A stretch of 64,000 nt of DNA, from the NCBI GenBank assembly GCA_022447275.1, contig JAKVBK010000005.1, forward strand, positions 1-64,000, in the 5' to 3' direction. This DNA comes from Oceanicola sp. (GTDB lineage: Bacteria > Pseudomonadota > Alphaproteobacteria > Rhodobacterales > Rhodobacteraceae). The position numbers were made by a program, and so were the translations under genes. Shown one piece after another: positions 1-64,000 of the stretch. The notes under the pieces are model-generated. The model worked only from the letters and a program-made list of their open reading frames with translations. It was not told the origin of the DNA and ran no database searches. How positions within the stretch are numbered: position 1 is the stretch's first letter; every line of letters begins with the position of its first letter.

Positions 1-1
1 C

Positions 2-311
2 TCATGTGCGGCGCCGCTTGGCCACACGGCGCAGGCCCGCAGCCTCGCCGACTGCTGCGCCTAGCAGCTACAGGCTGGCGGGCAGCGGCACAGGGGCCGG
101 CGCGCTGGCCGTGTAGAGTGGCGCTAGGGTCGTCATTGAAGGGTGCCCCCACAATGGCCGTGCTGCCAGAGATGGCGACGGATGTCCCGAAATAGTCAGC
201 CGCCGCCCCGTCAGATGCGGTGAGCTTGTCTGTCAGCTCTACGGGTGTTGCGTTGGCAAGTGTGACGCTGCTGAGCAAGAGCGCCGGTGCGAGATATGTG
301 ATTGGTTGCAT
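2..311 (-). pseudogene. Decayed secreted FG-GAP repeat protein with VPLPA-CTERM tail
   Basis: Reading down from an ATG at 311, preceded by a strong AGGGGGG ribosome site, there is a signal peptide of about 22 residues. One FG-GAP (integrin-alpha-like) unit follows, with the core YFGTSVAISGSTAIVGAP and FNDDP. After FNDDP the frame becomes arginine/alanine-rich nonsense that runs open to the window edge. In the +2 frame the same DNA encodes APVPLPASL, a stop (TAG), then LLGAAVGEAAGLRRVAKRRRT and a stop at 2-4. That is the layout of a VPLPA-CTERM sorting tail: VPLPA, a hydrophobic stretch, then a basic end. The gene therefore seems to have lost its middle repeats, shifted frame and gained a nonsense codon. 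Intact relatives are exported and processed by an exosortase-like system. Calling it a pseudogene is my inference. Confidence 0.65.
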
Positions 312-656
312 AATGACCCCCCTAAAACACTATTAAATTGCATCGACTATCGCCAATCCTGCGCAAAAAGCAAGAATTCCATGGGCGCGGCACGCGATCA
401 GCCGGTGCCGCGTGCCTTTTGAAATGGGCGGTTGTGCCTGTTGCAACGGGCCGCCGTGTGGGCGCTGCAGAGGGCAGATCATGGGCGCGGCCCGGGTGCG
501 CATCGGACAGACGTGGCTAAATGCGCGGTGCTTGTGCGGTTGCTGCTGGACGGCTGAGCCCTGCGCGCTGCCCCCGACAAAGCTTTGCAGGGGCGTCGGG
601 CGGCCCCGGCATATGCCGTGCCCAAGGGGGCGGCGTTGTAATCGCGATGGGGGAAG
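312..656. other. Gene-free stretch with one hairpin
   Basis: No convincing gene is seen. A hairpin at 389-416 (GGCACGCG, 12-base loop, CGCGTGCC) is followed by TTTT at 417-420 and would act as a weak plus-strand terminator. A perfect palindrome CGGCATATGCCG lies at 607-618. The short ORFs here lack ribosome sites and family features. Confidence 0.4.
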
Positions 657-731
657 TGGCAGCCCGTAGGGGAATCGAACCCCTCTTTCCAGGTTGAAAA
701 CCTGGCGTCCTAACCGATAGACGAACGGGCC
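657..731 (-). tRNA. tRNA-Glu (anticodon UUC)
   Basis: On the minus strand the sequence folds as a cloverleaf. The acceptor is GGCCCGT/ACGGGCT with a discriminator G and an encoded CCA (657-659). The anticodon arm is CCAGG-TTTTCAA-CCTGG, giving anticodon TTC, and the T arm has GGTTCGATTCC. The anticodon reads GAA/GAG, so it is glutamate. The cognate ligase gltX is also in the window, near 52 kb. Confidence 0.96.
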
Positions 732-910
732 AGAGCCGGTGAAGCGGTGTTTAGAAAAAGCCGTGGGGGGGCGCAAGAGGCTTTTGCATTTTGTGGGAAA
801 TTTCTTTTGGCGCGGGCCGGGATTTATGGCGGGGTTGAAGGTGAGGCCGTGGCTTAGGATGGTGCGCGGGCGGCAAGCCGACCGGGCAGTTGAAGGTTAA
901 TCCCTTCAGC

Positions 911-2677
911 CTATGCGGGGGCGGCGTCTTCCAGCCGCAACTGCGGGCTGACGCGGCCGCCCCAGGCGTTAAGCTCCAGCCTGCCCGCAAAGTGGAACCG
1001 TGCGCTGCCAGCGTTTGCCAGTGCCTCGCCCAGGGCGGTGCGGAAGGCGCCGAAACAGATGGCATCGAGCCGGTGGCCCCCGCGGTCTCCGATTGAGAGC
1101 TTGAGGTGATCTTCACCGACCCGTCGCGCGTTGAGCACAGACAGGTCGGGCAGGGCAAAGCGCGGGGCAGGGGCGGAGGCGCCAAACGGCCCGGCACGCT
1201 CAACCTGCTCGATCAGTTCCGGTGTCACGGCGGCGGGAAACAAGGGTGCTGTGAGGTGCAGATCATTGGGCCCGCGCAGGTGGGCGCCCTGGCGGGCCAG
1301 ATGCGCGCTCAGGTGCGCCATTGCGGGTGCAAGCTGATCGCGTGTGAGGGTGAGGCCAGCTGCCATGCGATGGCCGCCGCCTTTCTCGATCTGGCCATCC
1401 AGCGCCATTGCCTGGATCGCCGCGCCCAGATCGACGCCTGAGACCGAGCGGCCAGAGCCTTTGCCTGTGCCTTCGGCATCAAAGCCGATCACGACGGCGG
1501 GGCGGTTGTAGGCCTCTTTCAGGCGCGCGGCGACGATGCCAACGACGCCGGGGTGCCAATCATCCCCCGCGGCCCAGATCAGGGCGGCTTGGGGGTCGCG
1601 CTCCTCTGCCTGGGTGCGGGCCTGTTGTGTGACGGAGGCTTCGATCTCACGGCGCTCTTTGTTGAGCAGGTCAAGCCGTTCTGCCAGGGCGCTGGCCTCA
1701 TCGGGAGAGGCTGTGGCCAGCAGCCGAGCGCCGAGATCAGCCTTGCCAACCCGGCCGCCCGCATTCACGCGCGGGCCCAGCAGAAAGCCCAGGTGATAGG
1801 CCTCGGGCGGGGTGTTTATGGCGGCCACTTCCGATAGCGCGGTGAGGCCCGGCCTTTCGCGCCCGCGCATCACCTGCAGCCCCTGGCGCACGAAAGCACG
1901 GTTCACGCCTTTGAGGGGGGCAACGTCTGCCACAGTTGCAAGCGCCACGAGATCGAGCATTTTGAGCAGATCCGGGCCGCGCTGCCCGGCTTCTCGCATC
2001 TGCCGGCCAGCCTCCACGAGCATCAGAAACACGACGGCGGCCGCGCATAGATGGCCCAAGCTGCCGTCTTCGTCTTGCCGGTTCGGGTTCACCACAGCTG
2101 CGACATCGGGCAAGGTGTCTGCGCCCAGATGGTGATCGAGCACCAGCACGGGCACGGGGGCGGCAGCGGCCAGAGCATCGTGGCTGAGCGTGCCGCAATC
2201 CACGCAAACAATCAGATCATGGCTTTGCGCCAGTGACTGGATCGCAGGCGCGTTCGGTCCGTACCCTTCATCGATCCTGTCAGGCACATAGAGGGTGGGC
2301 GCGGGCGCCCCCACCTGTCGCAACCAATCGATCAGCAGTGCGGCTGAACTGCCGCCATCCACATCGTAATCGGCAAAGACGGCAATGCGCTTGCCGCTTT
2401 GCGCCGCCTCCAGCCAGATCCGGGCGGCATCTTCCATATCGCGCAGGCTGCGCGGGTCTGGCAGCAGATCCCGCAGGGCTGGGGCCAGAAAACTGTCAAC
2501 CTGAGTTGCTGGCACGCCGCGCTGCGCCAAGACTGCGCAGAGCGGCGCGGGCAGGTCAGTGGCCTGCACAAGCGCCTCTGTCGACCGCTCAAGCTGTAGG
2601 TTCGGGCCGCACCAGCGTCGGCCCGTCAAAGATGCTTCAACGCCCAGGAATGCGGGCAATTCCCCGCCTGCGGTCAC
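911..2677 (-). CDS. recJ: Single-stranded-DNA-specific exonuclease RecJ
   Basis: RecJ degrades single-stranded DNA 5' to 3' in recombination and mismatch/excision repair. The 588-residue protein has the DHH phosphoesterase signature: FADYDVDG at residues 101-108, VCVDCG near 157-162, and DHH at 181-183. A C-terminal DHHA1 region contains GGGHRMAAGL. Length matches the family. The start is a GTG at 2677, and its GTGA overlaps the glpX stop by four bases, which implies translational coupling. Coupling of recJ to glpX is an alphaproteobacterial arrangement as far as I recall. Nothing is missing from the catalytic core. Confidence 0.95.
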   Translation of the reverse strand: MTAGGELPAFLGVEASLTGRRWCGPNLQLERSTEALVQATDLPAPLCAVLAQRGVPATQVDSFLAPALRDLLPDPRSLRDMEDAARIWLEAAQSGKRIAVFADYDVDGGSSAALLIDWLRQVGAPAPTLYVPDRIDEGYGPNAPAIQSLAQSHDLIVCVDCGTLSHDALAAAAPVPVLVLDHHLGADTLPDVAAVVNPNRQDEDGSLGHLCAAAVVFLMLVEAGRQMREAGQRGPDLLKMLDLVALATVADVAPLKGVNRAFVRQGLQVMRGRERPGLTALSEVAAINTPPEAYHLGFLLGPRVNAGGRVGKADLGARLLATASPDEASALAERLDLLNKERREIEASVTQQARTQAEERDPQAALIWAAGDDWHPGVVGIVAARLKEAYNRPAVVIGFDAEGTGKGSGRSVSGVDLGAAIQAMALDGQIEKGGGHRMAAGLTLTRDQLAPAMAHLSAHLARQGAHLRGPNDLHLTAPLFPAAVTPELIEQVERAGPFGASAPAPRFALPDLSVLNARRVGEDHLKLSIGDRGGHRLDAICFGAFRTALGEALANAGSARFHFAGRLELNAWGGRVSPQLRLEDAAPA

Positions 2678-3636
2678 GTGCGGGGATTGCGATAGATCAT
2701 GCGGCGCAGCGATCCCGTTTTGGAGCGCATGAGGATCGTCTCGGTGGTCAGATAGCCGACCTCACGCTTCACCCCTGGCACCAGCGAGCCGTCGGTCACG
2801 CCCGTTGCGGCAAAAATCACGTCGCCCTTCACCAGATCGTCCCGCGTGTAGACGCGATCATAATTGGTGATGCCGGCCTTCTTGGCGCGGCCACGTTCGT
2901 CATCGTTGCGGAACAGCAGTTTGCCGTAGAATTGGCCCCCCATGCATTTCAGCGCCGCGGCGGCCAACACGCCTTCGGGGGCGCCGCCCGCGCCCATATA
3001 CATGTCGATGCCTGTCTTCTCGGGCTCGGCGCAATGGATGACGCCTGCCACATCCCCGTCGGTGATAAAGCTGATCGCACAGCCTGTGGAACGCAGCTCT
3101 GCGACCATGGCGTCATGGCGAGGGCGCTCCAAAACGCAGACAGTGATCTTCTCGGTCGAGCAGCCTTTCGCGGCGGCCAAGCTAGACACCCGCTCTGAGG
3201 GTGACATGTCCATGGTGACCACACCGGGCCGATAGCCGGGCCCAATGGCCAGCTTCTCCATGTAGACGTCCGGTGCGTGCAGCAGAGTGCCTCGAGCAGC
3301 CATGGCGATCACGGTCATCGCATTGGGCATATCCTTGGCTGTCGGTGTGGTGCCTTCGAGCGGGTCCAGCGCGATGTCAACAGCCGGACCATTGCCCGAG
3401 CCAACCTCTTCGCCAATGAACAGCATGGGCGCTTCATCCCGCTCACCTTCGCCGATGACGACGACGCCGGTGACATCCAGCCGGTTCAACTGTTCGCGCA
3501 TGGCATTCACGGCCGCCTGATCAGCGGCCTCTTTGTCGCCCCGGCCCACCCAATCAGCAGAGGCCACAGCAGCCGCTTCGCTGACGCGGGCAAGTCCAAG
3601 TGAAAGCATACGGTCATTGAAATCGATTTCGGACAT
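2674..3636 (-). CDS. glpX: Fructose-1,6-bisphosphatase class II
   Basis: GlpX hydrolyses fructose 1,6-bisphosphate to fructose 6-phosphate in gluconeogenesis (and in the Calvin cycle where present). The protein has 320 residues with the class II motifs IGEGE (61-65) and DPLEGT (91-96). I take the ATG at 3636 (MSEIDFNDRM) rather than the longer frame to 3723, because AAGGAG sits just upstream of it and homologues begin there. It overlaps recJ by four bases. The GAPDH and transketolase genes near 28-32 kb act in the same carbon pathway. Confidence 0.95.
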   Translation of the reverse strand: MSEIDFNDRMLSLGLARVSEAAAVASADWVGRGDKEAADQAAVNAMREQLNRLDVTGVVVIGEGERDEAPMLFIGEEVGSGNGPAVDIALDPLEGTTPTAKDMPNAMTVIAMAARGTLLHAPDVYMEKLAIGPGYRPGVVTMDMSPSERVSSLAAAKGCSTEKITVCVLERPRHDAMVAELRSTGCAISFITDGDVAGVIHCAEPEKTGIDMYMGAGGAPEGVLAAAALKCMGGQFYGKLLFRNDDERGRAKKAGITNYDRVYTRDDLVKGDVIFAATGVTDGSLVPGVKREVGYLTTETILMRSKTGSLRRMIYRNPRT

Positions 3637-3826
3637 CTCAGGCTCCTTCGGCAGTTGTGTTGTGCCTAACGGTCCCGGCGCGGGGCTACAAGTCTTGGCA
3701 TCCTGATGGCGCGTGTTCCGCACAATTTCATGGCACCATGATGCAGCGGCGTCGCTTTGCGCGGCGCTTTAGTCTGTTTGGCTACTTTGACATTTGGGGG
3801 GGTGGACACTGTCCAGTCGCCTTCGG

Positions 3827-5035
3827 TTAGGTTTCTGGAGCCTCAGAGCTGTCTTCCCCTGCCTGGGTCTCTTGGTTGGCAACATATCGTTTGATTGCCG
3901 CATCTACCATCAGCGCAATATCGCGGTCCGCCATGCCGGATGCCTGCAGTTTGCGAACCTTTTCTTGAGCGGCAGGGGGCATGTGCTGGATGTATAAAAC
4001 CTCATTGAGCCGATCGATTCGTATATCACCGGCCTGATCTAGTTCTGCGATCAATCCATTGTATTCCGGCGCGCTGCGCAACTGAGCCACCTGAGTGCGG
4101 TGATAGTCCAGCGCTTCATCCTGCAGCTTGCGCAGCCTGGGATCCTCGAGCCATTGCGCGATCGTTGCTTTTACCTTTGGCAGCTGACGTTGAATGTTGG
4201 GGGCCTCGATTTCATTGCGGTCAAAGATCGAAAAATACGCCGCGTTGTACTTGTCGGCCTTGTTGTTCACGTTTCCCCGGATTTGACGCAGCAGGTAGGC
4301 CTCGCGGCTTTTTACGCCGTAGTGGTTCATTTCTGCCCAAGCGTACCCAAGGCTCTGTTCTGTGGAGCGCCATCCCGATGTGATGAACGTCTTGTCCAGT
4401 GCTTTGCCTGATCCGTTGACCCAATTCTGATCCTGCAGCATCTGTGCCAACTCCGGCTTGCCTCCTGCGGATTTCACATGGGGGCGATGGATGCCGAGGC
4501 GCATGTGCTCAAAGGGCCGGAACAGTGTTTTGACGCCCCAGCCCTTGTGAAAACTATCGGGCGCGGCGTGGGTGTAGTTTTCTGTGACAAGGCCTGGGTT
4601 CCAATCGGTCAGGCCGCTGGAGCCGAAGTAGCGCCATGTCAGAGCGATGCCATCGGTGGCGTGGGGCAGGGCGTCGATCAAATCGGTAATCCTGCCCTGC
4701 TTCAGCTTTACCGACAGAAATTCATCTGCGTCCATCACGATCAGCCAGTCGGTGTCCCGGATGTCTGGATTGGCGGTGGCAAGGCCAAGCGCGTGGGGCT
4801 GGGGTTTTTTCCCAGCAGGCACGTCATTTCTGTAGTGGCGTGCCAGTCCCATCTCCTCGAGGCGGCGCAGCATGTCATCTGTGCCGTCGTTGCACTTGTT
4901 GGTGTAGACGGAGACCTGATCGAAACCGATATGCCGGTGATAGGCCAGCCACTCCAAAAGGAAGGGCCCTTCATCCTTCATCATCGAAAGAATGCTGGCG
5001 TGGAAGTGCGCCGGATTACGACCTGCGCGTTTCAT
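3827..5035 (-). CDS. Family 2-like glycosyltransferase
   Basis: This 402-residue soluble protein has a GT-A fold N-terminus: SMMKDEGPFLLEWLAYH near 17-33, then a nucleotide-sugar region ending in the DxD-type metal site MDADEF at 101-106. It matches the 'Glyco_tranf_2_4' type common in Rhodobacterales. The C-terminal third is helical and charged. The sugar donor and acceptor cannot be read from sequence. It stands alone, divergent from the RarD gene, and may act on surface polysaccharide. The start at 5035 has GAGG about 6 bases upstream on the minus strand. Confidence 0.8.
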   Translation of the reverse strand: MKRAGRNPAHFHASILSMMKDEGPFLLEWLAYHRHIGFDQVSVYTNKCNDGTDDMLRRLEEMGLARHYRNDVPAGKKPQPHALGLATANPDIRDTDWLIVMDADEFLSVKLKQGRITDLIDALPHATDGIALTWRYFGSSGLTDWNPGLVTENYTHAAPDSFHKGWGVKTLFRPFEHMRLGIHRPHVKSAGGKPELAQMLQDQNWVNGSGKALDKTFITSGWRSTEQSLGYAWAEMNHYGVKSREAYLLRQIRGNVNNKADKYNAAYFSIFDRNEIEAPNIQRQLPKVKATIAQWLEDPRLRKLQDEALDYHRTQVAQLRSAPEYNGLIAELDQAGDIRIDRLNEVLYIQHMPPAAQEKVRKLQASGMADRDIALMVDAAIKRYVANQETQAGEDSSEAPET

Positions 5036-5295
5036 TTTGCCTCATTGGGCATTGCCTGTTCCTTTTCACACCCGTTTTGTCTTGCCTTTGCACAGAGCGG
5101 CCAGACCTCGTTGCGGCACTCAAGTGTCCTTATCAAACGGGCCTAGCCGCACATACCGCACGCCCATGTCTATTTTTAGGCATGCCTCTCAGGGCTTGCC
5201 AATGCCCGCATCGGAGAGGGCCACGGCGAAGTGCCGCGCTTTTCTTTCCCAAAGCACTGTGACACAGCAGGCGCATAAAGGGAGGATCTGCTGTC

Positions 5296-6198
5296 GTGTC
5301 GGGCTTTAGAGGGATACCCGCGCTTATAGCCGCCGGCACGATCTGGGGGCTGTCGCCGCTATATTACAAGCTTTTGGAGCACGTGCCCCCCGCGGAAGTA
5401 CTGGCACACCGCACGGTGTGGTCGTTCATATTCTTTGCGCTTCTGCTGTTTTTTCAGGGCCGCTTGGGGCAGCTTGTGCCGCTTGTGCGTCGACAGTGGC
5501 GCTGGATTGCATTGGCATCCATCATGATATCGGTGAATTGGTTTCTGTTCATCTATGCAATCCAGGTTGATCGGGTGATCGAAGCCTCTTTGGGCTACTA
5601 CATCTTTCCACTTGTGGCCGTTGCCATGGGCCGCCTCGTGTTCAAAGAACGCCTGGGAGCTTTGCAATGGATCGCTGTCGCCCTCGCGGTTCTTGCCGTC
5701 AGCGTTCTGACCGTTGGGCTGCAGGTTGTCCCGGCGATCAGTCTTGTGCTTGCAACAACTTTCGGGTTGTACGGTGTGATTAAGAAGCAGTTGGATGCCG
5801 GCCCTGTCTTGTCTGTCACGGCGGAGGTGTTTCTGCTTCTGCCCCTGTTCATTCTGACATTTGCTTATCTCGCGGGCACAGCCCAGTTGCAGGCCACCAG
5901 TGCCAGAGACATTACGATCCTGATGTGTTCCGGCCCATTGACGGCCGGGCCGCTGATCCTTTTCACGGTTGGGGCGCGCCGCGTGCGGATGGCAACGGTT
6001 GGCTTGGTGCAATATATCAATCCGACCTTGCAATTTTCATGCGCGGTGATCGTTTTCGGAGAACCCTTCACGCGCTGGCACGCGATCGCCTTTTCCCTGA
6101 TCTGGGTTGCGCTTGCGCTCTATTCCTTCAGCGCCTTCGGCCGTGATCGCAGCGCGCGAAAGAATGCATCAGAGGGATACGCATCGCAAACGGGCTAA
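5296..6198 (+). CDS. rarD: EamA-family transporter, RarD type
   Basis: The 300-residue inner-membrane protein has about ten hydrophobic helices and the N-terminal pattern AAGTIWGLSPLYYKLL...HRTVWS, characteristic of RarD proteins in the drug/metabolite transporter superfamily. The start is a GTG at 5296 with GGAGG at 5281-5285. The substrate is unknown; family members export small metabolites or confer chloramphenicol resistance. The two EamA repeats look intact. The gene is monocistronic, between a divergent glycosyltransferase and the LysM gene. Confidence 0.88.
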   Translation: MSGFRGIPALIAAGTIWGLSPLYYKLLEHVPPAEVLAHRTVWSFIFFALLLFFQGRLGQLVPLVRRQWRWIALASIMISVNWFLFIYAIQVDRVIEASLGYYIFPLVAVAMGRLVFKERLGALQWIAVALAVLAVSVLTVGLQVVPAISLVLATTFGLYGVIKKQLDAGPVLSVTAEVFLLLPLFILTFAYLAGTAQLQATSARDITILMCSGPLTAGPLILFTVGARRVRMATVGLVQYINPTLQFSCAVIVFGEPFTRWHAIAFSLIWVALALYSFSAFGRDRSARKNASEGYASQTG

Positions 6199-6414
6199 TC
6201 GGCCCAGAGGCCCGCGCATCTGAGGCCGCTTTGGTGCTGAAGCGCCAAGCGTTGCCAGTGTCTTGCAATACACACAGTCGGAAAACTCTTGTTCCTGCCT
6301 ATCGATATCTCTTTCGGAGGGCGTGAGGGCAGGGTAACACCTTTGATAAAACTGCGATATGTCGATCCGCGTGCTGCCTTGCTCGGATCACATCGGCCAG
6401 GGGATGTCGAGAGT

Positions 6415-8229
6415 ATGGCAAAATTGGCTGGTCTTTCAGCGATTAATGGGCCTGGTCTGGTCGCAATCGGGGCTGCCACCCTTTTGGTGGGTACAGTGGC
6501 CTACATGGCGGTCATGCGTCCCGAAGATGGGCCCGCTCCGGAACTGACAGAGGTGACGCCTCCCGTTCAGGAAGTGACGACGAAAAGCCCCGAGGTTGGG
6601 GATGCCGCCGCGACCGGTGAGCCCGAGACGGTTGCTGAAAACACAACAACCGAAGCGCCGGCAGAGCCCGAACAATCCACAGTCACCGAGAACGTTCCAG
6701 CTGAGCCTGAGGCCCCGTCGCTTGTGGCCCCCGCTTTTGATGTTGTCCGCGTGGATGGGGAAGGGTTTGCCACCGTGTCGGGCACGGCGCCAGGCGGATA
6801 TGATGTGGACATCCTGATTGATGGGGCTGCGGTTATACAGACGAAAGCCCTGCCTGACGGCACGTTTGCCGCGTTGTTTGATGTTCCTGTGATTGCGTTG
6901 CCGCAGGTTCTCAGCCTTGTGGCGATTGCGCCGGATGGCAGCCGCAGCGAGTCCGAAGCCAGCATCATTGTCGCCCCACTGCTGACCGTGGTGGCAGAAG
7001 TCGCACCGGAGCAGGGCGCTAGCCCGGAACCTAAAGTGGAGCCTGAAGAGCAAAGCGTGGTTGAGCCCACTGAGGCGCCTGTCACAGACCCCACCCCTGC
7101 GCCAGAAGAAGCCCCCAGCATTGACGAAGGGTCCGAAACGGTGCCCGCGCCTGCACCCCAAGACGAGGAACCTGCTGCAAGAGATGACGCGCGGCCTTCG
7201 GCACAGGATGACGAGACACCAGCTGTAAAAGATGACGAGAATTCTTCGGCACAGGAGAACGCGTCTGCTCTGGAGCAGGTAGAGGCCGAAGCGGATCAGA
7301 CTGACACGCCAATACGCCCTGAACCAGTGCAAGAGCCTGTAACGCCTGAGGCTGCAGAAACATCTGACCCGCAACTGCAGGAGCAACCGCAACCGCAGGA
7401 GCAACCCGCAGCGCCTGAAGAGAGCGCTGATCCCGTAGAGGATGTCGAAGAGGCTGAACCGCCGCGCGTTGCAATAGAGGTGCCCGTTGCGCCATCTAAT
7501 CCCGTTGCCGCTGAGACACCCAAGGCCCCAAGCGATGCTGCCACGGTACAGCCTGGCACAGCGGTGCTGTCACAGGGGCCAGACCTTGCAAACCCGGATG
7601 CGCCGCCTGCTGCCGTGTCCGTATCTGAAGTCGAGGATCAGCCGGTAGAAGTGGCGCGGGTCTCGGGTGCGCCGGCGCTACTGATTGCGGATGACGATGG
7701 GGTACGCGTTTTGCAGCCTGCCAATGCTGAGGCCAGCCGCGCTGGTGTCACCGTGGATGCGATTGGCTATGATGAAAGCGGTCAGGTGACCGTGTCTGGC
7801 CGCGCAAACCCCGGCCCGCCACCGGCGCGTGTGCGGCTCTATCTCGACAATGCTGCGGTCGCTTTTGTACAGGCCCGCGCCAACGGTACTTACGATGTGA
7901 ACCTCGATACGGTTGCCGCCGGCGACTACACGTTACGGGTCGATGAATTGAACGCCGACGGGGAAGTCACCTCCCGCTATGAAATACCGTTCCGTCGCGA
8001 GGCGCCGCAACGGCTTGCGGATTTGGCGGCGCAAACGTCCCGTTCGGAAACGGGCGAAGTGCAGCCCGTTTCCGCGATCACAGTCCAGCCGGGTAACACC
8101 TTGTGGGCAATCGCATCTGATCGCTATGGAGAAGGCTTTTCCTACGTGCGCATCTTTGAGGCCAACCGGGACAAGATCCGTGATCCTGACTTAATCTATC
8201 CGGGTCAGGTGTTCGATCTTCCGGACTGA
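6415..8229 (+). CDS. LysM-domain envelope protein with acidic low-complexity middle
   Basis: From the ATG at 6415 the protein has 604 residues: a single transmembrane anchor (about 12-33), two bacterial Ig-like segments (FATVSGTAPGGYDVDILIDG and GQVTVSGRANPGPPPARVRLYLDN), and a very acidic Pro/Glu/Ala/Gln-rich linker between them. A C-terminal LysM domain spans about 557-604 (VQPGNTLWAIASDRYG ... IYPGQVFDLPD). LysM binds peptidoglycan, so the protein probably spans the periplasm from the inner membrane to the wall. A longer frame from TTG 6289 exists, but its extra residues are unlike a coding start. Homologues in this group are annotated only as LysM peptidoglycan-binding proteins. Confidence 0.85.
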   Translation: MAKLAGLSAINGPGLVAIGAATLLVGTVAYMAVMRPEDGPAPELTEVTPPVQEVTTKSPEVGDAAATGEPETVAENTTTEAPAEPEQSTVTENVPAEPEAPSLVAPAFDVVRVDGEGFATVSGTAPGGYDVDILIDGAAVIQTKALPDGTFAALFDVPVIALPQVLSLVAIAPDGSRSESEASIIVAPLLTVVAEVAPEQGASPEPKVEPEEQSVVEPTEAPVTDPTPAPEEAPSIDEGSETVPAPAPQDEEPAARDDARPSAQDDETPAVKDDENSSAQENASALEQVEAEADQTDTPIRPEPVQEPVTPEAAETSDPQLQEQPQPQEQPAAPEESADPVEDVEEAEPPRVAIEVPVAPSNPVAAETPKAPSDAATVQPGTAVLSQGPDLANPDAPPAAVSVSEVEDQPVEVARVSGAPALLIADDDGVRVLQPANAEASRAGVTVDAIGYDESGQVTVSGRANPGPPPARVRLYLDNAAVAFVQARANGTYDVNLDTVAAGDYTLRVDELNADGEVTSRYEIPFRREAPQRLADLAAQTSRSETGEVQPVSAITVQPGNTLWAIASDRYGEGFSYVRIFEANRDKIRDPDLIYPGQVFDLPD

Positions 8230-8343
8230 CGTAACCCCTTGAAGCCTTCCTCGATTGTTCGGGTGAAAACCAGCGTCTGTCTGGCAAACACACCTCACGG
8301 CGCCTACCTTAATGCGCTGATGGTGTTCAAAGGGGTTTAGGGC

Positions 8344-10167
8344 TTGGCAAATGCTGACATGACCGATGCGGAAGTCGCCCGCGAGGAACGCGCTCGTGGG
8401 ATTGATGTCGTCGCACAGGTCTTGCCCTACATTTGGCCGCCGGGCGAACGCGGTATAAAGGTGCGCGTCGTCATTGCCATGGCAGCCCTTGTCATGGCCA
8501 AGATCGTGGCTGTCTCAACCCCGTTCTTTTACAAGGAAGCTGTTGACGCACTGGCGGGAGATACGCCTGACAGTGGCACCGTGCTTGCCCTTGGAGCCGT
8601 TGGTCTGACGGTTGCCTACGGTGGAGCCCGGTTGCTCAACATCCTGTTCCAGCAATTGCGGGATGTTGTCTTTGCCCGTGTAGCGCAGCGCGCCTTGCGC
8701 AAGCTTGCCTTACGCACGTTTCAACACATCCATGCGCTCTCGCTGAGGTTTCACATAACACGCAAAACCGGCGCCATGAGCCGCGTGATGGAGCGGGGTG
8801 TGAAGGGCGTATCTTTCCTGCTGCGCTTCCTGCTGTTCTCGATCGGGCCCCTGGTGCTGGAACTGGTGATGATTTGCGCGGTGCTGGTGACGCTGTTTGA
8901 CGTGCGATACCTGCTGGTCGTCGTGGTGACCATGATTGCCTATGTTTGGTTCACCTTCGCGGTTACGGAGTGGCGGGTGCGGATCCGGCGTCAGATGAAC
9001 AACCATGACAATGAAGCCAACCAACGGGCGATCGACAGCCTTCTGAACTTTGAAACCGTGAAGTATTTCGGGGCGGAGAGCCGGGAGGCTGAGCGCTATG
9101 ATGGGGCGATGCAGCAATATGAGGGCGCTGCGCTCAAAACCGCATGGTCTCTGGGGGCGATCAATATTGGTCAGGCGGTGATCGTAAATGCGGGCCTTGT
9201 CATTGTGATGGTTATGGCAGCCCGCGGCGTATCTGATGGCACGCTGACGGTGGGCGATTTCGTCATGGTCAACGCCTATATGATGCAGGTCGTTGCACCG
9301 CTTGACATGCTGGGGTTTGTCTATCGCGAAATCCGGCAGGCGCTTGTGGACATGGGAGAGATGTTTGGCCTGCTTGGCCAGCCGGCAGATGTGCTGGACA
9401 AGGAAGGCGCAGCCGAGCTGGCCGTGACTGGCGGCGCGGTTGCCCTTGACGACGTGCATTTCGGATATGATGCCGCTCGCCCCATTTTGAAGGGCGTATC
9501 ACTGTCTGTACCGGCCGGAGCGACGCTTGCAATCGTCGGGGCAACGGGTTCGGGCAAGTCTACGATCGGGCGGCTGCTGTTCCGCTTCTACGATGTTGAT
9601 GGCGGCAGTTTGACAATCGACGGGCAAGATGTGCGAGACGTGACCCAGCAAAGCTTGCATGAGGCCATCGGCGTCGTGCCGCAGGATACGGTCCTGTTCA
9701 ATGACACGTTGCTTTACAACATCGCCTATGGGCGCCCGGAGGCAAGCCAGACAGAGATCGAGGCTGCCGCGCGGGCGGCGGAGATCCATGAGTTTATCAT
9801 GGCACTACCCGATGGCTATGACACGCAGGTGGGCGAGCGAGGGCTGAAGTTGTCGGGTGGAGAGAAGCAGCGGGTTGGCATTGCCCGCACGATTCTGAAA
9901 GACCCGCCAATCTTGCTGTTGGATGAGGCAACCTCTGCGCTTGATACTGAAACAGAGCGCGATATCCAGCGGGCCCTGCAGCGTATGGGCCGGGATCGCA
10001 CGGTGATCATGATTGCGCACCGTTTGAGTACAGTAGCGGAGGCCGACAAGATTGTGGTGCTGGATGCGGGCCAGGTTGTGGAAGAAGGCACCCATGAGGC
10101 CCTGCTCGCGAAACGGGGCCGTTACGCTGAGCTTTGGGATTATCAAAGGGCAGAAAAGGTGGGCTGA
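8344..10167 (+). CDS. ATM1-type ABC exporter (fused permease/ATPase)
   Basis: The 607-residue half-transporter has six N-terminal membrane helices and a nucleotide-binding domain with Walker A GATGSGKST (399-407), signature LSGGEKQ (503-509), Walker B ILLLDE (523-528) and an H-loop IAHRLSTV. The permease resembles the ATM1/ABCB7 (HMT1-like) class, which exports glutathione-linked sulfur species or metal-thiol conjugates. A homodimer is expected. The start is TTG at 8344 with AGGGG at 8331-8335 eight bases away; an ATG at 8359 is the alternative. Downstream is a convergent SDR gene. Confidence 0.9.
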   Translation: MANADMTDAEVAREERARGIDVVAQVLPYIWPPGERGIKVRVVIAMAALVMAKIVAVSTPFFYKEAVDALAGDTPDSGTVLALGAVGLTVAYGGARLLNILFQQLRDVVFARVAQRALRKLALRTFQHIHALSLRFHITRKTGAMSRVMERGVKGVSFLLRFLLFSIGPLVLELVMICAVLVTLFDVRYLLVVVVTMIAYVWFTFAVTEWRVRIRRQMNNHDNEANQRAIDSLLNFETVKYFGAESREAERYDGAMQQYEGAALKTAWSLGAINIGQAVIVNAGLVIVMVMAARGVSDGTLTVGDFVMVNAYMMQVVAPLDMLGFVYREIRQALVDMGEMFGLLGQPADVLDKEGAAELAVTGGAVALDDVHFGYDAARPILKGVSLSVPAGATLAIVGATGSGKSTIGRLLFRFYDVDGGSLTIDGQDVRDVTQQSLHEAIGVVPQDTVLFNDTLLYNIAYGRPEASQTEIEAAARAAEIHEFIMALPDGYDTQVGERGLKLSGGEKQRVGIARTILKDPPILLLDEATSALDTETERDIQRALQRMGRDRTVIMIAHRLSTVAEADKIVVLDAGQVVEEGTHEALLAKRGRYAELWDYQRAEKVG

Positions 10168-10308
10168 CGGTCTGATTGCCCGTGCCCTCATTGGGCCGTC
10201 CCAAGGTTTGCAAATGGCACCTATTGAGTATTTTTAAGACAAAGACGCTGGCTTTCTCACGCGCGACATAGAGGCAGGCGCGCCGCAGTCGCCTTAGGGC
10301 CTATACGC

Positions 10309-11014
10309 CTAAAGCCGGTACCCGCCGGACACGGTGAGCACCTCACCGGTGATCGCGGCTGCTTGATCGCTGGCGAGGAATCGGACAGCGTTGGCAATAT
10401 CCTGCGGCGTGGCCAGTTTTCCCAGCGCGGTGTCTTTTAAAAACAGTTGAGTCAAGCCTTCGGGGCGCTCAGCTTGGTCTGTGTTCACGGCACCTGGGGC
10501 AACCGCGTTCACCCGAATACCTTTTGGTCCCAGCGTTTTTGCTGCCGCTTTTGTCCACGTATTCAACGCCGCTTTGGAGGCAGAGTAGAGCGGGGCAGCC
10601 TGGGCCGGCAGACGGGCATTCATGGACGATATATTCACCACAGACGCACCGGGCTTCAGATGGGGCAGGGCGTGCGCCAGTATTTGTGCAGGCGCTGTGC
10701 TGTTGATAGCGAAGAGATGCGCCATGCCCCCTGCATCGATGTTTTCGTAGTCATTGCCGTAGGTCGCGCCCGCATTGTTCACAATCAGGTCAATTCGGCC
10801 GAACCGATCCAGTGCTGCTTCGATGATCTGTTGCGCAGCCTCAGGTTTGGTGAGGTCAGCCTGTGTGTATTCGGCTTCCGGCAGCTGCTCTTCTAGCGCA
10901 TCTATGGGATGGGTATGCCAGTGCAGCAGGAGCGCGTGATCTTTTGACAGGTCGCGCGCGATCGTGGCGCCCAAGCCCCGGGCCGCGCCCGTAACACTGG
11001 CCGGTTTTTTTCAT
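10309..11014 (-). CDS. SDR-family oxidoreductase, start out of frame at an A7 tract
   Basis: The open frame carries NNAG, ISS...YSASK (Ser-Tyr-Lys active site) and the C-terminal ITGEVLTVSGGY, all typical of NAD(P)-dependent short-chain dehydrogenases. The Rossmann motif VTGAARGLGA is in the same frame, but an in-frame TGA lies just upstream with no start codon between. An ATG at 11014 is followed by seven A (11005-11011). With six A it would read MKKPASVTGAARGLG, a perfect SDR N-terminus. The gene is thus either a one-base frameshift mutant, a sequencing homopolymer error, or expressed by slippage on A7. A TTG start at 10974 would lose the cofactor loop. The substrate is unknown. Confidence 0.75.
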
Positions 11015-11139
11015 TTACCAGTTACCGGTGAAACGAAGCGCCGCTAAGTTGTTTTTTAGACGCCTAGACTGGGTGCCAGCGCTACAAAGTAGGCGGTTTT
11101 CTATCCTATTTTATCCGTCTGCACACGAGGAGATGCAAT

Positions 11140-11178
11140 ATGCTACGGGCATGTGTCACACCTCTCGCGATTGATTGA
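11140..11178 (+). other. Possible 12-codon leader ORF
   Basis: An ATG at 11140, with GAGGAG at 11127-11132, opens a 12-codon frame (MLRACVTPLAID) that ends at 11178, 54 bases before the DUF1223 gene. An overlapping ATG at 11133 would give another 13-codon frame from the same ribosome site. No attenuator fold or codon bias is evident, so this may be chance. Confidence 0.2.
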
Positions 11179-11232
11179 TTGGTTGTTGCAGGTAAAAACC
11201 GCTAGCTGTTTTGGGCAGGTAATGAGGACGAT

Positions 11233-12006
11233 ATGACAGGCATGACGCATTCTTGGTCTTTGGCCGCCCATTCCGGCTTTTCAGCACGGCGACTAACCTT
11301 GGCTTTGCTTGGAGTACTTTGCCTTGCAATGCCGCTTTTGCCTGAGCGTGGTCATGCACAACAAGCCCAGCCCGGCGTTTTGCTTGAGTTGTTCACTTCG
11401 CAAGGGTGTTCATCTTGCCCGCCTGCGGATGCTTTGCTGGCGGAGCTTGCTGCGAACCAGTCAGAGATTATCCCGCTCGCCCTGCATGTGGACTACTGGG
11501 ACTATATCGGCTGGAAAGATACCTTCGCAGACGCGGCCTACACCTTGCGGCAGAAATCCTATGCGCGGGCCATGCAGGCGCGGACGGTTTATACGCCGCA
11601 GATGATTGTGGCCGGGCAGGATGTGATCGTTGGAGCCAAACCCATGGAACTGGGCAAGCATCTCCAAAACCATTTGATGCAAGGGCCGCAAGTTGGGATG
11701 TCGGCGCAAAGAAACGGAAATGCGCTGTCGGTTGTGGTGGATGCCATAGCTGGCCCCGCCAAGGGCGGCTACGTGGTCGAGTTGGTGCGGTACTTGCCTC
11801 AAGCGACCGTTCAGGTGACCCGTGGCGAAAATGCCGGTGCCAACCTGACGCACGTGAATATCGTCACCCGATGGGAGCGCCTTGCGGAGTGGAGCGGCGC
11901 GGCCCCTTTTGAGCTGAATGTCTCGATCGACGGCGAAGAGCCGATTGTATTGATCGTGCAGCAGGCAGGGTTTGGCCCGGTGCTGGCGGCATCACGGATC
12001 GAGTAA
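11233..12006 (+). CDS. DUF1223 secreted thioredoxin-like protein
   Basis: The protein has 257 residues with a hydrophobic export signal (about 20-42, ending near GHAQQAQ). A thioredoxin-like core opens with LLELFTSQGCSSCPPAD, the CSSC pair at 59-62 being the redox motif of DUF1223. The conserved VDYWDYIGWKD and YTPQM segments are present. A periplasmic or secreted disulfide-related role is inferred; no activity is established for the family. GAGGA lies upstream of the ATG. The gene is preceded by a 218-base gap that may hold a leader ORF. Confidence 0.85.
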   Translation: MTGMTHSWSLAAHSGFSARRLTLALLGVLCLAMPLLPERGHAQQAQPGVLLELFTSQGCSSCPPADALLAELAANQSEIIPLALHVDYWDYIGWKDTFADAAYTLRQKSYARAMQARTVYTPQMIVAGQDVIVGAKPMELGKHLQNHLMQGPQVGMSAQRNGNALSVVVDAIAGPAKGGYVVELVRYLPQATVQVTRGENAGANLTHVNIVTRWERLAEWSGAAPFELNVSIDGEEPIVLIVQQAGFGPVLAASRIE

Positions 12007-12156
12007 CCCCTCCGTCCGTCTCGCGCAGATCTGTAAGAATTTTGCAAATTTTCAGCGTTATGGTCCAAAACCGACGTGAACAGGTCGTGTCGGATGCACG
12101 CTATCCCTGTGCGACTCTGTTAGGCGACGGAAAAGTCACCGAGTTAGGGCGCGCAA

Positions 12157-13455
12157 ATGCTGGACGTTCTCAATCGCAGTTGGGCTTTGTTGCTGGGCAT
12201 GATGCTTCTCATGCTGGGCAATGGGGTGCAATCCACTTTGCTGGGCATTCGCGGCGCGCTTGAGGGCTTCGATACTTTCGCGCTCTCCGTCATCATGTCA
12301 GCCTATTTCGTTGGGTTCCTTGGGGGCTCTCGGATGACACCGGATTTGATCCGTCGCGTGGGCCACGTGCGCGTGTTTGCAGCACTTGCCTCGACGATCT
12401 CGGCTGTTTTGATCCTGTTTCCAACTCTGACGGACCCTATTTCCTGGACCATTGGACGCGTGTTGATCGGCTTTTGCTTCTCGGGCGTTTACGTGACTGC
12501 GGAAAGCTGGCTCAACAATTCTGTGGCCAATGAAACCCGTGGGCAGGCCCTGTCGCTATATGTTGTCGTGCAAATGGCGGGAATCGTTGCCGCGCAGGGC
12601 CTTGTCGGCCTTGGTGACCCGTCAGGCTTTGTCCTTTTTATCATTCCTTCGGTTTTGGTGTCGCTGTCATTTGCACCCATTTTGCTGTCGGTCACGCCGA
12701 CGCCCGCATTTGAAACTGCCAAGCCCATGACGCTGCGCCGCCTGTTTGAAAGCTCTCCGTTGGGATGCGTTGGTATGGTTTTGTTGGGGGGAATGTTTTC
12801 GGCGCTGTTTGGGATGTCGGCTGTTTTTGGCGCGGAGGTCGGTTTGAGCGTTCCGCAGATTTCTGCTTTTGTTGCAGCTATTTATGTGGGTGGTTTGATC
12901 CTTCAATACCCGATTGGCTTCCTGTCAGACCGGATGGATCGGCGGATCTTGATCCTTGCGCTGTCCGCTCTGGGGGCCACTGCAGCTCTGGCCGGAGCGG
13001 CCTTTGCGGATGCGTTTGTGCTGCTGTTGGTGGTGGCTTTCATCGTGGGTGGCATGTGCAATCCGCTCTACTCGCTGCTGATCGCCTATGTGAACGATTA
13101 CCTCGACCCAGATGACATGGCCGCGGCCTCTGGCGGGCTGGTTTTCATCAATGGGCTTGGTGCAATTGTTGGCCCTCTTGCAACAGGTTGGTTGATGGGA
13201 TCGATCGGTCCTGAAGGTTTTTTCTTGTTTCTTATGGCACTGCTGACAACACTTGGGTTGTACGCAACGTATCGGATGACTCAACGTGCCGCGCCTGCGG
13301 TCGAGGCAACCGGCAGCTACACAACAATGATCCCCACAGCCACGCCCGTGGCCATGGAGGTCGCACAAGAGGTGTTTATCGAGGCCGTTGAAGAGGCAGC
13401 GGCAGAGGCAGTGGAAGAGCAACTTGCCGAGGGTCAGGACAACCGACCAGCCTAA
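12157..13455 (+). CDS. Major facilitator superfamily transporter
   Basis: The 432-residue protein has about twelve hydrophobic helices. The loop after helix 2 (GSRMTPDLIRRVGHVRVF) and the stretch ESWLNNSVANETRGQALSLY recall YcaD-type MFS proteins. The C-terminus ends in an acidic cytoplasmic tail rich in Glu and Ala (VEEAAAEAVEEQLAEG). Substrate and direction cannot be inferred. The start at 12157 has a weak AGGG site. The DUF924 gene follows after 42 bases on the same strand and may be co-transcribed. Confidence 0.85.
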   Translation: MLDVLNRSWALLLGMMLLMLGNGVQSTLLGIRGALEGFDTFALSVIMSAYFVGFLGGSRMTPDLIRRVGHVRVFAALASTISAVLILFPTLTDPISWTIGRVLIGFCFSGVYVTAESWLNNSVANETRGQALSLYVVVQMAGIVAAQGLVGLGDPSGFVLFIIPSVLVSLSFAPILLSVTPTPAFETAKPMTLRRLFESSPLGCVGMVLLGGMFSALFGMSAVFGAEVGLSVPQISAFVAAIYVGGLILQYPIGFLSDRMDRRILILALSALGATAALAGAAFADAFVLLLVVAFIVGGMCNPLYSLLIAYVNDYLDPDDMAAASGGLVFINGLGAIVGPLATGWLMGSIGPEGFFLFLMALLTTLGLYATYRMTQRAAPAVEATGSYTTMIPTATPVAMEVAQEVFIEAVEEAAAEAVEEQLAEGQDNRPA

Positions 13456-13497
13456 AGGTCGGAGATCGACGATCGGCGCCAAGGAAGGAACAGGCAG

Positions 13498-14139
13498 ATG
13501 CAAACCCTCCAGCAGAGACGTCCGATCCCCAGGACGTCGGTTTCGCAAGCATGTGAAAAGCTCGTACGCGATCGCGTGCTAGCCCAGTCCGTTGTCGATT
13601 TCTGGACGCAAGAACTCACCCCGGATGATTGGTATGCCGGGGGCGATGCCCTCGATGACATGTGTGTGCAACGTTTTGGGTCTTTGCTGCAGGACTTGCA
13701 CGAGGGCCGATTGGAAGATTGGCTGGCCGATCCCAAGACGATCTTTGGCTATATTCTTCTCGCGGATCAGCTGTCTCGGAATATCCACCGCGGTTCAGGG
13801 CGGGCATTTGAGACGGACGCGAAGGCGCGGGCTGCGGCCAAGAAAGCGATCGGACACGGCTGGGATTTGCGTATCGAGCCGCCTGCGCGGCAATTTTTCT
13901 ATTTGCCCCTCGAGCATTCTGAATGCCTTGAGGATCAGGATCGTGCGGTGCGCCTGATCCTGGAGCGGCTGCCAGACGGGGCCAGTACACTCCTCCACGC
14001 CCGCGCGCATCGCGAGATTATTCGTCGCTTTGGCAGGTTCCCCACACGCAACGTGGCGCTGGGCCGACGGAGTTTCGAGGAAGAACAGCAGTTCTTGGAA
14101 ACTGGCGGTTACGGGCGCGTTTTGCGCGAACTTCAATAG
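13498..14139 (+). CDS. DUF924 family protein
   Basis: The 213-residue soluble helical protein carries the DUF924 landmarks VVDFWTQELTPDDWYAGGDALDD, ILLADQLSRNIHRGSGRAFETDAKA, the FYLPLEHSE region and RFGRFPTRN near the C-terminus. DUF924 is widespread in alphaproteobacteria; no biochemical role is firmly known. AAGGAA lies before the ATG at 13498. It sits 42 bases after the MFS gene and 126 bases before lpd. Confidence 0.88.
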   Translation: MQTLQQRRPIPRTSVSQACEKLVRDRVLAQSVVDFWTQELTPDDWYAGGDALDDMCVQRFGSLLQDLHEGRLEDWLADPKTIFGYILLADQLSRNIHRGSGRAFETDAKARAAAKKAIGHGWDLRIEPPARQFFYLPLEHSECLEDQDRAVRLILERLPDGASTLLHARAHREIIRRFGRFPTRNVALGRRSFEEEQQFLETGGYGRVLRELQ

Positions 14140-14265
14140 ACTGACGCGCACCTGCCTTCCTGCGGGCAGGGATCATGGCTTGCACCGCCTTGGCGGTTTG
14201 GGCCACTGTGGCGCGGGACGCGTCTGAGCCGGCGCGTGCAGCCCACGGGTCGACTGGAGGACATC

Positions 14266-15663
14266 ATGACGCGCGAGCCCTTTGACATGATCGTAATCGG
14301 CGCTGGCCCCGGGGGCTATGTGAGTGCGATCCGTGGCGCCCAACTGGGCTTGAAAGTGGCAATCGTCGAGCGCGAGCACATGGGCGGGATCTGCCTGAAT
14401 TGGGGATGCATACCAACCAAGGCAATGCTGCGTTCGGCTGAAGTGTTTCACCTGATGCATCGCGCCAAGGAGTTCGGGCTGAGCGCTGAGGGGATTGGAT
14501 ATGACCTCGACGCGGTGGTTGCCCGGTCTCGCAAGGTGGCCAAGCAGCTCAATAGCGGTGTGGGGCATCTGCTGAAAAAGAACAAAGTGACGGTGTTCAA
14601 CGGGGATGCACGCCTTGTCGCAGCTGACAAGGTGGCCGTGCAGACCGACAAGGGCGAAGAGATTTTAAGCGCGCCGAACGTTGTTGTGGCGGTGGGCGCC
14701 CATGCCCGCGAGTTGCCGGGCTTGGAAGCCGATGGCGCGCGCGTCTGGACCTACAAGCACGCCCTGACACCCAAGCACATGCCGAAGCAGCTTCTGGTGA
14801 TTGGGTCTGGTGCGATCGGCATCGAGTTTGCAAGCTTTTACAACGCGCTGGGCGCTGATGTTACAGTGGTTGAGGTGCAGGACCAAATCCTGCCAGTCGA
14901 AGACCCGGAAATCGCAAGCTTCGCGCGTAAGGCCTTTGAGAAGCAGGGCATGAAGATCCTGTCGGGCGCGATGGTGAAAAAGCTTGATCGCTCCGAGAGT
15001 GGTCTCGTGGCCCATATCGAGCAGGATGGAAAGACAACCGAGCATGCCTTTGACACGGCTATCTCGGCGGTCGGCATTGCTGCGAACACGGATGGGACGG
15101 GCCTCGCCGAGCTTGGCGTTCAGATGGACCGATCCTTCGCAGTGACCGATGCCTATTGCCGTAGCTCTGTGCCCGGCGTCTGGGTGATCGGAGACGCAAC
15201 GAATGGGCCGTGGTTGGCCCATAAGGCAAGCCACGAAGGCGTCATGGTTGCCGAGCTGATCGCAGGCCACGATGTGGATCACCCGCCGCAGCCTGAACAA
15301 ATTGCCGGCTGCACCTATTGCCACCCGCAGATTGCCAGCGTCGGCCTCACCGAAGACAAAGCGCGCGAGCAGGGCTTCGATGTCAAGATTGGCCGCTTCC
15401 CCTTCATCGGGAACGGTAAGGCGATTGCCTTGGGCGAGCCGGAAGGGCTGATAAAGACGGTGTTTGATGCCAAAACCGGGGAGCTGCTGGGGGCACATAT
15501 GGTCGGGGCAGAGGTGACTGAGCTGATCCAGGGCTACGTTGTGGCGCGCAAGCTGGAAACCACCGAACAGGATCTGATGGAAACCGTGTTCCCGCATCCA
15601 ACGCTTTCAGAGATGATGCACGAGTCTGTTTTGGACGCTTATGATCGCGCCATCCACTTCTAA
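14266..15663 (+). CDS. lpdA: Dihydrolipoyl dehydrogenase (E3)
   Basis: This FAD enzyme reoxidises the lipoyl arm of 2-oxoacid dehydrogenase complexes. From the ATG at 14266 (GGAGG at 14256-14260) it has 465 residues: the FAD motif GAGPGG (12-17), redox pair C43/C48 in GGICLNWGCIPTKA, an NAD-binding GSGAIG, and the C-terminal interface motif FPHPTLSEMMHES with the catalytic His-Glu dyad. An upstream GTG at 14236 is less likely. The gene is not beside E1/E2 genes here, so which complex it serves is unclear. Confidence 0.95.
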   Translation: MTREPFDMIVIGAGPGGYVSAIRGAQLGLKVAIVEREHMGGICLNWGCIPTKAMLRSAEVFHLMHRAKEFGLSAEGIGYDLDAVVARSRKVAKQLNSGVGHLLKKNKVTVFNGDARLVAADKVAVQTDKGEEILSAPNVVVAVGAHARELPGLEADGARVWTYKHALTPKHMPKQLLVIGSGAIGIEFASFYNALGADVTVVEVQDQILPVEDPEIASFARKAFEKQGMKILSGAMVKKLDRSESGLVAHIEQDGKTTEHAFDTAISAVGIAANTDGTGLAELGVQMDRSFAVTDAYCRSSVPGVWVIGDATNGPWLAHKASHEGVMVAELIAGHDVDHPPQPEQIAGCTYCHPQIASVGLTEDKAREQGFDVKIGRFPFIGNGKAIALGEPEGLIKTVFDAKTGELLGAHMVGAEVTELIQGYVVARKLETTEQDLMETVFPHPTLSEMMHESVLDAYDRAIHF

Positions 15664-15695
15664 GCGAGCGATTTAGCCATGTGCGCATCAAAAGT

Positions 15696-15710
15696 GTTTA
15701 CCTTTTGTTC
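15696..15710 (+). promoter_or_regulatory. Near-consensus LexA (SOS) box upstream of uvrA
   Basis: GTTTACCTTTTGTTC fits the alphaproteobacterial LexA operator GTTC-N7-GTTC with one mismatch (GTTT for the first GTTC). It ends 66 bases before the uvrA ATG, a sensible place for repression. A perfect copy lies upstream of lexA in this same window. Confidence 0.6.
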
Positions 15711-15776
15711 GCTTTTTGCCATTTGAGACTCGCTGGTAACGGCTTACCTTAGGCACATAGGAAAACCGGGGGCATT

Positions 15777-18635
15777 ATGGCCGAACTCAAGAACATTGAG
15801 GTGCGCGGCGCGCGCGAGCACAATCTCAAGGGCATCGATGTCGATATCCCGCGGGATCAACTCGTTGTAATCACGGGCTTGTCCGGCTCGGGCAAGTCGT
15901 CCCTTGCGTTTGATACGATCTATGCGGAAGGCCAGCGCCGGTATGTGGAGAGCTTGTCAGCCTATGCGCGACAGTTCCTCGATATGATGGAGAAGCCGGA
16001 CGTCGATCATATCTCTGGCTTGTCGCCTGCGATTTCGATCGAACAAAAAACCACGTCGAAAAACCCACGCTCAACGGTTGGAACCGTCACCGAGATTTAC
16101 GACTACCTCCGCCTGCTCTTTGCCCGCGTCGGCACGCCTTATTCACCCGCAACCGGCCTGCCGATCGAGGCGCAGCAGGTGCAGGATATGGTTGACCGGA
16201 CGCTCACACTTGAAGAAGGGACGCGCGGATACCTGCTCGCGCCGATTGTGCGTGACCGGAAGGGCGAATACCGCAAAGAGTTTTTGGAGCTGCGCAAGCA
16301 GGGATTTCAGCGTGTGAAGGTGGACGGGGAATTCTATGAGCTCGACACCCCCCCGACACTCGATAAGAAGTTCCGCCACGATATCGACGTTGTGGTGGAT
16401 CGGATCGTTGTCAGGGATGGCATCCAAACCCGGCTTGCAGACAGTTTCCGCACGGCACTGGATCTGGCGGATGGCATCGCGATCTTTGAGACGGCCCCGA
16501 AGGAGGGAGATCCCGAACGCATCACCTTCTCAGAGAACTTTGCCTGCCCAGTATCGGGCTTCACGATCCCGGAGATTGAGCCGCGCCTGTTTTCGTTCAA
16601 TGCACCCTTTGGGGCCTGCCCGGAATGCGATGGCCTTGGCGTCGAGTTGTTCTTTGATGAACGGTTGGTTGTCCCCGATGCAACGCTCAAGATCGCTGAT
16701 GGGGCGCTCGCCCCGTGGCGGAAAGGGAAATCCCCGTATTTCCTGCAAACCATCGAGGCCATTGCCCGACATTACGAGTTTGATCGCAATGCGCGCTGGA
16801 AAGACCTGCCGGCCCACATCCAGCAGGTGTTCCTCTACGGGTCGGGCAAGGAAGAAATCCCGTTCCGATACGATGAGGGCGGGCGTGTTTACCAGGTGAC
16901 CCGCGCCTTTGAGGGCGTCATCCCGAACATGGAGCGCCGCTACCGCGAGACCGACTCGAATTGGATCCGCGAAGAATTCGAACGCTATCAAAACAACAGG
17001 CCCTGTGGTGCCTGTGGTGGCTACAGGCTGCGCGAGGAAGCCCTTGCCGTGAAAATTGCCGGGCTGCATGTGGGGCATGTGGTTGAGATGTCGATCCGCG
17101 AGGCCGCAGAGTGGGTCGCCAGCGTGCCAGACCATCTGACGCCGCAGAAAAAAGAGATTGCAAAGGCCATCCTGAAAGAGATCGGAGAGCGCCTGGGCTT
17201 TCTGAATAACGTTGGTTTGGAGTACCTTACGCTGTCACGTTCATCCGGAACGCTCAGCGGTGGGGAAAGCCAGAGGATACGTTTGGCGTCGCAGATCGGT
17301 TCTGGGCTTACCGGAGTGTTGTACGTGTTGGATGAGCCTTCGATCGGTCTGCATCAGCGCGACAATGACCGCCTGCTGGGCACGCTCAAGAACCTGCGTG
17401 ATCAAGGCAATACCGTGATTGTTGTCGAACATGACGAAGAGGCGATCCGCGAGGCTGACTACGTTTTTGACATTGGCCCGGGGGCTGGTGTGCATGGGGG
17501 CATGGTGGTGTCGCATGGCACGCCTGGCGCCGTGGCAGAGGACCCCGCCAGCGTTACGGGCGACTATCTTGCGGGGCGGCGTGAAATCGCAGTTCCTCAG
17601 AAAAGGCGCAAGGGAAACAAGAAGAAGCTGACCGTTGTTAAAGCTTCGGGCAACAATTTGCAGGATGTGACAGTGGATTTCCCGCTGGGGAAGTTTGTCT
17701 GCGTCACCGGCGTGTCGGGCGGCGGAAAATCGACTTTGACGATCGAAACGCTCTTCAAAACGGCGTCGATGCGTCTGAATGGAGCGCGGCAAACGCCAGC
17801 GCCGTGTGAAACCATCAAAGGGCTGGAGCATCTCGATAAGGTGATCGATATCGACCAACGTCCAATCGGGCGCACGCCACGTTCGAACCCTGCGACCTAT
17901 ACGGGCGCCTTCACTCCCATTCGGGATTGGTTTGCCGGGCTGCCAGAGGCGAAAGCGCGGGGCTACAAGCCCGGGCGCTTCAGCTTCAACGTCAAAGGTG
18001 GGCGCTGTGAGGCCTGTCAGGGCGATGGCGTGATCAAGATTGAAATGCACTTTCTGCCGGATGTGTATGTAACCTGTGAGACGTGCAACGGCGCCCGCTA
18101 CAACCGGGAAACGCTTGAAATTCAGTACAAAGGCAAAAGCATCGCCGATGTGCTGGACATGACCGTTGAAGACGCCCAGAGCTTTTTCAAGGCCGTACCG
18201 AGCATACGAGAGAAGATGGATGCGCTGGTGCGCGTCGGGCTCGGCTACATCAAGGTGGGGCAGCAGGCGACCACCCTCTCGGGCGGAGAGGCGCAACGGG
18301 TCAAGCTCTCAAAAGAGCTGGCAAAGCGCTCAACCGGGCGCACGCTGTATATCCTCGACGAGCCGACAACCGGTCTGCATTTCGAGGATGTGCGCAAATT
18401 GCTCGAGGTGCTCCACGAGCTTGTGGACCAAGGCAACACGGTTGTTGTGATCGAACACAATCTTGATGTCGTCAAAACGGCGGATTGGTTGATTGATGTG
18501 GGGCCCGAAGGTGGGGACGGCGGGGGCACTATCGTTGCGACTGGGACGCCTGAAGATGTGGCGCAAGTCGAGGGCAGCCACACAGGGCGCTATCTGCGCC
18601 CCCTGTTGGCCAAACGGACGCTGGCTGCCGAGTAA
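15777..18635 (+). CDS. uvrA: Excinuclease ABC subunit A (UvrA)
   Basis: UvrA is the damage-recognising ATPase of nucleotide excision repair. The 952-residue protein has two ABC modules: Walker A GLSGSGKS at 34-41 with signature LSGGESQR near 500, and GVSGGGKST near 650 with LSGGEAQR near 835. It also has the zinc-finger cysteines CPVSG...CPEC and CEAC...CETC. Length is normal. A LexA-type box precedes it, so SOS control is likely. A GGGAGGG/CCCTCCC hairpin follows the stop near 18640-18662. Confidence 0.97.
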
Positions 18636-18821
18636 GAACGGGGAGGGGGTCGTTCCCTCCCATGAATGCCGTCTGTATCCTTCAAGGTCAGAGGTCAGTG
18701 TGGGACATCGGCGCTTTTCGCGTGACGCCCCTCCGGAAGTTTTCTAGCTTCACATAACCAATCTATAGAAGGCGTGGCGCGGTGCGCGCAGTCGTTCCAA
18801 ATGCGCGCTGCCTTTCTAAGC

Positions 18822-19709
18822 ATGACAGGCAATCGGCAGTTTATGGCGCAAGATATTCAATCAGATCCAATGGGTGGCGCCAGTGATGCCGAACAGATCG
18901 TGCTGCGGCTGTCTTCCCTCGATTTCGCATGGGATATCGAGCGCGCGCTGGAGTTTGCGCTGTTTCGCACCTTCGCGGTGCCCAGCATTTCCAGTCTTTT
19001 GCATAAGACAGGCACTTTCAGAAATGAAACGCGCAAACGCTACGACGATACCGAAATTCTGATTTCGGAAGTGGTGGAGAATGGCTTCGAAAGCGACCGA
19101 GCGCATCAGGCCATTTCCCGCATCAATGCGATGCACTCGGCATACCGCATTTCTAACGGCGATATGCTTTATGTGCTCTCGACATTCGTTTTTGAACCCA
19201 TTCGGTGGATAGAGCGTTTCGGATACCGGGCGCTGACATCAGAGGAAAAGCAGGCTCTTTATGCGTTTTACCGGCAACTCGGCGAACGCATGGGCATCCA
19301 TGACATTCCCGAAAACGTAGGAGAATTTGAAGCCTTTAACCGCGCCTATGAGCGCGCGCATTTCAAATTTAGCGAGAGCAATGTCGCCGTAGCAAAGCCA
19401 ACCATGGATTTGATGCTGGGTTTTTATATCCCGCGCTTCATGTGGCCAATGGGCCGGCCTGTATTGCGGGCAATGATGGATCCACCGCTGTTGAAAGCGA
19501 TGGGTTTTAAGCCGGCGCCGCGCCTCGTTGTTGGCTTGGTTATGTTTGGATTGCGCGCACGACGTTGGGGGCTCTCTTGGCTGCCCAAGAGAAAACGCCC
19601 GCACTTTATCTCGCGCGTCTCACGTCCCACTTATCCCGTTGGCTACCGGATTGACGAACTAGGCACGTTTCCCGGTTGCCCCGTCCATCGACAATCGAGC
19701 AATGGCTAG
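18822..19709 (+). CDS. Oxygenase MpaB family (DUF2236) protein
   Basis: The protein has about 295 residues and matches the MpaB/rubber-oxygenase-like family: a His-bearing helix (ISRINAMHSAYRISNGDMLYVLSTF), FEPIRWIERFGYRALTSEE and the basic C-terminus with GLRARRWGLSWLPKRKRP. Relatives bind haem and include latex-clearing and mycophenolate-pathway oxygenases, but bacterial members like this are uncharacterised. The start is uncertain: ATG at 18801, 18822 or 18843 are in frame and none has a good ribosome site. The stop overlaps a convergent 27-codon ORF by four bases. Confidence 0.75.
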   Translation: MTGNRQFMAQDIQSDPMGGASDAEQIVLRLSSLDFAWDIERALEFALFRTFAVPSISSLLHKTGTFRNETRKRYDDTEILISEVVENGFESDRAHQAISRINAMHSAYRISNGDMLYVLSTFVFEPIRWIERFGYRALTSEEKQALYAFYRQLGERMGIHDIPENVGEFEAFNRAYERAHFKFSESNVAVAKPTMDLMLGFYIPRFMWPMGRPVLRAMMDPPLLKAMGFKPAPRLVVGLVMFGLRARRWGLSWLPKRKRPHFISRVSRPTYPVGYRIDELGTFPGCPVHRQSSNG

Positions 19710-19789
19710 AGCCCGGCCCGATACAGCCAAATAAGGCCGAGGCCAGCAAAGACCGCCGAGAAAACGACGATAATGGTAGTGGTGTCCAT
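19706..19789 (-). CDS. 27-residue hydrophobic small protein
   Basis: A minus-strand ATG at 19789 is preceded by AAAGGAG with a six-base spacer, about as good a ribosome site as any in the window. The frame runs MDTTTIIVVFSAVFAGLG... to a TAG at 19706-19708. Nearly all of it is one membrane helix, ending in a short basic/aromatic tail (WLYRAGL). It is convergent with the MpaB-type gene and precedes nothing on its strand. I recognise no family. A real small membrane protein is an inference from the ribosome site and composition. Confidence 0.55.
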   Translation of the reverse strand: MDTTTIIVVFSAVFAGLGLIWLYRAGL

Positions 19790-19854
19790 GGTGACTCCTT
19801 TTACGTCAGTGTGCCGCGACACATTAGCGCAATCTGTGAGTCTGAACAGCCCCT

Positions 19855-20727
19855 TTAGCCCCGGGAGCGGGCGCTGAACCTCGGCAACATGGCCGAGAAG
19901 TCGCGGCCTGCACCATCTTCATCCTCGACAAAGCTGCGGTAGAGCTCGGTTGCAGCGGCCCCAAGCGGCGTGTCCGCGTCCGCACCTTCGGCGGCCTGCT
20001 GGCTTAGGCGCAAGTCCTTGAGCATGAGATCGGCTGCGAAACCCGGTTTGTAGTCATTGTCGGCCGGGCTTTGAGGGCCGACGCCGGGCGCGGGGCAATA
20101 GGCGTTCATCGTCCACGAATATCCGGATGAGGTAGAGACAACATCAAACATCTTGCTGCGATCCAGCCCCAACTTGTCGGCCAGTGCGAACGCTTCGCAG
20201 GTGCCGATCATCGTGATGGCCAGGATCATATTGTTGCAGATCTTGGCGGCTTGGCCTGCGCCTGCATCGCCACAGTGGACCGCTTTCTGGCCCATGATGT
20301 CAAACAGTGGAACGCAGGCCTCGAACGCGGCGGTACTTCCCCCCGCCATGAAGGTGAGCGTGCCGCCTGCAGCGCCTCCGATCCCTCCGGAGACGGGCGC
20401 GTCGACCGCATCGAGCCCTGCCGCGCGCGCGGCCTCAGCAACTGTGCGGGCGCTGTCCACATCAACGGTCGAGCAGTCCAGATGCACGGCACCTGCCCGC
20501 ATCGTGGGATGGATATCGGCGGCAACGCTGCGCAGGATTGCGCCGTTGGGCAACATCGTGATGACCACATCTGCATTTGCGGCTGCATCTGCCGCCGATG
20601 CTGCTGAGCTTACGCCGTCGGGGCAGGGCGCCGCCGTATCAAAGCCGGTAACCGTGTGCCCGGCTGCTACGAGGTTTGCTGCCATGGGGGCGCCCATGTT
20701 GCCCAAGCCGATAAAGCCGATTTTCAT
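19855..20727 (-). CDS. mmsB: 3-hydroxyisobutyrate dehydrogenase
   Basis: MmsB oxidises 3-hydroxyisobutyrate to methylmalonate semialdehyde in valine breakdown. The 290-residue protein begins GFIGLGNMGAPMA (NAD site), has DAPVSGG near 115, and carries the catalytic Lys/Asn region AAKICNNMILA. The ATG at 20727 has GGGAGG seven bases away and overlaps the upstream hydrolase stop (ATGA), so the pair is translationally coupled. The longer frame to 20742 adds five residues without support. Confidence 0.93.
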   Translation of the reverse strand: MKIGFIGLGNMGAPMAANLVAAGHTVTGFDTAAPCPDGVSSAASAADAAANADVVITMLPNGAILRSVAADIHPTMRAGAVHLDCSTVDVDSARTVAEAARAAGLDAVDAPVSGGIGGAAGGTLTFMAGGSTAAFEACVPLFDIMGQKAVHCGDAGAGQAAKICNNMILAITMIGTCEAFALADKLGLDRSKMFDVVSTSSGYSWTMNAYCPAPGVGPQSPADNDYKPGFAADLMLKDLRLSQQAAEGADADTPLGAAATELYRSFVEDEDGAGRDFSAMLPRFSARSRG

Positions 20728-21767
20728 GTGATGTCCTCCCACTTGAGCGGGCTGTTCCGAATGGGAAGCAGCATTTGTGTGACAGCGCTTAGGCTGACGT
20801 CTGCGATGGATTTGTGGTGCCAGTTTGGCGATCTGTCTTTGTCGATTATGGCGGCACGAATGCCTTCGAGAAATTCACCCTGTTCCGCAGAGCGCCATGT
20901 ATAGCGATATTCCTGCTCGAGCGCATATCGGATGCGATCCGGCCCCCGCACCCGGTGGATGATCTCAATGGCGGCTGACATGGCCAGAGGAGAAGGCTTG
21001 CTGAGCGCCTTCAGTGCGGCTTCTGTGAACGGTGTCTCGCTGAAGGTGAGGGAATTGACGATATCTCGCAGAGTTTCTCCGCCAAAGTGGTAGTCGATAT
21101 CCGCCTGCTGCTCTGCCAGTTCGGAGGGGCCCGGGTCTTGCGCAGCCCCATCGATCAGGCTGACATCGCCTGTCTCTAGCAGGCGCGCCTTCAGGTCCTC
21201 CCACTGCGCCAAGGGGATGAAGTAATCTGCAAAGCCCGCATGTATGGCATCGGCTGGTCCCATACGCGTGGCAGTGGTGCCGAGGTATTCCCCAATCCGG
21301 CCCGGCGCCCGGGCGAGGATCAGGGAGCCGCCCACATCGGGCACAAGCCCGATCCCGCATTCGGGCATGGCGATCTTTGAGCTTTCGCAGACGATCCGAT
21401 GGGATCCATGGCAGCCAACGCCGACACCGCCGCCCATGGTGTATCCCTGAAGAAAGGACACAACCGGCCGCGGAAATTCGAAGAGGCGGGCGTTCATGCG
21501 ATATTCGTCGGCCCAGAATGTGCGGCCATAGTCGAAATCGCCTGCCATACCTGTGGCATACATCTCTGCGATGTCGCCTCCGGCGCAGAAAGCCTTGTCA
21601 CCCACCGCGTCAAACACCACGAGCGCGACATCCGGATCCTGCGCCCATCCCACGAGGGCGGCGTCGATATCGAGGCACATCTGGTAGCTAAGCGCGTTCA
21701 GAGCATCGGGCCGGTCAAGCGTGATGTGGCCGGCGCGGCCGGTCTTGCGAATATGTATATCGGGCAT
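20724..21767 (-). CDS. 3-hydroxyisobutyryl-CoA hydrolase (enoyl-CoA hydratase/isomerase fold)
   Basis: This enzyme releases 3-hydroxyisobutyrate from its CoA ester in valine degradation. The 347-residue crotonase-fold protein has the oxyanion-hole segments FCAGGDIAEMY and QGYTMGGGVGVGCHGSHRI and the catalytic acid region MPECGIGLVPDVGGS, which separate it from ordinary hydratases (about 260 residues). It overlaps mmsB by four bases and starts nine bases after the acyl-CoA dehydrogenase stop, so the three genes form one operon. Confidence 0.88.
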   Translation of the reverse strand: MPDIHIRKTGRAGHITLDRPDALNALSYQMCLDIDAALVGWAQDPDVALVVFDAVGDKAFCAGGDIAEMYATGMAGDFDYGRTFWADEYRMNARLFEFPRPVVSFLQGYTMGGGVGVGCHGSHRIVCESSKIAMPECGIGLVPDVGGSLILARAPGRIGEYLGTTATRMGPADAIHAGFADYFIPLAQWEDLKARLLETGDVSLIDGAAQDPGPSELAEQQADIDYHFGGETLRDIVNSLTFSETPFTEAALKALSKPSPLAMSAAIEIIHRVRGPDRIRYALEQEYRYTWRSAEQGEFLEGIRAAIIDKDRSPNWHHKSIADVSLSAVTQMLLPIRNSPLKWEDIT

Positions 21768-21776
21768 TGGGGGTGG

Positions 21777-22919
21777 TTAGGCCTGTGCAAGCATTTGGCG
21801 GGCAACGATCATGCGCATGATCTCATTAGTGCCCTCAAGGATTTGGTGAACACGCAGATCACGCACGATCTTCTCGATCCCGTAATCGGCCAGATAGCCG
21901 TAGCCGCCATGCAGTTGCAGACATTGATCCGCCACGCGGCTGCCCACCTCTGTGACGTGCTTTTTGGCCATGGCACAGGCTTTTGAAGCGTCCGGTGTGC
22001 CGTTGTCGAGCTTCCAGGCGGCCTGACGCAGCAAAGCGCGGGCAGCTTCCAGTTCGATCTCCATATCTGCCAACCTGAATTGCAGGGCCTGGAACTCGCT
22101 GATCGGTTTCCCGAAGGCCTGGCGTTCCTGCATGTAAGCCAATGTTTGGTGCAAGGCAGATTGGGCTGCACCCAGAGAGCAAGCCGCAATGTTCAACCGG
22201 CCCCCGTCGAGGCCAGACATGGCATAGCGAAAGCCTGCACCTTCCTCGCCGAGCAGGTTTTCTCCAGGCGCAAGAGCATTGTCCATCTGAACTTGGCGCG
22301 TGGGTTGTGCGCGCCAGCCCATCTTGTCTTCCAGACCGCCAAAGCTCAGACCCTCGGCCCCGTCATCAAGGATGATGGCCGAAATGCCCCGCGGGGTGGC
22401 GTCCCCTGTGCGTGCCATCACGATATAGGCATCCGAATATCCGCCGCCCGAAATAAACGCCTTTGTGCCGGTGAGCCGCCATCCTTCGTTGGTACGCTGC
22501 GCTTTGGATTTCAGAGCGGCGGCATCCGAGCCCGAGCCGGGCTCTGTCAGGCAGTAGGAAAAGAACATTTCCATGCTCAAGGCCCTTGGCAGGTACTTCT
22601 CCTGCAGGGTCGCATCGCCGTAGCGGTCAATCATCCAGGCGCACATGTTGTGGATCGACAGGAAGGCCGACGTTGTCGGGCAGGCTTCTGCCAGCGCCTC
22701 GAAAACCAGCGTTGCATCGAGGCGGCTCAAGCCAGAGCCGCCGTTCTCCTCGCGCACATAGAGGCCGCCAAAGCCAAGCTGCGCGAGTTCTGTCCACAGG
22801 GATTTCGGGATGGTCTCCTGTTTTTCCCATTCCAGTGCGTGGGGGGCGATCTGTGTTTGGCCAAAGTCACGGGCCATATCGTAGATGGCCGATTGCTCTT
22901 CACTCAGGGCAAAATCCAT
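21777..22919 (-). CDS. Acyl-CoA dehydrogenase, likely isobutyryl-CoA dehydrogenase
   Basis: The 380-residue flavoenzyme begins MDFALSEEQSAIYDMARDF and contains the FAD/acyl motifs CLTEPGSGSDAAALKSKA and the C-terminal QLHGGYGYLADYGIEKIVRDLRVHQILEGTNEIMRMI, with the catalytic Glu in EGTNE. Position at the head of the hydrolase-mmsB operon suggests it converts isobutyryl-CoA to methacrylyl-CoA, though 2-methylbutyryl-CoA is possible. GGGAGGAG lies just before the ATG. A candidate TetR-type operator lies 29 bases upstream. Confidence 0.88.
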   Translation of the reverse strand: MDFALSEEQSAIYDMARDFGQTQIAPHALEWEKQETIPKSLWTELAQLGFGGLYVREENGGSGLSRLDATLVFEALAEACPTTSAFLSIHNMCAWMIDRYGDATLQEKYLPRALSMEMFFSYCLTEPGSGSDAAALKSKAQRTNEGWRLTGTKAFISGGGYSDAYIVMARTGDATPRGISAIILDDGAEGLSFGGLEDKMGWRAQPTRQVQMDNALAPGENLLGEEGAGFRYAMSGLDGGRLNIAACSLGAAQSALHQTLAYMQERQAFGKPISEFQALQFRLADMEIELEAARALLRQAAWKLDNGTPDASKACAMAKKHVTEVGSRVADQCLQLHGGYGYLADYGIEKIVRDLRVHQILEGTNEIMRMIVARQMLAQA

Positions 22920-22947
22920 GCGCCGTCTCCTCCCGTCGTCATGAATT

Positions 22948-22959
22948 GAACGTTTGTTC
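22948..22959. promoter_or_regulatory. Candidate operator GAAC-N4-GTTC before valine operon
   Basis: The palindromic half-sites GAAC and GTTC, spaced four bases, lie 29-40 bases upstream of the acyl-CoA dehydrogenase ATG, near an AT-rich -10-like stretch. The layout resembles operators of TetR-type acyl-CoA catabolism regulators. No regulator gene is adjacent, so this is weak. Confidence 0.3.
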
Positions 22960-23130
22960 TATTTTTCATGAAGGGCGGCGCATTTGCAAGGGAAAGGGCA
23001 GGGGTGCAGGGCGGGAAACATGAGGGGGGCGTGGCGCCGGCATTATATGCCCGGCTTTTGCACCGCTGCCTTGCCTGACTGCGGTCGTTCTGGCGGACCG
23101 AGAGGCATTGCCTCTGCCAGATTTGGGCAA

Positions 23131-23166
23131 GAAAAACCCCGGCCTTTGCAGGAAAGGCCGGGGTTT
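23131..23166 (-). terminator. Rho-independent terminator of mmsA
   Basis: A perfect 14-base stem AAACCCCGGCCTTT / AAAGGCCGGGGTTT with a 5-base loop lies just beyond the mmsA stop; on the minus strand it ends in a run of T. Confidence 0.9.
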
Positions 23167-23186
23167 GTGTCGTTTGCGCTGTGCAA

Positions 23187-24686
23187 TCAGTCCATTTGCT
23201 TGAAATGGAACTCGCCGCCTTCTTTCAGGCCGGACGGCCAGCGCGACGTGACCGTTTTTGTTCTTGTGTAGAACTTGAAGGCATCGGGCCCGTGCTGGTT
23301 GAGATCCCCAAAGACGGATTTCTTCCAACCGCCAAAGGTGTGATAGGCCAGCGGCACAGGGATCGGCACGTTGATACCAACCATGCCGATATTGATCCGG
23401 TTGGCGAAATCACGGGCCGTATCGCCATCGCGCGTAAAGATCGCAGTTCCGTTGCCATACTCGTGGTCCATGGCAAGGCCGATGGCCTCTTCATAGCTCT
23501 GGGCGCGGACGGTCGACAGGACAGGGCCAAAGATCTCTGTCTTGTAGATGTCCATGTCCTTGGTGACCTTGTCGAAAAGGTGGGGCCCGACAAAGAAGCC
23601 ATCCTCATAGCCCTGAAGCGAGAAGTTCCGTCCGTCGACAACCAACTCGGCCCCTTGCTCAACACCTGTTTCGACGAGGCGGTGAATGTTGGCCTTGGCT
23701 GCTGCCGTCACAACGGGGCCGTAGTCAACCTCGTCACCGGCGGTGTAGGGGCCAACCTTCAGCTTTTCGATGCGGGGCACCAGCTTTTCAATCAGGCGAT
23801 CGGCGGTTTCGTCACCCACGGGCACAGCCACTGAGATAGCCATGCAGCGTTCGCCTGCAGCGCCATAGCCCGCACCCACAAGCGCGTCAGCAGCCTGATC
23901 CATGTCCGCATCGGGCATGATGATCATGTGGTTCTTTGCGCCCCCGAAGCACTGCACCCGCTTGCCGTTCGAGCAGCCCCGGCCGTAGATGTATTCGGCA
24001 ATCGGGGTCGAGCCGACGAAGCCGATGGACTGTACAATCGGGTTGTCCAGCAGCGCGTCGACCGATTCCTTGTCGCCGTTCACAACCTGCAGAATGCCCT
24101 TGGGAAGGCCTGCTTCCTCCATGAGCTCCGCCAGCATCAAGGGCACGGAAGGGTCGCGCTCTGATGGCTTCAGGATGAATGCATTTCCGCAGACGATTGC
24201 CGGTGCAAACATCCACATCGGGATCATGGCGGGGAAGTTGAAGGGGGTGATGCCGGCGGTGACGCCCAGCGGCTGGCGCATGGAATACATGTCGATGCCC
24301 GGGCCGGCGCTATCGGTGAACTCGCCCTTCAGCATTTGTGGCGCGGCGATGCAGTATTCGACCACTTCGAGGCCGCGCTGAACGTCACCCTTTGCATCGG
24401 GAACGGTCTTGCCGTGCTCGCGCGACAGAGCCTCGGCGAGCTTGTCCATGTCCCGGTTGAGCAGGTCAACGAACTTCATCATAACGCGCGCGCGGCGCTG
24501 CGGGTTGACCGCGCCCCAAGCGGGCTGGGCAGCAGCAGCAATCTCGACGGCTGCGTCGACTTCGGCCTTGGAGGCAAGTGGAACTTGCGCCTGAACCTCG
24601 CCGGTGGCCGGGTTAAAAACATCGGCCATGCGCCCGGACGATCCGGTGACATGCGCGCCGTTCACGTAGTGGCTGAGCTGCTGCAT
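23187..24686 (-). CDS. mmsA: CoA-acylating methylmalonate-semialdehyde dehydrogenase
   Basis: MmsA turns methylmalonate (or malonate) semialdehyde into propionyl- (or acetyl-) CoA, the last step of valine degradation. From the ATG at 24686 (AGAGGA upstream) it has 499 residues of the aldehyde dehydrogenase fold: MWMFAPAIVCGNAFILKPSERDPS, FVGSTPIAEYIY and the catalytic Cys in GERCMAISVAVPVG. The longer frame to 24836 is not supported. It has its own terminator and is separated from the upstream valine operon by about 230 bases. Confidence 0.93.
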   Translation of the reverse strand: MQQLSHYVNGAHVTGSSGRMADVFNPATGEVQAQVPLASKAEVDAAVEIAAAAQPAWGAVNPQRRARVMMKFVDLLNRDMDKLAEALSREHGKTVPDAKGDVQRGLEVVEYCIAAPQMLKGEFTDSAGPGIDMYSMRQPLGVTAGITPFNFPAMIPMWMFAPAIVCGNAFILKPSERDPSVPLMLAELMEEAGLPKGILQVVNGDKESVDALLDNPIVQSIGFVGSTPIAEYIYGRGCSNGKRVQCFGGAKNHMIIMPDADMDQAADALVGAGYGAAGERCMAISVAVPVGDETADRLIEKLVPRIEKLKVGPYTAGDEVDYGPVVTAAAKANIHRLVETGVEQGAELVVDGRNFSLQGYEDGFFVGPHLFDKVTKDMDIYKTEIFGPVLSTVRAQSYEEAIGLAMDHEYGNGTAIFTRDGDTARDFANRINIGMVGINVPIPVPLAYHTFGGWKKSVFGDLNQHGPDAFKFYTRTKTVTSRWPSGLKEGGEFHFKQMD

Positions 24687-24834
24687 AAATACGATTCCTC
24701 TTCGCGATTTCACAGTGGAATAGCCGTCTGCGACAGACATGAAAAGGGGGCGTGCGCATGCGTGTCTTCTGTTGACACAGACAAGCTCTGCCTCGCACGC
24801 TGAAATGACCAACCGTTTGTCAGGGAGGCACACC

Positions 24835-25272
24835 ATGCTTGTTCATCAGATCATGAAGTCTAAAGCCACCGATCGCGTGGTTACCATTCGCCCCGAAGAG
24901 CGTGTCTCGGCGGCCGTCGACGTTCTTGCGCGAGAGCGGATTGGTACGGTTGTGGTCACGCCAGATGACGCCACCGTGCAGGGAATCCTGTCCGAGCGCG
25001 ATATCGTGAGAGAACTGGGAAGGCGGGGCACAAGCTGCATGGAGGACCTCGTCACATCGGTTATGACAGGCAAGGTTGTGTTCTGCACAAGGTCGGACAC
25101 TTCTGTGGATGTCATGCGCAAAATGACGGACGGACGGTTTCGGCATATGCCGGTCGTGGAGGACGGTGTACTGGTTGGGCTGATCAGTTTGGGTGACGTG
25201 ATCAAGTCGCGGTTGATCGAGCTTTCGATGGAAAAAGAAAGCCTCGAAGAGATGATAAAGGGTGGTTACTGA
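24835..25272 (+). CDS. CBS-domain protein
   Basis: The 145-residue cytoplasmic protein consists of two CBS motifs: VHQIMKSKATDRVVTIRPEERVS...GILSERDIVREL and VTSVMTGKVVFCTRSDTSVD...GLISLGDVIKSRL. Such stand-alone pairs bind adenylates (AMP, ATP, NADH) and modulate partners. A helical tail follows (MEKESLEEMIKGGY). AGGGAGG lies five bases before the ATG. It is divergent from mmsA and 96 bases upstream of coaD. The partner protein is unknown. Confidence 0.9.
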   Translation: MLVHQIMKSKATDRVVTIRPEERVSAAVDVLARERIGTVVVTPDDATVQGILSERDIVRELGRRGTSCMEDLVTSVMTGKVVFCTRSDTSVDVMRKMTDGRFRHMPVVEDGVLVGLISLGDVIKSRLIELSMEKESLEEMIKGGY

Positions 25273-25368
25273 ACGTCAGAGGGCGGCGTGAGGGGCTGAA
25301 CGCTTGAATTTAGGTGTCGATTGCTGTCTTTGCCCTATAAGGAGACGGCAAGCACAAGGACTATTGCC

Positions 25369-25881
25369 ATGCGGACAGGGCTGTATCCCGGAACCTTTGA
25401 CCCGATCACACGCGGTCATCTCGATATCATCCGCCGGGCCACCGCCTTGGTGGACAAGCTGGTCATCGGGGTTGCGATCAATCGCGATAAGGGCCCCATG
25501 TTCGATCTGGACGAGCGCGTGGATATGGTGAAATCCCAGACCCGTGCAATCAGTGAAGCATCCGGGTGTGAGATCCTTGTGCATCCTTTCGAGAACCTGC
25601 TGATTGACTGTGCCCGTGACGTGGGCGCGTCGATCATTGTGCGCGGACTGCGCGCGGTGGCGGATTTCGAGTATGAGTATCAGATGGTCAACATGAACCG
25701 TCAGTTGGATGACACGATCGAGACGGTGTTCCTGATGGCTGAAGCACAGCACCAGGCGATCGCGTCCAAGCTTGTGAAGGAAATTGCGCGGCTTGGCGGG
25801 AACGTGACGAAATTCGTGACCCCTGATGTGGATCAGATGCTGCGCACCAAACTGGCAGCAAGCCGGGCCGCCGCGGAATAA
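25369..25881 (+). CDS. coaD: Pantetheine-phosphate adenylyltransferase
   Basis: CoaD transfers AMP from ATP to 4'-phosphopantetheine in CoA biosynthesis. The 170-residue protein begins MRTGLYPGTFDPITRGHLDI (nucleotidyltransferase T/HxGH site) and contains IVRGLRAVADFEYEYQMVNMNRQL, typical of CoaD. The loop usually written ISSS is IASK here. The start is ATG 25369 with AAGGA upstream; the longer frame from 25321 is not used. It may share a transcript with the CBS gene. Confidence 0.95.
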   Translation: MRTGLYPGTFDPITRGHLDIIRRATALVDKLVIGVAINRDKGPMFDLDERVDMVKSQTRAISEASGCEILVHPFENLLIDCARDVGASIIVRGLRAVADFEYEYQMVNMNRQLDDTIETVFLMAEAQHQAIASKLVKEIARLGGNVTKFVTPDVDQMLRTKLAASRAAAE

Positions 25882-26034
25882 TGCCACCCGTCTTTCTGTA
25901 AAAGCGGCATCGCCGAGCGCCTCGACATTTGGTGCAACTTGGCGCGCAGGCCTGCCGTTCGTCCTTTCAATGCCCACTTGAGATGGCCAGATCCCTCCAG
26001 CCCTAGACACCAAGCAAGATGAGAAGATTTCGCG

Positions 26035-26670
26035 TCATGCTTCCAAGTGTAGCTGATCACCTATGTCCCGCTGCTCCGCGAGGGCTTGCCGGACAATTTG
26101 GAAAGCGGACGACAAAAATAAGCCAGCCATGATGGTCGCAACAATCAGGTCAGGCCAGCCTGTTGCAGTGCCCCAGACGCCCAAGGCCGCAAACATCACG
26201 GCGACGTTGCCAATGGCGTCGTTGCGCGAGCACAACCAGACAGACCGCACGTTGGCGTCACCGTCCTTATAGCGCACCAGCAAGAACACACTTGCGAGGT
26301 TGGTGAGCAACGCCAGAAAACCAACAGCGCCTATGATCTCGGCTGTGGGAACCCCAATATAGAACACGCGATAAACGGTCGATCCGAAGACCCACAGTCC
26401 CATCAACAAGAGGCTGAATCCTTTGAACAGCGCGGCGTTCGTGCGGGCGCGAAGTGAGGCCCCGATAACCGCCAGAGAAATGCCGTAGGTCATCGCATCG
26501 CCAGCAAAGTCGAGAGCATCGGCTTGCAAAGCCTGTGATTTCGCCAAATGACCTGCAGTCATTTCAACCGCAAACATCACTGCGTTCAATGCAATGACGA
26601 TCCAGAGCCGTCGTTTGTAGTCGTCTGAAACGCCATCAAATTTGGTGTCACGTCCGCAGCAACCTGCCAT
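26035..26670 (-). CDS. Short cation diffusion facilitator-type exporter
   Basis: The 211-residue membrane protein has the CDF layout: CCGRD at the N-terminus, about six helices, metal-site helices LQADALDFAGDAMTYGISLAV and VWLCSRNDAIGNVAVMFAALG, and a His tail (GDQLHLEA). It lacks the usual cytoplasmic C-terminal domain, making it shorter than classical CDF proteins. It is divergent from a MerR regulator with metal-type cysteines across a 74-base gap holding a MerR operator. Export of Zn2+, Cd2+ or Pb2+ is inferred. Confidence 0.85.
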   Translation of the reverse strand: MAGCCGRDTKFDGVSDDYKRRLWIVIALNAVMFAVEMTAGHLAKSQALQADALDFAGDAMTYGISLAVIGASLRARTNAALFKGFSLLLMGLWVFGSTVYRVFYIGVPTAEIIGAVGFLALLTNLASVFLLVRYKDGDANVRSVWLCSRNDAIGNVAVMFAALGVWGTATGWPDLIVATIMAGLFLSSAFQIVRQALAEQRDIGDQLHLEA

Positions 26671-26701
26671 GGGAAATTCTCTTTCAACTTGCGTTGATGA
26701 T

Positions 26702-26732
26702 GATGTAATGTCTCTAGTAACTAGAGGTTCAA
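26702..26732 (-). promoter_or_regulatory. MerR-type promoter/operator of the cation exporter
   Basis: On the minus strand TTGAAC (26727-26732) and TACATC (26702-26707) are separated by 19 bases, the over-long spacer that MerR activators correct. The spacer holds the perfect 15-base palindrome CTCTAGTAACTAGAG (26712-26726), very like the operators of PbrR/CadR-type metal regulators. It lies between the two divergent genes. Confidence 0.75.
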
Positions 26733-26744
26733 GAGGTTTCTTTT

Positions 26745-27161
26745 ATGTTTTCTATCGGGGAGCTTTCGAAGCGCACGAAGGTGAAGGTGCCAACCATCCG
26801 GTACTATGAGGAGATGGGTCTTCTGGCAGAAGCGGAACGCACGCGCGGCAATCAAAGACGCTATGATAAAGCCGGATTGGAACGTTTAAGTTTCATCCGC
26901 CATGCCCGAGATTTGGGCTTTTCGATTGAGGCAATCTCGTCGCTCATCGAATTGCAGGATCACCCTGACAGATCGTGTAGCGCTGCATCAAAGATCGCGT
27001 CGTCGCATCTTGCAGACGTGCGCGACAAAATAAAACGGCTCAAGCTGCTCGAAAAAGAATTGTCCCGAATTTCCAGCGGCTGCGATGGAAACGGCCTATC
27101 AGAAAACTGCTATGTGTTGGCGTCTTTGGCCGATCACGATCTTTGTAGCATAGAGCACTGA
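26745..27161 (+). CDS. MerR-family heavy-metal-responsive regulator
   Basis: The 138-residue protein has the MerR winged helix (FSIGELSKRTKVKVPTIRYYEEMGLL), a dimer helix and four cysteines: C78, C113, C122 and C134. The C78/C113/C122 set matches the ZntR/CadR/PbrR metal site. It should bind the CTCTAGTAACTAGAG operator at 26712-26726 and activate the divergent exporter; autoregulation is likely. AGAGG lies eight bases before the ATG. Confidence 0.9.
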   Translation: MFSIGELSKRTKVKVPTIRYYEEMGLLAEAERTRGNQRRYDKAGLERLSFIRHARDLGFSIEAISSLIELQDHPDRSCSAASKIASSHLADVRDKIKRLKLLEKELSRISSGCDGNGLSENCYVLASLADHDLCSIEH

Positions 27162-27267
27162 TTGCGATAGCGGACATTGCTCATCACGACGTCGATGGAA
27201 GAAAAGTCCGCATAACGCACCTGAGCGCAAAGTGCAGGGATTGTTCGGCCTCAGTCTTCTCACAAAA

Positions 27268-27295
27268 TTGGCTCCACCTTGTCTGGTGGAGCCAA
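27268..27295 (-). terminator. Terminator hairpin downstream of gap1
   Basis: An 11-base perfect stem TTGGCTCCACC / GGTGGAGCCAA with a 6-base loop, followed on the minus strand by TTTT, lies about 100 bases after the gap1 stop and 107 bases after the convergent merR stop. Confidence 0.7.
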
Positions 27296-27397
27296 AAATA
27301 CTCGGCAAATTGTCTTTGGATACCGTCGGCAACGCGGAATGCCTGAGGTACTGGCTTGCCCGTTGCCTTCACGCCTACGCAGAAACGGTGCGCGCGC

Positions 27398-28399
27398 TCA
27401 GAGCAGCTTCGCCATGGCGATTGCGGTGTCTGACATCCGGCAGGAGAAGCCCCATTCGTTGTCATACCAGCTCAGGATGCGCACCATGTTGCCTTCCAGC
27501 ACCTTTGTCTGATCGGTGGCAAAGATCGACGAGTGGCTGTCATGGTTGAAATCCATAGAGACCAGTTTTTCGTCTGTGACGCCAAGAATGCCTTTGAGCG
27601 GCCCTGCTGCGGCTGCGCGCACTGCGTCGTTGATCTCTTCGGCGGTTGTGTCGCGGGCCGCCTCGAACGTCAGATCGACAACGGACACGTTCGGCGTGGG
27701 CACCCGGATGGCCACACCATCCAGCTTGCCCTTCAACTCGGGCAGAACCAGGCCAACCGCGCGCGCAGCGCCCGTGGAGGTTGGGATCATATTCATGGCG
27801 GCCGCCCGCGACCGGTAGAGATCCGAGTGCATAGTATCCAGCGTGGGCTGGTCGCCCGTGTAGCTGTGAATGGTGGTCATGAAGCCGCGCTTGATGCCAA
27901 CCGCGTCATTCAGCGTCTTTGCAACGGGGCTGAGGCAGTTGGTGGTGCAGGAGGCATTCGAGACGATGATATCGTCGGCGGTCAGGCTGTCATGGTTCAC
28001 ACCGTAGACGATTGTTGCATCCGCACCGCTGGCAGGGGCCGAAACCAGAACGCGCTTGGAGCCATTCTGGAGATGAAGCGCAGCCTTGTCGCGTGCGGTG
28101 AAGATACCAGTGCATTCAAGCGCAATATCCACATCCGCCCAAGGCAATTTGGCCGGATCGCGTTCGGCAGTGACCCGGATTTCCTGGCCGTCGATTGAAA
28201 TGCTGTTTTCGCCGACGGTTACGGTGCTGGGAAACCGACCGTGCACGCTGTCATGGCGCAGCAGATGGGCGTTGGTTTCAACCGGGCCGAGATCGTTGAT
28301 CGCGACGACCTGAATGTCATCACGGCCATTTTCGACGATGGAGCGCAGGACATTGCGCCCAATGCGCCCGAAACCATTGATTGCGACGGTAACGGTCAT
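27398..28399 (-). CDS. gap: Glyceraldehyde-3-phosphate dehydrogenase, copy 1
   Basis: The enzyme interconverts glyceraldehyde 3-phosphate and 1,3-bisphosphoglycerate. The 333-residue protein begins MTVTVAINGFGRIGRNVLRS, has the catalytic Cys in SNASCTTNCLSPVAK and ends with WYDNEWGFSCRMSD. The start is ATG 28399 with AAGGA upstream. It is a paralogue of the second gap gene 430 bases away. Its promoter region carries two tandem 14-base LacI-type palindromes at 28477-28505. Confidence 0.96.
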   Translation of the reverse strand: MTVTVAINGFGRIGRNVLRSIVENGRDDIQVVAINDLGPVETNAHLLRHDSVHGRFPSTVTVGENSISIDGQEIRVTAERDPAKLPWADVDIALECTGIFTARDKAALHLQNGSKRVLVSAPASGADATIVYGVNHDSLTADDIIVSNASCTTNCLSPVAKTLNDAVGIKRGFMTTIHSYTGDQPTLDTMHSDLYRSRAAAMNMIPTSTGAARAVGLVLPELKGKLDGVAIRVPTPNVSVVDLTFEAARDTTAEEINDAVRAAAAGPLKGILGVTDEKLVSMDFNHDSHSSIFATDQTKVLEGNMVRILSWYDNEWGFSCRMSDTAIAMAKLL

Positions 28400-28476
28400 G
28401 TGTGGTTCCTTTTGGGTTTTCACGAGCGGGCGAGGGGGGCAAAAGCTCCGCACGCGACTCAAAATGCAATTGGCCG

Positions 28477-28505
28477 TGTTATCGCTAACACTGTTGGCGC
28501 TAACA
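28477..28505 (-). promoter_or_regulatory. Tandem LacI-type operators in gap1 promoter
   Basis: Two copies of the palindrome TGTTNNCGCTAACA, TGTTATCGCTAACA (28477-28490) and TGTTGGCGCTAACA (28492-28505), are one base apart. On the minus strand a candidate promoter TTGTTA-N17-GATAAC coincides with them, so a bound repressor would block RNA polymerase. A matching site precedes gap2. From memory, the palindrome resembles the binding site of the alphaproteobacterial LacI-family carbon regulator CceR/PckR. Confidence 0.6.
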
Positions 28506-28553
28506 AGTCCAATCAGAGCGAAAAGTCACCACTTTGCAGAATTGCTTAGAATT

Positions 28554-28697
28554 CTAGCGCCAGAAGGCGAGATACTGTGACAATCGGACAAGCTGTTCCA
28601 TGATAAGAACCAACAGCGTCCCATCGTAATAGATTTGATCTACCGCAAAGACGGAAATGAGCAGAACACCGAGAATCACGGCTAAGGTATTGGTCAT
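28554..28697 (-). CDS. 47-residue membrane-anchored small protein between gap genes
   Basis: The frame MTNTLAVILGVLLISVF...LSQYLAFWR has a hydrophobic first half and ends in the aromatic/basic tail AFWR. I recall similar short proteins ending in FWR beside gap in other Rhodobacterales, but cannot check here. The ATG at 28697 follows GAG weakly. The frame extends further upstream to 28790, but that part is unlike protein and overlaps the gap2 terminator. The role is unknown. Confidence 0.6.
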   Translation of the reverse strand: MTNTLAVILGVLLISVFAVDQIYYDGTLLVLIMEQLVRLSQYLAFWR

Positions 28698-28763
28698 AAG
28701 CTCAGGATATACGTGGCCAACACATGAAGGGGAATGAGAAAGCCCTGACAGGTGCAGCGCGCC

Positions 28764-28795
28764 CAAAAACAAACGGCGCGCCTGAGGCACGCCGT
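28764..28795 (-). terminator. Terminator of gap2
   Basis: On the minus strand the stem ACGGCGTGCC-TCA-GGCGCGCCGT (nine of ten pairs plus a G-T) is followed by TTGTTTTT, 32 bases after the gap2 stop. Confidence 0.8.
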
Positions 28796-28827
28796 CATGT
28801 CACTTGTGTCATTCATTGGCTGGAGGC

Positions 28828-29832
28828 TCAGTGCGTGAGGCGGCCCATGGCAGCGGCCACATCTGCCATGCGTGCAGAAAACCCCCACTCATTGTCATAC
28901 CATGCCAGCACGCGGACGGTGCGCCCGCCGACGACTTTTGTCTGATCCGGTGCAAAGATTGAGGAATGGGTCGTGTGATTGAAGTCGATTGATACTTTTG
29001 GTTCCGGATCATAGCTGAGAACCGCGCCCATGTGGCCCGCTGCGGCCTCTCGCACGATTTCATTGACGTCTTGAACAGTTACGTCTTTGGCTGCTTCAAA
29101 GGTCAGATCGACGGCCGAGACATTGGGTGTGGGGACGCGCAGGGCCGTGCCGTCCAGTTTGCCATCCAATTCAGGCAGAACATCGCGGAGCGCTTTGGCG
29201 GCCCCCGTGGATGTGGGGATCATGGCCATCGCCGCCGCGCGGGCGCGATACAGGTCGGAGTGGCGCCGATCCAGCGTGGGCTGGTCGCCGGTGTAGCTGT
29301 GGATCGTCGTCATGATGCCTCGCTCAATGCCAATGGCGTCATTGAGCACCTTGGCCAGTGGGGCGAGGCAGTTCGTGGTGCAGGATCCGTTGGACACCAC
29401 CTTGTGCATTTGCTCCAACTCGCGGTGATTGACGCCATAGACGATCGTCTTATCGGCATGCTTTGCGGGTGCCGACACCAGCACGCTCTTTGCGCCATGC
29501 TCCAAATGCACCGCTGCCTTGGCGCGTTCGTTGAACTTGCCGGTGCATTCCAGCACGACGTCGCAGCCGCTCCAGTCCAATTCTGTCGGGTCGTATGTTG
29601 AGTATACCTGCATTGGGCCGCGGCCCAGGTCCATCGTGGTGCCATCAACTTTGATTTCGCCCGCAAAGCGCCCGTGGACACTGTCATATCTCAGCAGGTG
29701 GGCATTGGTTTCGATGGGGCCGGTTGCGTTGATTTTCACGACCTGAACATCGTTGCGCGCGCTCTCTGCGATGTGCGCGAGTGTACAGCGGCCAATGCGA
29801 CCGAAACCGTTAATTCCGACAGTCACCGTCAT
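28828..29832 (-). CDS. gap: Glyceraldehyde-3-phosphate dehydrogenase, copy 2
   Basis: The 334-residue protein begins MTVTVGINGFGRIGRCTLAH, has the catalytic Cys in SNGSCTTNCLAPLAK, and ends in WYDNEWGFSARMAD. The start is ATG 29832 with AGGAG upstream; the longer frame is unsupported. It differs clearly from copy 1, so the two are old paralogues that may favour different directions or cofactors. It lies downstream of tkt on the same strand but has its own regulatory region with LacI-type palindromes and its own terminator. Confidence 0.96.
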   Translation of the reverse strand: MTVTVGINGFGRIGRCTLAHIAESARNDVQVVKINATGPIETNAHLLRYDSVHGRFAGEIKVDGTTMDLGRGPMQVYSTYDPTELDWSGCDVVLECTGKFNERAKAAVHLEHGAKSVLVSAPAKHADKTIVYGVNHRELEQMHKVVSNGSCTTNCLAPLAKVLNDAIGIERGIMTTIHSYTGDQPTLDRRHSDLYRARAAAMAMIPTSTGAAKALRDVLPELDGKLDGTALRVPTPNVSAVDLTFEAAKDVTVQDVNEIVREAAAGHMGAVLSYDPEPKVSIDFNHTTHSSIFAPDQTKVVGGRTVRVLAWYDNEWGFSARMADVAAAMGRLTH

Positions 29833-29924
29833 GTTGAGCTTCTCCTGCGCGCTTTTCCCATCCACTGCCAGCGAGATAGAGCCTTTTTTCTGTGCGAAAA
29901 AGAAAAATCCTAGTTAAGACAGTG

Positions 29925-29976
29925 TGATAGCGTTAACAATGCGCGCTTTGTTGCCTGTTGGCGCTAACCGTTAACG
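29925..29976 (-). promoter_or_regulatory. LacI-type operators in gap2 promoter
   Basis: TGATAGCGTTAACA (29925-29938) and TGTTGGCGCTAACC (29956-29969) are degenerate copies of the gap1 operator; TGTTGGCGCTAAC is identical in both promoters. A further CGTTAACG lies at 29969-29976. A candidate minus-strand promoter TTGTTA-N17-TAACTA overlaps the proximal site. Same regulator as gap1 inferred. Confidence 0.6.
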
Positions 29977-29978
29977 CA

Positions 29979-30004
29979 AACACGCACCCGAATGGGTGCG
30001 TGTT
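29979..30004 (-). terminator. Hairpin downstream of tkt
   Basis: A perfect 11-base stem AACACGCACCC / GGGTGCGTGTT with loop GAAT lies 60 bases past the tkt stop. The T-tract after it is short, so termination may be partial. Confidence 0.55.
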
Positions 30005-30063
30005 GTATGCAATGGGATGCAATGGTGGCGTTAACAGATTCGCTAAGCCAACACTCAGGCCGA

Positions 30064-32094
30064 TCAGCCGTTCTGAGCCATCACATCCTTTACCTTGGCC
30101 GCGATGTCTTCTGGCGTGATCTTAAAGTGAGCGAACAGGTCTCCGGCCGGGGCCGATGCACCGAAATCATGCATGCCGACAAAGCCGGATTTCTCACGCT
30201 TGCCGCGCTCACCGAACAGCCAGCGATCCCAGCCAAAGCGAATGCCAGCTTCCACGGCCACGCGCACCGGGCCTCCAGGCAGGACCTTGCGGCGATAGGC
30301 ATCGTCGGTTTCCTCAAAAAGTTCCCAGCAGGGCATGGAGACCACACGCGTGCCGATGCCTTCGGCTTCCAGAAGGTCGCGCGCCGCCAGAGCGATCGAG
30401 ACTTCGGAGCCCGTGGCCATCAGGATCGCCTGCAGTTTGTCCTGCGTCTTGTCTGCGAGCACATAGGCACCGTTTGCAGATTGGTTTTTCCGAATGTGCG
30501 TGGTGCGCACCGTGGGCAGCCCCTGGCGCGATAGGGCCAGTACCGACGGGGTGTCGGTGGTGTTGAGCGCGATTTCCCAGGCTTCTGCGGTTTCCACCGC
30601 ATCGGCGGGCCGGAACACCAACTGATTAGGCGTCGCGCGCATCATGGCAAGATGCTCGACGGGCTGGTGTGTCGGGCCATCTTCGCCGAGGCCGATCGAG
30701 TCATGGGTCATGACATAGACAACCGGCTGTTTCATCAAAGAAGACAGGCGCATCGCAGGGCGGGCATAGTCCGCAAAGCACATGAACGTGCCGCCATAGG
30801 GGCGCAGGCCCCCATGCAGCGCGATCCCGTTCATTGCGGCCGCCATGCCATGCTCCCGGATGCCGTAGTAGATGTAGCGTCCGCGGGGCGATTTGACGTC
30901 AAACACATCGAGCTGCGAGGTTTTTGTATTGTTCGAGCCGGTAAGATCGGCCGAGCCTCCGATGGTCTCTTTGGCAATCTCGTTGATCACCTCCAACGCC
31001 ATTTCAGAGGCTTTGCGCGTGGCCACTTTGGGCGCGCTTTCCGACAATTCAGCCCGGTAGTTGGTGAGCATCGCATTCACCTTCTTGGGCAATTTGCCTT
31101 CCTGTGCGCGGTGCCAGCGTTCCTGGCGGCGTTCGCTCAGGGCGGTAAAATTCGTTTCCCATTCGAGGCGAGCTTCGGTGCCGCGTGTGCCGATGGCTTC
31201 CCATGCGGCTTTCACATCCGCAGGAATTTCGAATGCGCCATACGCCCAGCCGTAGGCTGCCTTTGTGTCTGCGATCAACTGTGGATCGGTCAGCGCGCCA
31301 TGCCCCTTGGATGTATCCTGTGCGGAGGAGCCAAGCGCGATATGCGTCTTGCAGCGGATCATCGTCGGGCGACGGCTCAGCTTCGCTTTTGCGATGGCCT
31401 CATCGATTTCGGCCGGATTGTGCCCGTCGATTTCAAGCACTTCCCACTGAGCGGAGCGGAACCGGCGGACTTGGTCGGTCGCATCGGTGATCTCAACCTT
31501 GCCGTCGATGGTGATGCCATTGTCATCCCAGAACACGATCAGCTTGCCCAGACGCAGGCGGCCGGCCAACGTGATTGCTTCCTGGCTGACACCCTCCATC
31601 AGGCAGCCATCCCCGGCGATCACGTAGGTGTGGTGGTCAACGATCTTGCGGCCCCAGGAGGCGCGCAGGTGCGTTTCCGCGATGGCCATGCCAACCGCCG
31701 TAGCAAGGCCTTGCCCAAGCGGCCCGGTTGTCGTTTCGATGCCCTTGGCGTGGCCGTATTCGGGGTGGCCAGCGGTGATGGCCCCCAGCTGGCGGAAGTT
31801 TTTCACCTGCTCAAGGGTCATGTCCGCATACCCGGTGAGGTGCAGCAGGGAATACAACAGCATTGAGCCATGTCCTGCAGACAGCACAAACCGGTCGCGA
31901 TCGGCCCAGTCAGGCGCGGTCGCATCAAACTTCATGTGCTTTTCGAACAGAACGGTTGCGACATCTGCCATGCCCATGGGCATTCCAGAATGGCCGGAAT
32001 TGGCAGCAGCCACGGCGTCAAGGGTCAGCGCACGAATGGCGCTCGCCTTTGCCCAGTGGTCCGGATTTGCGGCGCGCAGAGCGGTCAGGTCCAT
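30064..32094 (-). CDS. tkt: Transketolase
   Basis: This thiamine-diphosphate enzyme moves two-carbon units between sugar phosphates in the pentose phosphate (and Calvin) pathway. The 676-residue protein has [13 protein letters not shown], the ThDP motif [21 protein letters not shown]-like GSADLTGSN and the pyrimidine-domain stretch [13 protein letters not shown]. Length is normal. GAGGAA precedes the ATG at 32094. It is followed by gap2, grouping lower-glycolysis and pentose enzymes, but a hairpin separates the two. Confidence 0.96.
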
Positions 32095-32396
32095 ATTTTC
32101 TTCCTCTCAGGTCGGCCCGCGCGGACGTGAAGACGTGGGGCGGGTGTGCCAGTATGCACTGTGGCCGTTACTGGCCTCAATGACACGCATTCTTTCCCGT
32201 CGGCTATAGCAAGGCAGCACCGAGTTGCAAGAAGATGAAGAGAGACGCCTAAGTCTCTGTCCGAAAAGGGGAGGTAAAGCGGCGCGAGCTTGGTTAAACT
32301 TTAGGCACGCGACGGTTGCGGCGATTCGGTGAAAGGTGAATCTTCGAAAGAGGGCACCGTGAGACGCGCCAAAACAGCAATACGGGCAGGAGAGGC
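32095..32396. other. Divergent tkt / coiled-coil gene intergenic region
   Basis: The 302 bases presumably hold both promoters. A small hairpin GAGAC-GCCTAA-GTCTC is visible near 32244-32259. No ORF, tRNA or clear operator was found; the LacI-type palindrome of the gap promoters is absent. Confidence 0.4.
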
Positions 32397-32786
32397 ATGA
32401 CAGACGCGAGCGCATTTGGAGACAGGATAGCCGCTGCGATGGGGCGGATTGAGGCATCACTTGCGAATATGCCTGCGCAGGCAGGCTATTCAGAGGATGA
32501 TCTCGCGGCCGCCCGAACAGAGGCCGAAGCGGCCAGCGCGGCCAAGTTGACTGCGGCACAAACCGAATTGGATCGGATGCAGGAAGCGCTGACAGCCGAG
32601 CAAAAAGCCCATACGCAGCTGCGCGAACTGGCAGACTCGCTCAAAGAGCAAAAAGAGGCCGAGACAGCGAAAGTGACTGCCCTGACAGAAGAGCTTGAAC
32701 ACCTGAAGGCCGCACGTGCCGCAGATCGTTCAGAACTGGAAGATTTGATCGCAGCGCTCAAGCCGCTGGTAACGGAGCAAAGCTGA
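32397..32786 (+). CDS. Coiled-coil protein coupled to zapA
   Basis: The 129-residue cytoplasmic protein is almost entirely a predicted coiled coil (Ala/Glu/Leu heptads from about 38 to 115), with no cysteines and no membrane segment. AGGAGAGG lies just before the ATG. Its TGA overlaps the ATG of zapA by one base (TGATG), so the two are made together. It is recognisable only as an uncharacterised protein. Function beside the Z-ring factor ZapA, perhaps in a ZapB-like manner, is an inference from coupling and shape. Confidence 0.8.
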   Translation: MTDASAFGDRIAAAMGRIEASLANMPAQAGYSEDDLAAARTEAEAASAAKLTAAQTELDRMQEALTAEQKAHTQLRELADSLKEQKEAETAKVTALTEELEHLKAARAADRSELEDLIAALKPLVTEQS

Positions 32787-33190
32787 TGCCCGAGGTAACA
32801 ATTGCGATTGGTGGACGCGAGTTCGTAGTGGCCTGTCAGGAAGGCGAAGAGGAGTACCTCAAGACGGCTGCCAATATGTTGAACGAAGAAGCATCAGGCT
32901 TGATCACGCAGATTGGGCGCATGCCGGAATCCCGGATGCTGCTGATGGCGGGTTTGATGCTGGCAGATCGCACTGCGGCTTTTGAGGAACAAGCCAAGGT
33001 GGCGGAGGCCAAGGTTGCCGAGCAGCAGGCGGTTATTGAGGAGTTGCGCAACGCGCCAAAGCCTGAACCCGAGCGCAAGGAAGTTCCGGTTGTGCCAGCG
33101 GAGTTGTTGGAAACCATGTCCGAGATGGCCGCCCGCGCGGAGGCCTTGGCGAGCTTTGCAGAAGAAAAAGCTGCAGAGGAAGCAAGCTAA
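32786..33190 (+). CDS. zapA: Cell division protein ZapA
   Basis: ZapA cross-links FtsZ protofilaments at the division ring. The 134-residue protein starts PEVTIAIGGREFVVACQEGEEEYLKTAANMLNEEA, the family signature, followed by the dimer/tetramer coiled coil (RMLLMAGLMLADRTAAFEEQ...). The C-terminal extension is Glu/Ala-rich. It shares one base with the upstream coiled-coil gene. The 115 bases after it hold the palindrome AGCCCGGGCT within a possible bolA promoter. Confidence 0.9.
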   Translation: MPEVTIAIGGREFVVACQEGEEEYLKTAANMLNEEASGLITQIGRMPESRMLLMAGLMLADRTAAFEEQAKVAEAKVAEQQAVIEELRNAPKPEPERKEVPVVPAELLETMSEMAARAEALASFAEEKAAEEAS

Positions 33191-33305
33191 CGCACGCGCG
33201 GCTTTTGTGCTCTCTTGCAGAGCCCGGGCTGTCAAACTACCTTTTGAGAAAGAGCTTCGCCACAGCGCATGGCGCGGCTACACAGGTGACTAGAGGACGT
33301 CCTTA

Positions 33306-33542
33306 ATGCCAATGCATGCCCAAGAAATCGAGGCGTTGATCCGCGAGAGCTTTCCCGATGCTAAGATCACCGTCGAAGGAGAAGACGGGGTGCATATGGC
33401 TGCCATGGTTGTCGATGAAAGCTTCCGGGGAAAAAACCGTGTGCAACAACAGCGTGCCGTCTATGCAGCGCTAAAAGGCAAGATGGACGGACCAAACGGA
33501 GCGCTTCATGCGCTGGCCCTGACGACGAAGGCGCCGGACTGA
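33306..33542 (+). CDS. bolA: BolA-family protein
   Basis: The 78-residue protein has the BolA fold: MHAQEIEALIRESFPDAKITVEGEDG, then NRVQQQRAVYAALKGKMDG...HALALTTKAPD with the conserved His near the C-terminus. BolA proteins pair with monothiol glutaredoxins through a shared [2Fe-2S] cluster. The next gene is such a glutaredoxin, 107 bases downstream, which supports an iron-sulfur trafficking pair. GAGGA precedes the ATG at 33306. Confidence 0.92.
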   Translation: MPMHAQEIEALIRESFPDAKITVEGEDGVHMAAMVVDESFRGKNRVQQQRAVYAALKGKMDGPNGALHALALTTKAPD

Positions 33543-33649
33543 AACGCCACATGAATGACGACAGCGGGCAAATCTGCGCCTAATGTCGGCAATTTACAAA
33601 GACACAGCAGGGCTGCTAAATCACGCATCCCATATGAGCGGAGACACAG

Positions 33650-34012
33650 ATGAGCGACGCAGCCAATCAGATCCAAGAGACCATCAGCGGCAATGATGTT
33701 GTCCTGTACATGAAGGGCACCAAGATGATGCCCCAGTGCGGATTCTCGTCTCGTGTGGCGGGCGTGCTGAATTTCATGGGCGTGGACTTCACAGATGTGA
33801 ACGTTCTGGCCGATGAGAACATCCGTCAGGGCATCAAGGATTTCTCCGACTGGCCGACCATTCCCCAACTCTATGTGAAGGGGGAGTTCGTGGGCGGATG
33901 CGACATCATCACGGAGATGACCCTCTCTGGCGAGCTCGACACTTTGTTTGAGGAAAACGGTGTCGGCTTTGACAAGGATGCGGCCAATAAGATTCGGGAA
34001 GCGAACGCCTGA
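33650..34012 (+). CDS. grxD: Monothiol glutaredoxin (Grx4/GrxD type)
   Basis: The 120-residue protein has the single-cysteine CGFS active site at 30-33 ([17 protein letters not shown]), the glutathione/Fe-S contact [19 protein letters not shown] and no second active-site cysteine. It should bind a [2Fe-2S] cluster with glutathione and with BolA (encoded just upstream) and pass it to acceptors. GGAG lies before the ATG. A strong terminator follows. Confidence 0.95.
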
Positions 34013-34039
34013 TAGATATCGCGAATGCTAGAAAGAAAC

Positions 34040-34072
34040 AGCCCCGCAGCAGCAGCTGCGGGGCTCTTTTTT
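34040..34072 (+). terminator. Rho-independent terminator of grxD
   Basis: A perfect 11-base stem AGCCCCGCAGC / GCTGCGGGGCT with a 4-base loop is followed by CTTTTTT. A second small hairpin (CCCCA-TTTG-TGGGG, near 34117-34130) may serve the convergent purL. Confidence 0.93.
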
Positions 34073-34164
34073 ACTTGGGCTTCTCGCGTCAATTTCTATG
34101 ACATTTCGCCAAGACCCCATTTGTGGGGCTTCAGCCCGTTTCTTGTTGGCCGCGTGCCGACGAG

Positions 34165-36327
34165 TTAGCCAAATAAGCTGGGCAGCGTTGCTGCGTCGAG
34201 GGCGGCCAGTTCGGCCAATGGCGCGGCACTGCCCGACAGCACCACATCAGCGCCTGCAAAGCGGCCGATCGTTGCGATCTCCACCCCGGCCTGACCCGCG
34301 GCCACCATCAGCGCTTCGGCTTTGTCAAAGGAACAGGCCACAAGATAGCGCCCTTGATCCTCGCCGAACAAATCTGCGGTGCCCCCTTCGTCGATGATCA
34401 CGCCAACTTCGCCCGCATGGGCCATCTCGTAGGCCGCCATGGCGATGCCCCCGTCTGAGACATCCGTGCAGCAATCAATCCACTGGACGTTCTCGCGGAT
34501 GAACACACCTGTGCGTCGTTCTGCGTCAAGATCCACGCTCGGTGCGTCCCCTTCATCGCGGTTGAACACTTCCCACAGCAAGGCGGAGCGGCCCAAATGG
34601 CCTTCCCCTGCTACGCCGATGCGCAAAAGCACATGCCCTTCACGGGGGGTGCCTGCAATGCGTTCGTCGAGATCGTCGATCAGGCCAACAGCGCCGATTG
34701 TTGGTGTGGGCAGGATCGGTTGCCCGTCTGTTTCATTGTAAAGCGACACGTTGCCAGAGACGATTGGCATGTCGAGCGCCTCGCATGCAGCGCCGATCCC
34801 TTCCAAGGCACCAACAAACTGGCCCATGATCTCGGGCTTTTCCGGGTTTCCGAAGTTGAGATTATCCGTTGAGGCGAGCGGGCGCGCGCCGGTAGCGCAG
34901 AGATTGCGGTAGGCTTCTGCAACGGCTTGCTTGCCGCCTTCGCGCGGATTGGCAGCGACATATCGGGGCGTCACATCCGAGGTAAACGCCAAGCCCTTGT
35001 TTGTGCCATGCACGCGGATGACCCCGGCGCCAAAGCCTGGGCCGGCAACCGTATCTGCCATCACTTGGCTGTCATACTGCTCCCAGATCCACCGCTTGGA
35101 GGCGTAGGAAGGCGCGCTCAAAAGGGCGCGCAGGCCGTCAACCGGATCAACATCAGGCACAAACTCAAGTGGTTCGGCTGCGTCAGTGGGAACCCAGGGC
35201 CGGTCATATTCCGGGGCAGATCCTGCGAGGGTCGACAGGGGCAGATTGGCTTTTTCTTCCCCATTGTGGAGGATCACAAAACGATCCTCCGCGATGGTTT
35301 CACCCACCACGGCAAAATCGAGGTCCCATTTCTCGAAAACGGCCCGGGCCGCGGCTTCTTTTGCCGGGTCCAGCACCATAAGCATACGCTCCTGGCTTTC
35401 TGACAGCATCATTTCATAGGCTGTCATGGCGTCTTCACGAACGGGTACCAGATCCAGATTCAGTTGGATGCCAAGGCCGCCCTTGTCTCCCATCTCGACG
35501 GCGGAGCAGGTCAAACCGGCTGCCCCCATATCCTGAATCGAGATCACGGCGCCGGTCTGCATCAGCTCTAGGCACGCTTCCATCAGCCGTTTTTCGGTGA
35601 AGGGGTCGCCAACTTGGACCGTTGGGCGCTTTTCCTCGATCGTATCGTCGAATTCGGCAGATGCCATTGTCGCGCCGCCGACGCCGTCCCGTCCCGTCTT
35701 TGCTCCAAGATAGACAACTGGGCGACCAACGCCGGACGCTGCGGAGTAGAAAATCGCGTCCGTTTGAGCGATGCCTGCTGCAAACGCATTTACAAGGCAA
35801 TTGCCATCATAGGCCGGGTGAAACCGCACCTCGCCCCCGACTGTCGGGACACCAAAGCAATTCCCGTAGCCGCCAATGCCCGCGACGACGCCGTTCACAA
35901 GGCTGGGTGTCTTGGGGTGATCGGGCGCGCCGAATGACAAGGCGTTCATGGCCGCGACCGGACGCGCACCCATGGTAAAGACATCTCTGAGAATGCCACC
36001 CACACCTGTCGCAGCCCCTTGGTAGGGTTCGATGTAAGAGGGGTGGTTGTGGCTTTCCATCTTGAACACGACCGCTTGGCCATCCCCAATATCGACAACA
36101 CCTGCATTCTCGCCAGGGCCGCAGATAACTTGCGGGCCTGTCGTTGGCAGGGTGCGCAGCCATTTTTTCGACGATTTGTAGGAACAGTGTTCGTTCCACA
36201 TGGCCGAGAAAATACCGAGCTCGGTGAACGTGGGCGCGCGGCCCATGATCCGCAGGATTTCCTGGTATTCATCTGGCGACAGCCCGTGGGCGGCGATCAG
36301 GTCTTCGGTGATCTGGGGTTCTTGCAT
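34165..36327 (-). CDS. purL: Phosphoribosylformylglycinamidine synthase subunit PurL
   Basis: PurL makes FGAM from FGAR, ATP and glutamine-derived ammonia in purine synthesis, with PurQ and PurS as partners. From the ATG at 36327 (GGAGGG upstream) it has 720 residues, the small-PurL length. Motifs include [20 protein letters not shown] near the start, [17 protein letters not shown], and [20 protein letters not shown]. The 15 extra residues of the longer frame are not supported. purQ and purS are not in this window. Confidence 0.96.
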
Positions 36328-36444
36328 GACTATCCCTCCGGCGCGCCTGTCTTTAGGCGACACGGGGGCCAAGGGAAAGGGGGCAACTCAGAATGCAGCA
36401 GATTAGCTGGCGTCCGCCGAGAAAAGGTGCACAATCCACGCGGC

Positions 36445-36545
36445 AAAAAAAAGGCCGAGAACGCGTCTCGGCCCAAGTCCAACAGGGAGGTAAGACAAGA
36501 GCACTGCCCTTGTCTGATTACTGAGGTAGACCTGCGCCCCATTCC
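36445..36545 (-). ncRNA. Candidate small RNA with anti-Shine-Dalgarno segment
   Basis: On the minus strand, between lysR and purL, a 7-base hairpin (AGACAAG, 9-base loop, CTTGTCT) is followed by an unpaired TACCTCCCTGTTGG and then a perfect terminator: GGCCGAGA-CGCGT-TCTCGGCC plus eight T (36445-36473). A hairpin, an exposed CCUCCC and an intrinsic terminator is a common bacterial sRNA layout. The 5' end is not defined and no strong promoter is visible. It could instead be the 3' UTR of lysR. Confidence 0.45.
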
Positions 36546-36639
36546 AATCAAGGGGTAAGTGTTCATAGTTTGGTCATACCTGTCATGACATTTTTGCATG
36601 GCTTGCGTGTGAAGTCGGGCTGCAGTGCGACCGCTGAGG

Positions 36640-37530
36640 CTAGCTTTGCCGCGCGCGGCCTTTCTGGATTTCTTCAACCACAAAATCACGAAAAGCGCCT
36701 ATGCGCTTGGAATGGCGTAGTTCTTCTGGGTAGGCGAGGTATACGGGCACCTCGACGCTTTCGATGTCCGGAAGCACTCTGACGAGCTGTGGCTCGCCCT
36801 GGGCAACGTAGTTGGGCAGCACACCAATCCCAAGCCCATTGAGTACACCTTGCAACACTCCGAAATAGTTATTGACCGTCAGGCGCGATCCCACGGGGTG
36901 TGTCAGCAGCATGTTAACCAAGCCTGCGCCGGCCGCGACCTGCGTGGAAGAGGCCGCCTGAGAGATCAGGCGATGGGGCGCGAGATCCTCCAGAGAGGTC
37001 GGTGTGCCGACGCGATCGAGATAGTCTTGCGTGGCGTAGAGCCGCATCTGCACCGTCATCAGTTTTTTGCGGATTAGGTCTGCTTGGCTGGGTTCTTTCA
37101 TGCGGATTGCCACATCGGCTTCGCGCATGGGCAAGTCGAGCACCCGTTCCTCCAGCATCAGATCGATCATCAAATCGGGGTATTGGCGGTATAGGCCCGC
37201 CAAACGTGGCGCCAACCACAGGGATCCAAACCCAATGGTTGTTGTGATGCGCAATTCTCCGAAAACTTCCTCGGCACTGTCTCGGATCCGAGCTGCGGCG
37301 GCATCAAGGCGCTTGTTCATTGCCCGTGTCGCATCGAACAACAATTCACCCTGTTCCGTGAGAATCAGACCCCGCGCATGGCGGTGGAACAGGGTTGCGT
37401 TCAGGCTCTCTTCGAGGGCGCGAATCTGACGGGAGACAGCTGACTGGCTCAGATGCAGTGTTTCACCTGCATGGGTCAGGCTGCCAGCATCCGCGACCGC
37501 GTGAAATATTCTGAGCTTATCCCAGTCCAT
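36640..37530 (-). CDS. LysR-family transcriptional regulator
   Basis: The 296-residue protein has the N-terminal LysR helix-turn-helix (LRIFHAVADAGSLTHAGETLHLSQSAVSRQIRALEE) and a periplasmic-binding-like effector domain. It is divergent from the large ferredoxin oxidoreductase gene and probably controls it. The effector is unknown; an aromatic or branched 2-oxoacid is a guess from the neighbour. The strong terminator 167 bases after the stop may end this transcript or a separate sRNA. Confidence 0.9.
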   Translation of the reverse strand: MDWDKLRIFHAVADAGSLTHAGETLHLSQSAVSRQIRALEESLNATLFHRHARGLILTEQGELLFDATRAMNKRLDAAAARIRDSAEEVFGELRITTTIGFGSLWLAPRLAGLYRQYPDLMIDLMLEERVLDLPMREADVAIRMKEPSQADLIRKKLMTVQMRLYATQDYLDRVGTPTSLEDLAPHRLISQAASSTQVAAGAGLVNMLLTHPVGSRLTVNNYFGVLQGVLNGLGIGVLPNYVAQGEPQLVRVLPDIESVEVPVYLAYPEELRHSKRIGAFRDFVVEEIQKGRARQS

Positions 37531-37627
37531 TCGTGAAACACCTGCATTGGTTTTGTACCTTTTACGCTAACATCGGTATTGCGTGCTGGCTATGGGCAGT
37601 GCCGAGGCAAATGGGTAGATTTTTTCT

Positions 37628-37658
37628 TTGTAGGTCAGAAATTGTGACCTACTATATA
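37628..37658 (+). promoter_or_regulatory. Promoter with 23-base inverted repeat before the oxidoreductase
   Basis: GTAGGTCA-N7-TGACCTAC (37630-37652) is a perfect 8-base inverted repeat. It lies immediately before TATATA (37653-37658), a likely -10, and overlaps a possible -35 TTGTAG (37628-37633). The ATG follows 31 bases later. The symmetric repeat is probably a regulator's operator; whether the adjacent LysR protein or another factor binds it cannot be told. Confidence 0.55.
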
Positions 37659-37689
37659 CACAGTCAGCGTTCGTGCTTGGGAGGGCAGA

Positions 37690-40600
37690 ATGGGCTTGCA
37701 AAGCGTTAGTCTTGCCGACCGCTTCGATCTCGAGAAGCCAACTGTTTTGTTGAATGGAACACAGGCGCTTGTCCGTCTGATGCTGATGCAGAAGGCCCGT
37801 GACGCGCAGGCCGGATTGCAAACCGCTGGATTTTGCACGGGCTACCGAGGCTCGCCCCTCGGCGCTGTGGATATGCAGATGTCGCGGGCCGGTAAGGTTT
37901 TGCAGGCCAACGATATTCAATTTCAGCCCGGCCTCAACGAGGATCTCGCAGCAACAGCTATCTGGGGCACTCAGCAGGCAGAATTGCGCGGTGAGGGGCG
38001 TTTCGACGGTGTGTTTGGCCTTTGGTATGGCAAGGGCCCCGGTGTCGACCGGTCGGGTGACGTCATGCGGCACGTCAACATGGCCGGGACCTCACCTCAT
38101 GGTGGCGTGGTCATGGCGATGGGGGATGATCACACGGGCGAAAGCTCCACCACGTGCCATCAGTCAGATTGGGCGATGGTGGATGCCCATATGCCTGTTG
38201 TTTCTCCGGCGGGTGTGCAGGAGATCCTCGACTATGGCCTCTATGGCTGGGCACTCAGCCGCTTTGCTGGCGTCTGGGTAGGCCTCAAGACGATGAAAGA
38301 TACGGTGGAGGCCACGTCCGTTGTGGATGCGCGCCCCGATCGCATGTCCTTTGTGCAGCCGCAGTTCGATATGCCAGAGGGCGGGTTGAATATCCGTCTC
38401 AATGATCATTGGATCCCCCAGGAGGAACGCCTGTTTCGATACAAGCGAGCCGCCGCAGAGGCTTTTTCGCGCGCCAACGGAATGGACAAGCGCCTGATGG
38501 GAAAGCCGGGCGCAAAGATCGGATTTGTTGCGGCAGGCAAAAACTGGCTCGATTTGATGCACGCCTTGTCTTTGCTGGGCATAGATGCGGCTGAAGCAGA
38601 GCGGCTTGGCCTGACAGCCTATAAGGTGGGCCAAACCTGGCCTCTCGACATGGCGGGCTTTAGCGATTGGGCGGAAGGGCTCGACCTGATCGTCGTTGTC
38701 GAAGAAAAGCGCAAACTTATTGAAGTGCAGGTAAAAGAGGCGATTTTTGATGATCGCCGCGGTCGCCGGGTTTACGGCGCAAAGATGGGACAGGAAGAGC
38801 TGTTTCAAAGCCACTACGCCCTCGACCCCGTCGAAATCGCTGCGAAGTTGGGCGCCATTCTAATAGATGAGGGGCGGGGAACGGATCGTATCAAAGCGGG
38901 TTTGGCCCAGATCGAAGAGGTGCGGCGCGCGGACAATGCCACCGACATTGCCGCCCGCTTGCCCTACTTCTGCTCCGGATGCCCCCACAATACCTCAACC
39001 AAAGTGCCTGATGGCGCGCGGGCAGGGGCCGGCATTGGCTGCCATTTCATGGTCAAATGGATGGACCGCGACACGGAGGCCTACACGCATATGGGGGGTG
39101 AAGGCGCAAACTGGATGGGCGAAAGCCTGTTTTCCGAGCGCAGTCACATATTCCAGAACATCGGGGATGGCACCTACAACCACTCGGGAAGCCTTGCGAT
39201 CCGCGCCGCCGTCGCCGCAGGGACCCGTATAACCTACAAAATTCTCTACAATGACGCCGTTGCCATGACTGGCGGCCAAACCAACGATGGCGATGTAACC
39301 CCGCAGCGGATCGTGCGTGAGGTTTTGGCGATGGGGGTCGGGAAGGTTCACGTTGTCTATGACGAGAAGGAAGATGTGAACCCCGCAGATTTTCCAAAGG
39401 ACGTTCCGATGTCGGGCAGGGATCGCCTGATGGATGTTCAGGAGGATTGCGCCGCCTATGAGGGCGTTTCGGTGATCGTCTATATTCAGACATGCGCGGC
39501 CGAAAAGCGTCGGCGCCGCAAGCGCGGTGAGTTCCCGGATCCGGACAAGCGCATCTTTATCAATACGGATGTCTGTGAGGGCTGCGGGGATTGCGGTGTG
39601 CAGTCGAACTGCGTGTCGATCGTGCCTGTCGAAACAGAACTTGGGCGCAAGCGCGCCGTGGACCAGAGCACCTGCAACAAGGATTTCAGTTGTGTTCAGG
39701 GCTTCTGCCCCTCCTTCGTTACGGTGGAGGGGGCAAAGATCCGCAAGGAACCCACAGCTGAGATTTCCTTTGAGGCTCTGCCAGACCCTGATCTGCCGGG
39801 CATCGACGGCACCCATAATATTGTCATCACTGGGGTTGGGGGCACAGGTGTCGTGACCATCGGCGCCATTCTGGCCATGGCTGCCCGGCTTGATGACAAA
39901 GGGGCCGGGATGATTGAAATGGCCGGGCTGGCGCAAAAGGGCGGCGCTGTTCACATTCATCTGCGGTTGGCAAACGCGCCGCAGGATATATCAGCCATTC
40001 GTGTGGCAACCGGCGAAGCGCATGCGGTGATCGGCGGGGATTTGGTGACAACAGCCGGGGCCAAAACGCTCGGCCTTATGCGGAGCGGCCAAACTGGTGC
40101 AGTGGTCAATGCTGCCGAAGCAATCACCGGAGAGTTTACCCGTGATACCGAGTTCCGCATCCCTGGGGACAGGCTGCAACTGCAGGTGCAGGCCAAGCTG
40201 CGCGAAGATGCGACCTTCTTTGACGCGAGCAAGCTTGCGCAAGTCAGCCTCGGGGATTCAATCTATTCAAACATGATGGTGCTTGGGGCCGCTTGGCAAA
40301 AAGGGCTCGTGCCCCTGAGCCATGCGGCGATCATAGAGGCCGTTACCCTGAACGGGGCCGCTGTTGAGCGCAATCTGCGGGCCTTTGAGATTGGGCGCTG
40401 GGCTGCCTTGAACCCGTCAGAGGCAAATCAAGTGGCCTTGGGCGATCAGACTGGAACGGTTGTGCGCACGCCCGCCGAACAAATTGCTTTCCGGGCCGAG
40501 CATCTTGTGGCGTATCAGAGCAAGCGTCTTTCGCGCAGGTATCAGAAGATGGTGGCGCGGTTCGAAGATCCGGAATTGCGTCTTGCCGTGGCGAAAGGGT

Positions 40601-41103
40601 ATCACAAGCTGCTGTCCTACAAGGATGAATACGAAGTGGCGCGGCTCTTACGCTCCACTCGGGAAAAGGCGGAAGCAGCCTTTGATGGGGATCTCAAATT
40701 TACCTACCACCTGGCCCCACCCGTGATGAGCAAGCCGGGGCGCGATGGGCGGCCTGCCAAGCGCAGCTTTGGGGCAGGGATTGCACGTATGTTCCCGATG
40801 CTTGCGCGCATGAAGCGGCTTCGCGGCACACCGTTTGATGTGTTCGGCTACACGGCAGAGCGCCGAATGGAGCGCGCTTTGATCAAGGAGTATGAGGCTG
40901 ACATGACCCGCATGCTGGAAAAGCTGGACACAGCGGATCCGGCGGACCTTCGGGCACTGGCTGAGTTGCCGCTGCAGATACGCGGCTTCGGCCCCGTGAA
41001 GGAGGCAAACGCCAAGCAAGCCGCTGACATGCGCGCGGCTCTGTGGATGCGTCTCGACGGGGCAACTGGCGGTGATAGTCCGATGGCGCATGCCGCCGAG
41101 TAA
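37690..41103 (+). CDS. Indolepyruvate:ferredoxin oxidoreductase family protein (fused IorA/IorB)
   Basis: The 1137-residue cytoplasmic enzyme fuses the ThDP-binding alpha part and the gamma-type part. Visible are FCTGYRGSPLGAVD near 48-61, the ThDP domain around YNDAVAMTGGQTNDG, two ferredoxin-like clusters near 628-675 (VCEGCGDCGVQSNC and STCNKDFSCVQGFC), and a C-terminal gamma domain starting GVGGTGVVTIG. Such fused enzymes oxidatively decarboxylate indolepyruvate or other aryl/branched 2-oxoacids to acyl-CoA. GGGAGGG precedes the ATG. A divergent LysR gene and a 23-base operator suggest substrate-inducible control. Confidence 0.9.
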   Translation: MGLQSVSLADRFDLEKPTVLLNGTQALVRLMLMQKARDAQAGLQTAGFCTGYRGSPLGAVDMQMSRAGKVLQANDIQFQPGLNEDLAATAIWGTQQAELRGEGRFDGVFGLWYGKGPGVDRSGDVMRHVNMAGTSPHGGVVMAMGDDHTGESSTTCHQSDWAMVDAHMPVVSPAGVQEILDYGLYGWALSRFAGVWVGLKTMKDTVEATSVVDARPDRMSFVQPQFDMPEGGLNIRLNDHWIPQEERLFRYKRAAAEAFSRANGMDKRLMGKPGAKIGFVAAGKNWLDLMHALSLLGIDAAEAERLGLTAYKVGQTWPLDMAGFSDWAEGLDLIVVVEEKRKLIEVQVKEAIFDDRRGRRVYGAKMGQEELFQSHYALDPVEIAAKLGAILIDEGRGTDRIKAGLAQIEEVRRADNATDIAARLPYFCSGCPHNTSTKVPDGARAGAGIGCHFMVKWMDRDTEAYTHMGGEGANWMGESLFSERSHIFQNIGDGTYNHSGSLAIRAAVAAGTRITYKILYNDAVAMTGGQTNDGDVTPQRIVREVLAMGVGKVHVVYDEKEDVNPADFPKDVPMSGRDRLMDVQEDCAAYEGVSVIVYIQTCAAEKRRRRKRGEFPDPDKRIFINTDVCEGCGDCGVQSNCVSIVPVETELGRKRAVDQSTCNKDFSCVQGFCPSFVTVEGAKIRKEPTAEISFEALPDPDLPGIDGTHNIVITGVGGTGVVTIGAILAMAARLDDKGAGMIEMAGLAQKGGAVHIHLRLANAPQDISAIRVATGEAHAVIGGDLVTTAGAKTLGLMRSGQTGAVVNAAEAITGEFTRDTEFRIPGDRLQLQVQAKLREDATFFDASKLAQVSLGDSIYSNMMVLGAAWQKGLVPLSHAAIIEAVTLNGAAVERNLRAFEIGRWAALNPSEANQVALGDQTGTVVRTPAEQIAFRAEHLVAYQSKRLSRRYQKMVARFEDPELRLAVAKGYHKLLSYKDEYEVARLLRSTREKAEAAFDGDLKFTYHLAPPVMSKPGRDGRPAKRSFGAGIARMFPMLARMKRLRGTPFDVFGYTAERRMERALIKEYEADMTRMLEKLDTADPADLRALAELPLQIRGFGPVKEANAKQAADMRAALWMRLDGATGGDSPMAHAAE

Positions 41104-41131
41104 TGCGTGGGCTGGGTGAACTGTCACCTAT

Positions 41132-42079
41132 ATGATGCAAAGACAGTTTACCGCTCCCCATGCGGACCCTGATTGCGCCGGATCAATACCCATGCCCAGA
41201 CCTTCAACCACCCAAATCGCGCGCGATATTTCCTATGCGTCTTCCGCACGCTCAAAAGGGGGGCGCGCCTTCATTCGCGCCGTCGAGAACGCGACCGGAC
41301 GGATCCGTATGATCAAACGGGCCAAGGGATATGAAGCTGAAGTCGCGCAGGGACGCGATTTTTGGCAGGTTATGGTAGAGCGCTACGGTCTCAGCCTGAA
41401 TGTGGTGGGGGGCAGCCTCGAAAATATTCCGCGCGACGGCCCTTTGATCGTGATAGCCAATCATCCCTACGGCATTCTGGATGGCCTCGTCATGGGGCAC
41501 ATCCTGTCGTCCACGCGGGATGATTTCCGCATTCTCGCGCACCAGGTTTTCAGGAAAGCGGAGGATTTGGATCGATCGATCCTTCCAGTGTCTTTCGACG
41601 ACAGTAAGGAGGCGGTCAAAACCAATATCGAAACCCGCAAAGCCGCTTTGCAATATCTGTCAGATGGTGGGGCAATTGGGGTCTTCCCTGGGGGGACAGT
41701 GTCGACGGCCAACCGTCCGTTTGCAACGCCGCTTGACCCGGAGTGGCGCGGGTTCACTGCGCGGATGGTGGCCAAGTCCAACGCGCGTGTTGTGCCGGTT
41801 TTTTTCAACGGGGCGAACAGCCGGATGTTCCAGATTGCAAGCCACTTACACATGAGCTTGCGGTTGGCGATGCTGATCCGGGAGTTCAAGGAGCGGGTGG
41901 ACGCGCCCGTGGATATCGTCGTGGGCGCGCCATTGTGTCGAGACAAGCTTAACGCTTATGGGAAAGACACAAAGGCAATGATGGACTTCCTAAGACAGGA
42001 AACATACAAACTGGGGCCGCGCCCAATGCAACATTTGGGCTATGGCTTCGAGTTTGATGATAAGCGGCGTGGCACCTGA
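41132..42079 (+). CDS. PlsC-like lysophospholipid acyltransferase
   Basis: The 315-residue protein has the acyltransferase block [10 protein letters not shown] (an NH-x4-D site), block III EGxxS-like [13 protein letters not shown] and a basic, amphipathic N-terminus without clear membrane helices. It probably acylates a lysolipid at the inner membrane. Its TGA overlaps the murI ATG by one base. The start is uncertain: ATG 41132 or 41192, neither with a strong ribosome site. Confidence 0.82.
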
Positions 42080-42891
42080 TGGCGGTTGGAATTTTTGACA
42101 GTGGACTGGGCGGGCTGACCGTTCTGGATGCGGCAAGCAAGCGTTTGCCAGACGTTCCGTTCGCGTATCTGGGCGACAATCAGCATGCGCCCTACGGGGT
42201 GCGCGATGCGCAAGATGTGTATGAGCTCACCTGCACGGGCGTTAGCCGTCTTTGGGATGCGGGCTGTGATCTTGTCATACTTGCCTGCAACACGGCTTCT
42301 GCTGCCGCGCTGAGGCGGATGCAGGAAAGCTGGGTGCCATCGGACAAGAGGGTGCTTGGGGTCTTTGTGCCTTTGATCGAGGCGCTCACGGAGCGGCAAT
42401 GGGGCGACAACTCCCCGCCGCGGGAGGTTTCGGTGCGCAATGTGGCGCTTTTTGCAACCCCCGCAACCGTGGCCAGCCGGGCCTTTCAAAGGGAACTGGC
42501 GTTCCGGGCGATCGGCGTCGATGTAGAGGCGCAGGCCTGCGGTGGTGTGGTCGATGCCATCGAAGACGGGGACATGATCCTAGCAGAGGCTCTGGTGCGC
42601 AGCCATGTGGATGCCCTCAAACGCAAGATGCCCAGCCCCGAAGCGGCGATATTGGGCTGCACGCATTATCCGCTCATGCAGGATGTTTTTCAGGATGCGT
42701 TGGGCCCTTCTGTGAAAGTCTACAGCCAGGCGGACCTGGTTGCGGAAAGCCTTGAGGATTATCTGGCACGGCATCCGGACAAATTGGGTGACAGTGTCAG
42801 TTCAATTTTCCTCACGACGGGCGATCCGCGATCCGTCAGTGATCGGGCAACCCAGTTCCTGCGACGACGCATTGTGTTCGAGCAAGCTTGA
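42079..42891 (+). CDS. murI: Glutamate racemase
   Basis: MurI makes D-glutamate for peptidoglycan. The 270-residue protein has [13 protein letters not shown], the first catalytic cysteine in [13 protein letters not shown], the second in [10 protein letters not shown], and [10 protein letters not shown]. It starts inside the stop of the acyltransferase (TGATG), so both envelope genes are coupled. Confidence 0.95.
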
Positions 42892-42949
42892 CGATTGCTC
42901 TGCTTCTTCGTTATCCCGCTGAAAATTATGCACAAAGAAAGGGTCCTGC

Positions 42950-43978
42950 ATGGCCCATAACGTCGCCATCCTAGGAGCGTCCGGCTACACGGGCGCCGAA
43001 TTGATCCGCTTGATTGCCGGCCACCCCGACATTCACATCACCGCGCTAGGCGCTGATCGCAAGGCCGGGCTTGAAATGTCGGCTGTGTTTCCGCATCTGC
43101 GCCACATGGCCTTGCCACGGCTGCAAAAACGCGAGGAGATGGACCTTGCCTCAGTCGATCTGGTGTTCTGTGCATTGCCCCATGTCACCAGCCAGCAGGT
43201 TATCCCGACATTGCCGAGCCATCTCAAGGTCGTAGACCTTTCAGCCGATTTCCGGCTGCGCGATCCGGCAGATTACGAAACCTGGTATGGGCAGCCGCAT
43301 GCGGCGCTGGATTTGCAGAAGGAGGCCGTCTACGGCCTGACCGAGTTTTATCGCGAGGATATCCGTGCGGCGCGTTTCGTTGCTGGCACAGGCTGCAATG
43401 CGGCAACCGGGCTATATTCGCTGCTGCCTTTGATGGACGGGGCGCTCATTGATCTGGAGGATATCATCCTCGACATGAAGGTGGGCGTTTCCGGCGCTGG
43501 GCGCGCGCTCAAAGAAAACTTGTTGCATGCAGAGCTGTCAGAGGGCTGGCATGCCTACGCCACAGGCGGCAAGCATCGCCATCTTGGCGAGTTTGATCAG
43601 GAACTGTCCAAAGCAGCGGGCCGTCCGGTGGCTGTCCATTTCACACCCACATTGGTGCCGGCGAACCGCGGTATCCTTTCTGCAGCCTATGTGAAAGGCG
43701 ATGCCACAGCGATCCACAGTGCCTTGTCGCAGCGCTATGCGGCGGAGAAGTTTGTCGAGGTTTTGCCCCTTGGTGAAGTGCCCTCCACGCGCCATATCAG
43801 GGGCAGTAACTTGGTGCATATCGGTGTATCTGCCGAACGGGGTGGGGGGCGTGCAACGGTCCATGCGGCCCTCGATAATCTGACGAAGGGCAGCTCTGGA
43901 CAAGCGCTGCAAAATGCCAATCTCATGCTTGGGCTTGCCGAAGATGCAGGCCTGAATTTGACGCCGCTGTTTCCTTAA
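42950..43978 (+). CDS. argC: N-acetyl-gamma-glutamyl-phosphate reductase
   Basis: ArgC catalyses the third step of arginine synthesis with NADPH. The 342-residue long-form protein starts [17 protein letters not shown] (Rossmann), has the catalytic Cys149 in AGTGCNAATG and the conserved [19 protein letters not shown] precedes the ATG at 42950. It stands between murI and ccmE, 29 bases before ccmE, so may be co-transcribed with it. Confidence 0.95.
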
Positions 43979-44007
43979 GAGCGGCACAAAACAAAGGGGA
44001 TCGGAAG

Positions 44008-44451
44008 ATGAAAGGCCTGAAGAAGCAGCGCAGGATCCAAGTGATCGTGGCAGCTTTCGTTGCGCTGACCCTTGCCACTGTGCTGATTGGTTACGCCATG
44101 CGTGACGGGATCAATTTCTTCCGCTCGCCCTCCGAAGTGGCCGCAGAACCGCCCGCCCCCAGTGAAGTGTTTCGCATTGGCGGTTTGGTGGAAGAAGGGA
44201 CGCTTGTGCGCGGGCAGGGCGAAACCATCCGCTTCTCGGTCACGGATGGGGGGGCATCTGTCGCCGTTACCTATCGCGGTGTTCTTCCCGATCTCTTTGC
44301 TGAAGGGCAGGGCATGGTTGGCACGGGGCGCTTGGTAAATGGGGTGTTTGAGGCATCAGAGATCCTCGCACGGCATGATGAGACCTACATGCCCGCAGAG
44401 GTCGTCGACGCATTGAAAGAGCAGGGCGTCTACCAAGAGCCCGAGACCTGA
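44008..44451 (+). CDS. ccmE: Cytochrome c maturation haem chaperone CcmE
   Basis: CcmE covalently holds haem in the periplasm and hands it to the CcmF/H lyase. The 147-residue protein has one N-terminal membrane anchor (about 10-30), an OB-fold (FRIGGLVEEGTLVRG...) and the haem-attaching His123 in LARHDETYMP. ccmF and ccmH lie 1.6 kb downstream, separated by three lysis genes. Confidence 0.95.
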   Translation: MKGLKKQRRIQVIVAAFVALTLATVLIGYAMRDGINFFRSPSEVAAEPPAPSEVFRIGGLVEEGTLVRGQGETIRFSVTDGGASVAVTYRGVLPDLFAEGQGMVGTGRLVNGVFEASEILARHDETYMPAEVVDALKEQGVYQEPET

Positions 44452-44576
44452 GTGCGGTGCGCGGCCTGCCTTTTGGGCAAAGGCACGCAACACCCAGCGC
44501 ACGCATATCCTAAGCCCTGTTAACCCCTCTCTGGCAGCCTTTGCGCGAGTTTTTACCCGTGCCAAAGGCCAAGCCG

Positions 44577-45188
44577 ATGCAAACTGTGCAGACCATTGCC
44601 GAAGAAATCGTCATCCGTGAGGGGGGCTACGTCAACGATCCTGATGATCCGGGTGGGGCCACGAAATATGGCGTCACGATCCACACCATGCGCAGACTGG
44701 GGCTTGATCTCGATGGCGATGGCCGCGTCGGCACCTCCGATGTGCGCAAACTGACCAAGGCGCAGGCCGTCTCCATTTTCGTCGAGCATTACTTCGAGCG
44801 CCCTCGGATCAACGATTTGCCCCAACCGCTGCAGGCAAGCGTTTTCGACATGTATGTCAATGCGGGCGCACATGCGGTCAAAATCCTGCAGCGGCTGCTC
44901 AATGAGATGGGTTGGCCCGTGTCCGTGGACGGGATTATCGGCCCCCAGACGATCACGGCGGCGGGCGAGGCTGCGGCCAAAGCACCTGATCATATCGGTG
45001 ATGCCTACGGGATTGCCCGGCGCAACTACTACTACGCCTTGGCTGATCGGCGGCCCAAGTCGCGCAAATACGCGCGTCGCCGGGATGGCGGGAAGGGGGG
45101 CTGGATTGCCCGTGCCGAAGAATTCATTTCCCCGCGCTACCATCTCAGCGCGGCCCAACATGCGGAAAGGATTGCCTCATGGGGATGA
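44577..45188 (+). CDS. GH108-type N-acetylmuramidase (GTA/phage-type endolysin)
   Basis: The 203-residue enzyme should cleave peptidoglycan glycan strands. It has the GH108 signature REGGYVNDPDDPGGATKYGVT with catalytic Glu15 (REGGY), and a C-terminal peptidoglycan-binding-like half (INDLPQPLQASVFDMYVNAG...VDGIIGPQT). No signal peptide is present, so export needs the holin encoded next. AAAGG at 44564-44568 supports ATG 44577 over GTG 44559. It overlaps the holin gene by ten bases. By gene pairing it matches the lysis pair used by Rhodobacterales gene transfer agents. Confidence 0.88.
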   Translation: MQTVQTIAEEIVIREGGYVNDPDDPGGATKYGVTIHTMRRLGLDLDGDGRVGTSDVRKLTKAQAVSIFVEHYFERPRINDLPQPLQASVFDMYVNAGAHAVKILQRLLNEMGWPVSVDGIIGPQTITAAGEAAAKAPDHIGDAYGIARRNYYYALADRRPKSRKYARRRDGGKGGWIARAEEFISPRYHLSAAQHAERIASWG

Positions 45189-45772
45189 TCGGTTCGCTTT
45201 TTGCCACGCTTTTTGGGGGCAACCGCAATGTTATCCGGGAAACGGTAGAGGTGTTCCGCCCCAACGCGGAGGCAGAAGAGCAACGCCTCTCGATCAAGGA
45301 GCAGGCCGCACTGGCGCAATTCGCCGCCGAGTTCGCTGCGCCACGCAAAGGCCTGTTTGATCGCTTCGTGGATGGCCTCAACCGTCTGCCCCGTCCGGCA
45401 TTGGCGCTTGGCACTTTGGGCCTGTTTGTAGCGGCCATGATCGATCCGATCTGGTTTGCCGGGCGCATGCAGGGCATCGCGCTTGTGCCAGAGCCGCTTT
45501 GGTGGCTGCTCGGCGCAATTGTGTCGTTCTATTTTGGCGCGCGCCATCAGGCCAAAGGCCAGGAGTTTCAACGCAGTTTGACGGCCACGGTTGCCCGCAC
45601 AAAACAGGTAACGGCCAATCTTGCTGAATTGCGAGCTCTGGAAGCAGGGGCGGGTCTGCCCGAAGCAGATGGGTTTTCCCCTGATATGACTGTCGATGGT
45701 GAATTGTTGCCCACCGCTGCCGGCGCCCATGACAATCCGGCCCTGTCAGATTGGAGGCAGAGCCGTGGATAA
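45179..45772 (+). CDS. Three-TM holin for gene-transfer-agent release
   Basis: The 197-residue protein begins GMIGSLFATLFGGNRNVIRETVEVFRPNAEA and has two or three hydrophobic stretches (N-terminal; LALGTLGLFVAAMIDPIWF; LWWLLGAIVSFYFGARHQAKGQ). This matches the 'holin of 3TMs for gene-transfer release' family. It would permeabilise the inner membrane to let the endolysin reach the wall. The gene overlaps the endolysin by 10 bases and the next small gene by 8, so the trio is one translational unit. Confidence 0.87.
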   Translation: MGMIGSLFATLFGGNRNVIRETVEVFRPNAEAEEQRLSIKEQAALAQFAAEFAAPRKGLFDRFVDGLNRLPRPALALGTLGLFVAAMIDPIWFAGRMQGIALVPEPLWWLLGAIVSFYFGARHQAKGQEFQRSLTATVARTKQVTANLAELRALEAGAGLPEADGFSPDMTVDGELLPTAAGAHDNPALSDWRQSRG

Positions 45773-45986
45773 CGATTGGATGCAACGGATTGAGCAGAAC
45801 CTCCACACGCTGGAAACCCGCACTGCGGTTGAGCAGGTCCATCGTGCGGCTGTCGAACGCAGGCTTTCTGTCATTGAAGATATGCTAAAATGGCTCGTTC
45901 GGCTGGTGATCGGAGCGCTGATCATGGCCGTCGTCGCCTACCTTCTGAAAGGCGGCTTTGTTTTGCCGAGTGGGCTGAGCACTTGA
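45765..45986 (+). CDS. 73-residue XhlA-like small membrane protein, third lysis gene
   Basis: A GTG at 45765, seven bases after a perfect GGAGG (45753-45757), opens a 73-residue frame: a polar heptad-like helix (DNDWMQRIEQNLHTLETRTAVEQVHRAA) then a single C-terminal membrane helix (LVRLVIGALIMAVVAYLL). This is the topology of phage XhlA (haemolysin-like) proteins, which assist holins. It overlaps the holin by eight bases. The longer frame from 45696 is unsupported. Function as a lysis accessory is inferred. Confidence 0.72.
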   Translation: MDNDWMQRIEQNLHTLETRTAVEQVHRAAVERRLSVIEDMLKWLVRLVIGALIMAVVAYLLKGGFVLPSGLST

Positions 45987-46090
45987 GCCGCCGATAGGGC
46001 GGTCACATCTGCGTTGTTTGCCGCGATCGGCTGCCATGTCGCACCTATCAGCCCATTGGCGCGCGCCTGAGGCTGGGCTACCTTCAGACT

Positions 46091-48070
46091 ATGATAGTTG
46101 AACTTGGTCATTTCGCGCTGGTACTGGCTGCGGTTGTCGCTTTGGTGCAAGCCACCGTTCCATTGATCGGTGCCCATTACCGGTGGTCTGGTTGGATGGC
46201 GGTGGCTGGTCCTGCGGCCACGGCGCAGTTTTTGCTCTGTGCGGCCAGTTTTGCAGCCCTGACCTATGCTTTCGTCACGTCAGACTTTTCGCTGCGCCTC
46301 GTAACGCTCAACTCGCATACGCTCAAGCCGATGCTCTACAAAGTGTCCGGCGTATGGGGAAATCACGAAGGCTCAATGCTTTTGTGGGTTTTGATTTTGG
46401 CTCTCTTTGGTGCTTCTGCGGCTTGGTTCGGTGGCAACCTGTCCACAACCTTTCGGGCGCGCGTGCTTGCGGTTCAGGCGGCTGTTGGCGTGGCCTTCTA
46501 CGCCTTCATTCTGTTCACCTCCAACCCGTTTGAGCGCCTCGCAGCCCCGCCGATGAACGGCCAAGACCTCAACCCGCTGTTGCAGGATCCTGGCCTCGCC
46601 TTTCATCCGCCCTTTCTCTATCTCGGCTATGTTGGGCTCTCGATGGCGTTTTCCTTTGCGGTGGCGGCTCTGATTGAGGGCCGGGTGGATGCCGCCTGGG
46701 GGCGTTGGGTGCGTCCTTGGACGCTGGCAGCTTGGATGTTTTTGACGATCGGGATCGCGCTTGGGTCGTGGTGGGCCTATTACGAGCTAGGCTGGGGCGG
46801 TTTCTGGTTCTGGGATCCTGTTGAAAACGCCAGCTTCATGCCTTGGCTTCTGGCCGCAGCCTTGCTGCATTCCGCCATCGTTGTTGAAAAGCGGGAGGCC
46901 CTGAAGAACTGGACAATCCTGCTGGCGATCATGGCGTTTGGATTCTCCTTGATCGGGACGTTTATCGTCCGCTCTGGCGTGCTGACATCTGTCCACGCCT
47001 TTGCCAATGATCCAGAGCGCGGCCTGCTGATCCTGATCATCCTGATGGTGTTTACCGGCGGGGCGCTCACTCTGTATGCGGCGCGCGCGGGCACGATGGA
47101 GGCCAAGGGCGTGTTTGGCATGGTCAGCCGTGAGAGCGCCCTTGTTCTCAACAACATTCTGCTCGCCGTTTCGTGCTTTGTGGTGTTTGTCGGAACGCTT
47201 TGGCCCCTCGTGGCCGAAATGATCTGGGACAGGACTCTGTCTGTCGGCCCCCCGTTTTTCGATGCGGCCTTCAGCCCCTTCATGATTGCCCTGCTTGCGA
47301 TCCTGCCCATCGGCTCTGCCTTGGCGTGGAAGCGCGCAAAGCCGGGCCGCACGATGAAAACGCTTTGGGGCGCGCTTATTCTGTCGCTCGTTTTGGCGGC
47401 CTTGGCCTTCGCGGTCCAGACCGAGACGACAATCCTCGCCCCGTTGGGGGCGGCGCTTGGGGGCTGGGTCATTGCAGGGGCAGCAACGGACTTGTTCCAA
47501 CGCACCGGGCGCGGCGCCCTCAGTGGGCGCCTACAGCGTTTGACGCGTTTGCCGGGCGCAGATTGGGGCAAGGCCTTGGCCCATGGCGGCCTTGGGATCA
47601 CCACGCTCGGCATCTGCCTTTTGATGGCATGGCAGGTGGAAGATATTCGCGTGGCTCAGATAAATGCACCCTATGAGGTTGGGGGCTATACGGTCATTCT
47701 GCGCGATGTCAGTGAGGTGCAGGGCCCGAATTACTATTCTACCATTGCCACGATCGAGATGCAGCGCGATGGGCGCACAGTGGCTATGCTCAGCCCGGAA
47801 AAACGGATCTACCCGGTCGCACAGATGCCCACCACGGAGGCTGCGATTGCGAATGGATTCCTGCGCGATCTCTACGTGGTGATCGGCGATCCGCAGGCGG
47901 ATGGAGCTTGGGCTGTGCGCACCTATATCAAGCCCTTTGCCAATTGGATCTGGGCTGGCTGCATCATCATGGCACTCGGGGGGCTGGCCTCGCTGACGGA
48001 TCGCCGCTACCGGGTGGCTGCGGGCGCGCGCAAGCAGGCGCCGCCAAACGCCGGAGTTCCCGCCGAATGA
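46091..48070 (+). CDS. ccmF: Haem lyase CcmF
   Basis: CcmF, with CcmH, attaches haem to apocytochrome c at the periplasmic face. The 659-residue polytopic protein contains the WWD haem-binding motif ELGWGGFWFWDPVENASFMPWL around residues 230-250 and conserved histidines (NSHTLKPM, DPGLAFHPPF). It is followed directly by ccmH, whose ATG overlaps its stop. In many alphaproteobacteria ccmE and ccmF are adjacent; here a lysis cassette sits between them. Confidence 0.96.
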   Translation: MIVELGHFALVLAAVVALVQATVPLIGAHYRWSGWMAVAGPAATAQFLLCAASFAALTYAFVTSDFSLRLVTLNSHTLKPMLYKVSGVWGNHEGSMLLWVLILALFGASAAWFGGNLSTTFRARVLAVQAAVGVAFYAFILFTSNPFERLAAPPMNGQDLNPLLQDPGLAFHPPFLYLGYVGLSMAFSFAVAALIEGRVDAAWGRWVRPWTLAAWMFLTIGIALGSWWAYYELGWGGFWFWDPVENASFMPWLLAAALLHSAIVVEKREALKNWTILLAIMAFGFSLIGTFIVRSGVLTSVHAFANDPERGLLILIILMVFTGGALTLYAARAGTMEAKGVFGMVSRESALVLNNILLAVSCFVVFVGTLWPLVAEMIWDRTLSVGPPFFDAAFSPFMIALLAILPIGSALAWKRAKPGRTMKTLWGALILSLVLAALAFAVQTETTILAPLGAALGGWVIAGAATDLFQRTGRGALSGRLQRLTRLPGADWGKALAHGGLGITTLGICLLMAWQVEDIRVAQINAPYEVGGYTVILRDVSEVQGPNYYSTIATIEMQRDGRTVAMLSPEKRIYPVAQMPTTEAAIANGFLRDLYVVIGDPQADGAWAVRTYIKPFANWIWAGCIIMALGGLASLTDRRYRVAAGARKQAPPNAGVPAE

Positions 48071-48531
48071 TGCGCCTGATTTCCGCATGCGTGCTGTCGC
48101 TCTGGATGGCGCTGCCAGCTTTTGCGCTGGATCCCTCCGAGATGCTGGCCGACCCGGAGCTGGAAGCCATTGCCCGCAAGCTGGATTTTGAGATCCGGTG
48201 TGTGAAATGCCAGTCGGAAGCCATCGCCTCGTCCAATGCGGAATGGGCGGTGGATGCCCGCCGCGCCGTGCGGGAACTGGTGGCAGAGGGCAAAAGCCCC
48301 GAAGAGGTGCGGGCCTTCTTTCTGGAACGCTACGGAGAGTTCGCCTTGATGCGGCCTTCCCGTGCGGGCAGCAACATCTTGCTGTGGCTGGCGGGCCCTG
48401 GCTTGCTTTTGGTGGGCCTAGGCATTGCGGTGGTCTATGTGCGGGGCAGGGCCCGCGCGGGTACGGCGCCAGAGGCCGCGCTTTCTGAGGCCGAACAGGC
48501 CCGCCTTGATGAGATTTTGAACCAGAAGTAA
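48067..48531 (+). CDS. ccmH: Cytochrome c maturation protein CcmH
   Basis: CcmH is a periplasmic thiol reductant that keeps the CxxCH of apocytochrome c reduced. The 154-residue protein has a signal peptide (1-20, ending PAFALD), the redox pair C45/C48 in FEIRCVKCQ, and a C-terminal membrane anchor near 100-122. It is the short (CcmL/CycL-type) form. It overlaps ccmF by four bases. Confidence 0.95.
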   Translation: MMRLISACVLSLWMALPAFALDPSEMLADPELEAIARKLDFEIRCVKCQSEAIASSNAEWAVDARRAVRELVAEGKSPEEVRAFFLERYGEFALMRPSRAGSNILLWLAGPGLLLVGLGIAVVYVRGRARAGTAPEAALSEAEQARLDEILNQK

Positions 48532-48639
48532 CTGCGAAATGGAGGCGGCACTGACGTAATGTCGTTTGCGCTCAGGGCTTTCGTTTGACTGTCGTCAGGC
48601 TTACGATACGGCAGCGCCACCGCAGCCGAGGAAATCCAG

Positions 48640-49416
48640 ATGCAGTATGAAACCATCCGCTACGCCGTTCGCAACGATGTGGCCATCGTGACCCTGAACC
48701 GTGCCGACGTGATGAACGCCCTCAACACGCAGATGCGGGCTGAGATCACCGATGCCGTGATCACTGGCGGCAAGGAAGGCCGCGTGGTTGTGCTGACAGG
48801 ATCGGGCAATGCATTTTGCTCGGGCCAAGACCTTGGCGATCGGGCCAATGCGGGCAACCTCGATCTCGAGCGGACATTGCGCGATGAGTATGTTCCCATG
48901 CTCAAGGCAATCTTCGACTGCCCCGTGCCCACGATCTGTGCCGTCAACGGCGCAGCGGCTGGCGCCGGTGCAAACCTTGCCCTTGCCGCTGACGTCGTCA
49001 TCGCGACCGAAAGCGCCTTTTTCCTGCAGGCCTTTACGCGCATCGGCCTGATCCCGGATGCGGGCGGCACCTATTGGCTGCCCCGCCAGATGGGCTTTGC
49101 CAAAGCCATGGGCGCGGCCCTGTTTGCAGAGAAGATCACCGCAAAACAGGCAGATGACTGGGGCATGATTTGGGAATCCGTGCCGGATGAGCAGTTTGCT
49201 CAGCAGTGGTGGGACCGTGCCCTGCATCTGGCAAAAGGGCCGACCATGGCCTATGGCAACGCCAAGAAAGCCCTGCGCGGGACGTTCAATCACGATCTCG
49301 AAGGTCAATTGGCGCTCGAGGCGCAATTGCAAGGTGAGTTGGGCCAAAGCCGGGACTTCAAGGAAGGTGTCCTCGCCTTTATCGAAAAGCGTCCGGCCCA
49401 GTACGAAGGCCGCTAA
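48640..49416 (+). CDS. Enoyl-CoA hydratase/isomerase (PaaG-like)
   Basis: The 258-residue crotonase-fold protein has the oxyanion-hole segments GNAFCSGQDLGD and AVNGAAAGAGANLALAADVV and the catalytic-acid loop IGLIPDAGGTYWLPR. FCSGQDL and the C-terminus (FIEKRPAQYEGR) resemble PaaG, the ring-1,2-epoxyphenylacetyl-CoA isomerase, but no paa genes are nearby, so the substrate is open. It stands alone after ccmH and has a terminator. Confidence 0.85.
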   Translation: MQYETIRYAVRNDVAIVTLNRADVMNALNTQMRAEITDAVITGGKEGRVVVLTGSGNAFCSGQDLGDRANAGNLDLERTLRDEYVPMLKAIFDCPVPTICAVNGAAAGAGANLALAADVVIATESAFFLQAFTRIGLIPDAGGTYWLPRQMGFAKAMGAALFAEKITAKQADDWGMIWESVPDEQFAQQWWDRALHLAKGPTMAYGNAKKALRGTFNHDLEGQLALEAQLQGELGQSRDFKEGVLAFIEKRPAQYEGR

Positions 49417-49423
49417 AACCTGC

Positions 49424-49481
49424 GCCCCCTTGCCCCACCGCACCGTGAAATCGTTGGTGCGGTGCGGAGGGGGCTGCTTTT
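49424..49481 (+). terminator. Terminator of the enoyl-CoA hydratase gene
   Basis: Nested stems CACCGCACC / GGTGCGGTG (49436-49444, 49456-49464) and GCCCCCT / AGGGGGC (49424-49430, 49468-49474) are followed by TGCTTTT. Confidence 0.75.
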
Positions 49482-49568
49482 CCCCGGGACTTGTTGCTTT
49501 GCCCGTCTAGCTTATCCCCGAAAGGCGTGTTCGGCCCGAACGCGTCGGCGCAGGGAGGCGGAGCATCG

Positions 49569-50033
49569 ATGAGCGACAGCATCTACGACAAACTCACCCA
49601 GCTTGGCGGGGCAACGAAAATCCCGCAATCGCCCGAAGAGGCCGAGCTGGAGCGGGTGCAGAACCCGCAAGCGGATATCCAGTACAATGTGCGCTTTACC
49701 GCGCCAGAGTTTACCTCCCTGTGTCCCATGACTGGCGCGCCGGACTTTGCCCATCTGGTGATCGACTACGTGCCGGGCGCTTGGCTGGTCGAAAGTAAAT
49801 CGCTCAAGCTGTATCTGACCTCGTTTCGCAATCATGGCGCCTTCCATGAGGATTGCACGATCTCAATCGCGCGCCGCCTGCAGGACTTTCTGGAGCCCAC
49901 CTGGCTGCGCATTGGGGGCTATTGGTATCCGCGCGGCGGCATTCCGATCGATGTGTTCTGGCAAACGGGTCCTTTGCCGGCAGATGTATGGATCCCGGAT
50001 CAGGGCGTGGCCCCCTATCGCGGCCGCGGCTAA
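49569..50033 (+). CDS. queF: NADPH-dependent 7-cyano-7-deazaguanine reductase
   Basis: QueF reduces preQ0 to preQ1 in queuosine synthesis. The 154-residue unimodular protein has the catalytic Cys52 and Asp59 in [13 protein letters not shown] and the NADPH motif [20 protein letters not shown]. The start is ATG 49569 (GGAGG in the upstream leader); the longer frame is unsupported. No preQ1 riboswitch was recognised upstream. Confidence 0.95.
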
Positions 50034-50079
50034 GGAGGGGGCAGAGGCAACTGCCAAGCGCGATGTTCTGAGAAAAGGA

Positions 50080-50102
50080 AAAGGGCCCCGATGGGGCCCT
50101 TT
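50080..50102. terminator. Bidirectional terminator between queF and gltA
   Basis: A perfect 10-base stem AAAGGGCCCC / GGGGCCCTTT with loop GAT lies between the convergent stops; T-rich tracts follow on the minus strand. Confidence 0.88.
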
Positions 50103-50146
50103 GCATCTTAGCGATCCGCGATGCCTTGCGGCAGGGCGCGGCTCAA

Positions 50147-51451
50147 TTACCTGTCTTCCACATCCGTGTAGACCCGTGCCGTGGCGCCGGTATAGAGCTG
50201 ACGGGGCCGCCCGATCTTCATCGACGGATCGCCAAGCTGTTCTTTCCACTGGGAAATCCAACCAACCGTGCGCGATAGCGCAAAAATGGGCGTGAACATC
50301 GAGGTGGGGAAGCCCATCGCTTCGAGAATGATGCCCGAATAGAAATCCACATTCGGGAACAGCTTCTTTTCGGCGAAGTAGGGATCGGCCAGCGCGGCCT
50401 GTTCCAATTCCTTTGCCGTGGCCAGGATCGGGTTGTTTTCAACGCCGAGCAGTTCCAGCACCTCATCGGCAGATTGCTTCATCACCGTCGCGCGTGGATC
50501 GAAGTTCTTGTAGACGCGGTGGCCAAAACCCATCAGGCGGAACGGATCGTTCTTATCCTTGGCGCGGGCGATATACTCAGGGATCCGGTCTGGCGTGCCA
50601 ATTTCCTTGAGCATTTCGAGGCAGGCCTGATTGGCGCCGCCATGGGCAGGGCCCCAGAGGCAGGCAATGCCAGCTGCGATACAGGCAAACGGGTTGGCCC
50701 CGGAGGAGGACGCAAGGCGCACCGTGGAGGTGGAGGCGTTCTGCTCGTGGTCGGCATGGAGCGTAAAGATGCGGTCCATGGCGCGCGACAGGATCGGGTT
50801 CACCGCATACTCTTCTGCGGGCACGGCAAAGCACATGTGCAGGAAGTTTGCAGCGTAATCCAGATCATTGCGCGGATAGATGAACGGCTGCCCGATCGTG
50901 TATTTGTATGCCCAGGCGGCAATTGTGGGCATCTTGGCGATCAGACGATGCGATGCGATCTCGCGCTGCAGCGGATCAGAGATGTCCGTGCTGTCGTGAT
51001 AGAACGCAGACATGGCACCAACCACGCCCACCATAACGGCCATCGGATGGGCGTCGCGGCGGAAACCACGGAAGAAATTGCCCATCTGCTCGTGCAGCAT
51101 GGTGTGGTGCGTGATCGTTGACTCAAACTCTTCGAGCTGCTTGGCGGAGGGCAGTTCACCGTAGAGCAGCAAGTAGCAGACCTCGAGGTAATGCGATTTG
51201 CCCGCAAGGCTGTCGATGTCATACCCGCGGTGCAGCAACTCCCCCTTGTCACCGTCGATGAAGGTGATGGTGCTTTCGCACGCGGAGGTGGAGGTGAAGC
51301 CCGGATCATAGGTGAAGGCACCGGTCTGGGCATAGAGCTTGCGGATGTCGATCACGTCCGGCCCGATGCTTCCCGACAGAACGGGCAGGTCGATTTCCTT
51401 CCCATCAAAGAGGAGCGTCGCAGTTTTTGCGGGTCGGCTGGTATCTGGCAT
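50147..51451 (-). CDS. gltA: Citrate synthase
   Basis: GltA condenses oxaloacetate and acetyl-CoA. The 434-residue type II (hexameric) enzyme has the catalytic histidines in [14 protein letters not shown] and [15 protein letters not shown] and Asp in [10 protein letters not shown]-terminal domain [25 protein letters not shown] matches proteobacterial enzymes. It is followed by a bidirectional terminator and lies downstream of gltX, same strand, with an 84-base gap. Confidence 0.97.
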
Positions 51452-51535
51452 ACGAAATCCTTTCAGTCGGCCGGGCCAGAGCGCGCAAATCGCACTCGGA
51501 TACTAATTAGGTGCAACCTTAGGGGCGGCGTTGCC

Positions 51536-52972
51536 TCACCCCTTCACGGCAGCGTCGGTCAGCCGGGCGATGCTTTCTTCCCGGCCCAGAACGAGCATCA
51601 TGTCAAAGACACTCGGTGTTGCGGAACGCCCTGCAAGTGCAGCGCGCATGGGCGCTGCCAGCTTGCCAAACTTTAGCTCTCGTGCAGCGCAGAAGCTGTT
51701 CAGCAAACCCTCAAGTTCGTCACGGGACCAGCTAGCATTTTGCAGGTGCGGCGTCAATTCAGACAGTATACCACGGGATACATCATCGAGCGCCTTGGCT
51801 GCTTTTTCATCGGCTGTGATGGGCCGGTTTGCCAACACAAAATGGGCTTTGTCGAGCAAATCAGGGAAGGTCCGCGCCCGATCCTTGAGGCAATACATCG
51901 CAGATTTGAGTCCGTCCTTCTGAGCGGTGGTCAATTCTGGCTGCGCCGCAGCATCAAGATAGCCTTCGATCTGAGCAACGATATCGGCATCTTCCATGAG
52001 TGCGATATGCTGGCCACACAGATGTTCCAATTTCTTGAAATCGAACCGGGCAGGCGATTTGTTGATTCCCGCCAGATCAAACCACGCACGGGCTTGTTCG
52101 TCGGTGAAAAACTCATCGTCGCCGTGGCTCCAACCCAGACGGGCAAGGTAGTTGCGCATGCCAGCAGCCGGATAGCCCATGGCCTGATATTCTTCCACGC
52201 CCGTGGCGCCATGGCGTTTCGACAGCTTTTTGCCATCTGCGCCATAAATCAGGGGCATATGCGCGTAAATCGGGGGCTGCCAGCCCATAGCGGCGTAGAT
52301 CATCAACTGGCGCGGAGTGTTTGACAGGTGATCGTCACCCCGGATCACGTGGGTTACGCCCATATCGTGATCGTCCACCACAACGGCAAGCATATAGGTG
52401 GGCGATCCGTCCGAACGCAGGATCACCATGTCATCGAGCAGATCGTTGCGGAAAGTGACGGTGCCCTGCACCTCGTCTTCGACAATGGTTTCGCCGCTGG
52501 CAGGGGCTTTTACGCGCAGCACATAGTCCCCGTCAGGGTGGGTTGCGGGATCAGCATCGCGCCAGGGCGAACGAAACAGGGTCGAGCGTCCCTCGGCCCG
52601 CGCCGCTTCGCGGAACGCGGCAATCTCTTCCTGCGTGGAAAAGCACTTATAAGCTTGCCCTGCCTCGAGCATTGCACGGGCGACCTCTGCATGACGGTCC
52701 GCCCGGGCAAACTGGCTGATCGCGTCACCATCATGTTCCAGGCCCAGCCACGCCATGCCTTGCAGGATGGCGTCTGTTGCCTGCGGGGTGGAGCGGGCGC
52801 GGTCCGTATCCTCGATGCGCAGCAGGAAGGTGCCGCCATGGCGTCGGGCGAAGAGCCAGTTGAACAGGGCGGATCGTGCCGTACCGATATGCATGTAGCC
52901 CGTCGGAGAGGGGGCGATCCGGGTGACGATCGCAGTGCCGGAGGGCGCCGGGGAGGTGTCGGCGGAGGCCAT
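51536..52972 (-). CDS. gltX: Glutamate-tRNA ligase
   Basis: GltX charges tRNA-Glu (and, in bacteria with GatCAB, tRNA-Gln). The 478-residue class I synthetase has the HIGH-type motif [23 protein letters not shown] and the KMSKS-type loop [13 protein letters not shown]. Length matches the family. AAGG lies before the ATG at 52972. It is divergent from comEC across 43 bases. Confidence 0.96.
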
Positions 52973-53015
52973 GGGATTAACCTTTCGATAACTGCGTAAA
53001 GTTTAGCTTAAAGGC

Positions 53016-55082
53016 GTGTATGCAACCGGATCGGAGAGAACAAGACCGGCTCTGTTCCAATGGCTGGTTACGCCACTGCTCGAACAGCAGGGGCGGCTTT
53101 TGCTATGGGTGCCCATTTTCATGTCATTGGGCATCGTCGTCTATTTCGAACTGTCTTTCGAGCCGGAATTTGCGCAGATTTTGCCCTTATGCGCGGCGTT
53201 TGCTTGCGGCGTGTTGCTGCAAGGGGCTCTGCCCGAAGTCTGGCGACCGATTTGCGGGGCGTTTCTCTGCGTTGTTCTGGGGCTCTGCCTGAGTTGGGGG
53301 CGCACCCAAGCGGTGAGCGCCCCAATCCTTGATTTTCGCTACTACGGGGCGGTGGAAGGCCGGGTTGTGGCAATGGACCGCTCTGCCTCTGATAAGATCC
53401 GATTGACGCTGGACCGGGTCCGCCTGGAGCGCATGTCCCCCGAAGATACGCCAGAGCGCGTCCGGGTGTCCCTGCACGGTCAGCAGGATTGGCTGGCGGT
53501 TCAGCCCGGCCAACGCATCATGATGACGGCCCATTTGTCACCGCCGGGCGGAGCGTTGGAGCCGGGCGGCTTTGATTTTGCCCGCCACGCATTTTTTCTG
53601 CGTTTGGGCGCGCAGGGATATACGCGCACGCCCGTGCTTCTGGCCGCACCCGCGCAGAACTCGTGGCGCCTGATGCTGTTCGAATACCGCATGAAAATCA
53701 GCGCGCATCTGCAAGCGCGCATTCCTGGCGACGCGGGCGGATTTGCCGCCGCGATCCTGACGGGGGATCGCTCCGCTGTGTCCACCGAAGTGGTGGAGGT
53801 GTTGCGGGATGCAAACACCGCCCATCTGCTGGCCATATCGGGCCTGCATATGGGGCTTTTGACAGGCACCGTATTTACCGTGATCTGGACGCTGGTCGCT
53901 GCTATCCCCTGGCTGGCCTTGCGCGTGTCTGGGGCAAAGATTGCCGCATGTGTGGCACTGCTGGCGGGGGCCGTCTATCTGGCGCTTTCCGGAGGCGCGG
54001 TCAGCACTCAACGCGCCTATGTCATGGTCTGCGTCATGCTCGTGGCCATCCTTCTGGACAAGCGTGCGATCTCGCTCCGGGCAGTTGCCATAGCGGCCAT
54101 TCTGGTGCTGGCTTGGCGGCCCGAAAGCCTGTTCTCACCGGGCTTTCAGATGTCATTTGCAGCGACCACCGCGCTTGTCGCTGTTTTCTCGCTTCTGCGG
54201 GGGTTGCCGGGGCGGCGTTTCTGGATGCACCCGGTGGTGGCCGTCATTTTATCTTCGGCGGTGGCGGGGGCGGCGACCGCCCCGTTTTCGGCGGCGCATT
54301 TCAACCAGGTATCCCAGCTTGGCCTGATCGCAAATACACTCAGCGTGCCGGTTATGGGGGTGCTGGTGATGCCCGCAGGGGTGGCCGCGATGGTGCTGGC
54401 GGCGCCTGGCCTTGAAGGGCTGGCTCTGGTGCCGATGCAATGGGGGCTTGAGTGGATTTTGTTCGTGTCCCAGCGCGTTGCCGAACAGGACATCTCAGTC
54501 CGCATGGTCGTGGAGCCGGGGCCCTGGGCCCTCGGTGTCGTGTCGCTTGGCGCATTGATCGTGATTGTGTGGCAGGGCCCGCTGCGATGGGCAGGGGGGC
54601 TTGTCTGTGTGTTTGGCGCTTTGCTTTGGCAGGCCCATGAGCGCCCGCCGATCCTGATAGCGCCCAGCGGCGGCCTTGTCGGAGCCATGACCGCGGAGGG
54701 GCGCGCTTTCTCAAAGCCGCGCGGTGATGGGTTTGCCGCGCGCATCTGGCTTGAAAACGACGGAGACGGATCGGATCAAGCAGAAGCTGCGGCACGGCAA
54801 GGGTTTTCGGGCCCAAAAGATGACCGATTGATCCGCGTCCAAGGGGTGTCGATCCGGGTGCTTTCGGGGCGCAATCAGGCAGAGCGGATCACAGCGGGCT
54901 GCAAAGCCGACATCGTCGTGGCCACGCGGCCGCCTGAGGCCATTCCAAAGGGCTGTGTTGTGTTGGGGCCCGACGCTTTGAAAACCACAGGGGCATTGGC
55001 GATTTGGCCGCTGGACGATGGCACTTGGGTGCAGAAAGCGTCCTATGATCCCGCGCGGGCGCGGCCTTGGGCTGTCAGGTAG
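53016..55082 (+). CDS. comEC: ComEC/Rec2-family DNA uptake channel protein
   Basis: ComEC forms the inner-membrane pore for transforming DNA. The 688-residue protein has the N-terminal DUF4131 part, the Competence domain with DANTAHLLAISGLHMGLLTG and about ten helices, then a short C-terminal soluble part (about 100 residues). I see no HxHxDH metallo-beta-lactamase motif, so the nuclease-like domain of many ComEC proteins is missing or degenerate. The start is a GTG at 53016 with AAAGG too close to be ideal; it may lie further in. Confidence 0.88.
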   Translation: MYATGSERTRPALFQWLVTPLLEQQGRLLLWVPIFMSLGIVVYFELSFEPEFAQILPLCAAFACGVLLQGALPEVWRPICGAFLCVVLGLCLSWGRTQAVSAPILDFRYYGAVEGRVVAMDRSASDKIRLTLDRVRLERMSPEDTPERVRVSLHGQQDWLAVQPGQRIMMTAHLSPPGGALEPGGFDFARHAFFLRLGAQGYTRTPVLLAAPAQNSWRLMLFEYRMKISAHLQARIPGDAGGFAAAILTGDRSAVSTEVVEVLRDANTAHLLAISGLHMGLLTGTVFTVIWTLVAAIPWLALRVSGAKIAACVALLAGAVYLALSGGAVSTQRAYVMVCVMLVAILLDKRAISLRAVAIAAILVLAWRPESLFSPGFQMSFAATTALVAVFSLLRGLPGRRFWMHPVVAVILSSAVAGAATAPFSAAHFNQVSQLGLIANTLSVPVMGVLVMPAGVAAMVLAAPGLEGLALVPMQWGLEWILFVSQRVAEQDISVRMVVEPGPWALGVVSLGALIVIVWQGPLRWAGGLVCVFGALLWQAHERPPILIAPSGGLVGAMTAEGRAFSKPRGDGFAARIWLENDGDGSDQAEAAARQGFSGPKDDRLIRVQGVSIRVLSGRNQAERITAGCKADIVVATRPPEAIPKGCVVLGPDALKTTGALAIWPLDDGTWVQKASYDPARARPWAVR

Positions 55083-55116
55083 ATTGCGCCGCCCGGGCTG
55101 CAGGCGGCGCGCGCGA

Positions 55117-55815
55117 TCAGATGTAGTTGCGGATCAGACCCACAAGTTTGCCCTGCACCTCGACCTCACTTTCCGGCACGAGCCGGGTTTCAAAGGCGGG
55201 ATTGGCTGCTTCAAGCGCGATCATTCCACCTTTGCGCCGGAAGCGTTTCAGCGTTGCTTCATAGCCCTCCACAACGGCCACAACGATATCGCCGTTTTCG
55301 ACGCTGGATGTTTCGCGGATCACAACCACATCGCCCTCATTGATCCCGGCATTGATCATCGAGTCGCCTTTGACCTCGAGCGCGTAGTGGTTGCCCCGGC
55401 CCACCATCGAACCGGGCACCGCCACCGTGTGGCTGACTTCGGAGATCGCGGCGATCGGCACACCGGCTGCGATCTTGCCCATCACAGGCAATTCCGTGGC
55501 CGCGATTGTCACAGGCGCTGTCTCGGGCGGGGTAGCGGTGGGGCGATCGCCTTCGATGACGCGCGGTACAAACCCCTGCGGCCCCTCAGCGGCCATCATG
55601 TTGTCAGGCAGTTTTATGATTTCCAATGCTCTGGCTTTGTGGGCAAGCCGGCGGATATAGCCCCGCTCTTCCAACGCTGTGATGAGCCTGTGGATGCCGG
55701 ATTTGGATCGCAGATCCAGCGCGTCCTTCATCTCGTCAAAGGAGGGCGGCACGCCATCACGCTGCACGCGCGCATGGATGAACTGGAGAAGATCCATCTG
55801 TTTTTTCGTGAGCAT
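55117..55815 (-). CDS. lexA: SOS repressor LexA
   Basis: LexA represses DNA-damage genes and self-cleaves with RecA filaments. From the ATG at 55815 ([17 protein letters not shown]) it has 232 residues: a winged helix, the cleavage pair Ala117-Gly118 (KIAAGVPIA), catalytic Ser152 ([10 protein letters not shown]) and Lys190. The five upstream residues of the longer frame are unlikely. It is the last gene after trpC-moaC-moeA but has its own promoter with LexA boxes, so it can be autoregulated. Confidence 0.97.
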
Positions 55816-55837
55816 TTTGCGTCTCCACACAAGTTTT

Positions 55838-55862
55838 GTTCACTTATGTTCTGCACGCGTTC
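55838..55862 (-). promoter_or_regulatory. LexA operator cluster at the lexA promoter
   Basis: Three GTTC half-sites occur at 55838-55841, 55848-55851 and 55859-55862. The last two form an exact GTTC-N7-GTTC box; the first two are spaced by six. A minus-strand -35 TTGACA lies just upstream of the cluster, so LexA would cover the promoter. Confidence 0.85.
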
Positions 55863-55885
55863 TCATTTTGTGTCAAGCATTCAGC

Positions 55886-57058
55886 TTAAAGATGTATCGC
55901 TTGGACCATCTCACCTGCCTTTCTGGCAGGGTCCTTTATGGGGCGTATCAGCAGCGCATTTGCATCTGCCAGCACAGACATCAGGGAACTGTCCTGGCGT
56001 GGGTCAGCGAAGATCGCTCCGTTTTCGATGCGGGCGCGCATGTAGTGCAGGCGCGGGCCGTTCTGCGTGACGGGCGCGCCGAGGGGCAGCGTGATCTCTG
56101 GCAGCGGCGCGGCGGGAAGGCCTGTCATCACGCGCAGGGCGGGCCGCAGGAAAATATGGGCGCAAACCAACCCTGAAACGGGGTTCCCGGGCAGCCCAAA
56201 GAGGGGCGTATCTTTGAGTGTGCCGACAAGCAGTGGTTTGCCCGGCCGCATGGCGATTTTGTAAAATGACAAATCCATGCCAAGTGCTTCGGCAACGGGC
56301 CCAACAAGATCATGGTCGCCCACCGAAGCGCCCCCGGTTGTCACGATCATGTCGGCCCCTGCCGCCAGCCTGAAGCCCAGCTCAAGGCTGTCTCTCCGGT
56401 CGCGCGCGATGGGCAAAAGGCGGGTTTCGGCGCCTTCCGATTCCAAAATAGCCTTTATCGCTAGACTGTTAGAGGCGATAATCTGGTCCGGGCCGGGTGT
56501 CTCGCCCACATTTACCAACTCATCCCCCGTTGCCATGATCGCCACAACGGGCCGTCTGTGTACGGTGACCTCTGGCACATTCATGGCGGCAATCAGCCCG
56601 ATATCATGGGCGGACAGGCGGCGACCGGCGGTAATGCGGTGCCCCTTTGCGAAATCGTTTCCGGCGGGGCGGACATAGCTGGCAGTATCGAGATCTGATC
56701 CCAGCGTGATCTGATCGCCCATGCGCGTGACGTCTTCCTGGATGATCACACGGTCTGCCCCCGGCGGTACGGGGGCGCCGGTGAAAATGCGCACCGCCGT
56801 GCCCGGCGTGACAGCGCCATCAAACCGGTCTCCGGCGCGGGATTCTCCGATGATTTTGAAACCTGCACCAGGCACGGCCTCAGCGCCGTCAACCGCATAG
56901 CCATCCATCGCAGAGGCGGGGAAGGGCGGTTGATCTCGCTGTGCGATCACATCGCGCGCCAGCACGCGCCCATGGGCATCTCCCAGAGCGACACGTTCCG
57001 TGGGCAGGGCGGAGACAAGGGCGAAGACGCGCGCCAGCGCCTCCGCAACGGTGATCAC
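55886..57058 (-). CDS. moeA: Molybdopterin molybdotransferase MoeA
   Basis: MoeA inserts molybdate into adenylated molybdopterin. The 390-residue protein has the family segments [40 protein letters not shown] and LPGNPVSG. It starts with GTG at 57058, overlapping the moaC stop by four bases (GTGA). It lies in the trpC-moaC-moeA string and ends 70 bases before the lexA start. Confidence 0.95.
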
Positions 57059-57531
57059 GGCTGGGCCTCGTAACGGCCTGATTTGCCGCCATCTTTCACC
57101 AGAACCTTGATGTCACCAATCTCCATCGCCCGGTCCACGGCCTTGAGCATGTCATAGACGGTTAGCGCGGCGGTCGAGGCCGCCGTCAGGGCTTCCATCT
57201 CCACACCTGTCTGGCCGTTCGTCTTGACCGTGGCTGTGATGCGGACGCCCGGCAGGGTATCATCCGGCACAAGATCGACTGCAACTTTCGTGATCGGCAG
57301 CGGATGGCACAGGGGGATCAGATCAGCCGTGCGTTTTGCCCCCATGATCCCGGCAAGCCGCGCCACGCCCAGAACATCGCCCTTCTTGGCCGTGCCTTCG
57401 GTGATATGCGCCAGTGTTTCGGGCAGCATCTTTACCTGCGCACTGGCTGTCGCGATCCGGTCGGTGAAGTCCTTTTCGGACACATCAACCATATGGGCCC
57501 GGCCTTCGCCGTCAAAATGGGTCAGAGACAT
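57055..57531 (-). CDS. moaC: Cyclic pyranopterin monophosphate synthase MoaC
   Basis: MoaC completes the formation of cyclic pyranopterin monophosphate, the first molybdenum cofactor intermediate. The 158-residue protein has [12 protein letters not shown], the active-site [15 protein letters not shown] and the tail [10 protein letters not shown]. It begins three bases after the trpC stop and overlaps moeA, so is co-translated with both. Confidence 0.96.
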
Positions 57532-57534
57532 GGC

Positions 57535-58350
57535 TCAGAGCCCCCCGCCATTGCGGGCGCCACCGGCGAGGATTGCCCTTGTGGCGGCCGTCACGTCGTC
57601 CTGCCGCATGAGGCTTTCCCCAATCAGGAAGCAGCGCGCCCCGTGCTGAGAGATATCTTCGAGATCGCTTGGCGTGAACAAGCCCGATTCTGACACCAGC
57701 AGGCGATCCTCGGGGGCGCGTCGCGCCAGTGTGCGCGTTGTATCCAGCGTGGTCTCGAAGGTGTTCAGATCCCGGTTGTTGATCCCCAGCAGCGGCGATT
57801 TCAGGAGGCAGGCGCGCTCAAGTTCTTCGGCATTGTGCACTTCGATGAGCACATCCATGCCCCATTCAAAGGCCGCCTCTTCCAACTCCTTGGCCTGGGT
57901 ATCGGACACGGATGCCATGATGATCAGGATGCAATCGGCGTGCAGCGCACGGGCCTCTGCCACCTGATAGGTGTCATACATGAAATCCTTGCGCAGGGCA
58001 GGCAGTTCCACGGCGGCGCGGGCCTCTGTCAGATAGGCGTTATCGCCTTGAAAGGACGGCCCATCGGTGAGGATGGACAGGCAGGTTGCCCCACCGGCCT
58101 CATAGGCTTTGGCCAGCGCTGGCGGATCGAAATCCGCCCGGATAAGGCCCTTGGAGGGGCTGGCCTTTTTGATTTCGGCAATCAGCCCGTAGCCGGTGCG
58201 CGCGGCTTCTTTCAGACGGGTCGCAAAGCCGCGTGGGGCAGGCGCGCTTCGGGCGGCCTCTTCCACCTCAGCAAGGGAGCGGTGCGCCTTTGCGGCCTCT
58301 ACCTCTTCCAGCTTGTAGGCCTTGATCTTGTCCAGGATGGTCGGTGTCAT
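57535..58350 (-). CDS. trpC: Indole-3-glycerol phosphate synthase
   Basis: TrpC closes the indole ring in tryptophan synthesis. The 271-residue TIM-barrel has [43 protein letters not shown] and the phosphate-binding SESGLFT. It lies three bases after ung and three before moaC. Confidence 0.95.
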
Positions 58351-58353
58351 GTC

Positions 58354-59034
58354 TCACGATCCCTTCGCAACGGGGTTGGCCCAGTTTATGGGCCTTTGGC
58401 CGCGGGTTTCCAACCATCTATTCACCTTTGAGAACGGCTTTGAGCCAAAGAAGCCGCGTCGCGCCGATAGCGGAGAGGGATGCGCCGTTTCCAGACGCAG
58501 GTGATGGGGCGCGAGCGGGCCTGCCAGCTTTGCGGCTGACTGCCCCCAAAGCACAAAGGCGCGGGGCTGGTCTGCCAGCCGGTCAAGCACCTCCCTCAAG
58601 AGAGTCTGCCAGCCGATCTTAAGATGGCCGCCCGCATCGCCGCTGGGCACCGTCAGGGCTGCGTTCAGAAGCAATACCCCCTGATCGGCCCATCCGCGCA
58701 AGTCGCCCGTTGCCGGGCAGGCGCCAATATCAGCTTCCATTTCTTTGAAAATATTTGCCAAAGAGCGCGGCAGGCGGGTTTTGGGCGTTACCGAAAAGGC
58801 AAAGCCATGGGCGTGGCCGGGGGTGGGGTAGGGATCCTGCCCCAGGATAACGACGCGCACATCGTCAGGCTGGCAGCGCTCGAGGGCCGCAAAAACCTGC
58901 TCCGCCGGGGGCAGAATATCGCGCGGCTCCGCCGCAAGCGTGGCGCGCAGGTCAGACCAGGGTGCGCCGAAGAACGGCAACTCAGCCCAGGCGCCAATGC
59001 GGTCAATGCGGGGCTCGAAGGACGGGAGGGGCAT
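58354..59034 (-). CDS. ung: Uracil-DNA glycosylase, family 1
   Basis: Ung removes uracil from DNA, starting base excision repair. The 226-residue protein has the water-activating Asp67 in GQDPYPTPGHAHG, GVLLLNAALTV and the DNA-contact motif HPSPLSARRGFFGSKPF. It is inserted between trpD (29 bases) and trpC (3 bases) on the same strand, an unusual home that makes it part of the trp transcript. Confidence 0.95.
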   Translation of the reverse strand: MPLPSFEPRIDRIGAWAELPFFGAPWSDLRATLAAEPRDILPPAEQVFAALERCQPDDVRVVILGQDPYPTPGHAHGFAFSVTPKTRLPRSLANIFKEMEADIGACPATGDLRGWADQGVLLLNAALTVPSGDAGGHLKIGWQTLLREVLDRLADQPRAFVLWGQSAAKLAGPLAPHHLRLETAHPSPLSARRGFFGSKPFSKVNRWLETRGQRPINWANPVAKGS

Positions 59035-59063
59035 GTTCAGGCAAACCTTTCCGATTGGCCCGG

Positions 59064-60080
59064 TCAGGCGCCCTGCGTGATGCGCGCCAGCCCTTCTACC
59101 TTTGCGCGTGCGGCGCCGCTGTCGATGCTGTCACGGGCGATCTCAACACCCGCCTTGAGATCGGACGCCTTGTCTGCCACCACCAGCGCAGCTGCAGCGT
59201 TCAAAAGCACGGCATCGCGGTAAGCGCTCTGCTCACCTTGGAGCAAGGCCTTGAACGCATTTGCATTTTCTTCTGGGGTGCCGCCGAGAATATCCTTGAA
59301 AGGATGGACAGGCAGGCCCGCATCTTCCGGGTGCACTTCATGGCCGGTGATCTGGCCGTCTTTCAACGCGGCCACGGAGCTGGGCCCTGCGATCGACAGC
59401 TCATCGGTGCCGTCCGAGCCGTGCACGATCCAGACGGCTTCTGCGCCAAGCTCCTGCAGGGTTTCGGCCATCGGGTAAATCAGATCGATCGCGAAGGCGC
59501 CCGTGAGCTGGCGCTTGACCCCGGCCGGATTCGTCAACGGCCCGAGAATGTTGAAGATCGTTTTGCAGCCCAGTTCCTGACGGGTGGGCATGACATGTTT
59601 GATTGCGGGGTGGTGCATCGGGGCCATCATGAAGCCGATCCCCACCTCTGACAGGGCTTTCTCCACCACATCCGCGCCAACCATCACATCCACGCCCATC
59701 TGGCCGAGTGCGTCTGCTGCGCCAGATTTCGAGCTGAGGTTTCGGTTGCCGTGCTTGGCCACGGGCACGCCAGCCCCTGCAACCACGAAAGCAGTTGCGG
59801 TTGAGATATTCAGGGTGCCCATCCCGTCTCCGCCGGTGCCCACGATATCCATCGCATCCGCAGGGGCGCTGACAGGTACGCATTTGGCGCGCATGACGGC
59901 CGCCGCAGCGGCGTATTCGGCCACTGATTCCCCGCGTGCGCGCATCGCCATCAAAAGTCCGCCAATCTGCGCGTCCGTCGCCTCGCCCTCAAAGAGGATC
60001 TCAAAGGCGCGCTTGGCCTGCGCCTTGGACAAAGGCCCCTCGGAGGCGGAGTAAATCAGGGGTTTCATTGCATCGCTCAT
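59064..60080 (-). CDS. trpD: Anthranilate phosphoribosyltransferase
   Basis: TrpD joins anthranilate to phosphoribosyl pyrophosphate. The 338-residue protein has the PRPP loop [36 protein letters not shown] and the anthranilate region [22 protein letters not shown]. It overlaps trpG by four bases. Confidence 0.95.
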
Positions 60081-60667
60081 GCTGGCTCTCCCAAGAGATT
60101 GGCCGTTTCAAGGAAGGTCCGCAGCATGGCGTGACCATGCTCGGAGCGGATCGACTCGGGGTGGAATTGTACGCCTTCAATGGGCAGTTCCTTGTGCCGC
60201 AGGCCCATGATCGTGCCATCGTCCAGCCATGCGGTGATCTCGAGGCAGTCGGGCAGGTCTTCGCGGGCCACGATCAAAGAGTGATAGCGGGTCGCCTGCA
60301 GAGGGGAGGGCAGCCCAGCAAAGCAGCCCTTGCCCGCGTGGTGCATCGTGCCCAGCTTGCCATGCACGATTTCGTGGCAGCGCGTGACTGTCCCGCCAAA
60401 AGCTGCCCCGATGGATTGGTGTCCAAGGCACACGCCAAACAGGGGGATACGCGCCTCTGCAGCGGCAGCGATCAGAGGCATACAGATGCCCGCTTGGGGA
60501 GGGTCACAAGGGCCGGGAGACAGCAGGATTGCACTTGGATTAAGGCCCATGGCTTCTTGTACGGTGAGCGCATCATTGCGCACCACATGAGCCTCTGTGC
60601 CAAGCTCGCCCAAGTAATGGACAAGGTTGTAAGTGAAACTGTCATAGTTATCGATCAGCAGAAGCAC
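60077..60667 (-). CDS. trpG: Anthranilate synthase component II (glutamine amidotransferase)
   Basis: TrpG supplies ammonia to TrpE. The 196-residue class I amidotransferase starts [19 protein letters not shown], has the nucleophile Cys80 in [11 protein letters not shown] and the His-Glu pair in VQFHPESI. It heads the trpG-trpD-ung-trpC run and is separated from trpE by a plus-strand gene, so it needs its own promoter in the 179 bases before 60847. Confidence 0.95.
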
Positions 60668-60846
60668 GCGCAGGCCTTTCCATCAGGGGGTGAACCCGCT
60701 GGCGGGTCGCGGTATAGATGGGCCGAGCGGTACGAGATGGTCAACCCTTGCCCTGCGGTTCACAGGGGGGAAAGGCATCATGGCATCACATTGGTCCCGC
60801 GCAGAGTTGTGAAAGGGCGCCGTCACGCGCCCTGAGGAGAAAGTGA

Positions 60847-62646
60847 ATGGCACGAAGCTTCCTTGTGGGGGCCCTTTGGGGAACGGCGACAGCCGGTGTT
60901 ATGCTCGTTAACCTTTCGCTGATCGTGCCTTTGCCCAGCGAGTTGATTGCCCCTGAGGACGAAGACTGGCTTGCCGCGCCGACGCTTATGCCTGAAACGG
61001 CTGCGACGGGGCCGGATGCGGCTGCTGCGCCTTTGTCGGACGTGCCCGAAGCTGATCCGCAGTCGACCGCCGTTCCAGCACAAGAGGACGGGCAAGCCCA
61101 ACCTGCCACAGGGCCGTCGCCGGACAACAGCACTGCGGCGCCAGCCGAGGGCAGCGCGCCGCCTGCCAACGCCAGCACCGAGGCGCCCCCGCCCGAGGAT
61201 GTTTCGCTCCCAGACATAGACAGTGCCGCCCCATCCGCAGTGTCCGATGCGCCGCGCGCACCCGCGCAGGAGGCTGCGTCTGCACAGCCCGCTGCCCCTG
61301 TGGCCCAGACGCCTTCAACCGAGGGGGCCGCCTTGGCGGAACGTGACGGCCCAGCGGCCACGCCCGCAGCGCCCTCTGCCAATCTGCCCGCCGTAACAGA
61401 ACAGGCCGCGCCTGCGCCAGTGGTGACAGACGCGCCCAGCCCATCGCCATCGCAACCGAATGCAGTTGTCGCACAGCCCGACACATCCGCGCCCCAAGCG
61501 GACACACAGACGGCAACCGAAACCGTACCTTCTGAAGATGTCACCAGCGGCCCGTATTCCGATCTGATCCCGCTGGAGCGGGACCCGGATACCCCACCCC
61601 CCCGCATTGCACCGCCGACCTTGGCGCCTGAGGCCGCCGCCGCGGACAGTGCAGCACCTCCATCAGTCAAAGAAGCGGCCCAGTCGCCGCAACCGGCTGA
61701 CCCACAGCCTGCGCCGCCCCTCGCGGCAGCAGCCGAAACAGACGCATCGGCAAACACACCGGGCGAAGGCGCAGTCCCGGAAACGCCTGCTGCTATGGCT
61801 GTTCCTGCCCCCACGGATGACAGCCCGGCCGATCGTGCTGAAACCACGCCGTCCGATCGCCTGCCGCGCATCGCTGCTCTGCCAGATCGCGGCGCGGAAG
61901 AGGGCCCAACGCTTGGCAAACCCGTGATCCCTCTGGCCGAGCGTCTGGGCACGGTTGGTACCTTTACCGATCGCCCCGCTGCTGCAGAACCGCCCGCGCC
62001 TCCGCCGCCCGCATGGATCCGCAATGGGGCCGTGGCTGAAGGGCAAGCGCCACAGGGGCCGCTGCTGGGGATGGTGCTGATCGATCCGGGCCTGCCCGAG
62101 GATTTGCGGGCCGGGCTTTTGGAAGATCCGCTTCCCATTACGATCGCCCTTGATAGCACCCGCGAAGATGCGCCGGAAACGCTGCGCCAGTACCGAGCCG
62201 CCGGTTACGAAGTGCTTGTGATCCCCGGCCCGGCGGGCGATGCGGCCACCCTCGCGGCCCTGCCAGACGCGGTTGGCCTCCTGTCCGCTACGGATGCGCC
62301 GGTGCCCTCCGCCGGCGTGTTGTCTGCAGACGGGCACGGGGTTTTGCTGTGGCCCGGGGGATTGGATGGCGCGTTGCGCGGGGTGGCCCGCGCGGGGCTG
62401 CCCGCCTTGCGCGCCTATCGGTTGCTTGACGGGCAGGCCGAGCGGGCCCCCGTGATCGGGCGCTATCTGGGACGGGCCGCGTTCGAGGCCCAGCAGACCC
62501 TTTCCGAAACGGTGATCGGCCACCTCTATCCCGAAACTCTGCAAGCCGTGCGCGGTTTCGTGGCGGCTGCACCGGACAGAGGCATTGCCGTGGTGCCGGT
62601 CACCGTTGTGATGGCCCGCCAGATCGACGACGCGTCAGATTTCTGA
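60847..62646 (+). CDS. Divergent polysaccharide deacetylase family protein with long low-complexity linker
   Basis: The 599-residue protein has an N-terminal membrane anchor (about 7-27), about 340 residues of Pro/Ala/Thr/Glu-rich linker, and a C-terminal domain of about 220 residues. The latter resembles the 'divergent polysaccharide deacetylase' family (ITIALDSTREDAPETLRQYRAAGYEVLVIPGPAGD ... RGIAVVPVTVVMAR). The usual metal-binding Asp/His triad is not evident, so it may be catalytically inactive. It lies on the plus strand between trpE and trpG. AGGAG sits ten bases before the ATG. Confidence 0.78.
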   Translation: MARSFLVGALWGTATAGVMLVNLSLIVPLPSELIAPEDEDWLAAPTLMPETAATGPDAAAAPLSDVPEADPQSTAVPAQEDGQAQPATGPSPDNSTAAPAEGSAPPANASTEAPPPEDVSLPDIDSAAPSAVSDAPRAPAQEAASAQPAAPVAQTPSTEGAALAERDGPAATPAAPSANLPAVTEQAAPAPVVTDAPSPSPSQPNAVVAQPDTSAPQADTQTATETVPSEDVTSGPYSDLIPLERDPDTPPPRIAPPTLAPEAAAADSAAPPSVKEAAQSPQPADPQPAPPLAAAAETDASANTPGEGAVPETPAAMAVPAPTDDSPADRAETTPSDRLPRIAALPDRGAEEGPTLGKPVIPLAERLGTVGTFTDRPAAAEPPAPPPPAWIRNGAVAEGQAPQGPLLGMVLIDPGLPEDLRAGLLEDPLPITIALDSTREDAPETLRQYRAAGYEVLVIPGPAGDAATLAALPDAVGLLSATDAPVPSAGVLSADGHGVLLWPGGLDGALRGVARAGLPALRAYRLLDGQAERAPVIGRYLGRAAFEAQQTLSETVIGHLYPETLQAVRGFVAAAPDRGIAVVPVTVVMARQIDDASDF

Positions 62647-62730
62647 GGCCTTGGTGCCTATGTCAGGGCCCGGCGCGCGGTGCCGCGCGGCGCGATGGCC
62701 GTCGGGCGGTTTGGGCGCGTGCCGTGCAGG

Positions 62731-64000
62731 TTAGGCGTTGCGGCTCCGATCAAACTGGCCGGCATCTTCTGCTGCAGTGCGGATCGCCTTGGCCTTGTTG
62801 ACGGTTTCCTCAAACTCGGCCTCGGGATCGCTGTCATAGACAACGCCACCCCCGGCCTGAATATACAGCTTTTCATCCTTCACAACGGCCGTGCGCAGGG
62901 CGATGCACATATCCATATCGCCATCGGCGCTGAAATAGCCAACACCGCCGCCATAGACGCCCCGCTTTTCGGGCTCCAACTCATCGATGATCTGCATGGC
63001 GCGCACCTTGGGCGCGCCCGATACGGTGCCCGCAGGAAGGCCTGCCAAAAGCGCTGTGATGGCGTCATGCCCATCTGAAATCTCGCCCACCACGTTTGAG
63101 ACGATATGCATGACATGGGAGTAGCGCTCGATCACGAATTCCTCGGTTGGGCGGACGGTGCCGATCTTTGACACGCGCCCGACATCGTTGCGGCCAAGAT
63201 CCAGCAGCATCAGATGTTCGGCCAACTCCTTTTGATCGGACAGCAGATCCTCTTCCAGGGCGCGGTCCTCTGCCGGTGTGCTGCCCCGTTTGCGTGTGCC
63301 TGCGATCGGGCGCACGGTCACCTCACCCTCGCGCAGACGCACGAGGATTTCGGGGCTGGCCCCTACGATCTGGAACCCGCCGAAGTTGAAATAGAACATG
63401 AAGGGCGAGGGATTCGTGCGCCGCAGGGAGCGGTAGAGCGCGAAGGGGGGCAGGGGAAAGCTGTGTGTCCAGCGCTGGGAGGGCACGACCTGAAAGATAT
63501 CGCCCGCCTTGATGTACTCTTTCGCCTTTTCCACGGCCGCAAGGTAGTCCGGCTTGGCGAAGTTCGAAACGCCCGGACCCATGCCGCCAGAGAAATCAGA
63601 CAGCTCCCGGCTGTCTCCGGTTACGCCCCGCTCGAGATCGCGCACAGCATCCATGACGCGTTCGGCCGCTTGCGCATAGGCGGCACGGGCGGAAAGACCG
63701 TCGGCCACGAACGCGGGCGACACCACGATCACTTCGCCCTTTACCCCGTCCAGAACGGCCACCACAGAGGGGCGCATCAGTTGCGCGTCGGGCAGGCCCA
63801 GGGGATCGGGGTTGATATTGGGCAGATGCTCGACAAGGCGGATCATGTCATAGCCCAGATACCCGAACAGGCCCGCCGCGATCGGCGGCAGCCCGTCCGG
63901 CAGATCGATCCGACATTCGGCCAGCAGGGTGCGCAGGCTGTCGAGAGGGGCTTCAGAGGCCTCTGTCCAGGCATCGGAATCAAAACGTGCTTGCCGGTTG
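62731..64000 (-). CDS. trpE: Anthranilate synthase component I (5' end beyond window)
   Basis: TrpE forms anthranilate from chorismate. The visible 422 residues run from NRQARFDSDAWTEAS through GLFGYLGYDMIR, the chorismate-binding SPEILVRL, RPIAGTRKRGSTP and the C-terminal GGGVVYDSDPEAEFEETVNKAKAI. The reading frame is open past the ATG at 63846 to the window edge, so that ATG is internal and roughly 80 N-terminal residues are missing. Any leader or attenuator lies outside. Confidence 0.95.
   Translation of the reverse strand, partial: NRQARFDSDAWTEASEAPLDSLRTLLAECRIDLPDGLPPIAAGLFGYLGYDMIRLVEHLPNINPDPLGLPDAQLMRPSVVAVLDGVKGEVIVVSPAFVADGLSARAAYAQAAERVMDAVRDLERGVTGDSRELSDFSGGMGPGVSNFAKPDYLAAVEKAKEYIKAGDIFQVVPSQRWTHSFPLPPFALYRSLRRTNPSPFMFYFNFGGFQIVGASPEILVRLREGEVTVRPIAGTRKRGSTPAEDRALEEDLLSDQKELAEHLMLLDLGRNDVGRVSKIGTVRPTEEFVIERYSHVMHIVSNVVGEISDGHDAITALLAGLPAGTVSGAPKVRAMQIIDELEPEKRGVYGGGVGYFSADGDMDMCIALRTAVVKDEKLYIQAGGGVVYDSDPEAEFEETVNKAKAIRTAAEDAGQFDRSRNA

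What the first reader, a model, noticed from the sequence alone, without database searches (positions are those of the whole stretch)
44577..45986. GTA-type lysis trio embedded between ccmE and ccmF
Three overlapping genes (10- and 8-base overlaps) encode a GH108 endolysin, a holin of the gene-transfer-agent 3TM family, and a 73-residue XhlA-like protein. No head, tail or packaging genes are in the window, matching GTA systems whose lysis genes lie apart from the structural cluster. The third gene has a perfect GGAGG but a GTG start and short length, so it is easily missed. The lysis unit interrupting cytochrome c maturation could link GTA release to ccm transcription.
Basis: partly seen in the sequence, partly recalled or inferred. 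Interest (0 to 1): 0.7.

Follow-up and report, generated by a model that had tools for sequence, protein, structure and literature searches.

The report
Hairpin-guarded lysis genes of a GTA
Inside a housekeeping operon sit the cell-bursting genes of a domesticated virus (a gene transfer agent), and most related bacteria keep in front of them an RNA hairpin that hides the ribosome-binding site of the first gene, apparently so that ordinary operon transcripts do not burst the cell, much as phage T4 does with its lysozyme gene.

Summary
In detail: endolysin 44577-45188, holin 45179-45772 and a 73-codon gene 45765-45986 overlap by 10 and 8 bases between ccmE and ccmF. They are the known RcGTA lysis genes in their native place: the only Rhodobacter capsulatus orthologue (rcc00555, then rcc00556) also follows argC-ccmE. 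The third gene is real but optional (34 of 180 loci, purifying selection, XhlA-like) and absent from R. capsulatus. The window's genome looked GTA-less, but a contig ends inside the GTA large terminase gene: an assembly gap. New is the leader: a TTAACC box (106 of 109 leaders), a CANNCT box at fixed spacing, and an inverted repeat whose 3' arm covers the endolysin Shine-Dalgarno site. The arms differ between genera, yet each 5' arm pairs best with its own 3' arm (z = -18; other gene starts -2 to +1.5). Most likely, ccm read-through RNA is translationally silent, while RNA started inside the hairpin exposes the site, as in T4 lysozyme gene e. The structure is supported by sequence; the switch is inferred. 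That the hairpin depends on ccmE lying upstream is suggestive but not significant after phylogenetic correction.

The parts
42950..43978 (+). argC, upstream neighbour
   Evidence: ORF; argC-ccmE precede the endolysin in most relatives and in R. capsulatus
44008..44451 (+). ccmE, upstream neighbour
   Evidence: PF03100 106.1 bits, NF009731 219.5 bits
44520..44525 (+). TTAACC box (CtrA half-site-like) at -57 from the endolysin ATG
   Evidence: TTAA between -75 and -38 in 106 of 109 non-redundant leaders; about 10% expected after shuffling
44535..44540 (+). CANNCT box (here CAGCCT), -10-like, at fixed spacing from TTAACC
   Evidence: A at position 17 in 71%, T at position 21 in 81% of leaders aligned on TTAA; same spacing in loci that are not behind ccmE
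44537..44569 (+). RNA hairpin: 5' arm GCCTTTG 44537-44543, 3' arm CAAAGGC 44563-44569, which holds the endolysin AAAGG Shine-Dalgarno
   Evidence: MFE z = -3.0; own-pair energy in the top 1% of cross pairs
44577..45188 (+). endolysin (N-acetylmuramidase, GH108), orthologue of rcc00555
   Evidence: NF040573 366.8 bits; 66% identical to the R. capsulatus protein
45179..45772 (+). holin of the GTA 3-TM family, orthologue of rcc00556
   Evidence: PF11351 103.2 bits
45765..45986 (+). XhlA-like small membrane protein, GTG start, optional third gene
   Evidence: conserved in 34 of 180 loci with motif ETRNAVDEVHRxNVxxRLxxIEDTLKWLVRL; dN/dS median 0.36
46091..48070 (+). ccmF, downstream neighbour
   Evidence: PF16327 389 bits, TIGR00353 644 bits

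Best explanation
This is the lysis cassette of an RcGTA-type gene transfer agent: endolysin, holin and, in some lineages, an XhlA-like third protein, carried as an overlapping block behind ccmE. A hairpin in the leader hides the endolysin Shine-Dalgarno site in any RNA that reads in from ccmE, so housekeeping transcription of argC-ccm does not produce lysis protein; because holin (10-base overlap) and the third gene (8-base overlap) start inside the preceding frame, one hairpin may hold the whole block. When the GTA programme is on (GafA with CtrA), RNA polymerase starts at the TTAACC/CANNCT promoter that is built into and just before the 5' arm; the start point falls at or behind the end of that arm, the RNA lacks it, the ribosome site is free and the cell lyses. 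Shown here: cassette identity, orthology by position, conservation of the third gene, the promoter-like boxes, and the conserved own-arm complementarity over the ribosome site. Inferred: the transcription start, the translational silence of read-through RNA, and the coupling.
For: Families and synteny; R. capsulatus genome identified by 100% capsid identity to PDB 6tb9, its only NF040573 gene lies behind argC-ccmE. Leader -42..+5 of 81 loci: mean MFE z -2.9; starts of ccmE, ccmF, argC and holin in the same loci -0.05, -0.22, -0.07, +0.17. Replicated in 100 further genomes. Own arm against foreign arms, 112 non-redundant leaders: -16.75 against -11.90 kcal/mol, z -18.1, 0 of 5000 permutations; GC-matched p = 8e-14; same test at other starts z -2.0 to +1.5; upstream control region +1.2. 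Shine-Dalgarno stretch unpaired 0.20 in long RNA, 0.47-0.51 if the RNA starts between -24 and -16; 0.38-0.49 for control genes. TTAACC and CANNCT at fixed spacing. Published: GafA binds the lysis-cassette promoter and CtrA is needed for endolysin induction (PMC6363796); CtrA half-sites at this promoter (PMC9638019).
Against: No transcript or translation data. The R. capsulatus hairpin is weak (z -1.5; Shine-Dalgarno unpaired 0.16-0.29 in long RNA, 0.36-0.40 in short). In the second set, 11 of 74 leaders lie more than 100 bp behind ccmE and are weaker on average; some have no hairpin. The contrast behind/not behind ccmE (p = 5e-6 and 3e-4) comes mainly from one large clade and is not significant on independent branches. 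Column-wise covariation in sequence-based alignments is modest because the stems shift in register.
Confidence: 0.62

Rival explanations
1. The hairpin is the intrinsic terminator of the argC-ccmE transcript that merely lies close to the endolysin start because the intergenic space is short.
For: 7 of 109 non-redundant leaders have a TTTT run between hairpin and ATG.
Against: 102 of 109 have no T run. Where ccmE is 780-890 bp away (Celeribacter), the hairpin stays at the endolysin start and not at the ccmE stop. The 3' arm nearly always covers the ribosome site.
Confidence: 0.12
2. The inverted repeat is a DNA operator (for example for GafA or a repressor), not an RNA structure.
For: It lies in the promoter region that GafA binds in R. 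capsulatus (PMC6363796).
Against: A site for one conserved regulator should keep its sequence; here the arms differ between genera and only the pairing is kept. Loop length varies from 3 to about 20 bases.
Confidence: 0.12
3. The hairpin is an RNA switch worked by a partner (small RNA, protein or temperature) rather than by the choice of start point.
For: It covers the ribosome site as such switches do.
Against: No conserved loop sequence; the fixed TTAACC/CANNCT boxes overlap the 5' arm, which fits start-point choice. No Rfam family.
Confidence: 0.1
4. The lysis genes are a prophage remnant or an orphan unit in a genome without GTA.
For: Portal, GTA TIM domain, capsid and GafA were not found in this assembly.
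Against: Contig C48 holds mltG, a GTA g1-like frame and the start of the large terminase (54-residue fragment 61-78% identical to GTA terminases) and ends there; the same synteny exists in R. capsulatus and most of the family.
Confidence: 0.04

Closest known systems
RcGTA lysis genes rcc00555 (endolysin) / rcc00556 (holin) of Rhodobacter capsulatus
   Same: Same endolysin and holin families, same 10-base gene overlap, TTAACC box, position behind argC-ccmE.
   Different: R. capsulatus has no third gene, ccmF does not follow, and its hairpin is weaker.
Phage T4 lysozyme gene e leader (early RNA folded over the ribosome site, late promoter in the 5' strand; PMC3014915)
   Same: Lysis enzyme gene; hairpin over the ribosome site; promoter-like boxes in or just before the 5' strand of the hairpin.
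   Different: T4 separates early from late phage RNA; here a host housekeeping operon would be separated from a GTA promoter. The boxes differ. Behaviour untested.
Bacillus subtilis PBSX cassette xhlA-xhlB-xlyA
   Same: Endolysin, holin and a small XhlA-type membrane protein in one unit; in PBSX all three were needed for lysis-driven vesicle release (PMC5589764).
   Different: Gene order reversed, different holin and enzyme families; the present small protein is just under the Pfam XhlA cut-off.
LypABC of the Caulobacter crescentus GTA (PMC13236601)
   Same: Lysis function for GTA release encoded apart from the structural cluster.
   Different: No holin or endolysin; unrelated proteins.

Membership tests
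RcGTA-type lysis cassette | endolysin of the holin-associated N-acetylmuramidase family | tested here: met
   NF040573 366.8 bits, cut-off 240
RcGTA-type lysis cassette | holin of family GTA_holin_3TM directly behind it | tested here: met
   PF11351 103.2 bits, 10-base overlap
RcGTA-type lysis cassette | orthologous position in R. capsulatus | tested here: met
   argC-ccmE-endolysin-holin in G429 = L210
RcGTA-type lysis cassette | GTA structural cluster in the same genome | tested here: met
   mltG, g1-like frame and start of large terminase at the end of contig C48; the rest is missing from the assembly
RcGTA-type lysis cassette | GafA activator in the genome | tested here: inconclusive
   no DUF6456 match in an assembly of 96 contigs, 95.6% complete; the mttB contig ends 0.3 kb behind mttB
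RcGTA-type lysis cassette | needed for GTA release | not testable with these tools
   no experiment; reported for rcc00555 in R. capsulatus (PMC3423380, PMC6209664)
XhlA (PF10779) | score at or above the gathering cut-off | tested here: not met
   34.3 against 34.7 bits; all 12 relatives scanned match, best E = 6.5e-10; hence only 'XhlA-like'
T4 gene e-type leader | hairpin over the ribosome site of the lysis enzyme | tested here: met
   predicted and conserved
T4 gene e-type leader | promoter whose start point removes the 5' strand | tested here: inconclusive
   boxes at fixed spacing overlap the 5' arm; start point not mapped
T4 gene e-type leader | long RNA untranslated, short RNA translated | not testable with these tools
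   only folding estimates
intrinsic terminator | T run behind the hairpin | tested here: not met
   102 of 109 leaders, the window included, have none

The most novel reading that the evidence does not exclude
GTA lysis in the Rhodobacteraceae is guarded by an RNA hairpin with a built-in promoter, the same solution as T4 lysozyme, reached by a domesticated phage whose killing genes were moved into a housekeeping operon; an XhlA-like third protein tunes the holin in part of the family.
Probability: 0.5. Interest if true: 0.75.

Novelty: new variant of a known kind. Interest (0 to 1): 0.6.

Why it matters
GTA producers carry lethal genes permanently and switch them on in only a few cells. Where the lysis genes sit, and why they do not fire from the transcription around them, is not treated in the papers I could search. 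A conserved hairpin over the endolysin ribosome site offers a concrete, cheaply testable safety catch, usable in R. capsulatus and its near relatives, and adds an overlooked third gene to the GTA lysis unit of part of the family.

Tried and rejected
(1) 'GTA-less genome with an orphan lysis unit': supported at first by four negative searches, rejected when contig C48 proved to end inside GTA g2. (2) Hairpin as ccmE terminator: rejected for most loci (no T run; in Celeribacter it stays with the endolysin start although ccmE is far). (3) Synteny contrast as independent proof that the hairpin serves against ccm read-through: large in raw numbers but only 4 independent supported pairs, no significance, so used as a hint only. 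(4) Column-wise covariation from sequence alignments: little signal because stems shift; replaced by the own-against-foreign-arm test. (5) Rfam: no family at the leader. (7) Pfam and NCBIfam scans of the g1 and terminase fragments gave nothing; identity rests on tblastn and position.

Full report
What is there. Three frames follow each other on the + strand between ccmE (44008-44451) and ccmF (46091-48070): an endolysin at 44577-45188, a holin at 45179-45772 and a 73-codon frame with a GTG start at 45765-45986. The endolysin scores 366.8 bits with NCBIfam NF040573, holin-associated N-acetylmuramidase (cut-off 240), and has GH108 and PG_binding_3 domains; the holin scores 103.2 bits with PF11351, GTA_holin_3TM; the small protein scores 34.3 bits with PF10779 XhlA, whose cut-off is 34.7.

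Is it the GTA lysis unit? Of the 80 closest relatives of the endolysin in the genome collection, 66 have ccmE upstream, 70 have ccmF downstream, 58 have both. To tie this to the experimentally studied system I took the RcGTA capsid from the PDB match (6tb9, Rcc01687), found the genome with 100% identity to it (G429, chromosome contig of 3,738,958 bases) and looked for the endolysin there: one match only, at 593.9 kb, in the order argC-ccmE-endolysin-holin. That its locus tags are rcc00555/556 rests on its being the only match, on its position, and on the literature that names rcc00555/556 as RcGTA endolysin and holin (PMC3423380, PMC8601537). In R. capsulatus no third gene and no ccmF follow. 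Among 398 genomes of the family (at least 90% complete), 341 have the endolysin above the cut-off and 352 the GTA TIM domain; 322 have both, 27 neither, 30 and 19 only one (Fisher p = 2e-14, not corrected for relatedness). Of the 19 with endolysin but no TIM domain (the window's genome is one of them), 17 still have GafA, against 6 of the 27 with neither.

The window's own genome. But the GTA cluster of relatives starts behind mltG. The mltG contig of this genome (C48) goes on into a GTA g1-like frame and the N-terminal part of the large terminase, and stops at ...ILGGRGAGKTHA at the contig end; the terminase piece is 61-78% identical to that of five GTA clusters and lies at the same place. 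The missing parts are therefore an assembly gap. GafA stays unproven: the contig with the usual neighbour mttB ends 0.3 kb behind it.

The third gene. A profile built from the window protein and its relatives finds the same frame behind the holin in 34 of 180 loci, each with E < 1e-27 and none in a grey zone. In nearly all it starts with ATG 8-11 bases inside the holin frame; the GTG is a peculiarity of the window. The core ETRNAVDEVHRxNVxxRLxxIEDTLKWLVRLIIGG is close to invariant, pairwise dN/dS has a median of 0.36 and is 0.09-0.3 for close pairs. It occurs in about seven separate clades, so it is gained or lost repeatedly. By analogy with PBSX, where XhlA, XhlB and XlyA act together (PMC5589764), it probably helps the holin; this is inference.

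The leader. Reading the stretch before the endolysin in all loci showed two things. First, TTAA(C) lies 40-72 bases before the ATG in 106 of 109 non-redundant leaders (about 10% expected after shuffling). Aligned on it, A at position 17 and T at position 21 are conserved (71% and 81%), that is TTAACC-N9-CANNCT, also in loci that are not behind ccmE. In the window these are 44520-44525 and 44535-44540. TTAAC is the CtrA half-site motif; GafA binds this promoter region in R. capsulatus, and CtrA is needed for endolysin induction (PMC6363796, PMC9638019). Second, between these boxes and the ATG lies an inverted repeat whose 3' arm covers the Shine-Dalgarno site; in the window GCCTTTG 44537-44543 with CAAAGGC 44563-44569.

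Is the hairpin more than chance? The stretch -42..+5 has a mean folding z-score of -2.9 over 81 loci (median -3.1), while the starts of ccmE, ccmF, argC and holin in the same loci average between -0.22 and +0.17. A second set of 100 genomes, mostly of different genera, gives -2.39 for the 74 that lie behind ccmE. The Shine-Dalgarno stretch is unpaired with probability 0.17-0.20, against 0.38-0.49 for the other genes. For 112 leaders that are less than 72% alike, I paired every 5' half with every 3' half: own pairs average -16.75 kcal/mol, foreign pairs -11.90, z = -18.1, none of 5000 permutations as good; matched for GC the difference stays (p = 8e-14); the same test gives z between -2.0 and +1.5 at the other four gene starts and +1.2 for a 5' half taken further upstream. 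So the pairing is kept while the sequences change. That is what selection on an RNA structure leaves, and what a binding site for one conserved regulator would not.

What it may do. If RNA begins upstream of the 5' arm, the site is closed (0.20 unpaired on average); if it begins at -24 to -16 it is open (0.47-0.51); in the window the change occurs between -40 and -32 (0.20 to 0.56). Taking CANNCT as the -10 element, or TTAACC as the -35 element, the start point falls near position 28 or 36 of the aligned leader, at or behind the end of the 5' arm. RNA from the GTA promoter would thus lack the 5' arm; RNA from argC-ccmE would contain it. T4 does this with lysozyme gene e, where early RNA is folded and late promoters lie in the 5' strand (PMC3014915). 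Two further observations fit but do not prove it. Loci in which the endolysin does not follow ccmE have weak hairpins (z -0.95 and -0.90; p = 5e-6 and 3e-4), many with an exposed AGGAGG; yet these loci fall mainly into one clade, and only four independent supported pairs are available, without significance. Within the second set the hairpin is stronger the closer ccmE is (Spearman 0.39, p = 6e-4), again uncorrected. In 7 of 109 leaders a T run follows the hairpin, which would make it a terminator, another way to the same end.

Weak points. R. capsulatus itself has a weak hairpin (z -1.5). No transcript or translation was measured. Start points are guesses from boxes. Subscription papers (for instance Hynes 2012 and 2016, Westbye 2013) were not available, so a mention of the ccm neighbourhood there cannot be excluded; none of the open papers searched mentions it in this connection.

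Verdict. A correctly observed, known kind of unit (RcGTA lysis genes) in a conserved but apparently undiscussed place, with a conserved optional third gene and a conserved ribosome-site hairpin that suggests a T4-like safety catch.

Noticed in passing
L100 (G000:C48:11000-18755), last 0.75 kb: The window genome's GTA head-tail cluster starts behind mltG and is cut by the contig end in the large terminase; genome surveys would score this species as GTA-negative.
   Followed up: yes
G335, G036, G135: Relatives without an intact GTA TIM domain keep broken capsid pieces with stops or frame changes; GTA loss seems gradual while the endolysin and usually GafA remain.
   Followed up: partly
L024, L119, L147, L157, L170, L185, L188: In seven leaders a T run lies between hairpin and endolysin ATG, so the hairpin looks like an intrinsic terminator placed on the start codon.
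   Followed up: partly
L016, L021, L025, L036, L058 and similar (Celeribacter, Aliiroseovarius): 0.8-0.9 kb of extra sequence between holin and ccmF, or between ccmE and endolysin; content not identified.
   Followed up: no
G109, G410; G415, G159: Some genomes hold up to 4 copies of the endolysin family or up to 8 GTA TIM domain matches, probably prophages related to GTA.
   Followed up: no
window 27398-28462 and 28828-29865, - strand: Two neighbouring genes that look like glyceraldehyde-3-phosphate dehydrogenases of different sequence, next to a transketolase-like gene (read from the translations, not searched).
   Followed up: no
literature, PMC9765227: ccmE was among 14 gene families whose codon bias follows that of GTA genes in Alphaproteobacteria; whether lysis genes lie behind ccmE outside the Rhodobacteraceae was not tested.
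   Followed up: no
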